In this document: in pieces, positions 1 through 43,041 of the stretch | Layout: each line of letters starts with the position of its first letter | Numbering within the stretch: position 1 is the stretch's first letter | Source: Pseudomonadales bacterium | Lineage (GTDB): Bacteria > Pseudomonadota > Gammaproteobacteria > Pseudomonadales > Azotimanducaceae | Length of the DNA stretch: 43,041 bases | NCBI GenBank assembly: GCA_028280225.1 | Contig: JANQMF010000066.1 | Location: 1-43,041, forward strand | Direction of reading: 5' to 3' | Translations under genes and position numbers: made by a program | The notes under the pieces: generated by a model | What the model saw: only the letters and a program-made list of their open reading frames with translations | Databases searched by the model: none | What the model was told of the DNA's origin: nothing

Positions 1-1
1 T

Positions 2-418
2 TATAAGGTGGGCACCATGATGGAAACACCACGCGCCTGTCTGGGGGCGGACCGGCTTGCCCCGGCGGTGGAATTCATGAGTTTTGGCACCAACGACCTG
101 ACCCAGATGGCCTACGGCTTTTCACGGGACGATGCGGGTAAATTTGTGCCGGAATACCTGGAGAAGAAACTCATCGAAAACGATCCCTTTGTGTCCCTGG
201 ATCAGCGCGCTGTTGGGCGCCTGATAGAAATGGCCATTACCGAATCCAGCCAACGCAAGAAGGGGATCAAGTACGGCATCTGCGGTGAACATGGCGGTGA
301 CCCCCGCTCCATCCGCTTTTGCCACGATAACGGCTTGGACTACGTCTCTTGCAGCCCCTATCGCGTGCCCGTTGCACGGATTGCCGCGGCCCAGGCGAAT
401 GTGGAAAGTCAGCGCTAA
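2..418 (+). CDS. ppdK: Pyruvate, phosphate dikinase, C-terminal end (5' part outside window)
   Basis: The frame is open from base 2, so only the last 138 codons are present. They cover the end of the PEP/pyruvate-binding TIM barrel. The segments [20 protein letters not shown] and NDPF are diagnostic of this family. [10 protein letters not shown] carries the catalytic Cys, and [19 protein letters not shown] is the usual C-terminus. The family interconverts pyruvate + ATP + Pi and PEP + AMP + PPi through a phosphohistidine, supplying PEP for gluconeogenesis or running in reverse in glycolysis. The gene ends naturally at TAA and converges on the CoA-transferase 57 bp away. Family identity is clear; the missing N-terminal ATP-binding and His domains cannot be judged. 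Confidence 0.95.
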
Positions 419-475
419 GCCGTCTGCCGGACCCTGGGCATTGCGTTGGGGATTGTGCCAGGTGCACAGCCTCCC

Positions 476-1675
476 TCAGTCGGGGACCTGAATACCAAAT
501 TCGGCAAACACTTCCGCATTGTGTTCACCCAGGGTGGGCGGCCTGTGGTAAAGCCCGGTTGGCGTGTCGCTGAATTTGATTGGACTGGCCGCCAGGGAAA
601 TTTCCGGATTGTCGCCGCTGGGACTGCACTGCTCTAACATTTGACGGGCGGCAACATGAGGATCGGCAAATATGTCCTCCATGTTTTGTACCGGCCCCGC
701 GGGGATTTCCCCATTGAACTTTGCCATCACTTCGGCCCGGGTAAGCTGAGATGTCCAGGCGCAGATCTGCTCTTCCACCCAGTCCACATTCTTTAACCGG
801 GCCGCATTGGTTGCACTACGCTCATCGGTGATCAAATCGGCCCGGTCCATGGCCGCACACAGCAAATCCCAGTGATGCGGCTGGGCCGCGGCAATGGAAA
901 TCCGCCCATCCCTGGTCGGGAACAGATCAAAGGGGTAAAGGGTCATGGCACGTTGCAAACCTGCCGGATTCACTTTACCGGTAAAGCTGAATTGGGCCAC
1001 CGCACTTTTCTGAAAAGCCATCATCGCATCATACATCGATACATCCAGGAACTGACCCTTACCGGTTTTTTGCGCATGATGCACAGCGCTGACCACACCC
1101 AGAGCCATGAGCGTGCCGGGAAAAATGTCGGCAATGGCCGGCGTCACAAGGCCATCGTTGGCGTGCACCAGCCCGCCGAAACTCTGGGCCGCAGCATCCA
1201 GGCTGGGCCATTCGGCATACGGGCTTGCCCCGGTACGCGGGTCACCGAAGCCACGCACACAGCCATAAACAATCTTCGGGTTGCGCACCGCAATGGCTTC
1301 ATACCCCACCCCCAGCCGGTCCATCACGCCGGTGCGCACATTTTCCAGCACCACATCGGCTTGTTCACACAGCTTAAGAAACAGTTCCCGGTCACCCTCT
1401 TCTTTCAGGTTGAGACAAACGCTGCGTTTGTTGCGATTCACCGACGCAAAGGGGGCCCCAAAGTCCGTGCCGGCTTCACGGTCTTCGTAAGGCCCGGCGT
1501 AGTCCGGAAGAAAGGGGGGAATGTTGCGGTACCCATCCCCCAAGGGGGGCTCCACCTTGATGACCCGGGCTCCAAGATCAGCCAGTAAACCCGCACCAAA
1601 GGGTCCCGCTAACGCCCGGGTACAGTCGATGACCGTTACATCTTCCAACGGGCCGCTGCGTAATGTCTTGGTCAT
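476..1675 (-). CDS. CaiB/BaiF family (class III) CoA-transferase
   Basis: Predicted 399-residue cytoplasmic CoA-transferase moving CoA between carboxylic acids. The N-terminus has the family pattern GPLEDVTVIDCTRALAGPF...LLADLGARVIKVEPP. NRNKRSVCLNLK binds CoA in relatives, and SLDAAAQSFGG (Asp near residue 160) holds the position of the catalytic Asp. The C-terminus has the usual RPPTLGEHN. A TTG 14 codons upstream would also be in frame, but ATG at 1675 starts at the normal family N-terminus. The gene lies 93 bp downstream of the MFS carrier on the same strand, suggesting import of an organic acid followed by CoA activation. The substrate cannot be read from sequence. Confidence 0.9.
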   Translation of the reverse strand: MTKTLRSGPLEDVTVIDCTRALAGPFGAGLLADLGARVIKVEPPLGDGYRNIPPFLPDYAGPYEDREAGTDFGAPFASVNRNKRSVCLNLKEEGDRELFLKLCEQADVVLENVRTGVMDRLGVGYEAIAVRNPKIVYGCVRGFGDPRTGASPYAEWPSLDAAAQSFGGLVHANDGLVTPAIADIFPGTLMALGVVSAVHHAQKTGKGQFLDVSMYDAMMAFQKSAVAQFSFTGKVNPAGLQRAMTLYPFDLFPTRDGRISIAAAQPHHWDLLCAAMDRADLITDERSATNAARLKNVDWVEEQICAWTSQLTRAEVMAKFNGEIPAGPVQNMEDIFADPHVAARQMLEQCSPSGDNPEISLAASPIKFSDTPTGLYHRPPTLGEHNAEVFAEFGIQVPD

Positions 1676-1768
1676 AGTATCTGGTCCAAATTCAAACAAA
1701 CTGTAGTAGAGGCTCAATAGTGTCCCGGGTCAAGGCTGCGGGGGTCAAAGCAGTGCCGGATAAATCAC

Positions 1769-2998
1769 CTAAGTATTCCGGCTTGCGGGGGCCTGCCCCA
1801 GCCACATGACCACAATGCCCGAGGGCACAATCGATATCAGTAAAACCAGCAAGGCTGGAGTAAAGCTCCCCGTTGCATCATAGACATTGGCGGCAAATAC
1901 CGTCCCCAGCGCACTTAGCGTGATAAACGGCCCCAACAGACCCATGACTTTACCAAACCCTTCCGGACCAAAACGGCTGGAAACCATGGCACCCAGCAGG
2001 GGTAAAAATCCCCCGGCAGCGACCCCAAGCACAGCGGCGATCACCAGTTGGGTGACATATCCGGGACGGGTGAGCATCAGCAGGATCACCAGCCCTAACA
2101 AGGCAACAGCCAGAAGAAATAAATAGCGGTGATCCCAAAGATCCGCCTGGCGCCCAAAAAACAATTTCCCGCCGATCATGGTCACGGCCATCAGCGAAAT
2201 CAGCGTTGGCGTATGTTCCTGCGCCGTCCCCAGATCCACGGCAAATGCCCCCAGATTAGCCTGCACCGCCCCCTGGGCGGTTAAAAAGGGGGCAAAGGCA
2301 AAAATGATCACCCAAAAATTGGCTTGGCGCAAAATACCAAAAGTGGTCCACACCGGGTAATGTCCAAATCCTTTTTTACCAGCGGACAGCGGCGCACCCG
2401 CCTCTAGCATAACCCCCTTGTCTTCGGGTGTATTAGCCACAATCAGCCACACCACGGGGATAACCACCAGGACGATCAGGCCCGCCAATAGCAGATGGGT
2501 GAACCGCCAGCCGAACGCGGAAAAAAGCAGCCCGACAACAACGGGTAGAATAAAGCCGCCAATGGACGTGCCTGTGGTGGAGATGCCAATGGCCAGGCCC
2601 CGCCTGCGGTTAAACCACTTGGCGGCCAGAGTTTGTGCCGCCAGCGGACCAGCCAGCAGTATCCCCAAAGGAATCAATGTGCTGTAAATCAGAATTATGT
2701 GCCACACCCGGGTGGCTTGGGAGACCGCGATAAACCCCGCGGCAGCGGAAATGGCCCCCAGGGTGACCAACCATTTAATCGAACGCCGGTCCATGGCGTG
2801 GCCAACAAAGGGTGAGATCAGGCCTTGGGCAATCATCATACCCACGTTGGCCCACATCACGTGAGCCAGGCTGGTATTGAACTCCGCTGCCCAGATAGGC
2901 GCCCAAAAGATAAATGAGAAGAAGGTCAGGCCAAAGAGCACCGCCTGAAAGGTCATTCCCGCCCCTATGATATTCCAGCCATAATACCAACCCGGCAA
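1769..2998 (-). CDS. Major facilitator superfamily carrier (oxalate/formate-antiporter-like)
   Basis: Inner-membrane carrier of 409 residues with about 12 hydrophobic segments. The opening WYYGWNIIGAGM and the loop WFNRRRGLAIGISTTGTSIGG resemble the monocarboxylate/oxalate-formate antiporter group of MFS. The start is TTG: an in-frame ATG at 3007 is followed at once by TGA, and an AGGA motif sits about 10 nt before the TTG. It probably shares an mRNA with the downstream CoA-transferase, which points to a small organic acid as cargo (inference). The promoter region faces that of the Baeyer-Villiger monooxygenase. Confidence 0.88.
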   Translation of the reverse strand: MPGWYYGWNIIGAGMTFQAVLFGLTFFSFIFWAPIWAAEFNTSLAHVMWANVGMMIAQGLISPFVGHAMDRRSIKWLVTLGAISAAAGFIAVSQATRVWHIILIYSTLIPLGILLAGPLAAQTLAAKWFNRRRGLAIGISTTGTSIGGFILPVVVGLLFSAFGWRFTHLLLAGLIVLVVIPVVWLIVANTPEDKGVMLEAGAPLSAGKKGFGHYPVWTTFGILRQANFWVIIFAFAPFLTAQGAVQANLGAFAVDLGTAQEHTPTLISLMAVTMIGGKLFFGRQADLWDHRYLFLLAVALLGLVILLMLTRPGYVTQLVIAAVLGVAAGGFLPLLGAMVSSRFGPEGFGKVMGLLGPFITLSALGTVFAANVYDATGSFTPALLVLLISIVPSGIVVMWLGQAPASRNT

Positions 2999-3158
2999 CG
3001 TTCACATCCTGATATTTTCCTGTAAATCACCCTCAGCTTAAGGGTATTCACAGCCGCGTCCAACCACTTCCTTGATGACAATCCGGGCGATACCACAGAC
3101 TCTGGCATGCGGTGCGCATCCATGGGCTCAGGTAAGTTGGGGCAGGATCTTCAAAGCA

Positions 3159-3193
3159 ACTATTGCGGTAAAAACTATTGTTGTAAACGATAG
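3159..3193. promoter_or_regulatory. Divergent control region: direct repeat plus imperfect palindrome
   Basis: CTATTG-nn-GTAAA occurs twice in direct orientation (3160-3172 and 3175-3187), a 15-bp period. The second copy lies in an imperfect palindrome at 3175-3193 with arms CTATnGTT and AACnATAG. On the minus strand TTTACA (3187-3182) and AATAGT (3164-3159) are 17 bp apart and could be the promoter of the MFS gene, so a bound protein would cover it. No regulator is encoded next to it. Confidence 0.45.
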
Positions 3194-3209
3194 CCGAATA
3201 CCCAAGCAA

Positions 3210-3238
3210 TTGTTCGTTCTCTGATCTGGTGTTATAAA
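3210..3238 (+). promoter_or_regulatory. Probable sigma-70 promoter of the Baeyer-Villiger monooxygenase
   Basis: TTGTTC (3210-3215) and TATAAA (3233-3238) are separated by 17 bp. Transcription would begin near 3245, after the in-frame ATG at 3240, which supports the ATG at 3267 as the true start. The repeat region ends 16 bp upstream of the -35, an activator-like position for this promoter. Confidence 0.55.
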
Positions 3239-3266
3239 AATGGGTTTGGGCATCGGGAGGAACACA

Positions 3267-5108
3267 ATGGCTAAGGGCAATAACCGGCTATCAGCAAAAG
3301 ATCTGGGGTTTGATCCCGCACAATTGGCCAAACGGTATCAACAGGAGCGGGACAAACGTGTGCGGGATGACGCGGAGGCACAGTTTGTTGCCGTTACCAA
3401 CGATTCACCTTTTGCGAACAAATACCTGGCTGAAGACCCCTACTGCAGCTATGCAGAACGTGATCCAATCAAGGATGAGCGCGAAGTTATTATTGTCGGC
3501 GGCGGCTGGGTGGGCATGATCACCGCAGCCCGCCTGACCCAGGCGGGCATGCCCGATGTGCGCATTATCGAAAGCGGTGGCGACTTTGGCGGTACCTGGT
3601 ATTGGAACCGATACCCCGGAGCCCAATGTGATATCGAATCTTATAGCTATCTGCCCCTGCTTGAAGAAACCGGCTACATGCCCAAGCTGCGCTATTCATT
3701 TGCCCCGGAGATTTACGAGCACGCGCAACGCATCGGCAAACACTTTGACCTGTATAAAAACGCGGTATTCCAGACCTGGGTAACACAGCTGCGCTGGCTG
3801 GCGGACGAATCCAGGTGGCTTGTTGCGACCAATCGTGGGGATGAGATGAAAGCCCGCTATGTTTGCCTGGGCACAGGGCCGGCCAATCGCCCACGGCTGC
3901 CCGGCATTCCCGGCGCTGATACCTTTACCGGCCACACCTTCCATACCAGCCGTTGGGACTACAGCTACACGGGTGGCGGCCCCGAGGGGAATCTTAACCA
4001 GCTTGAGGATAAGAAGGTTGCCATCATCGGTACCGGTGCCACCGCCATTCAATGTGTGCCGGCCCTGGGCGCCAGCGCAAAAGAACTTTATATCTTTCAG
4101 CGCACCCCTTCGTCAGTGGATAAGCGTAACAATTCTCCCACCGACCCCCAGTGGGCGGCCAGCCTGGCGCCGGGATGGCAGGCGGAACGCCAGAAACGGT
4201 TTGGCGAATCTATCCTCGGCGGCCTGGTGTATCCCGAATTCGTGGATGACGGCTGGACCCGGCTGGCGCGAAACGTGCAAAGTCTGATGGGGCAGGTTGA
4301 GAACATATCCCCTGATCAGGCTGGAGAAATTACCCAGTTGGCGGACTTTAAAACCATGGAAGAAATCCGCCAAAGGGTGGAGCAAACCGTTGACGACCCG
4401 CAAGTTGCCGACAAACTCAAAGCTTTCTACAACCAGTTTTGTAAGCGGCCCACCTTTAACGATGATTATCTGGAAACATTTAACCGGCCCAATGTCACCC
4501 TGGTTGATGTCAGCAGCACTAAGGGGGTGGAGCAAATAACCCCACGGGGGATTGTTGCAAACGGCAAAGAATATGAGGTGGATTGCATCATTTACGCCAG
4601 CGGATTTGAAATCACCAGCAGTTATGAGCGGCGCATCGGCATTCCCATTTACGGCATTAACGGTGAATCCATCTACGACCATTGGGAAAAAGGCATGCGG
4701 ACCATGCACGGCCTGATGGCCCATGGATTTCCCAACCTTTTCCTATGTGGCGGATTATTTGTTTTTCAGTTGGGTGCAAACTACTGTTACGGTGTGGATG
4801 TCCAGGCGGAACACGTCGCCCATACCATCAGCGAACTGTCTAAACGCTCCACCAAGGTTGCCCATGTATCCGCGGAAGCGGAACAGCACTGGATTGAAGA
4901 CCAGTTGAGTAGCGAATCCGCAGGCATGCAACTGGTTCTTGGGGGTTCACCGGAAAGCTGTACCCCGGGCTACTATAATCAGGAGGGGACCGCTCAGCGC
5001 TACCGGGATGTGCGCCTTGAGTCGTACGGCAAAGGGCTGGGTGCCTATCGCACCCTGCTGCGGAATTGGCGCAACGCGGGGGATTTTGCCGGACTTGAGC
5101 TGACCTGA
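3267..5108 (+). CDS. Baeyer-Villiger flavin monooxygenase (type I)
   Basis: Predicted 613-residue FAD/NADPH enzyme inserting one oxygen of O2 next to a ketone carbonyl to make an ester or lactone. GGGWVG near residues 78-83 binds FAD. The type I fingerprint FxGxxxHTxxW[PD] is complete at about 220-231 (FTGHTFHTSRWD), and GTGATA near 255 begins the NADPH-binding Rossmann fold. DFGGTWYWNRYPGAQCD is also typical. The long N-terminal stretch before the FAD motif is usual in the phenylacetone/steroid monooxygenase branch. The start at ATG 3267 is chosen because GGGAGG precedes it by 6 nt and the predicted transcription start lies after the ATG at 3240. With the divergent MFS carrier and CoA-transferase it suggests ring or ketone catabolism; the substrate is unknown. 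Confidence 0.93.
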   Translation: MAKGNNRLSAKDLGFDPAQLAKRYQQERDKRVRDDAEAQFVAVTNDSPFANKYLAEDPYCSYAERDPIKDEREVIIVGGGWVGMITAARLTQAGMPDVRIIESGGDFGGTWYWNRYPGAQCDIESYSYLPLLEETGYMPKLRYSFAPEIYEHAQRIGKHFDLYKNAVFQTWVTQLRWLADESRWLVATNRGDEMKARYVCLGTGPANRPRLPGIPGADTFTGHTFHTSRWDYSYTGGGPEGNLNQLEDKKVAIIGTGATAIQCVPALGASAKELYIFQRTPSSVDKRNNSPTDPQWAASLAPGWQAERQKRFGESILGGLVYPEFVDDGWTRLARNVQSLMGQVENISPDQAGEITQLADFKTMEEIRQRVEQTVDDPQVADKLKAFYNQFCKRPTFNDDYLETFNRPNVTLVDVSSTKGVEQITPRGIVANGKEYEVDCIIYASGFEITSSYERRIGIPIYGINGESIYDHWEKGMRTMHGLMAHGFPNLFLCGGLFVFQLGANYCYGVDVQAEHVAHTISELSKRSTKVAHVSAEAEQHWIEDQLSSESAGMQLVLGGSPESCTPGYYNQEGTAQRYRDVRLESYGKGLGAYRTLLRNWRNAGDFAGLELT

Positions 5109-5124
5109 AGCCGCAGACTACGGT

Positions 5125-5152
5125 GGCTGACCCGTCAACGCCGGGGCCAGCC
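5125..5152. terminator. Hairpin between convergent genes, possible terminator
   Basis: GGCTG/CAGCC outer stem and CCCG/CGGG inner stem with a 7-nt loop lie in the 52-bp gap between the monooxygenase and the autotransporter. There is no good U tract on either side, so a terminator role is only suggested by position. Confidence 0.3.
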
Positions 5153-5160
5153 GGGAACCT

Positions 5161-8100
5161 TTAATAATCAACTCTCACACCCAACAGGCCTTCCACCGAC
5201 CGGAAGTCATGGGCAAAACTGTGCCGTGCCACCAGGTCGCCAAACAGGCGGACTTGTTGGGAAAGCTGTACTTGCCCTCTAACCGCCACTTCGCCGCTGG
5301 CGCCTTTTAAGTCTGAGGCAAATCCCCAGTTACGGCCAAACCGGGTGGTACTGTCACCATCAAACTCATGGGCCAGGCCGGCACCAATTTGTACCGATGA
5401 CGCCTTCCCCGAGGCAATTTCCAACAGGATCATGGCCTTGGCCTCTAAGCTATTAAAGTCGCTGGACTTAAGCTCTTCTGAGGTGGTCAGCGCGGAGGAT
5501 AGTGCACGGTTGTCGAGATTGGTTGCGCTGTAGACCAGCTGCCCCCAAGGCACCAGGGCGAGATTTTTACCCAGGCTGTAGCGCGTGCCCAACTCCACAC
5601 CAACCATGGATGTCTGCGCGTCACTACGCTGAGTATGAGCATCAAGACTGTGCCAGTTGGCCATGGCTGTCATGTCAACATACCAGTCATCCGCGCCATA
5701 CCAGGTTGCACCCAAGCCAAAGCCATAACTTTCAACACTGAATTTGCTGGACAATTGATGCCCCGGCTGCTGCTCCGCACGGCCATCACCCTCCCCATAA
5801 TGGGTCATAAACGAACCCACAAAGGTACCGTGAGGGAGCTGCGCATGGAACAAATCCCAGCCGAGCTGCGCAAAGTGCTGATCCATATCCAGGGTCGTCT
5901 CGGCCCAGGAGGTGCCGGCTTTACCCTGATAGGTGGTGCCATCCACCCGCATCCAAACCGCACCACCTTCCAACCCGGGACGTCGCAACGCAGCACCGGT
6001 ACCCACACGGGCACCCAGGTTTGCAAAAAACGACCGATCAATGGGAGCCAGCAGCAGTGGTTGTACCACACTTTCACTCACTTCCAGGGCAACCGTATCC
6101 ACGGCCAGTTCATATCCTTGACCGTTTTGCCTGAGCCCATAACCCAGGCCATCAACCGCAAGGGGTTCAATGGCTAAGTCAAACCCGGCATTTTGTCCGC
6201 CAAAGGTCAGTAGTCCGGTTGGGGCACCAGCCTCAGCAACCCGGACCGGGTTAATACGCAATATAACCCTGCCGTCAGCATCCCCACTCACACTGAGGGT
6301 GTCCGCACTGCCCATTCCGGTCCGGCCAAAGTTCACATCCAGGGCCAGCACACCGTCAGCGCCGTGCAAATTGCCCACTATGGTGGTCATGTCATCCGCG
6401 GTACCCTCAGCTAAATCCAGGGTACCGTTTAACATCACATCACCAACAATCTGGTTGGACGAGGGGCTATCCCCCCAGCCGGTGAGACGCGAAGTGGGGT
6501 CAATAAAGAGCTGCCCCCGGATGCCGTCGCCATCACCCAGATGCAGGGTGGATCCGTTAACGAGATTGATCTGTTGCGCCTCGATTATGGAAACCACACC
6601 CGGGATGTTAAACAGAACAGAACCGTTGGTCACCGTGACCTGTTCAAATTCATGAAACAGGCTGCCGTTAAAATCTGCGGACACCCCATCAAAAAATAGC
6701 TGATCTTCTCCTTCACCGCCAAAAGTTTCGCCAAGCTCAGCAAAGTCTGCATTATCGAAAAACGCAAGCACATCGTCACCTTCACCAAGAAAGGAGGAGC
6801 CCGCGAGCCGTCCACGCACTTCCACGTGATCAAGCGTTTCGACATCACTGTAGATTGACCAGGATTGGTCCGCTCCCAGCGAACCGGTTTCGGTAATGAG
6901 AATTTGTGCACGGTTACCTTCCACCCAGATCCCTTCCGAGTTTTCGTTGGCGGTATGCACCTCACCCTGAACGATAATTGTGATATCACCGTTGCGGCCA
7001 TCATCACCATCCGCTTCCGCCTGGACCGCAAATGACCTTTCACCGGCAATGGAGACATCACCCACATTAATCAGGATGTCACCACCGGCACTAAAAGCTT
7101 CCACCCCATCCGCCAGTTCACCCAGGGTTTGAATAGACTGGGTGGAAGTTATACTGATATCACCCGCGCTTTCACTGACGGCCTGGATACCTTCGGAGGT
7201 GTCTCCTAGTGTGCGTACCGCTGCCGTGGTCAAAACGGTGATTGCGCCACCTGCGCTCTCTGCATAAATGCCCTCCGCATCAGTCCCGGCGGTGACAATG
7301 TCCCCAGCAGCGGTAATGTCTATTGAGCCGTCCGGACCAAGACCTTCACTTTCTGCACGCACCCCTTCCGCACTGGTACCCAGGGTAGATATGGTTCCCA
7401 GCAGGTTTACCCGGATAGGACCACCCAGGCTGAAGGCGTTCACCGCCTCCGCTGCCTCGGGATCACCCGGATCATCAATCAGTTCACCTTGCGTAAATAT
7501 TGAACCGCGCACCGTAACGTCCACAGCCCCCTGATCACCTATACCGTCAGACCGACCTTCGATCCCTTGTGCTCCATCACCCAACGTGGTGACGGAACCC
7601 GCGCTGATATAAACCGGACCACTATCACTGTGTGCGTGTACACCTGCTGATGCTTCAAGCTCGGTGTAGATATCCTGAGCATTGATTGTGATCGGCCCGC
7701 CCAAGCTAAATGCCGAGATAGCCGCCGCACCCACACCAAAAGTTTCGATATCACCGTTTGCGGTAATTTGCACCGTACCGTCATCACCAAGGCCCAAGCT
7801 TTCTGCCTCAATGCCTTGCGCACCGTTACCCAGGGTGGAAATGGAGCCTGTGTTGACAGAAATTGGCCCTCCCCAGCTAAAGGCAGATACACCCTCTGCT
7901 GCTTGCCCATTTTCACTATTTATATCCCCCTCTGTGAATAGCGAACCCAGTACGGTGATATCCACAATTCCGTGGTCACCCGTCCCATCCGATTCAACAT
8001 AGATACCCTTGGCACCATCACCCAGTGTGTTAATTGATCTGGCGGTAACTGACACCGGACCGCCACCGGATATTTCTATGCCCTCCCCGTCCAAACCTTC

Positions 8101-9375
8101 GGTGATCACATCCAAAACATCAATATATGTTGCGCCACCGCTTGCAACCCAGATCGCCTCGGAATGGTCGCCTGAGACAAATAACGTATCGCTGGCGGTG
8201 ACCGTTGCACTGCCTGACCCAAGGCTAAGCTCAACAATATCCGCTGACTTACCCGCTGTGCTTGCGCCGGCCAGGTTAACCTCCACGGAAGCTGCATTGG
8301 CATCAATTTCAACACCCTCCGCGCCGGAAGCCGCAGTGCTCAAACTCCCGGTGACATCTACCTTGATCAAGTCTTCCGGATTAATCGATAAACTGTCGAT
8401 TTCAATGGCTTCAGAACTCTCCCCACTGGTTGTGATCGACTCCGCAGATATTGAAATGGCGCCGCCCAGACTATTTACCTTCACCCCTGAGGAATAGTCC
8501 CGTTCGGTCGCCAATGTCTCCGCCGTCAACACAACATCCATATCCACAACCTCAAGGGCCTCCACCACAATGGTATCCGAGTCCTCTTCCCGGGTCAGGA
8601 TGTCCGCAACCCGAATTTCTAACAAGTCAACATTACCCGCAGCCTCAACCTGCACACCATCCGAGTTTTCACCGGTGGTGATGATGGTGTCGCTGACTTC
8701 GATATTGATGTGCCCGGCGCCATAAACGGCACTAACATCGATGGCCTCAGAGAAATCACCGGTGGTGGTGATTTGACTGGCACTAACCGTAATGTCCCCA
8801 GCACGAGCACCCACAAAGATTGCATCAGCGCTATCACCATCGGTTGCCACCAGGCCCACAGCGTGGACCGATACATAGTCATCCGGATCAGTACCGGACG
8901 AACCAACAACAAGCCCATTAGAGTCCTCACCCTGGGTTAAAACTCTATCTACGGTTAGCGTGACTGGACCATCCAAACTACTTGCTAAAACCCCAAATGA
9001 ATCATCTCCCAAGGTGGTGATGGAGCTACCCAGCTGTGCATTAATTGTCATTGGTCCTGAGCCATGCAGGATTACAGCGGGCTTCTCCTCATCAACGGTC
9101 ACAGCAACATCACTTTCCAGGGTAATGGTGACACCCAGTTCATCAGGATAGGCAATGCCATCTGCATAGGGATTACCCGCTGCATCACAAATCACCTGAC
9201 CGTCACTATCGGGAATACCACATTCTTCCTCGGCAAGTACCGGACCCGCAACAAAAGCCGACAAGACCAACAACACCCCGGCACACAGACGGCGCCAGCC
9301 GCTCAGATAGGTTAATGGATTTTGCTGATAGAAATTGTTGCAGTGTCCGTTTAGGCCAACATCGAGAAAGCTCAT
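5161..9375 (-). CDS. Autotransporter (type Va) with long beta-helix repeat passenger
   Basis: Predicted 1404-residue surface protein secreted through its own outer-membrane barrel. ATG 9375 is preferred over an upstream TTG because AAGGA lies 8 nt before it. The signal peptide is long (about 48 residues, with charged GWRRL, a hydrophobic core and VLA cleavage). About 25 repeats of 24-36 residues follow (roughly 120-835), with a pattern like [IV]xTxGDxSEGIxVxSxGGxIxI, as expected for rungs of a right-handed beta-helix. A second beta-rich stretch then leads to a C-terminal barrel of about 270 residues starting near NLGARVGTGAALRRP and ending in Tyr. No protease triad or lipase motif was seen, so adhesion or aggregation is the likely role (inference). 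The TetR gene lies upstream on the same strand. Confidence 0.9.
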   Translation of the reverse strand: MSFLDVGLNGHCNNFYQQNPLTYLSGWRRLCAGVLLVLSAFVAGPVLAEEECGIPDSDGQVICDAAGNPYADGIAYPDELGVTITLESDVAVTVDEEKPAVILHGSGPMTINAQLGSSITTLGDDSFGVLASSLDGPVTLTVDRVLTQGEDSNGLVVGSSGTDPDDYVSVHAVGLVATDGDSADAIFVGARAGDITVSASQITTTGDFSEAIDVSAVYGAGHINIEVSDTIITTGENSDGVQVEAAGNVDLLEIRVADILTREEDSDTIVVEALEVVDMDVVLTAETLATERDYSSGVKVNSLGGAISISAESITTSGESSEAIEIDSLSINPEDLIKVDVTGSLSTAASGAEGVEIDANAASVEVNLAGASTAGKSADIVELSLGSGSATVTASDTLFVSGDHSEAIWVASGGATYIDVLDVITEGLDGEGIEISGGGPVSVTARSINTLGDGAKGIYVESDGTGDHGIVDITVLGSLFTEGDINSENGQAAEGVSAFSWGGPISVNTGSISTLGNGAQGIEAESLGLGDDGTVQITANGDIETFGVGAAAISAFSLGGPITINAQDIYTELEASAGVHAHSDSGPVYISAGSVTTLGDGAQGIEGRSDGIGDQGAVDVTVRGSIFTQGELIDDPGDPEAAEAVNAFSLGGPIRVNLLGTISTLGTSAEGVRAESEGLGPDGSIDITAAGDIVTAGTDAEGIYAESAGGAITVLTTAAVRTLGDTSEGIQAVSESAGDISITSTQSIQTLGELADGVEAFSAGGDILINVGDVSIAGERSFAVQAEADGDDGRNGDITIIVQGEVHTANENSEGIWVEGNRAQILITETGSLGADQSWSIYSDVETLDHVEVRGRLAGSSFLGEGDDVLAFFDNADFAELGETFGGEGEDQLFFDGVSADFNGSLFHEFEQVTVTNGSVLFNIPGVVSIIEAQQINLVNGSTLHLGDGDGIRGQLFIDPTSRLTGWGDSPSSNQIVGDVMLNGTLDLAEGTADDMTTIVGNLHGADGVLALDVNFGRTGMGSADTLSVSGDADGRVILRINPVRVAEAGAPTGLLTFGGQNAGFDLAIEPLAVDGLGYGLRQNGQGYELAVDTVALEVSESVVQPLLLAPIDRSFFANLGARVGTGAALRRPGLEGGAVWMRVDGTTYQGKAGTSWAETTLDMDQHFAQLGWDLFHAQLPHGTFVGSFMTHYGEGDGRAEQQPGHQLSSKFSVESYGFGLGATWYGADDWYVDMTAMANWHSLDAHTQRSDAQTSMVGVELGTRYSLGKNLALVPWGQLVYSATNLDNRALSSALTTSEELKSSDFNSLEAKAMILLEIASGKASSVQIGAGLAHEFDGDSTTRFGRNWGFASDLKGASGEVAVRGQVQLSQQVRLFGDLVARHSFAHDFRSVEGLLGVRVDY
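6880..9021 (-). repeat. Coding repeat array (about 25 beta-helix units) with an internal super-repeat
   Basis: Rungs of the autotransporter passenger, read by eye. Most units start with I/V/L-x-T-x-G and contain an A/S-x-G-[IV] core. Units 13-17 (about 8034-7594) and 18-22 (about 7593-7135) match one another in order: GDGA(K/Q)GI...DG(T/I)GD-G pairs with its counterpart, and each is followed by (L/I)FT-G with an insertion and then (S/T)ISTLG. This indicates a later duplication of five rungs, about 147-153 residues. Early rungs are more diverged. Confidence 0.75.
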
Positions 9376-9530
9376 GAGGGTTATCCTTGTCAAACATTTG
9401 CTTCACAAGTTAATTCCTGTAAAACCTTAAGTATCAACGCACCTGAAACGAAGCGTGAGCAGGTTCTCTAAAGGAGCACCCGGCCAGGGCGCTGAGAGGG
9501 TCGCAGGTCTGGAACAATCAGAAATATGCG

Positions 9531-9554
9531 AAAAAAGGACCGGCGCGGCAGCGC
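9531..9554 (-). terminator. Weak terminator-like hairpin after the TetR gene
   Basis: On the minus strand GCGC-TGCC-GCGC forms a 4-bp stem about 14 nt after the TetR stop, and six T residues follow after a 6-nt gap. The stem is short, so read-through into the autotransporter is possible. Confidence 0.3.
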
Positions 9555-9568
9555 AATGGCTTGCTTTG

Positions 9569-10186
9569 CTAGTCCCGCACTAACATGCCGTGCAGCAATA
9601 TGTGCACGTTGGCGCGCACCCAGTTTTCTCGGTATTCGGGGTCTTCCACGGATACATCGTGGGCACTTTTGATCCAGTCCACATACAGGACTTGGTTCAT
9701 CAGCCGATCGACCACCAGCCCGGTCAGCAACGCCGGTTCAATCTCAGGGTCAACAACCCCCAGTTCCTGACCCCGCTCAACAAACTTTATAAATTGGGAG
9801 GCCTGCTGATCAAAAGCCGGGACATCGGGTTGAGTTCTGGTAACCAGCGCATAGAGCTGACGATGCTCAAGCATGGCCTCCAGGGTTTCGGTTACATATA
9901 AACGAAACAACACCTTAAAGGCATCTGCATTGGCAACCGGTTGGGAAATTATCCTTGCCGGTACACGAAATACATCTGTGGAAAACTGATCGACAACCTC
10001 TTTGTAAATTCCTTCTTTGTTGCCGAAGTAATGGTGCACCATATTAATGCCGGTGCCCGCCTGGTCACAGATGTCACGAATGGTGGTGGCGGCATATCCG
10101 TTGCGGGCAAACAGTTCCGTGGCAACCGACAACAATCGATCACGCGGGTTGGCGGAAACATTATTATCCTTAGGGTTTGTGGACAT
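9569..10186 (-). CDS. TetR/AcrR family transcriptional regulator
   Basis: 205 residues with an N-terminal helix-turn-helix. The pattern RDRLLSVATELFARNGYAATTIRDICDQAGTGINMVHHYFGNKEGIY is the normal TetR DNA-binding domain (residues about 15-60), here quoted only to locate it: the recognition helix is GINMVHHYF. The C-terminal helical domain is of the type that binds a small ligand. ATG start. It is 193 bp upstream of the autotransporter on the same strand and diverges from the fimbrial chaperone, so it may control itself, the autotransporter or the fimbria (inference). An inverted repeat at 10240-10263 is a candidate operator. Confidence 0.9.
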   Translation of the reverse strand: MSTNPKDNNVSANPRDRLLSVATELFARNGYAATTIRDICDQAGTGINMVHHYFGNKEGIYKEVVDQFSTDVFRVPARIISQPVANADAFKVLFRLYVTETLEAMLEHRQLYALVTRTQPDVPAFDQQASQFIKFVERGQELGVVDPEIEPALLTGLVVDRLMNQVLYVDWIKSAHDVSVEDPEYRENWVRANVHILLHGMLVRD

Positions 10187-10239
10187 GGTGTTGGCTCGGC
10201 GTACGTCAGCTTATTTTTGAGTACGCGCATATTTTTGGA

Positions 10240-10263
10240 TACGCATATACTTGTCGATGCGTA
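10240..10263. promoter_or_regulatory. Inverted repeat upstream of TetR gene, candidate operator
   Basis: Perfect 7-bp arms TACGCAT (10240-10246) and ATGCGTA (10257-10263) with a 10-bp spacer, 54 bp upstream of the TetR start. A related half-site TACGCGCAT lies at 10222-10230. This fits autoregulation by the adjacent TetR protein, but binding is inferred. Confidence 0.4.
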
Positions 10264-10652
10264 GGCCAACGAGCAAACCAATACTGTTCACATCCTTGTT
10301 TCCTTGCTGCTTTCCTTGCTGCTTTCCCCACTAGTGCTTTCCATAGTTCCATAACACGTATTTCATCCACCCCCCAGGTTGTTTCATTTTACGAGAATTA
10401 CGATTAAAACTAAAGCATAAAGTTCCCGCTGAGTGGCTGCACATCGCATAAACTCAGCAATTCTGTTGCCGGGTCCTCCGGTTCATCTCACCTGCCTGGC
10501 GAGATTCCTAAAACTCCAACTGAACACTCTTCAGTTGAGGTTTTGTTGTGATAAGTCTCCCCATCCGAGTTAGCTTTTTGCACCACCGCAACCGGCACCT
10601 CTTGTAACAGCCAATTAATGCCGGGCTTGCTGAAAGGATGCGAAGAGACATC
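10264..10652. other. Intergenic stretch before the fimbrial genes
   Basis: No convincing gene. It holds a perfect 12-bp tandem duplication TCCTTGCTGCTT (10301-10324), an AT-rich stretch around 10380-10420 that may contain a promoter, and the hairpin described separately at 10517-10544. Confidence 0.5.
10517..10544 (+). terminator. Terminator-like hairpin in the leader of the fimbrial chaperone
   Basis: Perfect 8-bp arms CAACTGAA (10517-10524) and TTCAGTTG (10530-10537) with loop CACTC are followed by AGG and TTTTGTTGT. It lies about 110 bp before the chaperone start. If transcription begins upstream of it, it could attenuate the operon. It may instead insulate the operon from upstream transcription. 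Confidence 0.45.
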
Positions 10653-11357
10653 ATGCCCCCCAATTCCCGCATAAAAATTGTTCAACTAGCCTGTCTGGTT
10701 GCTGTGTGTTTAACCGGCGGCTACGCGTACGGCGGCATCTATGTCAGTAAATCCATTGTTACATTCAAACCCGGAAGCTCAGCGCGTGAGGACGTCAGAG
10801 TCAGTAATCCCGGCGACAACCTGCAATACGTCAAGGTTGAGGTTTTTGCTGTGCAATACCCCGGCACCCCCAGGGAAAAGCTGATTAAGGTCACAGACCC
10901 CCAGCAACACAGCCTTGTTGCAACCCCGGCAAAACTGGTAATTCCACCCCACAGCGACAAGCTGATCCGCATTCTCGATTTAGATCCAACCAGCACACAA
11001 GAGCGGGTTTATCGAATTAATGTCACGCCAATCCCGGCACCCATCGAAGAAAGGGTCAACAAACTTCGCTTTGTGGTGGCTTACCAGATATTGGTCATTA
11101 TCCAACCCGAGGAACCCTTTGCCGATCTTGATGTATCGCGAACCGCCAAAGAAATTACTTTTAACAATCGAGGCAACACAAATGTCCTGTTGAGCCTTGG
11201 CCGCCAGTGTGCACCGGACAACCCGGACAACTGCGAAGATCTGGCCGCCCGCCGGCTATATGCTGATACTTCCTGGCGCCTGAACCTGCCGTTTGATGTT
11301 CCGGTAACCTATAAAGTCCGTCGTTTTGACTCCACCAGGCACGAGATTTTTCCCTAG
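10653..11357 (+). CDS. Periplasmic fimbrial chaperone, alpha (CS1/CFA-I) type
   Basis: Predicted 234-residue periplasmic chaperone that holds fimbrial subunits by donor-strand complementation before transfer to the usher. After a signal peptide (KIVQLACLVAVCLTGGYAYG) comes the first Ig-like domain (IYVSKSIVTFKPGSS...VRVSNPGD) with TPAKLVIPPHSDKLIRIL and ERVYRINVTPI. The second domain carries ITFNNRGNTNVLL and a Cys pair. The layout matches CooB/CfaA-like chaperones better than PapD/FimC. ATG 10653 is chosen because the ATG 5 codons upstream has AAAGG directly abutting it, too close to act as a ribosome site; this is not certain. The usher starts 8 bp after its stop, so the two are surely co-transcribed. 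Confidence 0.85.
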   Translation: MPPNSRIKIVQLACLVAVCLTGGYAYGGIYVSKSIVTFKPGSSAREDVRVSNPGDNLQYVKVEVFAVQYPGTPREKLIKVTDPQQHSLVATPAKLVIPPHSDKLIRILDLDPTSTQERVYRINVTPIPAPIEERVNKLRFVVAYQILVIIQPEEPFADLDVSRTAKEITFNNRGNTNVLLSLGRQCAPDNPDNCEDLAARRLYADTSWRLNLPFDVPVTYKVRRFDSTRHEIFP

Positions 11358-11365
11358 CCAACCAC

Positions 11366-13765
11366 ATGATGCGGGCAAAAAACACCGTACGCTTGACAAT
11401 TTATCTCAGTCTAATGCTGGGGTTCTCTCCGGCCATCCGGGCTGATTTTGACAAGACAGCGTACGTACCCCCGGGTTTCGAAACGTTGCTGGACCCACAA
11501 ACCAATCAGGTTGATGTTTATTATGGTGGTGTATACTTAACTTCCGCCCTGGCCACCTTTACACCCACCCGCATTACCTTTAACAACCCTGCTGACATTA
11601 CACAACACATACCCGACCTGTTGGCACCCGAGGCTTTTGTATCCTTGATTTCCGGGACCCTGGCGAATAACGCAGACGCTGTGTGTCTGCAGGACAAACA
11701 AAGCGGGTGCGGAAAGATTTACCCCCAAACCGTTGGCGTTATTTTTGACGCGGATCAATTCCGGGCGGATTTGTTTATCAACCCGTCCTTGCTCGCCGTG
11801 CGCCAGGTCACAGCCGGTAAATTCCTGCCGCCCTCCAGCGCCGGATTTGCAGTGCTCAGCCAAGTCAACGCGGCTGTCAACGGCCAGGAACAGGAAGAGT
11901 CGACCTACAATATCAGCAACCATACAATGGCCTCCATCGGCGCAAGCCGTTTGCAAGTCTTAAGCCATTACAGCAGCCAACAAGCCTTTACGGTGGACAG
12001 GTTAACCCTGGCTCATGAGCATGCCGGGAACACTTATGCCGCCGGTTACTTTCAAACCAGCGGTCTAAACCTGGCATTTCTTACCGAACAGAATTTTGCC
12101 GGGATATCCTTGGCTTCGTCCTTGAATACGCGGACCGACCTGGAACAGTCCACCGGCAGTCATCTGCAAATCTTTTTAAGCAGCCGGTCGCGGGTAGAAA
12201 TATTCAAGGACAATCGCCTGATCAGCACTCAGGTTTACGACGCAGGTAACCAAATCCTGGACACTTCCGATCTGCCCAACGGCGCTTATGATGTGCTTCT
12301 GCAAATACGCGATGCTTATGGCGAAGTACGCCAGGAAACACGGTTTTTCGCAAAAACCACCAGGCTGCCGCCCAAGGATTATACCGCCTACTTCTTTGAC
12401 CTGGGCATGGCCACCCAAGGGCAAAATACAGTGCTGCCCGCAATCACCGATGAATCCATTCTCAGAGCCGGAGCCAGCAGGCGTCTGACACCGGGTTTTG
12501 GCGCAAGCGTGGGCATCAGCGCCCGACAAAACCGGGTGCTGTACGAAATGGGGTTATTTAAGCTTGGCCGGTCCTATAACCTGAACTTCAATGTTGCCTC
12601 GGACGGTCAAAATAAAGGCGTTAATCTCCTGACTCAGTATGCCCGGGGGTTGCTAACCTTAAACGCGGGTTTCCGCGCAACCTGGACGGCTTCGCCGGAT
12701 GGATCCCTGTTTGGTGGCACAACCAGGCAGTCCACGGTCAATTTGTCTTATCCCGTCCGCGGTGGCCGGCTGGCCATCACAGGCAGATACAGCCGGCGCC
12801 CGGATCTGCCCGAGGAAAAATATTATGGTCTCCGCTACGACCTGCCCTCGTTCAGAAGCGGCCGCACCAGTCTGGACACCCACCTCCAGATCACCCGGGA
12901 CAATGACAACCTGCAGGCCAGGCTGGCGCTGCGCCTGTCCTTTCATCACCCCAATTGGCAGCAGGCCTTGAGCAGTCAGTATGATATTCATCTGGAGGGT
13001 AATGCCGAAGCTGACAATGGTTTTGAGAACACCCTGGCCACCGCCTGGAGAGACGGCGACAAATTTTTGAGTGACGCGCACCTGAACCTGCAGGCCACCG
13101 ATAGAGGTGGTAACAAACGCATAGAAGCAGGGTCCCAAGTCAATTCCAATCTGGGCCGCTTTAACGCCAACCTGATTTTTGCGGACAACTCGGATACCAA
13201 ACAATATAACGCCGGCTTCAGCACCAACATCCTGGCGGGCCCCGGCATGCTGTCTTTTGGCGGGCGCAGGAGCGCACCTTCCGCACTGATACTGAATCTG
13301 CAGGGTGAGGAAAAGGACACCTTTGTTGAGGTTTTAGTTAACGATGCGCCCGTCGGTTTTGCCAAGGTTGGCACCAAAACAATTATCGGACTGCGCCCTT
13401 ACAACAGCTACCGGGTGTCCCTATCCTCTCAGGGAGACGACATTTTGAATCTGGACAATAGAGAAAAACGGGTCACCCTGTATCCCGGCAACGTGGTCAC
13501 CCTGGATTGGCACACCACAAAGGTCCTGGTTATTGTGGGTCAGCTTGTTGACGCCAACAATAACCCCATTGCCAATACCTTGTTGTCCGGTGTTGCGGGG
13601 ATCGCCAGCACCGACGAATTCGGCTATTTCCAAGCTGAAGTTGAATCTTCAGCACAGGTGATTTCTACCACACTCCAAGGCAAGTCCTGTCAGGCCCGGA
13701 TTCCCGAACGGACCAATCAACAAAATGTAGTTATGGTGGGTAAGATGGTGTGTCCGCTTCGGTAG
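11366..13765 (+). CDS. Outer-membrane fimbrial usher, alpha type (CfaC/TcfC/CooC-like)
   Basis: Predicted 799-residue usher, the outer-membrane pore that orders and exports fimbrial subunits. A signal peptide ends near AIRA; the N-terminal domain opens with YVPPGFETLLDPQTNQVDV, as in CfaC/CooC proteins. A long barrel follows. The C-terminal part (GNVVTLDW...GQLVDANNNPIAN...STDEFGYFQAEV) matches the CooC_C domain of this usher branch and is not found in FimD/PapC. Length is normal for the branch. The ribosome site is weak, so translation may be coupled to the chaperone. Its stop is only 9 bp from the stop of the convergent subunit gene. Confidence 0.88.
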   Translation: MMRAKNTVRLTIYLSLMLGFSPAIRADFDKTAYVPPGFETLLDPQTNQVDVYYGGVYLTSALATFTPTRITFNNPADITQHIPDLLAPEAFVSLISGTLANNADAVCLQDKQSGCGKIYPQTVGVIFDADQFRADLFINPSLLAVRQVTAGKFLPPSSAGFAVLSQVNAAVNGQEQEESTYNISNHTMASIGASRLQVLSHYSSQQAFTVDRLTLAHEHAGNTYAAGYFQTSGLNLAFLTEQNFAGISLASSLNTRTDLEQSTGSHLQIFLSSRSRVEIFKDNRLISTQVYDAGNQILDTSDLPNGAYDVLLQIRDAYGEVRQETRFFAKTTRLPPKDYTAYFFDLGMATQGQNTVLPAITDESILRAGASRRLTPGFGASVGISARQNRVLYEMGLFKLGRSYNLNFNVASDGQNKGVNLLTQYARGLLTLNAGFRATWTASPDGSLFGGTTRQSTVNLSYPVRGGRLAITGRYSRRPDLPEEKYYGLRYDLPSFRSGRTSLDTHLQITRDNDNLQARLALRLSFHHPNWQQALSSQYDIHLEGNAEADNGFENTLATAWRDGDKFLSDAHLNLQATDRGGNKRIEAGSQVNSNLGRFNANLIFADNSDTKQYNAGFSTNILAGPGMLSFGGRRSAPSALILNLQGEEKDTFVEVLVNDAPVGFAKVGTKTIIGLRPYNSYRVSLSSQGDDILNLDNREKRVTLYPGNVVTLDWHTTKVLVIVGQLVDANNNPIANTLLSGVAGIASTDEFGYFQAEVESSAQVISTTLQGKSCQARIPERTNQQNVVMVGKMVCPLR

Positions 13766-13774
13766 ATTGCCGGT

Positions 13775-14764
13775 TCAGATCGGCTCAGCCAGGATGGTGA
13801 GTGTATCTGCATAACTGCCTGACTTAGCACCGGCAATATCCTCAGCGCTGACCCGAACCGTGATCTTGGCGTTATCAATACCATCACACAAAAAGGAGGT
13901 GTTGCTGCCATTGCCCTGAACCGGCCGCACACCCACTGCCTTATCCACACCGGAGCGGTCTTGAAAGTAAATTCTGTAAGGCACAACGTCATGTTCCCCC
14001 AGCAAGATGAAGTTGCCCCGGCTGTCCTGGTTGGGAGAACTGACCGACAGGGCATAATTTGCCTCATCATCGTTCGAATAGACACAGAAATCAGTCTCAC
14101 CCCAGGCGTCATCGCCGGGGTCCGCCATACCCAGGTCAATATCAGCCACACCACTTATTTTGACCAGTTCAGCAACAACAATTTCCGCCTGAAAATCAGT
14201 GGAATCCGCCGCCAATCCCGAATGCCCGCCCTGCCCATACGCCTGCCAAAGACCCACATAGCGCCCTGCCCTGGCCTGAGCCAATTGATTTGCGCTGATG
14301 CTTAACCGCAATTCAGCGTTGTGCCTCCCCTGGCACCCTCTAAATCCACCCAGGTAACCGTCATCCGCCAGGCGGTCGTGTATCAGCACCATCCACGCAG
14401 GTTCATCAACGTCTCGAAACGCCACGCTGACCACCAATTTGGCATTCCCCATCTGCTGATCATCACCGGCTAGGTACAGGGCAAATTCCTGGTTCGCCTG
14501 TCGGGATCTGACCCCAAATGCATACGCCATTTGCATTGGGGTTGGCGTCAAATCCGGGGGTGGGCTTGAGAAGGCCTCAGCATAATTTGCCGAACCGATA
14601 CAAAACTCCATCAACCTCGATTGTGCGCCCAGGCCCACCGTCCACGTGCCAAATACAAGGCCGGCATCTGCGACCGGCTCAATGTCGAAAAAGTCCGCAA
14701 CCCCTGCCGAAACATGGGTTGCGAACCCGAGCAACAAACAAACCCCCGCTTTGAGGGCTTTCAT
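13775..14764 (-). CDS. Two-domain fimbrial subunit, possible tip adhesin
   Basis: 329 residues with a signal peptide cut near VSA (residue 20). The mature protein is two homologous halves of about 150 residues. Each half has one Cys pair (C55/C144 and C227/C293) and the same closing pattern: CQGRHNAELRLSISANQLAQ against CDGIDNAKITVRVSAEDIAG, then A-G-x-Y. The second half also matches the neighbouring single-domain pilin (VKISGVADIDLG against VKVSDVADVPLG). A two-domain subunit is how tip adhesins are built in chaperone-usher systems, so that is the likely role. It starts 21 bp after the pilin stop, in the same operon. CfaE-type adhesins are similar in size, but I see no specific sequence match. 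Confidence 0.7.
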   Translation of the reverse strand: MKALKAGVCLLLGFATHVSAGVADFFDIEPVADAGLVFGTWTVGLGAQSRLMEFCIGSANYAEAFSSPPPDLTPTPMQMAYAFGVRSRQANQEFALYLAGDDQQMGNAKLVVSVAFRDVDEPAWMVLIHDRLADDGYLGGFRGCQGRHNAELRLSISANQLAQARAGRYVGLWQAYGQGGHSGLAADSTDFQAEIVVAELVKISGVADIDLGMADPGDDAWGETDFCVYSNDDEANYALSVSSPNQDSRGNFILLGEHDVVPYRIYFQDRSGVDKAVGVRPVQGNGSNTSFLCDGIDNAKITVRVSAEDIAGAKSGSYADTLTILAEPI

Positions 14765-14785
14765 AAAACAACCTGACGAACAACC

Positions 14786-15310
14786 TTAGATTGGTGCTAC
14801 ATCAACTGTAATTACTGCCTGGTAGTCGTCCGCCGTGCTCGCCGCATGCAGTTGCGCTTGGGCCAGAGAGACTTCTAAACGCGCATTGTCCGATGAATTA
14901 CAATCCGCTGCAGGACTTCCTGTCCACGTTCCGGTTGTAAAGGTATCATAGCTTAATGTTTCTGTATGGGTGGCGTCAGCAGGATCCACCAGAACTGCCG
15001 AAAACGGAATGGATTCACTGGCCGTAACCGAACCAACCTTGAAATCTCCAATGTCGGTGGTCAACTTAAGTTGATAGTTGTCACCTCCGTTACGAAAAAC
15101 ACAGAAGCTCACCTCCCCATCCAGGGTGGCTTGAGTGGGGTCATATTCCCCCAGCGGAACATCGGCAACGTCGGAGACTTTTACCGTATCGGGGATTTCC
15201 AGAGTAACCGTTGAGTTATCATTGGATGTTGGGCCCAGGGAACCGGCAACAGCCTGATTGGCCAACAGCCCCAACACCGCTGCATAAACAAATTTGCAAA
15301 CGTTATTCAT
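14786..15310 (-). CDS. Fimbrial major subunit-like protein
   Basis: 174 residues; signal peptide cut near AVA (residue 22); mature protein of about 152 residues with one Cys pair (C70/C137), alternating beta-strand pattern and the C-terminal strand YQAVITVDVAPI. GAGG precedes the ATG by 5-6 nt, a strong site fitting an abundant protein. It is first in an operon with the two-domain subunit and converges on chaperone and usher, which makes it the likely shaft pilin. CFA/I-type major pilins lack this Cys pair, so it is a divergent subunit or one from another subunit family. Confidence 0.7.
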   Translation of the reverse strand: MNNVCKFVYAAVLGLLANQAVAGSLGPTSNDNSTVTLEIPDTVKVSDVADVPLGEYDPTQATLDGEVSFCVFRNGGDNYQLKLTTDIGDFKVGSVTASESIPFSAVLVDPADATHTETLSYDTFTTGTWTGSPAADCNSSDNARLEVSLAQAQLHAASTADDYQAVITVDVAPI

Positions 15311-15583
15311 AAGTACCTCAATGAATTGTTAATCACGAGCAGACCATGTGAACTACTCGACCTTAAAAATACCAAGCGCCGCAGTCCAGGTATCAACAAA
15401 CATTCAACCAACACCTTCGGTGGTCAAACTTGTGAACCAATCGACTTGTCATTGAATTTAGTCACGAACAAACCAGCGGGCTCTTAACACAGAACCGGCA
15501 ATTGACGGCTTATCCGGCCGGGCGTACAAATAGACGCCTGATCGTATTGAAACATCCAGACCATTCACAACCGGGAGAAGTTT

Positions 15584-16405
15584 GTGCCAACTCAGCCTCA
15601 AAAGTGCCATCAGTTTGCAGCACTCCACACCCACCCTGACGCCTTTATTATTGCCAATCCCTGGGATATCGGATCAGCCCTGTTGTTGCAGGGTATGGGT
15701 TTCAAGGCCCTGGCCACCACCAGCAGCGGGTTTGCCTACGCCATGGGGCAACAGGATGGCGAGCCCGCTTTGGAGGAAAAACTGGCACACTGCCGGGTTA
15801 TCGCAAACGCTGCGGACATTCCCTTAAACGCGGACTTTGAAGACGGGTATGCAGACAGTCCACAAGGGGTAGCCGACAATGTTGAACAACTTATTAAAAC
15901 CGGGGTGGCGGGTTGCTCCATTGAGGACTTTGACCGTACCGGCAAGTCCCTGTATGACTTATCCGCCGCGGTGGAGCGGCTCAGCGCCGCCATTGAGGTA
16001 GCAAGAAAACAGGACTTTCCATTTACCATCACCGCCCGGGCTGAACACCTGCTGCGCGCCGAGCAGAATCTGGACGAGGTAATTACCCGCCTTCAGGCTT
16101 ATGAGAGGGCAGGTGCCGACGTTTTGTATGCCCCGGGAATCCGTTCCTTGGATGATCTGCGTACCGTGACCCGTGAACTCAACAAGCCATTTAATATGCT
16201 GGGGGTGACCATACCCGATGCCACCCTGGCGGACTTTCACGCTGCCGGCGCCCAGCGGGTGAGCATCGGCGGAGCCCTGACCTATGCATCGGTAAAACCC
16301 ATTATCGAATTTGGCCAAGCCATGATTAACAAAGGCACTTTCAACTGGACCCGGGAAATAGCCTCGAGTCAGCAGATAAGAGAACTATTTGCCGCTGAAG
16401 GATGA
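15584..16405 (+). CDS. PEP mutase / isocitrate lyase superfamily enzyme
   Basis: 273-residue alpha/beta-barrel enzyme of the PEP_mutase/ICL family, which makes or breaks C-C or C-P bonds in 2-oxo acids using Mg2+. IANPWDIGSALLLQGMGFKALATTSSGFAY is the family N-terminus; NADFEDGYAD and SIEDFDR hold the metal- and substrate-binding acids; TARAEHLL and GADVLYAPGI continue the barrel. It lacks the KKCGH signature of true isocitrate lyase, so the reaction stays open (oxaloacetate hydrolase-like, carboxyphosphonate mutase-like or another). GTG start with GGGAG about 6 nt upstream. It converges on the metallo-hydrolase gene. Confidence 0.85.
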   Translation: MPTQPQKCHQFAALHTHPDAFIIANPWDIGSALLLQGMGFKALATTSSGFAYAMGQQDGEPALEEKLAHCRVIANAADIPLNADFEDGYADSPQGVADNVEQLIKTGVAGCSIEDFDRTGKSLYDLSAAVERLSAAIEVARKQDFPFTITARAEHLLRAEQNLDEVITRLQAYERAGADVLYAPGIRSLDDLRTVTRELNKPFNMLGVTIPDATLADFHAAGAQRVSIGGALTYASVKPIIEFGQAMINKGTFNWTREIASSQQIRELFAAEG

Positions 16406-16421
16406 TTCTCATCAGCAGCCA

Positions 16422-17714
16422 CTAGCTATCTGCAATATCCTTGGATTCATTGGCCGCGGAACCAAATATCCCCTTGGCCATTAAAGACGTTTCCACGCCC
16501 CGGCGATGCTGATAGATCTCCCGGCGAATGCCGTGGATACGCTTGTTGTCAGGATCAGCCTGACAGGCAAATTCCACCAGATGGCAGGCCAGGCGTATAT
16601 CTTCCGGGACTAACTCCAATCCCCGTTCGGCCAGACGTTCCGCTCCGCCGGTCAGTTGGGCAAGCTCATGTGCCAGGCGGGAATCCTTCGCCGGTTTCAG
16701 GTGAGCCGGATTGCCGTCATACCATCCCCCATACAGCCGCCAGATATTACGGATGACAAATTCGGGTTCGTCGTAGGTGGGTTGCATAAAGGGTTTTTCG
16801 AGATAAGCGGAATCCAGTTTAACTTCATGCACAATGTCATCCAGGCGCATACCGGCATTCATCCGCAATACGGTTTCCTGCACCAGGAATTCCAGGGCTT
16901 GGGCAACATCCGTCAGTACCCCCTTGATACGGTCCTTGCCGACAATGGGCAAACCATGCGCCGGTAAAAAGAGTTCCGCCTCCTTGGCGGCCATGGCGCG
17001 CATGGCTGCAGCCCACTCCGCCGGATAACGCTGCACTTTTTGCGGATTGCCGGCATTGGGGAACGCCCAGATCAGAAAATCTCCGGCACAAATAGCCTTA
17101 TGCTGCGGAATCCAGGACCAGGTGTGGTCATCTGTTTCACCCCGGGCGTGGATCAGATGAAAGTCCATCCCGCCAACGTTTAAATCCAGCTGATCCTGAT
17201 AGGTGATATCCGGGGCCGGAGAACTTGCCGGTAAAAACTCTTCTTCACCGTCACCAATGTCATAACCCCGGCGGGTGACAGAGCCAAACTGTCTGCTGTT
17301 AATGGCAAGGTTGTAGCCGTTGGTATATCTGTAACGGTCAAACCGGGGTTTAATGTTGTCGTGCCCAACGATATTGGGTTTTTCGTGCCCACGTTCTAAC
17401 GCATCCGCCAGGAAGGTGCCGCATCCACCCACATGATCCAAGTGTCCATGGGTATAAACCAGACTGTGAAAAGGTGCTTTTGACCAGCCCCGAATGGCAT
17501 CCACCACCCGGCGCGAACCCCGCAGGTTGCTGGTATCAAAAGTGACCAGACCATCATCTGTCTTAAACAGGATTGAATGTGAAAAGGCCTCTACCATGGC
17601 CACGTTGTCCGCAATCTCAGACAACTCGAAGTTGATCCGGTTGAGTGGGCCTACTTCGTCGGTGCCAATTTTTCCATCAATTACGTCGCTGCTGATTCTG
17701 AGCAAGTCGGCCAC
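16422..17714 (-). CDS. Metallo-beta-lactamase-fold hydrolase with alkylsulfatase-type dimerisation domain
   Basis: 430-residue zinc hydrolase. The metal motif HxHxDH is intact (THGHLDH, His89 to His94). Later come HARGETDDHTWSW, the region of the second metal set, and PAHGLP. The C-terminal part contains IRNIWRLYGGWYDGNPAHLKP, the hallmark of the SdsA/BDS1 alkylsulfatase dimerisation domain. In those enzymes the segment after the third His reads GTEAPAEM; here it is GETDDHT, so substrate or chemistry may differ. No signal peptide is seen, so it is probably cytoplasmic. GTG at 17714 is chosen because GGAGG sits 5 nt before it; a GTG four codons upstream is also possible. The total is shorter than typical SdsA (about 630), and the sterol-carrier-like end is missing. 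Confidence 0.85.
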   Translation of the reverse strand: MADLLRISSDVIDGKIGTDEVGPLNRINFELSEIADNVAMVEAFSHSILFKTDDGLVTFDTSNLRGSRRVVDAIRGWSKAPFHSLVYTHGHLDHVGGCGTFLADALERGHEKPNIVGHDNIKPRFDRYRYTNGYNLAINSRQFGSVTRRGYDIGDGEEEFLPASSPAPDITYQDQLDLNVGGMDFHLIHARGETDDHTWSWIPQHKAICAGDFLIWAFPNAGNPQKVQRYPAEWAAAMRAMAAKEAELFLPAHGLPIVGKDRIKGVLTDVAQALEFLVQETVLRMNAGMRLDDIVHEVKLDSAYLEKPFMQPTYDEPEFVIRNIWRLYGGWYDGNPAHLKPAKDSRLAHELAQLTGGAERLAERGLELVPEDIRLACHLVEFACQADPDNKRIHGIRREIYQHRRGVETSLMAKGIFGSAANESKDIADS

Positions 17715-17948
17715 ATTTACCTCCACGGGTCATTTCTCCAAGCTAATCTACCGGGATTGTGGCCCGGGCGTCTAGCGGAATAAGTGCAAGAGTTCGCCTG
17801 CCTCCCGGCAATTGTCTTGCCTGTCGGTGATACAACACCGTTTTCCTCCAGACTCACGTTGGCTACCATAAAAGACCCAAGCAAAACCCTTTGGCCCACT
17901 ACAGATGCTCAAAAATTCACCAGACTTAATAATCCACGGCCCGGGCCC

Positions 17949-20900
17949 ATGAGCAGCTACCAGGATCAATTGCGCCTATCCCTGCGCCGGGCCAAATACC
18001 TGGATGAAGAAGATGCCGTTAACGCGCTTCTGACTGAGCCGGTCTGCTCTCCCGGGGACGCTCGGGCCATTGAGGCGGTTGCGCTCGCCCTGGTGAAGGG
18101 TGCCCGTGAACCCCAGCGCGCCAAACCCTTGCTGGACACCTTTCTTACTGAATATGGCCTCAGCAACAGCGAGGGGGTGGCCCTGATGTGCCTGGCCGAG
18201 AGTCTGCTGAGAATACCGGATTGGGATACCGCGGATCTTTTAATTGCCGAAAAGCTGGGCAGTGCCGACTGGGAAGATCATATCGGCAATACAGATTCTC
18301 TATTGGTTAACGCATCCACCTGGGCCTTGATGCTCACCGGGCGCATTGTCGAATTGGACGAAGAACTTACCCGGCAGCCGGTAAACTGGTTAAAAGCATT
18401 CTTTTCACGCATCAGCGAGCCTGCGGTGCAAGCCGCCGTGCGCTCCGCCATGCAGATCCTGGGCCGGGAATTTGTGCTGGGCCAGACCATTGAAGACGCC
18501 TTGCGCAACTGCACCCCTGAAAGCACCTACTCCTTCGACATGCTGGGAGAAGCCGCACGGGAGCGCAACACTGCGGACCGGTATTTCCAAGGTTATCTTC
18601 ACGCCATTAACCAGGCAGGCCACGCCACGCACAGTGACAAGCCAACCATCTCGATTAAGCTATCGGCCCTGCACCCGCGCTACGAAGCTGCCCAGCAACT
18701 GCGGATAATGACAGAACTCCTGCCACGGCTTGTTGAACTCAGCCACCGTGCCGCAAAGGCAGGCCTGGGTTTAACCGTGGATGCTGAAGAAGCCGACCGT
18801 CTGGACCTCTCCCTTGATCTGTTCCAGGCCCTGGTTGAACAACACAGCGTACGTAACGTGGGTTTTGTGGTTCAGGCTTATTCCAAACGCGCACCGGCTT
18901 TGCTGGACTGGCTGATTTGTCTGGCTGAGGCAAACGACTGCCTTTTTCCGGTCCGCCTGGTCAAAGGCGCATATTGGGATACGGAGATAAAACACGCCCA
19001 GGTTGAAGGGTTGCCGGGTTTTCCGGTTTATACGCAAAAGGCATCAACAGATTTGTCCTATCTTGTCTGCGCAAAGAAAATTTTTGCACACCCCAGGCAA
19101 TTGTACGGCCAGTTTGCCACCCACAATGCACACACCCTGGCAGCCGTGCTCAAACTTGGCGAGGGGCAAACCTTTGAGTTTCAGCGCCTCCATGGCATGG
19201 GTGAAATACTCTACGCCACAGCCCGGGAACAGCTTGAGCACTTGCCCAAGGTCAGGACCTATGCTCCGGTGGGAGCACATGAGGATCTGTTGGCCTATCT
19301 GGTCAGACGCTTGCTGGAAAACGGTGCCAACAGCTCCTTTGTAAACCGCTTCCTGGACGAGGCGGTGCCCCCCGGAGAACTGGTAAACGATCCACAAGAA
19401 ATCGTTGCCGGCCAAGATCAGCACGCACATCCCGCCATCCGTTTACCGGTCGACCTGTTTGGCGACCGTAAAAATTCCCAAGGCCTGGATTTGTCGGATA
19501 GCACCGTGCATAGAACCCTTGAACGTGCCATTGCAGAACAGCTTAGTCACCTGACCCAAGGCCGGAAAAAACAGCACGGGCGGGTGATCACCACACCCTA
19601 TGATCGCCGGCTTATTATCGGCCAGGTTGCAGACACCGCGGCGGACGATATTGATGATATGGTCAACCAGGCAGCCCGGACCGCCGCGGACTGGCGTCTT
19701 CAGGATGCGGCTAAGAGAAAAGACATACTCTTGAACTGCGCGGACAAACTGGAAGAGGCCCGCACGGTGCTTATGGGTCTATTGGTCCACGAAGGGGGAA
19801 AAACCATTCCCGATGCCTTAAACGAAGTGCGCGAGGCCGTGGACTTCTGCCGCTACTACGCCCGGCAAATAGATGTCCACTTCAGCAAAGCAACGCCACT
19901 GCCCGGACCAACAGGTGAGCACAATGTGCTACGCCTGGAGGGGCGCGGGGTTTGGATATGCATTAGCCCCTGGAACTTTCCGTTGGCGATCTTCCTTGGC
20001 CAGGTCAGCGCGGCCTTGGCTGCCGGGAATGTGGTGATTGCCAAACCTGCGGAACAAACGCCCCTTATCGCTGCATATTGCCTGGATATTTTAAACACCG
20101 CCGGGCTACCCGGGATGGTCTGTCAACTGGCCTACGGGAGCGCGGACGTCGGCCAGGCCCTGATTCAACATCCGCTGGTTGCCGGGGTTGCCTTTACCGG
20201 CAGCACACAAACCGCCCGACACATCAACACGGCCATGGCAAAGGTTAATCGCCCCATTGCACCGCTGATTGCCGAAACCGGTGGGCAAAACGCCATGATT
20301 GTGGATTCAACGGCACTACTCGAACAGGTTACCGACGACGTGGTGACTTCAGCCTTTAAGAGTGCAGGGCAACGCTGCTCAGCCCTGCGGGTGTTGTTCC
20401 TGCAAAACGAAATTGCTGACAAAACCATCAATATGCTGATTGGTGCCATGGATGAACTGGCCATAGGCCACCCCGGCCATATGAACACGGATATTGGACC
20501 TGTCATCTCGGACCGGGCTGCTCAGACTCTACAGGAGCACCTCGATATCATGCGCGCCAACGGCTGGGTCCGCCATCAGCTATCCCTCACCCCGCTCTGC
20601 CTGCACGGTACCTTTGTGGCACCCACCCTGGTGGAAATACCGGATCTGGCTGTCCTTAAGGGTGAAAATTTTGGGCCCATATTGCATATTATTCGTTTTG
20701 CCGCAGACGACATTGGTCAGATTGTTAAGCAAATCAACAGCAGCGGGTTTGGTTTAACCTTTGGCATCCACACCCGGATTGATGCCCGGGCCGGCCGGTT
20801 GGCGGACCATATCAACGCAGGTAACGTATATGTTAACCGCAACATGATTGGCGCTGTGGTGGGCAGCCAGCCCTTCGGCGGTCGGGGTCTGTCGGGCACC

Positions 20901-21023
20901 GGTCCCAAGGCGGGTGGACCGAACTACCTGGCCCGCTTTGCCACGGAAAAGGTTGTCACCGTCAACACCGTGGCCACCGGCGGGAATGCTGAACTGCTCA
21001 ATCTCGCCGGTGATACAAAGTGA
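17949..21023 (+). CDS. putA: Bifunctional proline dehydrogenase / glutamate-semialdehyde dehydrogenase
   Basis: Predicted 1024-residue two-step enzyme: proline to P5C with FAD, then glutamate semialdehyde to glutamate with NAD. The proline dehydrogenase barrel shows SIKLSALHPRYE, FVVQAYSKRA, RLVKGAYWDTEIKHAQ, FATHNAHT and APVGAHEDLLAYLVRRLLENGANSSFVNR. The aldehyde dehydrogenase half shows WNFPLAIFLGQ, AETGGQNA (Glu776) and SAGQRCSALR with catalytic Cys810. The N-terminal ribbon-helix-helix repressor domain of enterobacterial PutA is absent, as is the long C-terminal domain, so this is a short, non-regulatory PutA. The frame continues 55 codons upstream to a GTG, but that stretch looks non-coding; neither start has a good ribosome site. 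Confidence 0.93.
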   Translation: MSSYQDQLRLSLRRAKYLDEEDAVNALLTEPVCSPGDARAIEAVALALVKGAREPQRAKPLLDTFLTEYGLSNSEGVALMCLAESLLRIPDWDTADLLIAEKLGSADWEDHIGNTDSLLVNASTWALMLTGRIVELDEELTRQPVNWLKAFFSRISEPAVQAAVRSAMQILGREFVLGQTIEDALRNCTPESTYSFDMLGEAARERNTADRYFQGYLHAINQAGHATHSDKPTISIKLSALHPRYEAAQQLRIMTELLPRLVELSHRAAKAGLGLTVDAEEADRLDLSLDLFQALVEQHSVRNVGFVVQAYSKRAPALLDWLICLAEANDCLFPVRLVKGAYWDTEIKHAQVEGLPGFPVYTQKASTDLSYLVCAKKIFAHPRQLYGQFATHNAHTLAAVLKLGEGQTFEFQRLHGMGEILYATAREQLEHLPKVRTYAPVGAHEDLLAYLVRRLLENGANSSFVNRFLDEAVPPGELVNDPQEIVAGQDQHAHPAIRLPVDLFGDRKNSQGLDLSDSTVHRTLERAIAEQLSHLTQGRKKQHGRVITTPYDRRLIIGQVADTAADDIDDMVNQAARTAADWRLQDAAKRKDILLNCADKLEEARTVLMGLLVHEGGKTIPDALNEVREAVDFCRYYARQIDVHFSKATPLPGPTGEHNVLRLEGRGVWICISPWNFPLAIFLGQVSAALAAGNVVIAKPAEQTPLIAAYCLDILNTAGLPGMVCQLAYGSADVGQALIQHPLVAGVAFTGSTQTARHINTAMAKVNRPIAPLIAETGGQNAMIVDSTALLEQVTDDVVTSAFKSAGQRCSALRVLFLQNEIADKTINMLIGAMDELAIGHPGHMNTDIGPVISDRAAQTLQEHLDIMRANGWVRHQLSLTPLCLHGTFVAPTLVEIPDLAVLKGENFGPILHIIRFAADDIGQIVKQINSSGFGLTFGIHTRIDARAGRLADHINAGNVYVNRNMIGAVVGSQPFGGRGLSGTGPKAGGPNYLARFATEKVVTVNTVATGGNAELLNLAGDTK

Positions 21024-21056
21024 GATGGGCGATCACACACCTTTTGTTATAACTAT

Positions 21057-21689
21057 TTACGATAGTTTCATACCCATGCGATATTCCGGCGGCACACCGG
21101 AAGCTAACGGTTTGGGCGCGCGGGTTTCGGCAAGAAGTTCCAAGCCCACGGCTTTATAGAAGTCGACCGCTGGATTATCGGACAACACATCAAGCTGTAA
21201 CTTGGCAAATCCCTGCTCGCGCGCGGATGTGATGGCATTTTGAATCAGGTGATAACCCACACGTTTGCCGCGAAATCCGGATTTTACCGACAAGGCGTGG
21301 ATATAGTAGGTATCCGCATGGACAACCGGATTCAGCCAACTGGCGTATTCCGAGCGCTCGAGAATTCCGGCCAGGTCATCCGAGTCCGCCTGTCCGTTGG
21401 TAAGCAGTTGCTGCCACACGGGACCCAGTCCATTTTGGCGGGCTTTGTATTCGTCTCCGGGCATGCCGATTTCAATACCCATCAGTTCACCGTCTTCAAG
21501 CGCCAGGGTGGTCGCGTCAGCCGCAAACAGAGAACCGTCGGTCTGCCAGGAGCCCAATACAACGGCATCAAACAAATTGCGATCGGCAAAGTGGTATTGA
21601 TAAGAAGACGGCCCAGTGGCCCAGACCAGCTCCGGGATATCCCCGGCATGGGTTTTCAGCAAACCCGGCGAGACTTGCACTAATTGCAT
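21057..21689 (-). CDS. GNAT family N-acetyltransferase
   Basis: 210 residues. The C-terminal half carries the GNAT core: YIHALSVKSGFRGKRVGYHLIQNAITSAREQG fits the V-x-P-x-x-RG-x-G acetyl-CoA loop, and LQLDVLSDNPAVDFYKAVGLELLAETR fits the last motif. The N-terminal half (about 100 residues) is less typical. ATG with AAAGG about 6 nt upstream. The acceptor is unknown. It diverges from a TetR gene over a 28-bp palindrome, so it is the obvious target of that regulator, and converges on putA with 33 bp between stops. Confidence 0.85.
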   Translation of the reverse strand: MQLVQVSPGLLKTHAGDIPELVWATGPSSYQYHFADRNLFDAVVLGSWQTDGSLFAADATTLALEDGELMGIEIGMPGDEYKARQNGLGPVWQQLLTNGQADSDDLAGILERSEYASWLNPVVHADTYYIHALSVKSGFRGKRVGYHLIQNAITSAREQGFAKLQLDVLSDNPAVDFYKAVGLELLAETRAPKPLASGVPPEYRMGMKLS

Positions 21690-21727
21690 AACAGGCCTTT
21701 CGCTTTATGGATAGACGGCTTATTATT

Positions 21728-21760
21728 GGTCATCGACCTATTTTAGTCAATGACCTAAAA
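21728..21760. promoter_or_regulatory. Overlapping palindromes between GNAT and TetR genes, candidate operator
   Basis: GGTCATCGAC (21728-21737) and GTCAATGACC (21746-21755) form an inverted repeat with one mismatch per arm and an 8-bp spacer. A second repeat, TTTTAG (21741-21746) with CTAAAA (21755-21760), overlaps it. Size, position 36 bp before the TetR start and divergent arrangement are typical of TetR autoregulation. Confidence 0.55.
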
Positions 21761-21795
21761 TACCGGATGCGCAACCAGGAAATAACCGGAAAGAC

Positions 21796-22374
21796 ATGCA
21801 AAACAAAGACGCGGTCAGCACCCGCAAAGGCGCGTCAACCCGCGATCGGATTGTTGCCGCGGCCAGGCACAAGCTGATTGAACAGGGTATCGAAGCCTTT
21901 GGCCTGCGTGAGCTGGCGGATTCATTAGGTCTGACCCTCAGTAATGTACAGTACTACTTCAAGACCCGGGAGAACCTGCTGCTATTCATCTTCGAACAGG
22001 AAGCGGCTCGGGATGTTGCCGTGATAAACGCCCATCAGCACAGCTTCGAACGTGCTGAAGATGCATTTTGCGCCATCATAAGGGATCTGGTCACCCGCTG
22101 GCGGGGTGACAGCGGCGTTTTGTTTTCCACCCTGGGCACACTGGCCCTGCACAACAAAACATTCAGAAAGCTTTATCGTTTTACCTACACTAACTTTTAT
22201 GCTGCCCTTGAGGGGCCCATATGTCAGATGAACCCGGAACTGCCGAAGGATGAAGTGAAGTTGCGCGTTCGTCTGGTCACTGCCCTGATCGACGGCTCAC
22301 CTTTGCAAACTCAGGTGGGCAAAGACTTCCTCCAACGGCTGCAGGCCCAGGCAGAGTTAATTGCCAAGGCTTAA
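21796..22374 (+). CDS. TetR family transcriptional regulator
   Basis: 192 residues. N-terminal helix-turn-helix: TRDRIVAAARHKLIEQGIEAF, then LRELADSLGLTLSNVQYYFKTRENLL, with NVQYYF in the recognition helix. The C-terminal half is all-helical with a hydrophobic face, as in ligand-binding TetR domains. ATG start with GGAAAG 2-3 nt before, somewhat close. It diverges from the GNAT gene; the palindrome between them is the expected site. Its ligand is unknown. Confidence 0.9.
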   Translation: MQNKDAVSTRKGASTRDRIVAAARHKLIEQGIEAFGLRELADSLGLTLSNVQYYFKTRENLLLFIFEQEAARDVAVINAHQHSFERAEDAFCAIIRDLVTRWRGDSGVLFSTLGTLALHNKTFRKLYRFTYTNFYAALEGPICQMNPELPKDEVKLRVRLVTALIDGSPLQTQVGKDFLQRLQAQAELIAKA

Positions 22375-22831
22375 CCACAAAACCCTATCCGGCTTTTGGT
22401 ACCTGGCGTATTGTGAACATTGAGTTACTTTCCTGTGGCGTCAGGGTGTGGTTTTTAAATCACAGTGAAAGCTTTGATCAAAATCCGCCTCACCGCTAAA
22501 TTCAGCCCAGAATGACTCTGATACAGATGCACGTTCCGTGTACCCAGGGCGGCCCGGGCCAATTCTATAAGGGCAGGATGCAGTGCCAGCAAATTCAGCG
22601 CCGGTGAACATACAAACGGCATATCGTAAGAGTTGCGAAACTGCGCCTGGGAGGTCCAGTTGCCTCTGGTTAAAACGGTTCACAGGTTTCCCCCCAAACC
22701 ACAGCCCCAAACGGGCACCTACCCAACCCGGCTGACGGTAAAAGACCAATGCCGCTATCCCAACCGCTATCGGAACAACACGTTGCAGGTTAGAATAGCA
22801 CCCGGCAGACAATTCGACGATAACAACCCAA
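22375..22831. other. Intergenic stretch before pyrC
   Basis: No gene can be supported. The minus strand is open from 22812 to 22441 (123 codons) with one hydrophobic segment (VVPIAVGIAALVFY), but it would need a TTG start without a ribosome site and has no recognisable domain. It may be chance or a decayed gene. No riboswitch-like structure was recognised upstream of pyrC. Confidence 0.3.
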
Positions 22832-23869
22832 GTGGATCAATTCTCCATCACCACTCCTGACGATTGGCACTTACATGTGCGCGACGGTGACGCCCTGGCT
22901 GATGTATTGCCATTTACCGCCCGGCAGTTCAACCGGGCCATTATCATGCCCAATCTGACGCCACCAGTGACCACAACCGAGCAGGCTTTGGCCTACCGCC
23001 AGCGCATTGTGGAGGCGTTGGGACCCGATACCCGCTTTCAGCCCCTCATGACCTTGTACCTGACGGACAATACACCACCGGACGAAATCATACTGGCAAA
23101 GTCCAGCGGGCATATCCACGGTGTAAAACTCTATCCCGCCGGAGCCACCACCAATTCCGAGTCCGGCGTCACCAACATTACCCATTGCCACGACACATTG
23201 GCGGTGATGGAGCGTGAGGGTATGCCCCTGCTGATTCATGGTGAAGTGACCCACGACCACATCGACATATTTGATCGCGAAGCGGTATTTATCGAGGAGA
23301 TCCTCAACCCCCTGATCGAGTGTTTTCCCACCCTGAAAGTTGTCTTCGAACACATCACTACCAAAGACGCGGCTGACTTTGTCCATGCCGCACCGGACCA
23401 TGTAGCCGCCACCATCACGGCACACCATTTGCTGCTCAACCGCAACGACCTGCTGGTGGGTGGCGTGCGCCCCCATAATTTTTGTTTGCCCGTCCTCAAG
23501 CGCGAAACACACCGGCTGGCTTTAATGGACGCAGCCACCTCGGGCAGCGCTAAATTTTTCCTTGGCACCGACAGTGCACCGCACAGCCGTTCCAGCAAGG
23601 AACAGGCCTGTGGTTGTGCCGGCTGTTTCACGGCGCCCCTGGCGATAGAACTTTATGCTCAGGCATTTGATAGCGTGGGCAAACTCCATCAACTGGAGGG
23701 ATTTGCCAGCCACTTTGGCCCAGACTTCTACGGTCTGCCACGCAATACCGGTACACTTCATTTGCAACGCCGCCCCTGGCACGTACCGCCAAGCTATGCC
23801 TATCTGGATGAGGAAATTATACCCTTTTTGGCGGGCACCCAACTGGACTGGTCTGTGGTTAGCGAATAG
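22832..23869 (+). CDS. pyrC: Dihydroorotase, class II homodimeric
   Basis: 345-residue zinc enzyme that cyclises carbamoyl-aspartate to dihydroorotate in pyrimidine synthesis. All metal ligands are visible: His13 and His15 (DDWHLHVRDGD), Lys99 (GVKLYPAGAT, carbamylated in the family), His136 (LLIHGE), His174 (VFEHIT) and Asp247 (GTDSAPH). Each is offset by exactly three from E. coli PyrC. Length is normal. The start is GTG with a poor ribosome site, but the protein begins at the expected point. The gene appears to stand alone between a TetR gene and an unrelated secreted protein. Confidence 0.96.
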   Translation: MDQFSITTPDDWHLHVRDGDALADVLPFTARQFNRAIIMPNLTPPVTTTEQALAYRQRIVEALGPDTRFQPLMTLYLTDNTPPDEIILAKSSGHIHGVKLYPAGATTNSESGVTNITHCHDTLAVMEREGMPLLIHGEVTHDHIDIFDREAVFIEEILNPLIECFPTLKVVFEHITTKDAADFVHAAPDHVAATITAHHLLLNRNDLLVGGVRPHNFCLPVLKRETHRLALMDAATSGSAKFFLGTDSAPHSRSSKEQACGCAGCFTAPLAIELYAQAFDSVGKLHQLEGFASHFGPDFYGLPRNTGTLHLQRRPWHVPPSYAYLDEEIIPFLAGTQLDWSVVSE

Positions 23870-23942
23870 CCAATCTGGCCAGCGACCCCATCAGCACCCA
23901 TAGCCAACCCCAACAAAAGCCTTCCGCCACAACTAGCAACTC

Positions 23943-23965
23943 GGTTTTTCCTTAAAGGGAAAGCC
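23943..23965 (+). terminator. Hairpin downstream of pyrC
   Basis: GGTTTTTCC pairs with GGGAAAGCC (two G-U pairs) across a TTAAA loop, 73 bp after the pyrC stop. No T tract follows, so it is a possible but not typical terminator. Confidence 0.3.
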
Positions 23966-24112
23966 AAACCCTTGTCTCCGGGGCTCAGCCCTTACACACG
24001 CACTGTAAATGGCCATCAAGATCATCCCGGATCCATGTCCCTATTTAATCTCGCATGTAAACCGTTAGAATATGCCGTGGCAATGATGCCAGAACCCAAG
24101 GAGATAGCCCCC

Positions 24113-24676
24113 ATGCTTCAAACGTCATTAGCTACCGCATATGCTCAAAATCAATCTTCTAAAAAATCACACTTAGCTCGGCCGTTCCGGCTGATCAATG
24201 GCTGCCGGCGCAAATCCCGCACCCTGGCACAAGCCAGCACCATCCTGTTAGCCATGATTGTACTTCCTGATCGCGCTCATGCGATGAACTATACCTATAT
24301 CGATCAGATTCGTTATACCAATTGTGGTGGTTACGATGTCAGCGCCTTCTGGGTGCACTGGAAGGAGGACGACAAAGAAAAGAAGCAGTCATTTTACCAA
24401 AATACCGCAAACCGGGACGCCACTTGTTTTAACCTGAACAGTATCGGCATACCGGAAGGTAGCGAGGTTTGGCTTTCGTATATGATCTCCGGGGGAGAAA
24501 AGGAAGGGTGCAGAAAGGACAAAACAAAGTTCTACTACAGAGCCGACTCAAATCAGAACACTCATTACACCTCCAAGGGTACTATTCTGAACAAGAATCG
24601 ATGTAGATTAGGCCATGGCAATTGTACCGGCAGATTAAACTGCAGCTACCGTTTAATTGGGCCTTTAGTCAACTAA
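24113..24676 (+). CDS. Secreted Cys-rich protein of unknown function
   Basis: I do not recognise this 187-residue protein. AAGGAG lies 9 nt before ATG 24113. A basic stretch of about 40 residues precedes a hydrophobic core (ASTILLAMIVL) and a likely signal cleavage after RAHA (residue 57), an unusually long n-region. The mature part of about 130 residues has six Cys (71, 105, 133, 164, 171, 177), enough for three disulfides, and is rich in Tyr, Asn and Lys, suggesting a small beta-rich periplasmic or extracellular domain. A hairpin follows the stop by 6 bp. It converges on another Cys-rich secreted protein; the two show no clear sequence similarity. Confidence 0.65.
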   Translation: MLQTSLATAYAQNQSSKKSHLARPFRLINGCRRKSRTLAQASTILLAMIVLPDRAHAMNYTYIDQIRYTNCGGYDVSAFWVHWKEDDKEKKQSFYQNTANRDATCFNLNSIGIPEGSEVWLSYMISGGEKEGCRKDKTKFYYRADSNQNTHYTSKGTILNKNRCRLGHGNCTGRLNCSYRLIGPLVN

Positions 24677-24682
24677 CAGACT

Positions 24683-24714
24683 GCTGGCTCCTGGCCAGGG
24701 ATGGCCAGAGCAGC
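24683..24714. terminator. Strong hairpin between convergent secreted-protein genes
   Basis: CTGGCCA (24691-24697) and TGGCCAG (24702-24708) form a perfect 7-bp stem on a GGGA loop, extended with two bulges by CT/AG and GCTG/CAGC. It starts 6 bp after the upstream stop. The lack of a T tract argues for an mRNA-end structure or a Rho-aided end rather than a classical terminator. Confidence 0.45.
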
Positions 24715-24746
24715 GCAAACATCCCAGCAGCCATGGATGCTCCCCT

Positions 24747-24772
24747 CTATCGATCCTGCCTATCGATCCTGC
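24747..24772. repeat. 13-bp tandem duplication
   Basis: CTATCGATCCTGC occurs twice head to tail, ending one base before the stop codon (complement at 24774) of the leftward secreted-protein gene. It is a perfect duplication and so probably recent. Confidence 0.8.
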
Positions 24773-24773
24773 G

Positions 24774-25280
24774 CTAACGAACCTGGGGCCCCTGGTTGTG
24801 TTCACCATCTAATCCGGTACAGTGCAGATCGCCACTATGTTCGGATGTTGTACCTGACAGGTAAACCCTGCAGCGGTGATATTCCGTTTTTACAATTTTC
24901 TGCAACGCGCTGCATTGCAGCACCACCTTGCCATGCCGCAAACCGATCAAAATCCGGTCTAGCGTATCCAGGCCGCTTGCTGAAAGTTCAAGCACCAATT
25001 CTTCGCCGGCACTGATTGATCGGCTGTTGCCAAGGCGGTTGCCCCGGCTGTCCTTGGGCAAAACCCGTATTGTCTGGCCCTCGGCTGCGTGTCCCGAGCC
25101 ACCTTTGTCCGTTTTGTTAATAACTAAAAGGGCACACTGCGCATCATAACATTCGGTTAACTGACAACACTGTGAAGCATCAGTACATCCGTTCTGTCCC
25201 TTCGCACCCTCAGCCTCGACAGAGCCTGCGCCCAATATCACAACCGGTAAGAACGCCACAGATAACACCCGTTTTAACAT
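24774..25280 (-). CDS. Secreted Cys-rich protein of unknown function
   Basis: Not recognised. 168 residues; ATG 25280 is chosen because AGGAGG sits 6 nt before it, and the signal peptide (MLKRVLSVAFLPVVILGAGSVEA) then has normal length. The mature N-terminus is dense in Cys (32, 38, 39, 44, 49: five in 18 residues), and three more follow at 123, 137 and 154. The middle (LLVINKTDK...GEELVLEL...DRILIGL) reads as beta strands. The Cys knot-like start followed by a beta domain suggests a stable periplasmic or extracellular protein. It begins 49 bp after the flavin monooxygenase stop on the same strand and may share its mRNA. Confidence 0.65.
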   Translation of the reverse strand: MLKRVLSVAFLPVVILGAGSVEAEGAKGQNGCTDASQCCQLTECYDAQCALLVINKTDKGGSGHAAEGQTIRVLPKDSRGNRLGNSRSISAGEELVLELSASGLDTLDRILIGLRHGKVVLQCSALQKIVKTEYHRCRVYLSGTTSEHSGDLHCTGLDGEHNQGPQVR

Positions 25281-25329
25281 ATTCAACCTCCTGCTACCCA
25301 TTCATTACGAGCCAACGATTGGCCTTCCT

Positions 25330-26586
25330 CTAACCGGCACCGGTTTCCCGGATGCGGATGTGTTCCGGGCGCACTCCCAGACCAACTAAACGCCCGAGGA
25401 TAAGCTGCAACATCGGAAGTTTGCGCAAGAACCGCAGCGGCCCGGGAACCACGCCGCTATTAACAAGCACATGACCCAATATCCGCTTCTGCACAAATAC
25501 CTGCCAAGCCTGGGTCAACCCCACCGGCAGTTCACGCCGCCGCTGTACCCGGGCGCAAAGATGATCTATCCCCTGCCCTGCCGCTAACCCCGGCACCAGA
25601 ATATTTGCCGCCGCGACCGCATCCTGTATCGCCAGATTGATCCCCACGCCACCTACAGGAGACATGGCATGGGCAGCATCACCAATACATAACAGACCCG
25701 GCCGCCACCAACGTTGCAGACGATTAACCGCTACCGTTAACAAAAAACAACTGTCCCAGCTACGTAAATCATCGATGTCATCCGCCAGCGATGGCTTTAA
25801 GCTGACGAGGCACCCTTTAAATGCATTTAAGCCTTGCACCTTGAGATGTTCGAAGCCACCTTTTGGGATAATGTAGGCGCACTGCCAATAATCACCCCGG
25901 TCGACAGTAATCAGCAGGCCGCCTTGTCCGAAGTGGCCAAAAAGTTCAGGATCTGCATGGGTTGATTTTTTTAACCGCAACCACACCACATCCAGGGGCG
26001 CGCCAATCTCCCGCAGGGGCAACCCGGACTGCTCGCGCAATATCGAATGGCGACCGTCTGCCGCTACAACCAGATCAGCTTCTACCTGAATCTCACCCGC
26101 GGCAGTCAATACCCGTACCCCGACAATCCGCCCAGCCCTGGTCAGCAAGCCCAGAGCCTGAGAGTTTTTTTTGAGATTAAATCCCGGGTAGGCGGCGCCT
26201 TGTTCCGCCACAAAATTCAGGAAGTCCCATTGAGGCATAAAGGCGACATACGGACAGGTGACCCTCAGCCTGCTGAAGTCCGCTATGGTGACAGCATTGC
26301 CTTCAATCACCATCTTCAGCCTTTCCAGCCGTTGGTGCGGGCAACGCAGAAAGTCGCGCAACAACCCAAGCTCACCTACAAGCTCCAAGGTGGAGGGGTG
26401 GATGGTGTCACCACGAAAATCCCGCAGAAAATCCGCATGTTTCTCCAGCACCAACACGTCCAAGCCGGAACGGCCCAGCAAATAGCCCAGCATCAGGCCC
26501 GCCGGACCTCCCCCAACTACACAGATTTGATATTTATCCTTCTTCCCCTTCTTCCCCTTCTTCCCCTTCTTCCCCTTCTCCCACAC
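25330..26586 (-). CDS. FAD-dependent aromatic-hydroxylase-type monooxygenase
   Basis: 418 residues of the PHBH/UbiH fold, which hydroxylates aromatic or polyketide-like substrates with NAD(P)H and O2. VVGGGPAGLMLGYLLGRSG binds FAD; DLVVAADGRHSILRE is the DG motif; LLCIGDAAHAMSPVGGVGINLAIQDA is the GD motif. The N-terminus is odd: GTG at 26586 is the only possible start in frame, and the first 17 residues are a Lys/Gly run (repeated KKG) encoded by a 9-bp tandem repeat. No ribosome site precedes that GTG, although the repeat itself is purine-rich and resembles one. Core fold is normal; substrate unknown. Confidence 0.87.
   Translation of the reverse strand: MWEKGKKGKKGKKGKKDKYQICVVGGGPAGLMLGYLLGRSGLDVLVLEKHADFLRDFRGDTIHPSTLELVGELGLLRDFLRCPHQRLERLKMVIEGNAVTIADFSRLRVTCPYVAFMPQWDFLNFVAEQGAAYPGFNLKKNSQALGLLTRAGRIVGVRVLTAAGEIQVEADLVVAADGRHSILREQSGLPLREIGAPLDVVWLRLKKSTHADPELFGHFGQGGLLITVDRGDYWQCAYIIPKGGFEHLKVQGLNAFKGCLVSLKPSLADDIDDLRSWDSCFLLTVAVNRLQRWWRPGLLCIGDAAHAMSPVGGVGINLAIQDAVAAANILVPGLAAGQGIDHLCARVQRRRELPVGLTQAWQVFVQKRILGHVLVNSGVVPGPLRFLRKLPMLQLILGRLVGLGVRPEHIRIRETGAG
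26538..26582 (-). repeat. 9-bp tandem repeat inside the monooxygenase 5' end
   Basis: Four perfect copies of CCTTCTTCC (plus strand) and a fifth variant copy CCTTCTCCC. On the coding strand it reads as GGAAGAAGG units giving the Lys-Lys-Gly run. Unit length is a multiple of three, so copy change would alter tail length but not reading frame. Confidence 0.9.
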
Positions 26587-26715
26587 AACCCAACACCAGG
26601 TGATTCAATTTAATGCAGGTTAGTCGAATTGTCAGGACTAAATCAATACATTGTTTAATTAAAAGATGTCCGCTGTTAGGGCATACCCAACAAATGTCTT
26701 CACTATCTGTACATT

Positions 26716-26733
26716 TACAACATTTTAGTTGTA
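26716..26733. promoter_or_regulatory. Palindrome between monooxygenase and membrane-protein genes
   Basis: Perfect 6-bp arms TACAAC and GTTGTA with a 6-bp AT spacer, in the AT-rich 210-bp gap between two divergent genes. ACATT (26711-26715) and AATGT (26741-26745) flank it. A regulator site is plausible; no regulator is adjacent. Confidence 0.35.
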
Positions 26734-26796
26734 GTGATGTAATGTTAATGTGCAATACACGTGTGGGGAGCGAAATCACTCTGTGGAGGATAGTTC

Positions 26797-27291
26797 GTGG
26801 AATATTCTGTGGAAGAGGTGCGGCAACTGATTGCGGCACAAGGCCCCGCCCTGTTGGCCTGGGTGCGCTGGCTGGGGTTTATCAATGTGGCTGCCCTGTT
26901 ATTTGTTCGCCGCCGCCAGGCACGCTGGGCACTGGCCGCCTTTGTATTTATTGTCGCCACCAATCTGCCCATGGTCATGACACTTGGGGTGGTCAAGGCC
27001 CTGGCGTTCCCTCACCTGCTGGTGTGGATTCCCATGCTGATTTACCTGACCCGCGAACTGCGCTGGGGTGATATTCAACCACAATCGCCGTTTGGGGTAT
27101 GGGTAATTCTGTATATGACAACCTGCCTGGTCTCGGTAATATTCGACATCCGTGACGGTGCGCAGTATATCCTCGGTGACCGCGGACCCATTCAAATCAG
27201 CAACCAGGTGCCTTATGGTGTCGTTGCGGTAATGGCGCTCTGTGCCTTGGCGATGATTATTTATATCCGGAAAGGCAAGCCAACACCGTAG
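26797..27291 (+). CDS. Four-helix integral membrane protein, function unknown
   Basis: 164 residues with about four hydrophobic segments (near 18-37, 44-65, 70-85 and 138-158, with a further moderately hydrophobic stretch near 102-118) and positive loops (RRRQAR, IRKGKPTP). No enzyme motif was seen. The GTG start is set by GGAGG 7 nt upstream. It resembles small uncharacterised inner-membrane proteins of proteobacteria. It diverges from the flavin monooxygenase, and a hairpin about 40 bp after its stop separates it from the secreted beta-helix protein. Confidence 0.75.
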   Translation: MEYSVEEVRQLIAAQGPALLAWVRWLGFINVAALLFVRRRQARWALAAFVFIVATNLPMVMTLGVVKALAFPHLLVWIPMLIYLTRELRWGDIQPQSPFGVWVILYMTTCLVSVIFDIRDGAQYILGDRGPIQISNQVPYGVVAVMALCALAMIIYIRKGKPTP

Positions 27292-27332
27292 TGGATTCGT
27301 TAGCGGTTGGTTGAACAATCATCTAACAAAAT

Positions 27333-27370
27333 AGGGAATAGTCTCGAAGCACATGCTTGAGATTTTCCCT
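27333..27370 (+). terminator. Long hairpin after the membrane-protein gene
   Basis: AGGGAA/TTCCCT outer stem, TCTC/GAGA and AAGC/GCTT inner stems (one bulged G, small internal loop) on an ACAT loop. Only a short TTATT follows. Position 42 bp after the stop suggests transcription termination or mRNA 3'-end protection. Confidence 0.45.
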
Positions 27371-27468
27371 TATTGCAGAGGTCACAATTATGTTTAACTT
27401 TCGTTGTTACAAACCTTATAGAACCCATTAGTCTGTGCTGGACTCTACCTGTCCAGGAGATTCAAGCC

Positions 27469-29667
27469 ATGACCATGTTCTACCCCCTTTTTTTATGCTG
27501 TTCCTTAGCTATTGCGGCGACAAACCATGCTCACGGCATTACCCATCGTGTGTACAGCAACCAGGATGATGGTCCCGGCTCATTGCGCCAAGCGGTGACG
27601 GATATCAACCTTAATGGCGTGGGTCAGGATAACGTCATCTGGTTTGGCGCACGAGGCACCATCACTTTAGACAGCGAGTTGTTGATCAAGGTGCCGGTGC
27701 TGATCGCCGGACCCGGCATTGATCAACTGACCATCAGCGGGCAAGGAAAAACCCGCCTGTTCCGGTTTGATAACGGCAATGATACGCAAGCACTAACCAT
27801 GGAAATCAGGGATTTAACTCTGATCAACGGGTCGAGCCCCAGACACCAAAGTGGCGGCGGCATCTACAACAAGGAAGCATTGACCCTGACGGACGTGACA
27901 CTGCGGGGGCATGCTGCTGATCTCCACGGCGGTGCCCTGGCCAATGCCCAACACGCGGAACTTATTATGACCGGTGTCAAAATGACTGGTAACTCCGCAC
28001 AAAGCAGCGGGGGTGCCCTATATAGCCGAGGCCAAACCAGCGTTATCGAGGATAGTGAGTTTGCGGGGAATGTCGCCTGCCTGGGCATCCGCAGCGAACA
28101 CGAGGGAGGTGGCGCCGTTTTTCTTAACGATGCGCCAGGTACGGGCCGCTTTGCAGGCAACCTGTTTAAGGACAATCATATCCACGGTACCAGCAATAAC
28201 GGCAGTCCAACCCGGATAACAAAGTGTGACGGCGGTGCCATTCTTCTGCATCGTTCAAACATGGAATTAACGGATTCAACTTTACAAGGTAACTCAGCGG
28301 ACGATGGTGGCGCAATTAGGTTGCTGGGGACAGTGGGTCACAAGGATGTCACCGTTGCACGAACCTTGTTTGCCGACAATACCGCCGCCGGTTCAGATCC
28401 TTTTGCGGCTGGTCTGGGTGGGGCGATATTTGCCGAAGCGCACCTGAATCTGAAAAATGTCACCATCACCGGCAACACCGCCACCAGGGGTGGGGGCATC
28501 TACGCAAACTCCCAGTCTTATCAGGTGCTTGTAGCTCTATCCTTTGTCACCCTTGCCGACAATAACGCCACGGTTTCCGGAGGCGGACTTGACGCTCACG
28601 CCTTTATCACCCCGGTATTTGAGGTCCGCAACAGCGTACTTGCCGGAAATACCGTAAACCAAACCCGGTCTAACTGCGCACAGCCTGTGGCGGACAACAA
28701 CAATCCGGGAGTAGAAACGGGCAACTTCGCCGATGATGCCAGTTGTGGTTTTGGGCTTGGAAACAATGCAACCATCAGGCTTGGACCACTAATGAATAGC
28801 GGCGGGGCCACAGCAACCCGTGCCTTACTGGATCGCCCATCCATTGACGGCACATCAGACTGCAAACCTTTCGACCCCATTGTCGTCGCAAACTCGATTG
28901 GAACCGTAGCCGTGGCAAACCGGAATATCGCCACGGATCAACGGGGTTTTTTGCGGATAGGCGGCACCACGGAAGTCTGTGATGCCGGGGCCACCGAAAC
29001 CAGTCCCGACACAACATGTCCCTTGGTAAGAACATTAACCCGCTGTCAGGGAATTTATCCAATCAGCCGTGTGCAAGACCTTGACGGTGCACCCCGGGAC
29101 CGCCACTGGCATATTCTGGGTGATCTGGCGGGACGCACTTTGAGACTGGAAACGTCCTGTGAAATAAAATTCATAAAGCCGGTAAACCTGGCTGCGGATA
29201 CGTTGATCATCAACGGGGTTAACCGGGTTGGGGGGCTGGCCCCGGTAAATGTAAATGCCGTGCGGGTGTGTGTGCAAAACCGTCCGGATGATCCGGCGCG
29301 CCGCCGTGATGAACAAATCCACATTGGCACCCGGTCCCGGTGGCAGGTGGCTGACACCCTCAGCATTCAGGGTGAACGGCTTAAGGTGGGTATTCATGCC
29401 CATATTAAAACCGGTGGCGATATTCTCATGCAGGGTACGAAGGATGTGGTTGCGCGGGCCTTTGCCACCATGGAGACCGGAGCCAACGTGGAGCTCACCG
29501 GCACACAAATACGTATGGCCCGCAGTACCGCCATTGACGTGGGCAACACCCTGGAAATTGATGCGGACCGTTGCGCGGTAAACAAAGCCACCCTGACCCA
29601 GAACGGCAGCACGTTGCCGGTCCTGGATAAGCTGGGGCGCTGTCTCAACCCGTCGGCTGTACCCTGA
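27469..29667 (+). CDS. Secreted right-handed beta-helix protein (Pmp-like repeats, choice-of-anchor Q-type region)
   Basis: Predicted 732-residue secreted protein. ATG 27469 has CAGGAG 9 nt upstream; a signal peptide ends near NHAHG. The mature protein begins with VYSNQDDGPGSLRQAVTDIN, the usual entry of such helices. About ten rungs follow, many with GG(A/G)I(Y/F) and x-GN(S/T/L)-x motifs as in Chlamydia-type polymorphic membrane proteins (SGGGIYN, HGGALANA, SGGALYS, DGGAIRLL, GGAIFAE, RGGGIYA). Near residue 500 DQRGFLR...CDAGATE is the end of a choice-of-anchor Q-type region. The last 190 residues are a further beta-rich domain with six Cys. There is no autotransporter barrel, so how it leaves the cell is unknown. 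Function could be adhesion or polysaccharide binding. Confidence 0.8.
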   Translation: MTMFYPLFLCCSLAIAATNHAHGITHRVYSNQDDGPGSLRQAVTDINLNGVGQDNVIWFGARGTITLDSELLIKVPVLIAGPGIDQLTISGQGKTRLFRFDNGNDTQALTMEIRDLTLINGSSPRHQSGGGIYNKEALTLTDVTLRGHAADLHGGALANAQHAELIMTGVKMTGNSAQSSGGALYSRGQTSVIEDSEFAGNVACLGIRSEHEGGGAVFLNDAPGTGRFAGNLFKDNHIHGTSNNGSPTRITKCDGGAILLHRSNMELTDSTLQGNSADDGGAIRLLGTVGHKDVTVARTLFADNTAAGSDPFAAGLGGAIFAEAHLNLKNVTITGNTATRGGGIYANSQSYQVLVALSFVTLADNNATVSGGGLDAHAFITPVFEVRNSVLAGNTVNQTRSNCAQPVADNNNPGVETGNFADDASCGFGLGNNATIRLGPLMNSGGATATRALLDRPSIDGTSDCKPFDPIVVANSIGTVAVANRNIATDQRGFLRIGGTTEVCDAGATETSPDTTCPLVRTLTRCQGIYPISRVQDLDGAPRDRHWHILGDLAGRTLRLETSCEIKFIKPVNLAADTLIINGVNRVGGLAPVNVNAVRVCVQNRPDDPARRRDEQIHIGTRSRWQVADTLSIQGERLKVGIHAHIKTGGDILMQGTKDVVARAFATMETGANVELTGTQIRMARSTAIDVGNTLEIDADRCAVNKATLTQNGSTLPVLDKLGRCLNPSAVP

Positions 29668-29711
29668 ATCGGACCGGCATGGCCGCTGTTAAGTACCCTG
29701 GGGTGTGGTCA

Positions 29712-30380
29712 TCACTTTTTGCACCTTCGCCTGAGCCCCTCAAGAATCATCAGGGCGTTGGACTCAAAAATCTTTTGTGCTGACATATCCTTGACCAGAG
29801 CCCGCATGTCCTTGGTCAAATGCCCGTCGGCCAAGGGTTGGCCCTGACGGGCAGCATGAGTTTCGACCAGAGCGGCACCCAATGTCAGGGCGCCATAAGC
29901 AATAATCAGCCGGCGTGCGTCCGCATCCGAAAGTGCAAGACAGGCGGCGTAGTGTCCGGCCAGGGTCCTCATTGAATCCATGGTAAGCTCCCGCGATTCA
30001 ACTAGCTTGGCGGCGGAAACGTTTGGGATGATAACACTTTCCAGGCGCGCACGAAGGGTTAGAAACAGCGGATCCCTGACGCTTTCAGCATAGTGGCGCC
30101 GCACAAAAACCCTGTCCGCCATATCAGGTTTAATGACTTGCTGAAGACGTTGAACCCAGGATGCGCGCCGCATATGGTAAAGATTAAGCAGAACCTCTTC
30201 CCGCGTACCAAAATAGCGATACAGTGTGCCCCGGGCGTAGCCCAGTTCCTTGGCCAATACCTCCATGGAAAAAGCTTCCAAACCAACCGCCACAAGATGC
30301 TCGTTGGCCGCAACAAGGATCGACCGTTTACGCTCATCCTTCTGTTGAGGCGTTGTTGCACGGGGTAATCGTCCACTCAT
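29712..30380 (-). CDS. TetR family transcriptional regulator
   Basis: 222 residues. The N-terminal DNA-binding domain (about 15-65) shows ERKRSILVAANEHLVAVGLEAFS and MEVLAKELGYARGTLYRYFGTREEVLL, with recognition helix ARGTLYRYF. A basic tail ends the protein (GLRRRCKK). ATG start. It diverges from the nitroreductase gene; operator-like repeats cover that gene's promoter, making the nitroreductase its probable target. It converges on the beta-helix protein 44 bp away. Confidence 0.9.
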   Translation of the reverse strand: MSGRLPRATTPQQKDERKRSILVAANEHLVAVGLEAFSMEVLAKELGYARGTLYRYFGTREEVLLNLYHMRRASWVQRLQQVIKPDMADRVFVRRHYAESVRDPLFLTLRARLESVIIPNVSAAKLVESRELTMDSMRTLAGHYAACLALSDADARRLIIAYGALTLGAALVETHAARQGQPLADGHLTKDMRALVKDMSAQKIFESNALMILEGLRRRCKK

Positions 30381-30487
30381 ACAGTTTCCGCTCTATTCGG
30401 TATTGGTTGTTGATGCTTGCATCGTGTTCGCAGCAATCTACCCCCTCCCCCACACAATTCACATACCCTTGATTTTCCAGAAAATAG

Positions 30488-30529
30488 GTGACACCCTGTC
30501 ATTAAGACGTTATAGTGACGCCCTCTCAT
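30488..30529 (+). promoter_or_regulatory. Nitroreductase promoter overlapped by two operator-like repeats
   Basis: GTGACA (30488-30493) and TATAGT (30511-30516), each 5 of 6 to consensus, are 17 bp apart. TGACA-CCC-TGTCA (30489-30501) is a perfect palindrome over the -35. A 15-bp direct copy with three differences, GTGACGCCCTCTCAT (30515-30529), covers the end of the -10 and the start site. The spacing of copies is 27 bp. A repressor bound here would block RNA polymerase; the divergent TetR is the obvious candidate. Confidence 0.6.
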
Positions 30530-30589
30530 CTGTCAGTCAAGTGATCTGGTTATGGAAATTCATCAGCCGGTACCGCCATTCATCTAACC

Positions 30590-31288
30590 ATGGAATACGA
30601 AACTCTGGTCAACAGCCGGCGCAGCATTCGCGGCTACAAACCCGATGCCATCCCCCGGGAGACCATCGACGAAATCATCAGTCTGGCCAAACGTGCCCCC
30701 TCCTCGATGAACGTCCAGGCCTGGCACGTCCACGTGCTGACCGGTGACGCCCTGAACGAAGTACGGCGCCGTAATATGGAAGAGTTGGTTGCAGGGCAAC
30801 CACCCCAACGGGAGATTTTCACCCACGGTCCCTACCAGGGTGAACACCGGGAAAGACAGGTGGCCATTGCCAAGAAGCTTTTTGCCAAAATGGGCATTGC
30901 ACGGGACGACAAACCACGTCGCGAAGACTGGGTACGGCGGGGGTTCAGGCAGTTTGATGCCCCGGTGTCCATCATTTTAACCTACGACAAAAGCCTGGAC
31001 CCGGGGGTGACTTGCCACTTTGATCTCGGCGCATTGTGTTACGGCATTGTGCTGTCGGCCTGGAACAAGGGTATCGGCTGTGTGGTCAACGGCCAGGGTA
31101 TCTCCCGTTCGAATATTGTGCGCGAGGTTGCCCGCGTGCCGGATGATCAGGTCATCATGACCGCCATTGCCATGGGTTATCCGGATGATACCTTCCCGGC
31201 CAATAGCGTGGTCAGCGACCGCGAACCCAACAGCCGCTTTGTCAGCTATGTTGGCTTCGACGACCAGGCCGCGAACCAAAACTCATAA
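30590..31288 (+). CDS. Nitroreductase family FMN-dependent oxidoreductase
   Basis: 232 residues, predicted FMN enzyme using NAD(P)H to reduce nitro, quinone or related groups. The RRSIRGY motif near residue 10 binds FMN phosphate; APSSMNVQAWHVHVLTGDAL and the C-terminal GYPDDTFPANS are family features; FDLGALCYGIVLSAWNKGIGCVVNG forms the central helix. ATG at 30590 without a strong ribosome site. It faces the TetR gene, an arrangement typical of an electrophile- or xenobiotic-induced enzyme. The substrate is unknown. Confidence 0.88.
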   Translation: MEYETLVNSRRSIRGYKPDAIPRETIDEIISLAKRAPSSMNVQAWHVHVLTGDALNEVRRRNMEELVAGQPPQREIFTHGPYQGEHRERQVAIAKKLFAKMGIARDDKPRREDWVRRGFRQFDAPVSIILTYDKSLDPGVTCHFDLGALCYGIVLSAWNKGIGCVVNGQGISRSNIVREVARVPDDQVIMTAIAMGYPDDTFPANSVVSDREPNSRFVSYVGFDDQAANQNS

Positions 31289-31304
31289 CCGGGCAGACTG
31301 GCGG

Positions 31305-31418
31305 CTACCAGCGTTCCCGATACAGTCGGGCAATGTCATCAGAAAGTATGCCACCGTTGAGCGCAGGTAGACCATAGCGGTACGGCGGCGCCGGCACCTC
31401 CTGCTCAATGCTGTTCAT
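31305..31418 (-). CDS. Possible 37-residue ORF or gene remnant
   Basis: An ATG-started frame of 37 codons (MNSIEQEVPAPPYRYGLPAL... ending LYRERW) lies between the nitroreductase and the dioxygenase, on the opposite strand. Its composition reads like protein, but there is no ribosome site and the frame closes 11 codons upstream. It could be the end of a lost gene. I do not recognise it. The rest of the 281-bp gap has only pyrimidine-rich sequence and the promoter listed next. Confidence 0.2.
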   Translation of the reverse strand: MNSIEQEVPAPPYRYGLPALNGGILSDDIARLYRERW

Positions 31419-31509
31419 GAACGTTGCCGCCAGGCTCTTTACCTTTGCTCACTTTCCCTTACTTCCCCTCACTGTCCTTCCCCTCACTTGACGTTGGCAC
31501 AATATCACC

Positions 31510-31537
31510 TTGTTTGCTCGACCCACAAACCTAGAAT
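31510..31537 (+). promoter_or_regulatory. Possible promoter of the dioxygenase gene
   Basis: TTGTTT (31510-31515) and TAGAAT (31532-31537) with a 16-bp spacer, 32 bp before the ATG. The match is moderate. Confidence 0.35.
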
Positions 31538-31569
31538 ACCGGGCCTAAATCAATCAATGCGAGCACAAA

Positions 31570-32406
31570 ATGAGTTCAATTAACGTCATACCCAGCGGGC
31601 AGGCCTGTGGCGCGCAAGTCACCGGTTTAGACCTGTCAAAGCCATTGGACAGCCCTACCCTGGCTGCGGTCAAAGCCGCGTGGCTTGAGCATCATGTACT
31701 TGCCTTTCCCAAGCAGAAATTAAATGGTGATCAGCTTGAGGCATTTGCCCAACAATTTGGCACATTGGGGGAAGATCCGTTTTTTAACCCCATTGCCGGT
31801 AGAAAGTACACCGCTGCGGTGCGGCGTGAAGCGGCGGACACCAATAAAATATTTGCTGAATATTGGCATTCCGATTGGAGCTTTATGCCCAACCCCCCCT
31901 GCGGTACCGTCCTTTACGCACTCGATATTCCACCCCACGGTGGGAACACGGAATTTTCCAACCAGCATCTTTCATTTGAGTCCATGCCCGACGCTATGAA
32001 AGCCCGGTTTGATGCACTCCAGGCCATTCACTCACCTAAGCTGGGTTATTCACCAAAGGGGACTTACGGCAACGTGGAAAAAAACGGCGCCATGGATATC
32101 CGCCCGTCAGAAGAAGCGGAGCATATCTACCAAACCCACCCCCTGGCACCGGCACACCCGGAAACCGGGCGCAAAGGGTTTTTAAGCGGAATATCCTACA
32201 TTGTCGGTTTTGCGGGGATGGGCGAAGAAGAGGCTTACAAACTTATTCTTGAACTTAACAACTGGCAGAGCAAAGAGGAGTTTATCTACAGCCACAAGTG
32301 GGAAAACGATATGTTGGTGCTGTGGGACAATCGCAGCGTGGTGCACCGGGCAACCGGAGGGTATGAAGGTTATCGCCGTGAATTACATCGTGTTACGGTA
32401 TATTAG
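31570..32406 (+). CDS. TauD/TfdA family Fe(II)/2-oxoglutarate-dependent dioxygenase
   Basis: 278 residues. The iron facial triad is visible: His100 and Asp102 in EYWHSDWSF and His259 in SVVHRA, with Arg270 (RREL) in place to bind 2-oxoglutarate. The opening GQACGAQVTGLDLSKPLD is typical of the TauD/TfdA group. These enzymes release sulfite from taurine, open phenoxyacid ethers or hydroxylate other acids, coupled to 2-oxoglutarate decarboxylation. No taurine or alkylsulfonate transporter lies nearby, so the substrate is open. It converges on tcuB with 91 bp between stops. Confidence 0.92.
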   Translation: MSSINVIPSGQACGAQVTGLDLSKPLDSPTLAAVKAAWLEHHVLAFPKQKLNGDQLEAFAQQFGTLGEDPFFNPIAGRKYTAAVRREAADTNKIFAEYWHSDWSFMPNPPCGTVLYALDIPPHGGNTEFSNQHLSFESMPDAMKARFDALQAIHSPKLGYSPKGTYGNVEKNGAMDIRPSEEAEHIYQTHPLAPAHPETGRKGFLSGISYIVGFAGMGEEEAYKLILELNNWQSKEEFIYSHKWENDMLVLWDNRSVVHRATGGYEGYRRELHRVTVY

Positions 32407-32497
32407 CGCGCCTGTTAACTGGTTTGCCGGTTGTAACAAGCAACTCCATGCGTACTACGTTTAATTATGAAATGGGCTCTAAAACACAGACAGTGAA

Positions 32498-33595
32498 CTA
32501 ACGATTTGCTTCCTCAGCAAATCGCACAAGCGCGGCCAAACGATAAACCGCATGCACAAATTTGCTGTAGGGCAACATGACAAAGAAACTCAGGACCAGC
32601 CCCAGGTGAACAACCAGCAACATTCCCATCGCTGCTGTCTCGCGCAAGGCCAACAGCAATAGACCACTCAGACTGACCAGAAAGAGCATGATCAAAAAAG
32701 CGAAGTCCATGCCGTAATAATCAACCTGCATCGGCGTTGTGTCGCTGCGCATCTTATTCCAGATCAACCCCACAGGACCCACCAGCAAGCCGATACCCCC
32801 AACGGTGCCCAGCAAAACCGGCAGGCTGAAAAAGGGATACGGCGCCACCCGGCCAAGACCATAGTCGTACACCGTGGCCACGCAGGTTGCGGCAAAACAA
32901 AGCAGAAAGCCCCACATGGTCAATTGATGGAAGATTCGCCGCTGGTTGGAAAATCCGTCGTCCACGCTGCTGCAACCCTCACCATGACCGCCATCCAGGT
33001 ATTTGAGTGTGCCCGCGTTAACACAGCCGCGCCATACGGATTTTAGACTGGGCATGCCCTTGCCTGTTGCCTTCCAGAATTTCACCACACTCACGCACAT
33101 GGCCACCACGCTGAAGCCAAAGGTCAGCCCGGCCACCACAACCATCAACGTGTGACCAATGATCTGATAAAAGGATCCCGGACCGCTGAAGCGGCCAAAC
33201 AGTACATTGTTCGATATCAGGACCAGGGCAAGGGCCATGGTCAACGTGATCAGCACCGCGCTGACCAGCGATACCAGCAGGCCGTTACGCTGAAAGGCGC
33301 GTGCAAAGGCACCGGGCCAGGCATATTTTTCATAGGTGGCGATACGTGTGTCTGTCAACACCGCAGGGACGTTAACGTCAAAGGTGTGGGGCGGAGCGTA
33401 CTGACAGTCGTGATAACAGGCAGTACAGTTGTGGCACAAGTTGGCCAGGTAGTCGAAATCCTGATCAACAAAGGTGCGCCTTAACGACATCGCTTGAAAA
33501 GTGGCACACAAGCCTTCGCAGTACCTGCACGCATTACAGATGTCCATTACCCGCCTGGCTTCCTGAGTTGCCGGGGCATCTGTGGCAATGATCAT
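32498..33595 (-). CDS. tcuB: Tricarballylate utilisation membrane Fe-S protein TcuB-like
   Basis: 365-residue membrane protein with two [4Fe-4S] motifs near the N-terminus (C20-x2-C23-x2-C26-x3-C30 and C54-x2-C57-x2-C60-x3-C64) followed by about six transmembrane helices with His residues suited to haem. In Salmonella, TcuB passes electrons from the FAD enzyme TcuA to the quinone pool, reoxidising its flavin. Its ATG overlaps the tcuA stop by 4 bp, so translation is coupled. It is the last gene of the seven-gene leftward run. The close relative CobZ fuses both parts; here they are separate, as in tcuAB. Confidence 0.9.
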   Translation of the reverse strand: MIIATDAPATQEARRVMDICNACRYCEGLCATFQAMSLRRTFVDQDFDYLANLCHNCTACYHDCQYAPPHTFDVNVPAVLTDTRIATYEKYAWPGAFARAFQRNGLLVSLVSAVLITLTMALALVLISNNVLFGRFSGPGSFYQIIGHTLMVVVAGLTFGFSVVAMCVSVVKFWKATGKGMPSLKSVWRGCVNAGTLKYLDGGHGEGCSSVDDGFSNQRRIFHQLTMWGFLLCFAATCVATVYDYGLGRVAPYPFFSLPVLLGTVGGIGLLVGPVGLIWNKMRSDTTPMQVDYYGMDFAFLIMLFLVSLSGLLLLALRETAAMGMLLVVHLGLVLSFFVMLPYSKFVHAVYRLAALVRFAEEANR

Positions 33596-34989
33596 AAGCT
33601 GCTCCGGTGGGCCGCAGCACTTGCTCCGGCAAGGCGCCCGAAGACCCCGCCAATGGTCATGCCCGTGCCCGCGCAGTAGCCCTGACCGAGTATATTGCCT
33701 GCCATGACTTCACCCGCTGCATAAACATTGTCAGCACCCTGGCTGCCGGAGAAATGTACCCGCGCCTTGCCGTCAACCTTGACACCCAAATAGGTAAAGG
33801 TAATGCCGGGTTTAAGGGGATAAATGGCATACGGCGGTTTGTCCAGTTTCAACGCCCAATGAGATTTAGGCGGCAACAGGCCTTCGGTATGACAGTCATC
33901 CAGCACGTCGGGGTTATAATTACCGGCAACCACCGCTGCGTTAAACGCCTCCACCGTGGCGGCCAGGGCCGCACCGTCAAGCCCAACTTTTTCCGCCAGC
34001 GCTTCAATGGAATCGGCAGAAATGGAAGGAAACACGGACGGCATAAAATTCTCCGCCACCTTGGCATCAATAACCGCATAAGCAATCTGCTCAGGCTGAC
34101 CGGCAATCAGGCGCCCCCAGATGGCATAACGTTTGGGCCAGAAGTCTTCACCTTCATCATAAAAGCGTTTGCCCTGGGTATTCACCACAAGACTGAAACA
34201 GACACAATCCAGGCGCGTGACAATGCCACCGTCAAACTTGGGGCCCCGGGCATCAATGGCCACCGCATGGCACTGGGTGGGATCGCTGACGGTCTGCACC
34301 CCCTGACCCATCAGGCAGCGGAGCATGGTGCCGGTGTTATACGGGGTGCCTCGGATCAGGAAGTTGTCCGCCGCACTCCCCCATACCTCTCTCATCCAGC
34401 CGGTATTAGCCTGAAAGCCGCCACTGGCCACCACCAGCGCCCGGGCTTTGATCTCGAAGGTATAGCCGCGATTAACCACCACGGCGGATTGAAATCCACC
34501 GGTGTTGAAGTTTAAATCCCGGGCTTCGGTATCGTAAAAAATCTTCACACCCAGTTTGTCAGCAGTGCGGTACTGGGCATTGAGCAGCGCCTTCCCGCCC
34601 CCCAGAAAAAAAGCGTTGGTTCTACCCAGGCTGAGCGTGCCACTCAAGGCAGGCTGAAAACGCACCCCCTGCTCCTGTAACCAGCCGAGCAACGGATAAC
34701 TTTCCCGGATGGTGAGGCGCGCCAGTTCTTCATTGATTTTGCCACCGGTCACCCGCAGCAGATCTGTCCAGAATTCTTCTTCGCAATAGCTGTCGGACAG
34801 GGTTGCCGTTGGCCCGGGATGCATGGCTCTGAGATTGCGGGTATGGCGGGTATTGCCCCCACGCATAAAGTGCGGCGCATGCTCCAGCAGTACCACGTCG
34901 GCACCGGCCCGGGCGGCGGTAATCGCAGCACACAGGCCGGCATTCCCACCACCAACAACAAGTACATCCGTGGTTGCCGGCACATTCAT
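33592..34989 (-). CDS. tcuA: FAD-dependent tricarballylate dehydrogenase TcuA-like
   Basis: 465-residue flavoprotein of the fumarate-reductase/succinate-dehydrogenase group. VVGGGNAGLCAAITAARAG (residues about 11-29) binds FAD; GGNTRHTRNLRAMHPG is characteristic of TcuA; the C-terminus closes the FAD site with DNVYAAGEVMAGNILGQGYCAGTGMTIGGVFGRLAG. In Salmonella the enzyme oxidises tricarballylate to cis-aconitate, which enters the citric acid cycle. Here it follows a TctCBA transporter and precedes tcuB. Related enzymes use other polycarboxylates, so tricarballylate itself is likely but not proved. Confidence 0.9.
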   Translation of the reverse strand: MNVPATTDVLVVGGGNAGLCAAITAARAGADVVLLEHAPHFMRGGNTRHTRNLRAMHPGPTATLSDSYCEEEFWTDLLRVTGGKINEELARLTIRESYPLLGWLQEQGVRFQPALSGTLSLGRTNAFFLGGGKALLNAQYRTADKLGVKIFYDTEARDLNFNTGGFQSAVVVNRGYTFEIKARALVVASGGFQANTGWMREVWGSAADNFLIRGTPYNTGTMLRCLMGQGVQTVSDPTQCHAVAIDARGPKFDGGIVTRLDCVCFSLVVNTQGKRFYDEGEDFWPKRYAIWGRLIAGQPEQIAYAVIDAKVAENFMPSVFPSISADSIEALAEKVGLDGAALAATVEAFNAAVVAGNYNPDVLDDCHTEGLLPPKSHWALKLDKPPYAIYPLKPGITFTYLGVKVDGKARVHFSGSQGADNVYAAGEVMAGNILGQGYCAGTGMTIGGVFGRLAGASAAAHRSSL

Positions 34990-35032
34990 CTAGCGTGTTA
35001 TCTCCATTGTGTCTGTCTTCAGGCGGCCGCCG

Positions 35033-36532
35033 TCACGTCCGGGCACCCCGGGTCAGGGCATCGACCAGCCGGTTGCCGAATACGGACAACACCAGTAAAC
35101 CCAGAATGCCCAACGCAATTGGCCGTTCCAGTACATAACTCCACTGGCCACCGCTGATTTGGTAGGAGTAGATCATGGAATCTTCCGCCATGGTGCTGAG
35201 CAATATACCAATGACCGCCGCGGGTACGGAGTAGTCGTAGCGCTTAAACAGCCAGCCCAGGAGCGAAAAGACCAGCACCGTGATAGGACCGCGAAGATCT
35301 CCGGTCAGACCAAATGAACCAAATACCGCCAGGGACAGCACCGATGGTACCAGATAATTCATCGGCACCCTGACCAGATTGGCAAGTATCGGTATCAACA
35401 ACAACCCCAGGCCGATGAGGAGAAACGCCTGGCCAAAATTTGCCAGAATAACCGCATAGACCACATCCGCCTCTTCGCGAATGAATTGCGGTCCGCCGGT
35501 GATATTGTGCATGGCAAATGCCGCCAGCATCACCGCGGTGGCCCCACCACCCGGAATACCAAGGGCCAGCAGCGTAGCCATGGATCCGGCTTCCGACGTG
35601 CTGTTAGCAGCTTCGGAAGCGACCACTCCGCGTGGATTGCCGCGGCCAAAGGATTCCGGTTCAGCGGCACGCCGTTTGGTGAATATGTAGGACAACAGAT
35701 TGGCCACCGAAGACCCTACCCCGGGAATGGCACCCACAAAAACCCCAATAAGGCTGCCTCTGGTGAGAATAACCGGGTCTGCTGTTGCGCGTTTAAATCC
35801 GCTTAGAATCTGGCGCACGTTGACGGTGCGCGCGGCGCTGTCCTCAACCAGGTAGTTGCTCTTAGCCAGGCGAAACAGTTCCGACGCGGCAAACATACCG
35901 ATCATGGCAGGAATGGCCGGCACGCCATCCAGCAGATAGGGGCTGCCGAAAGTCCCCCGAGCGACACCCGCCTCGCTGTAGCCGATGGTGCCGATTAACA
36001 AACCCATTAACCCCGAAATCGCGCCGCGCAGCAGGCTGCCGCTGCTTAAACTGCCAATCAGGGTAATACCCCAGAGGATGACTACCGCCATCTCCAGGGG
36101 CCCCACCTTAAGCACCAGCTTGGAAATGGGATTGATCAGCAAAAATAATATGGCATAACCGATGATCACCCCGATACAGGAAGCTGCCAGGGCTGTCCCC
36201 AGGGCCAGGTTGTGCTGTCCCTGTCTTGCCATGGGATAACCGTCAAAAGCGGTGGCGATGGCTGATGATGTGCCGGGAATGTTCATCAGAATCGCCGGAA
36301 TACTGCCGCCGAAGCTGCCGCCGGTGAAAATGGCGGTAAGAAATAACATGGCCTGCATAAAGTCCATGTACAGCGTCATGGGCAGAAAAATGGCCATGGC
36401 CATGGAGATTTGCAGTCCAGGCACCGCGCCAAATAACAGGCCGATGGCAATACCCGGGATGACAATGAGCCAGGGTGTGCTGTCGGAAAACAACATGTTC
36501 AACGCGTCCAGCAAGGCGGCGGTGTCGATCAT
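35033..36532 (-). CDS. tctA: Tripartite tricarboxylate transporter, large permease TctA
   Basis: 499-residue inner-membrane protein with about 12 hydrophobic segments. Family signatures are visible: GAVPGLQISMAMAIFLPMT, GGSFGGSIPAILMNIPGTSSAIATAFDGYPMARQGQ and the repeated form GVVASEAANSTSEAGSMATLLALGIPGGGATAVML. It forms the solute channel of the TctCBA secondary transporter. The frame runs 46 codons further upstream inside tctB, but ATG 36532 overlaps the tctB stop as ATGA and gives the standard family length, so it is preferred. It is followed by tcuA after 43 bp. Confidence 0.95.
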   Translation of the reverse strand: MIDTAALLDALNMLFSDSTPWLIVIPGIAIGLLFGAVPGLQISMAMAIFLPMTLYMDFMQAMLFLTAIFTGGSFGGSIPAILMNIPGTSSAIATAFDGYPMARQGQHNLALGTALAASCIGVIIGYAILFLLINPISKLVLKVGPLEMAVVILWGITLIGSLSSGSLLRGAISGLMGLLIGTIGYSEAGVARGTFGSPYLLDGVPAIPAMIGMFAASELFRLAKSNYLVEDSAARTVNVRQILSGFKRATADPVILTRGSLIGVFVGAIPGVGSSVANLLSYIFTKRRAAEPESFGRGNPRGVVASEAANSTSEAGSMATLLALGIPGGGATAVMLAAFAMHNITGGPQFIREEADVVYAVILANFGQAFLLIGLGLLLIPILANLVRVPMNYLVPSVLSLAVFGSFGLTGDLRGPITVLVFSLLGWLFKRYDYSVPAAVIGILLSTMAEDSMIYSYQISGGQWSYVLERPIALGILGLLVLSVFGNRLVDALTRGART

Positions 36533-37023
36533 GAGATCAGGCTCACATGGCTGAGAATCAACATAGGCATCGGATAAGGCAGCATGGTGGCAAAAAAGAT
36601 TGAGATAAGGGATGCAAAGACAAAGGCATACGCCAGCAGCCACAGCCATCTGCGTTCGCCATGCAGCCACAGAAATGCCCCAATAAACAGAAAAGTCCCC
36701 ACGTCAAAACCCAGCCAGTTAAGGGACAACACGTAAAGACTGAAAAGCACCATAACCGGGAGCACGTCAGCGACCCTATCTTTTGGCTCTGTCTCGTCTT
36801 CAACAAGGTCTTCAACGGGACTGCGCAGTTGGCGAATCAGCAGGACAAACTGGATGGCGCAGCAGATCAGAATGAGCGCGGAAACCGGCAGCACCAGAAT
36901 AAGGTTCAACAAATGCGCCGACGCATCAATGGCGGATGCACAGTACAAGACAACCAGGCCGGCCAGTACAAGCAACACCAGCAGATCAGCAACGCGCTCT
37001 TTTTGCGGGGTTGGGGATGACAT
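36529..37023 (-). CDS. tctB: Tripartite tricarboxylate transporter, small permease TctB
   Basis: 164 residues with four hydrophobic helices (VADLLVLLVLAGLVVLYCAS, ILVLPVSALILICCAIQFVLL, ADVLPVMVLFSLYVLSLNWLGF, WLWLLAYAFVFASLISIFFA), the TctB layout. A charged loop (EDLVEDETEPKDR) lies between helices 2 and 3. TctB pairs with TctA in the inner membrane. It begins 2 bp after the tctC stop and overlaps tctA by 4 bp. TctB proteins vary much in sequence, so the call rests on topology and position. Confidence 0.88.
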   Translation of the reverse strand: MSSPTPQKERVADLLVLLVLAGLVVLYCASAIDASAHLLNLILVLPVSALILICCAIQFVLLIRQLRSPVEDLVEDETEPKDRVADVLPVMVLFSLYVLSLNWLGFDVGTFLFIGAFLWLHGERRWLWLLAYAFVFASLISIFFATMLPYPMPMLILSHVSLIS

Positions 37024-37025
37024 CC

Positions 37026-38009
37026 TCAGAAGTTCTCTAACAGATAGGAATAGTCTTTGAATACCTCAAACGTCTTCAGCATGGTTGCCGCAGATTCTTC
37101 AGGGCCAACCCAACGACGGCCAATGGAGGCCTCATCCAAGGTTCGAATCAGCTCAGCATGTTCCAGGGCTTTCCTGGTGGCTGCTACCAGTTTGGCAAAA
37201 CGCTCCGGGTAGTTGCGCTTAAACTCAGCAGAGGTAGCAAGGCCCCGGATGGTGCCGGGTAGTACAGGGACCCGGCAATCCGTTGGTTGCAAAGCTTCGG
37301 TCAACGTGGGGGCTGCCCACAGTGGATTAACTTGTTTGCTGGCAATGGCAAGGGGCGTTAAGTACTCACGAATACTCTCTGTCCCTTCAGCACTGATGAC
37401 AACAAAGTCAACCACGTGGCCGGCCACTGCTGCCCGCGGCAGCCCGCCGCCATTGTAGGTCACCAGATTGAGGTTTTCCTGGGGAATACCACATTTCTCT
37501 AACAACAGGCGCGCAATCAGATGCCCCCCGGATCCCCTGACCACCGCCCCGCGAACGGTTTTTGGTTTTTCCCGGATAGCGTTCAGCAATTTTGGCAGGG
37601 TGTTGTACTCGGAATCCCGGTTAACGGCAATCAGGTCCTCATCAAACCACTGCAAATTAACGTAGGCAAAGTCGTCAATGGCATAATGGGCATTACCTTC
37701 CAGAATGGTATTGGCAAGATAGGGGGAAAAGCTGGAAGCCATCACTGTATAACCATCGTGGGGCTGATCCAGCACAAAGTTTGCAGCCAACAGGGTACCG
37801 GCCCCTTTTTTGTTGATGACCTGAATAGGCTGTCCCAGGGCGTTGCCGATATAGATGGACATGGCTCTGGCCATGCGGTCGGTGCTGCCACCCGGGCCAA
37901 AGGCCACCACCATCGTTAAAGGCCGCTCCGGGTAGGTGTCAGCAATACTCAGCGCGGAACAGAGTACCGTCGAAAGAAGCAGCCACAGCGGCGTGCGCCT
38001 TTTTTTCAT
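37026..38009 (-). CDS. tctC: Tripartite tricarboxylate transporter, periplasmic binding protein TctC
   Basis: 327-residue periplasmic solute-binding protein of the Bug/TctC family. The signal peptide is MKKRRTPLWLLLSTVLCSALSIA with cleavage before DTYPERPLTMVVAFGPGGSTDRMAR, the normal mature start. NKKGAGTLLAANFVLDQPHDGYT and the GGGLPRAAVAGHVVDF region line the carboxylate-binding cleft in relatives. It captures the substrate and presents it to TctAB. Its start shares one base with the stop of the ModA-like gene (TGATG). Ligand not readable from sequence. Confidence 0.93.
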   Translation of the reverse strand: MKKRRTPLWLLLSTVLCSALSIADTYPERPLTMVVAFGPGGSTDRMARAMSIYIGNALGQPIQVINKKGAGTLLAANFVLDQPHDGYTVMASSFSPYLANTILEGNAHYAIDDFAYVNLQWFDEDLIAVNRDSEYNTLPKLLNAIREKPKTVRGAVVRGSGGHLIARLLLEKCGIPQENLNLVTYNGGGLPRAAVAGHVVDFVVISAEGTESIREYLTPLAIASKQVNPLWAAPTLTEALQPTDCRVPVLPGTIRGLATSAEFKRNYPERFAKLVAATRKALEHAELIRTLDEASIGRRWVGPEESAATMLKTFEVFKDYSYLLENF

Positions 38010-38809
38010 CAGGTCTTTCCATCCGCAACCGGTTCGAGCCCGGTCTGTCTGATAACATCGGCTGCCGGACTGGAGGACAGAAAGTCCATCAACAGCCTGG
38101 CCCGGCGTACGTCGGTGGCCATCACCGTGATACCCGCGGAGAACACAGTCACTTTCTGATACTCATCCGGAATAGGGCCGACAAATTCCGCACCCGGTAT
38201 CGGCAATATCTCGCTGATCTGCTGAAAACCCACTTCAACCTCCCCCCGTGCCACTACCGCGGCAACCCGTTCACTGAGGATACGTTTCGATTTTGGCGCA
38301 AGTTCTTCCCACAAGCCCAGCCGGGGTAACAAATCTGTGGAAAGGTAGGTACCGCTGGCACTGGCGGAATAACCAAAAGACTTAACCCTGCGCAAGGCCG
38401 TCACAAAGGCACCGGTTGTACTGATATCCGGGTGGATTGCCCCGGTTTGCACCGCCATACCAATCAAAGACCTGACCAGATCGCGTCTTTCTTCAGCCCT
38501 TACGTACCCCCGGTGCGTTAGATTGTCAAGGGACGGTCTGGAGAGGATGATGATATCGAAGTGTTCTCCCCGATGCAGCCGTACCGGGATGGAATCCGGT
38601 GCCCCGCCCGAGGATGAGCCATAGGCGGTGTGCAGGTTAATCCCCGTTTCGGCTTTAAAAAGGGGTGCCAGCTGATCATATGCGGCGGCAAAACCACCGG
38701 AGGTGATGACCCTGATGGCACCCTGTTCAGCGTCGTTGCCCCCGGCACGCGGGCTGCCACCGGCAAAAACCACCAGCAGGAAAACACCAATTCTCAGGGC
38801 CTTAAACAT
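38009..38809 (-). CDS. Periplasmic binding protein, ModA-like fold
   Basis: 266 residues with a signal peptide (LRIGVFLLVVFAGGSPRAGG) and a type II binding-protein fold like that of molybdate-binding ModA: IRVITSGGFAAAYDQLAPLFKAETGINLHTAYGSSSG, then FDIIILSRPSLDNL, and a C-terminal VFSAGITVMATDVRRARLLMDFLSSSPAADVIRQTGLEPV. No ModB permease or ModC ATPase is nearby. It lies between the TonB receptor (82 bp) and tctC (1-bp overlap), so it is probably part of the carboxylate uptake system, as a second binding protein or a co-sensor. A molybdate role looks unlikely from context; ligand unknown. Confidence 0.82.
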   Translation of the reverse strand: MFKALRIGVFLLVVFAGGSPRAGGNDAEQGAIRVITSGGFAAAYDQLAPLFKAETGINLHTAYGSSSGGAPDSIPVRLHRGEHFDIIILSRPSLDNLTHRGYVRAEERRDLVRSLIGMAVQTGAIHPDISTTGAFVTALRRVKSFGYSASASGTYLSTDLLPRLGLWEELAPKSKRILSERVAAVVARGEVEVGFQQISEILPIPGAEFVGPIPDEYQKVTVFSAGITVMATDVRRARLLMDFLSSSPAADVIRQTGLEPVADGKT

Positions 38810-38891
38810 GATCGGTCACCATAATCACCGCCGCGCCAATCCCAACCCGGGAGCGGTAGATACACATCACCCCGCTCCCACCACCGGTCGC

Positions 38892-41606
38892 CTAGAATGT
38901 GGCTTTAAGGCCAACATAGATCTGGCGGCCCCTGGGGTCGTGGACTTCCGTGTCGAACAAGGGCCGTGCATCAATCTCCGGTGGGTCCTCATCAAACAGA
39001 TTGGTCACCCCTACGGTCACGGTCAGCTCCTCGTTATCGAAGTTGCCCAACACATCAGTAAAGGTGTAGTCGTAGCGCAGATCTACCGTGGTATCACCGT
39101 CGACATCCATTCCCGACTGATCATCTTCGTACTCGCCGATATGACGAATACTGATATTGGCCAGATGCTGGCCCGCCACCAGGGTTGCCCCAACATTCAT
39201 CTTAAAATCCGGGGTTGAGCCAAAGCCATTGCCGTTGTTGCGGCTGCCCTTAATGTCCCCAAATTCAGACGAATCGTATTCGGTAATGATGGTTGCGGTG
39301 GCGTCCAGTTCGATACTACCCCAGGAAAAGTCTCCCAAGGCGTAGGCTGCCGCAACATCAAACCCTTCAGCCTGGGCATCACCTCTGTTCAAAAAGCCGG
39401 TGAAAACCGCATTCAGCTGGCCAAACTCGTCACGCAACACTCTGTTGGCAGGCAGGTCACCGGCAAATACAGCATCCACAATCGACTGAGCGCTACCGCC
39501 GGGAAGGATCAGATCTTCGTAGTCGTACATCCAGTAGTCCACGGATAAGTCCAGTCCAAATTCTGCCCTCCATACTAACCCAATATTGAAGTTCTCAGCA
39601 GATTGAGGTTCCAGATCCGAGGAGCCTTCGGTAAAGACGGTGACATTAAAGCTGCCCGCGCCGGGATTGGCCGGGTCGCTCACCCCTGCATTCCCCACCG
39701 AACCGGCAACCTGCCGGATAGACGGTGCCTGGAACGAGGTACCCCAGGAAGTACGCAGGGAGAAGCTGTCGCTGATATCCCAGCGCAGGGCAATTTTCGG
39801 ATCCGTGGTGTCGCCACCCCTGTCGTCGTAATCCTCGTAACGGACCGCAAGCTGGGCCTCAATCCGGTCGGTCAGCGGCAGAATCGCTTCAGCAAAGAAT
39901 GCATATACATCCTGATCACCGTCCACAATGCCCTCAATCTCACCCCGGGCGTTGGTGCCATTCTGCCGGCGGCTGTCGGGTATGTTCTCATAAGTCATAT
40001 CCCGGTACTGACTGCCCACGGCAATTGCAATGGTGCCGCCACCCAGCTCAATGCCCGTGTCGCCACTTAAGATGATTTCCGCCACATCCTGGGTAACTTC
40101 GCCGCTGTCGTTAATGGTCAGGGAAAACAGCGCAATATCCTGAGCGGTGTTGCCAAACTGAGAAACACCGTCCTTGGGCGAGATTCCCTGGGGGTCAACC
40201 AGGGCGGTGCCAAAGGGGTTCCAGTTACCGCTGTCGATGGCAGCCTGATACAGGTCCACATCATAGTCTCGCGGCTGACTTCGAGTATACTCGTTGGTTG
40301 ACGAGGTATAGGTTGCATTCAGCACCCAGTTGTCGTTGAACTGATAGTCAAAACCAACAACAAAACGCAGGTTGGTGAATGTAGTATCAATGTCTGCCGC
40401 GCTGTCACCATCAAACCTTCTACCCAGCGGGCGGGCGCGGACAATAACCGGACTGGCGGTGTTTACCGCCGGATCCCAGGCGCTTGGGCCGATATACTCA
40501 AGGGTGCCGGCGTTATCGACAAAAAAGTTATAAGGATTGTCCGCGCCGACCAGGAAGCCGCCGTCGGTTGTGGTCCGGCGCAGAACCGCCCCACCAAGCC
40601 CATCCCTGATCTCGTTACGGGAATAACCCACCTCACCAAATACGTTAAGCTGATCGCTGAGGTCAACATCAAACTGAGAGAACACTTGAATACGCTCTTC
40701 CTCGGCAATCAGGCGGCGCTGGTCAATAAAGGGATACCGGCAATTGGTGGTGCCGCCCCGCAGGTGACCGCCCGCGGCTTCACAATCAGGGTCTGCCAGG
40801 GTACCGGCGGTTCCGCTGCGCTCAAAGCCACCCGCGCCGTCCGGTACCGCCAGGTCAATACGCCCGGGGGAGCCGGTTCCGGAGCTGAACACTGCACCAA
40901 TGCCGTCTGCATTGGCGGAATCCCGGTCTTCGATAAAGTCGAAGTCGCCGCGGAAGTTACCGTCCTGGTCATAATAGTTGACGAATAGAGAAAAACTGCC
41001 CTGATCAAAGGACTGCCCAAAGGCCACACCCAACTGCTGGGATTCGTGGGTGGAATCACGATATTCGGTGGTCAGCTCAAAGCCTTCGAAGTTCTTACGG
41101 GTAATGATGTTAACCACCCCGGCCACAGCCTCTGATCCGTAAGTGGCGGAAGCCCCGTCAGTCAACACCTCGATGCGCTCAATCATGTTAACGGGAAACT
41201 GGTTGGAATCGGTAAAAAGCTGCCCTGTGTCATCAGTAACAGGAGACAGGCCGCCTCTTCTGCCGTTCACCAGGGTTAACGTTGAACCGATACCCAGCCC
41301 GCGAAGGGAAAACTGCGAAACCCCTTGCAGCGCATTCTGCCGGTTGGATGTTTGCGAGCCGGAGTTCACGGTCAGCCCTTTAAACAAGTCCTGAAGTTTC
41401 ACCGTGCCGGTGTTCTGCAGCTCTTTCTCACCAACGGTTTGCACCGGTGAAATTGCATCGTAGTCCCTTTTCAAACGTAAATTTGACCCGGTAACCACAA
41501 TTTCTTCAATGACACCCTCTTCAGCAGCAACTGATACTGGCGTAATCGTTAAACCCACAATCATCCCAAGCAGCACGCCTGGTAATAAAGTTAAGTGTTT
41601 TTTCAT
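38892..41606 (-). CDS. TonB-dependent outer-membrane receptor
   Basis: 904 residues. Signal peptide ends near SVAA; the TonB box is EEIVVTGS (about 34-41). The plug domain has VKLQDLFKGLTVNSG, QFSLRGLGIGSTLTLVNGRR, NMIERIEVLTDGASATYGSEAVAGVVNIITRKNFEG (about 70-175). The 22-strand barrel follows and ends in Phe. Energised uptake by TonB-ExbBD is expected. It heads the operon carrying a ModA-like protein, TctCBA and TcuAB, which implies a carboxylate, or a complex or conjugate of one, too large or scarce for porins. Receptors of this type are mostly annotated for siderophores or glycans, so the ligand is an inference from neighbours. AGGAG lies about 11 nt before the ATG. Confidence 0.95.
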   Translation of the reverse strand: MKKHLTLLPGVLLGMIVGLTITPVSVAAEEGVIEEIVVTGSNLRLKRDYDAISPVQTVGEKELQNTGTVKLQDLFKGLTVNSGSQTSNRQNALQGVSQFSLRGLGIGSTLTLVNGRRGGLSPVTDDTGQLFTDSNQFPVNMIERIEVLTDGASATYGSEAVAGVVNIITRKNFEGFELTTEYRDSTHESQQLGVAFGQSFDQGSFSLFVNYYDQDGNFRGDFDFIEDRDSANADGIGAVFSSGTGSPGRIDLAVPDGAGGFERSGTAGTLADPDCEAAGGHLRGGTTNCRYPFIDQRRLIAEEERIQVFSQFDVDLSDQLNVFGEVGYSRNEIRDGLGGAVLRRTTTDGGFLVGADNPYNFFVDNAGTLEYIGPSAWDPAVNTASPVIVRARPLGRRFDGDSAADIDTTFTNLRFVVGFDYQFNDNWVLNATYTSSTNEYTRSQPRDYDVDLYQAAIDSGNWNPFGTALVDPQGISPKDGVSQFGNTAQDIALFSLTINDSGEVTQDVAEIILSGDTGIELGGGTIAIAVGSQYRDMTYENIPDSRRQNGTNARGEIEGIVDGDQDVYAFFAEAILPLTDRIEAQLAVRYEDYDDRGGDTTDPKIALRWDISDSFSLRTSWGTSFQAPSIRQVAGSVGNAGVSDPANPGAGSFNVTVFTEGSSDLEPQSAENFNIGLVWRAEFGLDLSVDYWMYDYEDLILPGGSAQSIVDAVFAGDLPANRVLRDEFGQLNAVFTGFLNRGDAQAEGFDVAAAYALGDFSWGSIELDATATIITEYDSSEFGDIKGSRNNGNGFGSTPDFKMNVGATLVAGQHLANISIRHIGEYEDDQSGMDVDGDTTVDLRYDYTFTDVLGNFDNEELTVTVGVTNLFDEDPPEIDARPLFDTEVHDPRGRQIYVGLKATF

Positions 41607-41624
41607 GTACCCCTCTCCTAAGTG

Positions 41625-41661
41625 GTATTGGTATCTGTTCTGTTGGTCGAGCTACCAATAC
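41625..41661 (-). other. Stem-loop at the 5' end of the TonB-receptor leader
   Basis: Perfect 9-bp arms GTATTGGTA (41625-41633) and TACCAATAC (41653-41661) with a 19-nt loop. If transcription starts about 7 nt after the minus-strand TATACT, the stem forms the very 5' end of the mRNA, ending 18 bp before the start codon. It could stabilise the mRNA, or be an operator as DNA. Confidence 0.4.
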
Positions 41662-41666
41662 TTTCG

Positions 41667-41733
41667 AGTATACGAAGGCCTAGCTTTCAATTAGCTTTCA
41701 ACACCACTTTTTGCCTGCCGGGCTGTGTATACT
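41667..41733. promoter_or_regulatory. Divergent promoter region with tandem response-regulator site
   Basis: TAGCTTTCAA occurs twice with an 11-bp period (41681-41690 and 41692-41701), the geometry of OmpR/PhoB-family binding sites. TATACT (41728-41733) on the plus strand and TATACT (41672-41667) on the minus strand are possible -10 boxes for the response regulator and the TonB operon. Neither has a good -35 (CACTTT, GCTAAT), as in activator-dependent promoters; the repeats sit next to or over both -35 positions. Confidence 0.5.
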
Positions 41734-41769
41734 GACAACGCCCGCATTTATCGGGAGATTGAGGGGCTT

Positions 41770-42438
41770 ATGCGCGCGTTAATTGTTGAGGACAACCGGG
41801 AAATTTCCGAGTGTATGGACGAGTGCCTGCGCGACATGGACATTGTTTCGGATTGCTTCCACGATGGCCGCAACGTTTCCGAAGCTTTCCGTACCGTTGG
41901 CTACGATATCCTGATACTTGATCTGAACCTTCCGGATGCTGATGGGCTCAGCATTTTAAGAGACATCCGCGCGCGCGGCGTGAACACGCCGGTGTTAATT
42001 GTTTCCGCCCGGGCCCGCATAGACGAACGCGTTAGCGGATTGGATCTGGGTGCTGACGATTATCTGGTTAAACCTTTTGACCTTGATGAGTTCGAAGCCC
42101 GGGTCAGAGCGCTGCTGCGCCGCCACCAGGACACCAAATCGCCGGTATTCCACCTTGGCGAACTGGCCTTCGATCAGGTAACCAGAGAGGTCACTGTCAA
42201 TGACCAGCCCATCGATCTTGCGCCCCGGGAACGGGCGGTGCTCGAAGTTTTAATCCGCCAGAGCGGTACGGTACTGAGCAAAGAAAAAATTGCTGAACAT
42301 GTTTTTAATTTCGACGACGAGGCCGGTATCACCTCAATAGAGTTATACGTGCATCGCCTGCGCAAAAAACTTGCCGCCAGCTCGGTACAAATAGTGACGC
42401 AAAGAGGTTTAGGCTATGCGCTGCAGCTGGCTGAATAA
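41770..42438 (+). CDS. tctD: OmpR-family response regulator, TctD-like
   Basis: 222 residues. Receiver domain: acidic pocket VEDN near residue 8, phospho-acceptor Asp51 in LILDLNLPDADG, switch Ser in IVSAR and Lys in YLVKPFD. The C-terminal winged helix (about 125-222) shows LAPRERAVLEVLIRQSG, ITSIELYVHRLRKKL and RGLGYAL. ATG 41770 is preferred over the ATG 15 codons upstream: GAGGGG lies just before it and the predicted -10 box lies after the upstream start. It is followed by a kinase gene and diverges from a TctCBA-containing operon, the arrangement of tctDE. Transcription activation of that operon is likely. Confidence 0.88.
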   Translation: MRALIVEDNREISECMDECLRDMDIVSDCFHDGRNVSEAFRTVGYDILILDLNLPDADGLSILRDIRARGVNTPVLIVSARARIDERVSGLDLGADDYLVKPFDLDEFEARVRALLRRHQDTKSPVFHLGELAFDQVTREVTVNDQPIDLAPRERAVLEVLIRQSGTVLSKEKIAEHVFNFDDEAGITSIELYVHRLRKKLAASSVQIVTQRGLGYALQLAE

Positions 42439-42453
42439 AACGGCCGGGCCAAC

Positions 42454-43041
42454 ATGACCTTGCTGTCAACCCTCAAAGCCCGCCTCCTCGCCTGGTTAAT
42501 TGTACCGCTGTTGTTTTTGTCCACTGCCCATGTTGCCACCACCTACATAGATACCCGGGCCACCTCCGAGCAGATCTTCGACAAGCTGCTGGTAACCCTG
42601 GCGTTGAGCATCAATGAATATGCCCTGGCATCCGGCGGGGACCTTCTGACCGACGATGTTCTGGAACTCATCCGCACAACCACCAACGAAAACCTGTACT
42701 ACAAGGTGATTGGTCCGGACAGCGCGTTTTTGATGGGCTATGACGACATTCCCGAACCCCGGGGTGGTCTGGAAGTACTGGACGGCCATATTCAGTTTTA
42801 CGATGCGGTGTACTTTGACCAACAAGTGCGTGTGCTTGCCTTGTCCAGCCTTGTTGACCGGCCTGACTACGCCGGATGGATGACCACCTACGTGGCTCAA
42901 ACAATCAACGACCGTGGAGAATTGGTCTGGTCAACAGTTGTGAACAGTATTGCGCGGGTGATGGCTCTGGCCGTGACCACCGTTGGTTTACTGGCTGTTG
43001 GCATCATCCTGGGACTTAAACCCCTTTCCAAATTGCAGGAG
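42454..43041 (+). CDS. tctE: Sensor histidine kinase, TctE-like, N-terminal part (runs out of window)
   Basis: 196 codons are present and the frame is still open at the last base. ATG 42454 is 15 bp after the response-regulator stop. A first transmembrane helix (LLAWLIVPLLFLSTAHVA) and a second (MALAVTTVGLLAVGIILGL) bracket a periplasmic domain of about 140 residues with LYYKVIGPDSAFLMGYDDIP and FYDAVYFDQQVRVLAL. This matches the two-component sensor N-terminal domain of the TctE/QseC group. It ends at GLKPLSKLQE, the start of the HAMP linker. The catalytic His and ATPase domains are outside the window. Confidence 0.88.
   Translation, partial: MTLLSTLKARLLAWLIVPLLFLSTAHVATTYIDTRATSEQIFDKLLVTLALSINEYALASGGDLLTDDVLELIRTTTNENLYYKVIGPDSAFLMGYDDIPEPRGGLEVLDGHIQFYDAVYFDQQVRVLALSSLVDRPDYAGWMTTYVAQTINDRGELVWSTVVNSIARVMALAVTTVGLLAVGIILGLKPLSKLQE

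What the first reader, a model, noticed from the sequence alone, without database searches (positions are those of the whole stretch)
32498..43041. Single locus for outer-membrane uptake, import, oxidation and sensing of a tricarboxylate-like compound
Seen: seven closely spaced leftward genes (TonB receptor, ModA-like, TctC, TctB, TctA, TcuA, TcuB), with overlaps or 2-82 bp gaps, diverge from a TctD/TctE-like pair. Known: TctCBA imports tricarboxylates; TcuAB oxidises tricarballylate to cis-aconitate in Salmonella, where import is by the MFS protein TcuC and control by the LysR-type TcuR. Inference: here that module has been rebuilt with a TonB receptor, a tripartite transporter and a two-component system, so the substrate may be a larger or complexed polycarboxylate.
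Basis: partly seen in the sequence, partly recalled or inferred. Interest (0 to 1): 0.72.

Follow-up and report, generated by a model that had tools for sequence, protein, structure and literature searches.

The report
Receptor-coupled tricarboxylate scavenging operon
A draft gammaproteobacterial genome carries one operon that appears to pull tricarboxylic acids of the aconitate/tricarballylate kind through the outer membrane with an energised receptor, import them and feed them to central metabolism under its own sensor; the receptor-sensor-transporter set recurs in four other bacteria, so it looks like a real variant of a known nutrient system, for which I found no description.

Summary
TBDR, ModA-like, TctC, TctB, TctA, TcuA and TcuB lie head to tail (gaps -4 to 82 bp) and diverge from TctD/TctE. 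The window is a whole contig; the rest of TctE starts contig C166, followed by an orphan TctC-like gene (TctC2). (1) Receptor, TctDE, TctC2 and TctCBA occur together in four other genomes (Porticoccaceae x2, an uncultured gammaproteobacterium, Alteromonadaceae UBA2620); their receptors form one clade. (2) A direct repeat GAAAG-N6-GAAAG plus a -10 lies just upstream of the receptor in the window and three relatives; the full pattern occurs once in the 4.44-Mb genome, and the repeat recurs three times in a locus not used to find it. (3) The 'ModA-like' protein is not ModA; its relatives often sit beside tricarboxylate genes. I propose a periplasmic aconitate isomerase. (4) A larger or complexed substrate is untested; aconitate/tricarballylate, free or chelated, fits the genes best. 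TcuAB is the variable part. Closest known: Pseudomonas opdH-tctCBA/tctDE, with a TonB receptor replacing the porin. Substrate, transport and isomerase activity are inferred.

The parts
32498..33595 (-). tcuB, Fe-S/membrane electron-transfer partner of TcuA
   Evidence: TIGR02484 430.7 bits over cut-off 246.6; PRK15033 445.6 below cut-off 524; overlaps tcuA by 4 bp
33592..34989 (-). tcuA, FAD-dependent tricarballylate dehydrogenase
   Evidence: NF006130 666.5 bits (cut-off 369), TIGR02485 571.9 (372.55)
35033..36532 (-). tctA, large membrane subunit of the tripartite tricarboxylate transporter (ATG at 36532 overlapping the tctB stop preferred to GTG at 36670)
   Evidence: PF01970 398 bits; best plasmid homologue 71% (Vibrio pelagius) aligns from residue 47 of the longer ORF; start context
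36529..37023 (-). tctB, small membrane subunit
   Evidence: PF07331 47.9 bits
37026..38009 (-). tctC, periplasmic binding protein of the transporter
   Evidence: PF03401 46.9 bits; its PDB matches are TTT/Bug-type binding proteins
38009..38809 (-). SBP_bac_11 protein, ModA fold but not ModA, hydrophobic N-terminus (no signal-peptide predictor run); proposed periplasmic aconitate isomerase (Ais-like)
   Evidence: PF13531 116.6 bits, ModA model below cut-off; model pLDDT 88.7, best matches ModA folds at 15-22% identity; family contexts
38892..41606 (-). TonB-dependent receptor, first gene of the operon
   Evidence: PF00593 and PF07715; one clade with receptors of other TctDE loci, 99/96
41667..41699 (-). 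proposed TctD operator plus promoter: GAAAG-N6-GAAAG-N11-TATACT
   Evidence: 1 in window, 0 in 100 shuffles; full pattern once in the whole 4.44-Mb genome, backwards control 0; same design just upstream of receptors in L081, L082, L085; repeat before the receptor also in L181, weaker -10
41770..42438 (+). tctD-like OmpR-family response regulator (ATG at 41770; ORF from GTG 41725)
   Evidence: PF00072 and PF00486; best NCBIfam model TctD, 232 bits, below cut-off 337, matches from residue 16
42454..43041 (+). tctE-like sensor kinase, N-terminal part, cut by the contig end; remainder at G000:C166:7-783 (+), followed by orphan tctC2 (L167:720-1895 as an ORF)
   Evidence: 2CSK_N 85.5 bits; C166 match; TctC2 PF03401 30.5 bits, cut-off 27

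Best explanation
A TctDE-controlled operon for scavenging aconitate/tricarballylate-type C6 tricarboxylates at low concentration. TctE (periplasmic 2CSK_N sensor, perhaps helped by the orphan binding protein TctC2) detects the acid and activates TctD. TctD binds the 11-bp direct repeat just upstream of the -10 and switches on the leftward operon TBDR-ais-tctCBA-tcuAB. The receptor, powered by TonB, carries the acid (free or metal-chelated) through the outer membrane. The Ais-like protein isomerises trans- to cis-aconitate in the periplasm. TctC hands the acid to TctAB. TcuA/TcuB oxidise tricarballylate to cis-aconitate, which enters the TCA cycle through aconitase. Shown here: genes, order, family scores, recurrent linkage, receptor clade, operator/promoter pattern. 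Inferred: regulation in vivo, substrate, receptor cargo, isomerase activity.
For: Family scores. Operon-like spacing. Receptor+TctDE+TctC2+TctCBA in four other genomes. Receptors of these loci are one clade (99/96; 98 with L181 added). TctC2 found at E<=1e-10 in 4 of 13 genomes searched, the four in which I saw such a receptor beside TctDE; not in the other 9, not all of which were searched for receptors. Operator GAAAG-N6-GAAAG: 15 in 1.556 Mb of loci against 1-3 for each of 12 other spacings; 5 of the 15 carry a -10 at 9-12 bp, four just upstream of a receptor and one just upstream of tctD in L082; full pattern once in the own genome; the repeat three more times in L181, before tctC, before the small gene X and before the receptor. 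TctC2 is 47% identical to the TTT receptor of a locus with PrpF, tcuAB and TctDE (L057). SBP_bac_11 homologues: tcuAB within 4 kb in 4 of 80 loci, TctC close by in 28 of 80 (11 downstream, 17 upstream, no overlap), aconitase-like hits within 10 kb in 4 (one a 147-bp fragment) and ATP-citrate-lyase-like genes in 3; MFS+LysR and no ABC genes in three enteric plasmids. P. aeruginosa TctD controls itself and opdH-tctCBA, an outer-membrane gene with tctCBA (PMC4513871, PMC10865840, passages). No OprD-family match in the 96.7%-complete genome and 43 plug domains.
Against: No transcript, binding or growth data. The Ais identity rests on gene neighbourhood plus a recalled paper (Yuhara 2015, not held); its sequence could not be compared. 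46 of 80 SBP_bac_11 loci show none of the markers scored, and one homologue (L173) sits beside ABC genes. No TcuB was seen in the four other receptor loci, and the TcuA-like protein of L082 passes one of two models. TctC2-like proteins also occur without a receptor (L057, L059, L061, L065), so they are not receptor-specific. The consensus promoter scan does not list the proposed promoter, which lacks a -35, and its total is no higher than in shuffles. The -10s in L181 are weaker (4, 5, 4 of 6) and spaced 8-9 bp by the script's best fit. G863's SBP gene lies on another contig. Most loci come from draft MAGs.
Confidence: 0.65

Rival explanations
1. A citrate (or metal-citrate) uptake operon: TctDE/TctCBA keep their classical citrate role, the receptor takes up Fe- or Mg-citrate, and TcuAB is a side activity.
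For: TctDE responds to citrate and controls the porin OpdH and TctABC in P. aeruginosa (PMC10865840, passages); the receptor's nearest solved structures are siderophore and cobalamin receptors.
Against: Citrate needs neither TcuAB nor an isomerase. The SBP_bac_11 gene sits directly before tctC in the window and in L079-L085, L087 and L092. Foldseek nearness at 10-15% identity does not tell ligands. No ferric ABC gene is among the genes of the locus.
Confidence: 0.2
2. Uptake of aromatic or larger polycarboxylates (lignin-derived or gallate-pathway intermediates), with TctC2 and the SBP_bac_11 protein as extra binding proteins.
For: TTT-type receptors for terephthalate exist (8hkb and others, weak matches); SBP_bac_11 homologues beside galB/ligK (L074, L135); a TonB receptor for a lignin-derived aromatic is known (seen only as a reference in PMC13253662).
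Against: No aromatic ring-cleavage gene is among the genes I identified in the window locus or receptor loci (many flanking genes were not identified); TcuAB and the link of TctC2 to tcuAB/PrpF loci point to aliphatic tricarboxylates.
Confidence: 0.1
3. The SBP_bac_11 protein is only a solute-binding protein (a second receptor or sensor), not an enzyme.
For: Fold is a standard ModA-type clamshell; it lies close to a TctC in 28 of 80 loci; L173 has it beside ABC genes.
Against: It pairs with single-polypeptide MFS carriers and LysR with no ABC genes in three enteric plasmids. Against ModA sequences it has a five-residue insert (with invariant I74, P75) followed by invariant R77, and Gln 197 where E. 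coli ModA (1amf) has Tyr. It never co-occurs with PrpF in 24 tcuAB loci (6 SBP, 6 PrpF, 12 neither; a biased sample).
Confidence: 0.35
4. The receptor is a chance neighbour with its own unrelated cargo.
For: This genome holds 43 plug-domain genes; the receptor tree is not congruent with the TctD/TctA/TctC trees; the receptor's next relatives in G045/G046 show no tct transporter genes in the stretches read (G045's contig ends just after the receptor).
Against: Five linked occurrences, one receptor clade and a shared operator pattern.
Confidence: 0.08

Closest known systems
Pseudomonas aeruginosa opdH-tctCBA with tctDE (PMC4513871, PMC10865840; passages)
   Same: TctD controls its own gene and an operon of an outer-membrane protein plus TctCBA for tricarboxylate uptake.
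   Different: Outer-membrane protein there is the porin OpdH, here an energised TonB receptor of another fold; here an Ais-like protein, TcuAB and an extra TctC2 are added. The TctD motif of that paper is in a figure and could not be compared.
Salmonella tcuRABC tricarballylate utilisation (recalled; seen only as references in PMC12338516)
   Same: TcuA and TcuB.
   Different: MFS carrier TcuC and LysR regulator TcuR replaced by TctCBA, TBDR and TctDE; no MFS or LysR gene in 32498-42438.
Bacillus velezensis tarRAB / B. thuringiensis tbrAB trans-aconitate systems (PMC11495376: abstract, section 27, passages)
   Same: Proposed logic: sensor, importer, aconitate isomerase feeding the TCA cycle.
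   Different: TarA/TbrA are PrpF-family isomerases and TarB is an MFS importer; here the candidate isomerase is a periplasmic SBP-fold protein.
Aconitate isomerase Ais of Pseudomonas sp. WU-0701 (Yuhara 2015, not held; enzyme mentioned in PMC8871043 passages; periplasmic, about 262 aa and ModA-like are recalled)
   Same: Size, export and family, as recalled.
   Different: Sequence not available here, so homology to it is untested; neighbours there unknown to me.
Bordetella BctC-BctE sensing by a TTT binding protein (recalled, not read)
   Same: A TctC-type protein may help the TctE-type kinase; here tctC2 directly follows tctE.
   Different: TctC2 is an orphan binding protein separate from TctC, and in L081 and L180 it follows the receptor and gene X instead.

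Membership tests
Tripartite tricarboxylate transporter (TctCBA) | TctA, TctB and TctC subunits together | tested here: met
   PF01970, PF07331, PF03401 over cut-offs, adjacent genes
Tripartite tricarboxylate transporter (TctCBA) | transports tricarboxylates | not testable with these tools
   no ligand data
TcuAB tricarballylate dehydrogenase | TcuA and TcuB equivalog models over cut-off, adjacent genes | tested here: met
   NF006130, TIGR02485, TIGR02484 passed; PRK15033 (subfamily) not passed
Salmonella-type tcuRABC operon | MFS TcuC and LysR TcuR beside tcuAB | tested here: not met
   no such gene between 32498 and 42438
TctDE two-component system | TctD equivalog score | tested here: not met
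   best model TctD, 232.2 bits, cut-off 337
TctDE two-component system | adjacent to and divergent from the tct operon, kinase with 2CSK_N domain | tested here: met
   TctE-TctD pairs homologous to it beside the receptor in L081 and L082, and beside tctC2-receptor in L085
opdH-tctCBA type operon | outer-membrane uptake gene under the same TctD as tctCBA | tested here: inconclusive
   same repeat before the receptor and before tctC in L181; binding not tested
opdH-tctCBA type operon | OprD-family porin | tested here: not met
   TonB receptor instead; no PF03573 match in the genome
ModA molybdate-binding protein | TIGR01256 equivalog score and neighbouring ModB/ModC | tested here: not met
   34.8 bits, cut-off 62.5; no ABC genes in the locus
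Aconitate isomerase Ais (ModA-like type) | sequence homology to Pseudomonas sp. WU-0701 Ais | not tested
   paper and sequence not held
Aconitate isomerase Ais (ModA-like type) | gene linkage to tricarboxylate catabolism | tested here: inconclusive
   34 of 80 loci with at least one scored marker, 46 with none; tcuAB in 4 of 80; no background rate was measured
TonB-dependent receptor | plug plus beta-barrel domains | tested here: met
   PF07715, PF00593; the 50 Foldseek hits shown are outer-membrane receptors of this fold

The most novel reading that the evidence does not exclude
A TonB receptor family dedicated to small C6 tricarboxylates (or their chelates), controlled by TctD and tied to an orphan TTT binding protein, delivers trans-aconitate into a periplasm where a solute-binding-protein-fold enzyme isomerises it before inner-membrane import: an 'isomerise in transit' nutrient route through two membranes.
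Probability: 0.32. Interest if true: 0.75.

Novelty: new variant of a known kind. Interest (0 to 1): 0.56.

Why it matters
TonB receptors are usually credited with iron complexes, vitamins and glycans. A receptor clade tied to a tricarboxylate transporter and its sensor by linkage and a shared operator gives a testable case of energised uptake of a small, central-metabolism acid (or its chelate), and a ligand prediction for one clade of a large orphan receptor class. It also names a candidate function for ABC-less 'ModA-like' proteins that databases call molybdate- or substrate-binding. In the listings (titles and starts of abstracts) of five searches of the open library I saw no paper linking a TonB receptor to TctCBA or TcuAB in one operon; of the listed papers I opened three, by passages only. 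Subscription journals are mostly outside that library.

Tried and rejected
Chance neighbourhood: rejected by recurrence in other genomes. Unique event in this genome: looked so at first. TcuB occurs in 15 of 390 genomes of the order (self included) and none of the other 14 neighbourhoods, read over up to 20 kb, holds the receptor; the SBP gene occurs in 4 of 195 relatives and 3 of 369 genomes of the class, self included (different E-value limits, 1e-8 and 1e-15). Viral contigs: nothing. ModA/ABC reading: rejected on score and context. Arcobacter paper (passages): the TonB genes and tctABC there are separate loci sharing ECF regulators, so no precedent. A receptor substrate from structure: model pLDDT 72 and matches at 10-15% identity, not informative. 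The stretch in the 82-bp receptor/SBP gap folds no better than shuffles and shows no T run. Of the other 10 of 15 GAAAG-N6-GAAAG matches, L081:5021 has a TATTAT 11 bp on, and the remaining nine (L080, L082:11626, L083, L100, L129 x4, L167:13332) score 0-4 of 6 for a -10. L124 and L037 are the same contig and both were in that count. In one search the markers are tblastn hits with thresholds of my own, and no background rate of such markers was measured. The other two of 80 loci with receptor-like hits (L106 35%, L120 24%) were not followed. PMC10865840 and PMC4513871 were read as passages only.

Full report
WHAT IS THERE. The window is a complete contig (C33, 43,041 bp) of a 4.44-Mb, 242-contig draft genome, 96.7% complete, 0.51% contaminated. 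GC is even along it (0.51-0.58 in 2-kb steps) and no tRNA was found. On the minus strand lie TBDR (38892-41606), SBP_bac_11 (38009-38809), tctC, tctB, tctA, tcuA and tcuB, with junctions of 82, -1, 2, -4, 43 and -4 bp if tctA starts at 36532. Diverging on the plus strand are a TctD-like regulator and a kinase with a 2CSK_N sensor domain that runs into the contig end. A kinase from a relative (L081) matches C33 over residues 3-193 and the start of contig C166 (bases 7-783) over residues 197-452, so the two contigs are most likely neighbours. The next gene on C166 is an orphan TctC-family protein, TctC2, only 29% identical to TctC over 76 residues.

CLOSE RELATIVES LACK IT. The receptor's best matches in 97 related genomes (self included) are 41% identical, in G046 and G045, and no tct transporter gene lies beside them in the stretches read; G045's contig ends just after the receptor. 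The SBP gene is in 4 of 195 relatives at E<=1e-8 and 3 of 369 genomes sampled from the class at E<=1e-15, self included in both. In G056 (62%) its contig ends inside that gene. TcuB is in 15 of 390 genomes of the order, self included; none of the 14 other neighbourhoods has the receptor or the SBP gene in the up to 20 kb read.

BUT THE UNIT RECURS. The plasmid collection gave TctA homologues of 71% (Vibrio pelagius, beside TctDE and tctCB only) and 68% (Halomonas, unannotated record). One scan of the genome-contig collection with an SBP alignment kept the best 80 loci. In 8 of 80 the SBP gene is in a locus with a TctA of at least 60% identity; in 3 of 80 (L081, L082, L085) there is also a TctD of at least 55% and a receptor of at least 40%. 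L083 has a remote receptor on a very long branch beside a second TTT. In L080 (Woeseiaceae) SBP-tctCBA and a TauE/SafE-family gene are followed by TcuA (68%) and TcuB (60%); no receptor was found in the 10 kb upstream. A TauE/SafE-family gene follows tctA in eight loci scanned (L080-L085, L087, L181) but not in the window. TctC2 was then sought in 13 genomes: found in 4 (G858=L081, G859=L082, G862=L085, G863=L086) and not in 9. In G859 it lies after the receptor and gene X; in G863 a new contig (L181) shows tctCBA-tauE, receptor (43%), X, TctC2 (37%), TctD, TctE. X is homologous in L081, L180 and L181; I did not see it in the window genome's locus. So receptor + TctDE + TctC2 + TctCBA are linked in five genomes, counting the window, with the window's set split over two contigs. 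The SBP gene is in the same locus in four of the five and on another contig in G863. No TcuB was seen in the other four; L081's contig ends within the tauE-like gene just after tctA. L082 has a TcuA-like flavoprotein in that place (passes NF006130, not TIGR02485).

TREES. In a tree of 35 receptors the four from TctDE loci are one side of a branch (99/96), sister to G045/G046. With L181 the five hold together (98, quick tree of 9). Within the group the receptor pairs window+L085 (100), whereas TctD pairs window+L082 (90) and L085+L181 (96), and TctA/TctC pair L081+L085 (98/99): the receptor seems to have been exchanged between loci. The trees are small and quick.

OPERATOR. Upstream of the receptor, on its strand, the window has GAAAG-CTAATT-GAAAG-N11-TATACT. 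The same design lies just upstream of the receptor in L081 (N11, TATACT), L082 (N10, TATACT) and L085 (N11, TAAACT; here tctC2 stands between tctD and the site); L082 has a second copy pointing at tctD, L081 a second one further up. Over 1,555,948 bases of loci the repeat with a 6-base gap occurs 15 times, against 1-3 for each other gap from 1 to 13; with a -10 it occurs 5 times, four before a receptor and one before tctD, against 0-1 for other gaps. In the whole own genome the full pattern occurs once, here; the backwards control 0; 0 of 100 shuffles of the window. The bare repeat was not counted genome-wide; one more copy is on C166 (L167:13332). L181, fetched afterwards, has three copies of the repeat, before tctC, X and the receptor, with -10 fits of 4, 5 and 4 of 6 at spacers 8, 9 and 8. 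At random positions a -10 of at least 5 of 6 at 10/11-bp spacing has probability 0.007, at least 4 of 6 0.06. The layout (11-bp direct repeat in place of the -35) is what OmpR-family activators use (recalled). P. aeruginosa TctD controls tctD and opdH-tctCBA (PMC4513871, passages); its motif is a figure and could not be compared.

THE 'MODA-LIKE' PROTEIN. It fails the ModA model and has no ABC partners in the locus. Its model (pLDDT 88.7) is a ModA-type clamshell. Against ModA sequences it has a five-residue insert containing invariant I74 and P75, followed by invariant R77, and Gln 197 where 1amf has Tyr (ModA's ligand residues are recalled). Homologues sit with MFS+LysR in Salmonella, Cronobacter and Pantoea plasmids, with MFS-LysR-tcuAB in A. 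baumannii, with ATP-citrate-lyase-like genes in Paraburkholderia and Caballeronia, with galB/ligK in Neorhizobium and Rhodanobacteraceae, and in L084/L087 upstream of PEP-mutase/isocitrate-lyase-family, citrate synthase and aconitase genes. 46 of 80 loci show none of the markers scored and one plasmid homologue has ABC neighbours. A binding protein that partners a one-piece MFS carrier is odd; an exported enzyme is not. I recall that the aconitate isomerase of Pseudomonas sp. WU-0701 is a periplasmic protein of about 262 aa of this kind; the paper is not held and only the enzyme's existence was seen (PMC8871043, passages). In 24 tcuAB loci in hand, 6 have this gene, 6 have PrpF (the family of the known TarA/TbrA isomerases, PMC11495376, passages) and none has both; the sample is biased because five of the six (L075, L080, L104, L117, L130) were fetched through this gene.

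TCTC2. It is 47% identical over its length to the TTT receptor in L057, a locus with PrpF, tcuAB, a TctD-like (45%) and a TctE-like (26%) gene, and 42% to that in L059. So TctC2 belongs with receptors of tcuAB-linked transporters, which points to the same ligand class; it also shows that such proteins are not confined to receptor loci. Next to tctE it could be a co-sensor (as recalled for Bordetella BctC-BctE) or the periplasmic acceptor for receptor cargo.

THE RECEPTOR'S NEED. No OprD-family match was found in the genome and 43 plug domains were. Replacement of a specific porin by a TonB receptor is thus plausible, whether the cargo is the free acid or a chelate. I find no evidence that the substrate is larger.

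VERDICT. Real, recurrent, and on sequence evidence regulated as a unit; mechanism and substrate inferred. A new variant of the TctDE/TctCBA uptake system.

Noticed in passing
L089:9263-10705, L090:9263-10702, L096:9272-10693: Two SBP_bac_11 copies head to tail in Rhodospirillaceae MAGs, in single ORFs of 530-555 aa: a tandem or fused pair.
   Followed up: no
L083:1772-9849: A remote TonB receptor, a second TctCBA-type set and a DpiA/HTH_64-type two-component system directly upstream of SBP-tctCBA: a second way of pairing a TonB receptor with a TTT.
   Followed up: partly
L081:8186-8800, L180:4698-5279, L181:8979-9491: Small protein X (170-204 aa) with a hydrophobic N-terminus, conserved near receptor and TctC2; no Pfam family over cut-off in the two copies scanned.
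   Followed up: partly
L167:13332 (minus strand): A GAAAG-N6-GAAAG repeat about 110 bp upstream of another TonB receptor ORF on contig C166, without a -10 at the expected place.
   Followed up: no
window 38810-38891: A GC-rich hairpin between receptor and SBP gene without a T run; fold not better than shuffles.
   Followed up: partly
L185:3138-9524: Paracoccus yeei plasmid: tcuAB directly behind an ABC cassette whose permease is annotated as iron transporter.
   Followed up: no
L084:13728-20543, L087:13722-20690: SBP-tctCBA followed by a TauE-family gene and genes resembling a 2-methylcitrate cycle (PEP-mutase/isocitrate-lyase family, citrate synthase, aconitase; in L087 also a PrpF start).
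   Followed up: partly
L082:14405-15889, L083:14347-15825: TcuA-like flavoprotein with no TcuB hit behind it; passes NF006130 but not TIGR02485.
   Followed up: partly
window 31570-32406: TauD-family dioxygenase gene convergent with tcuB, outside the operon.
   Followed up: no
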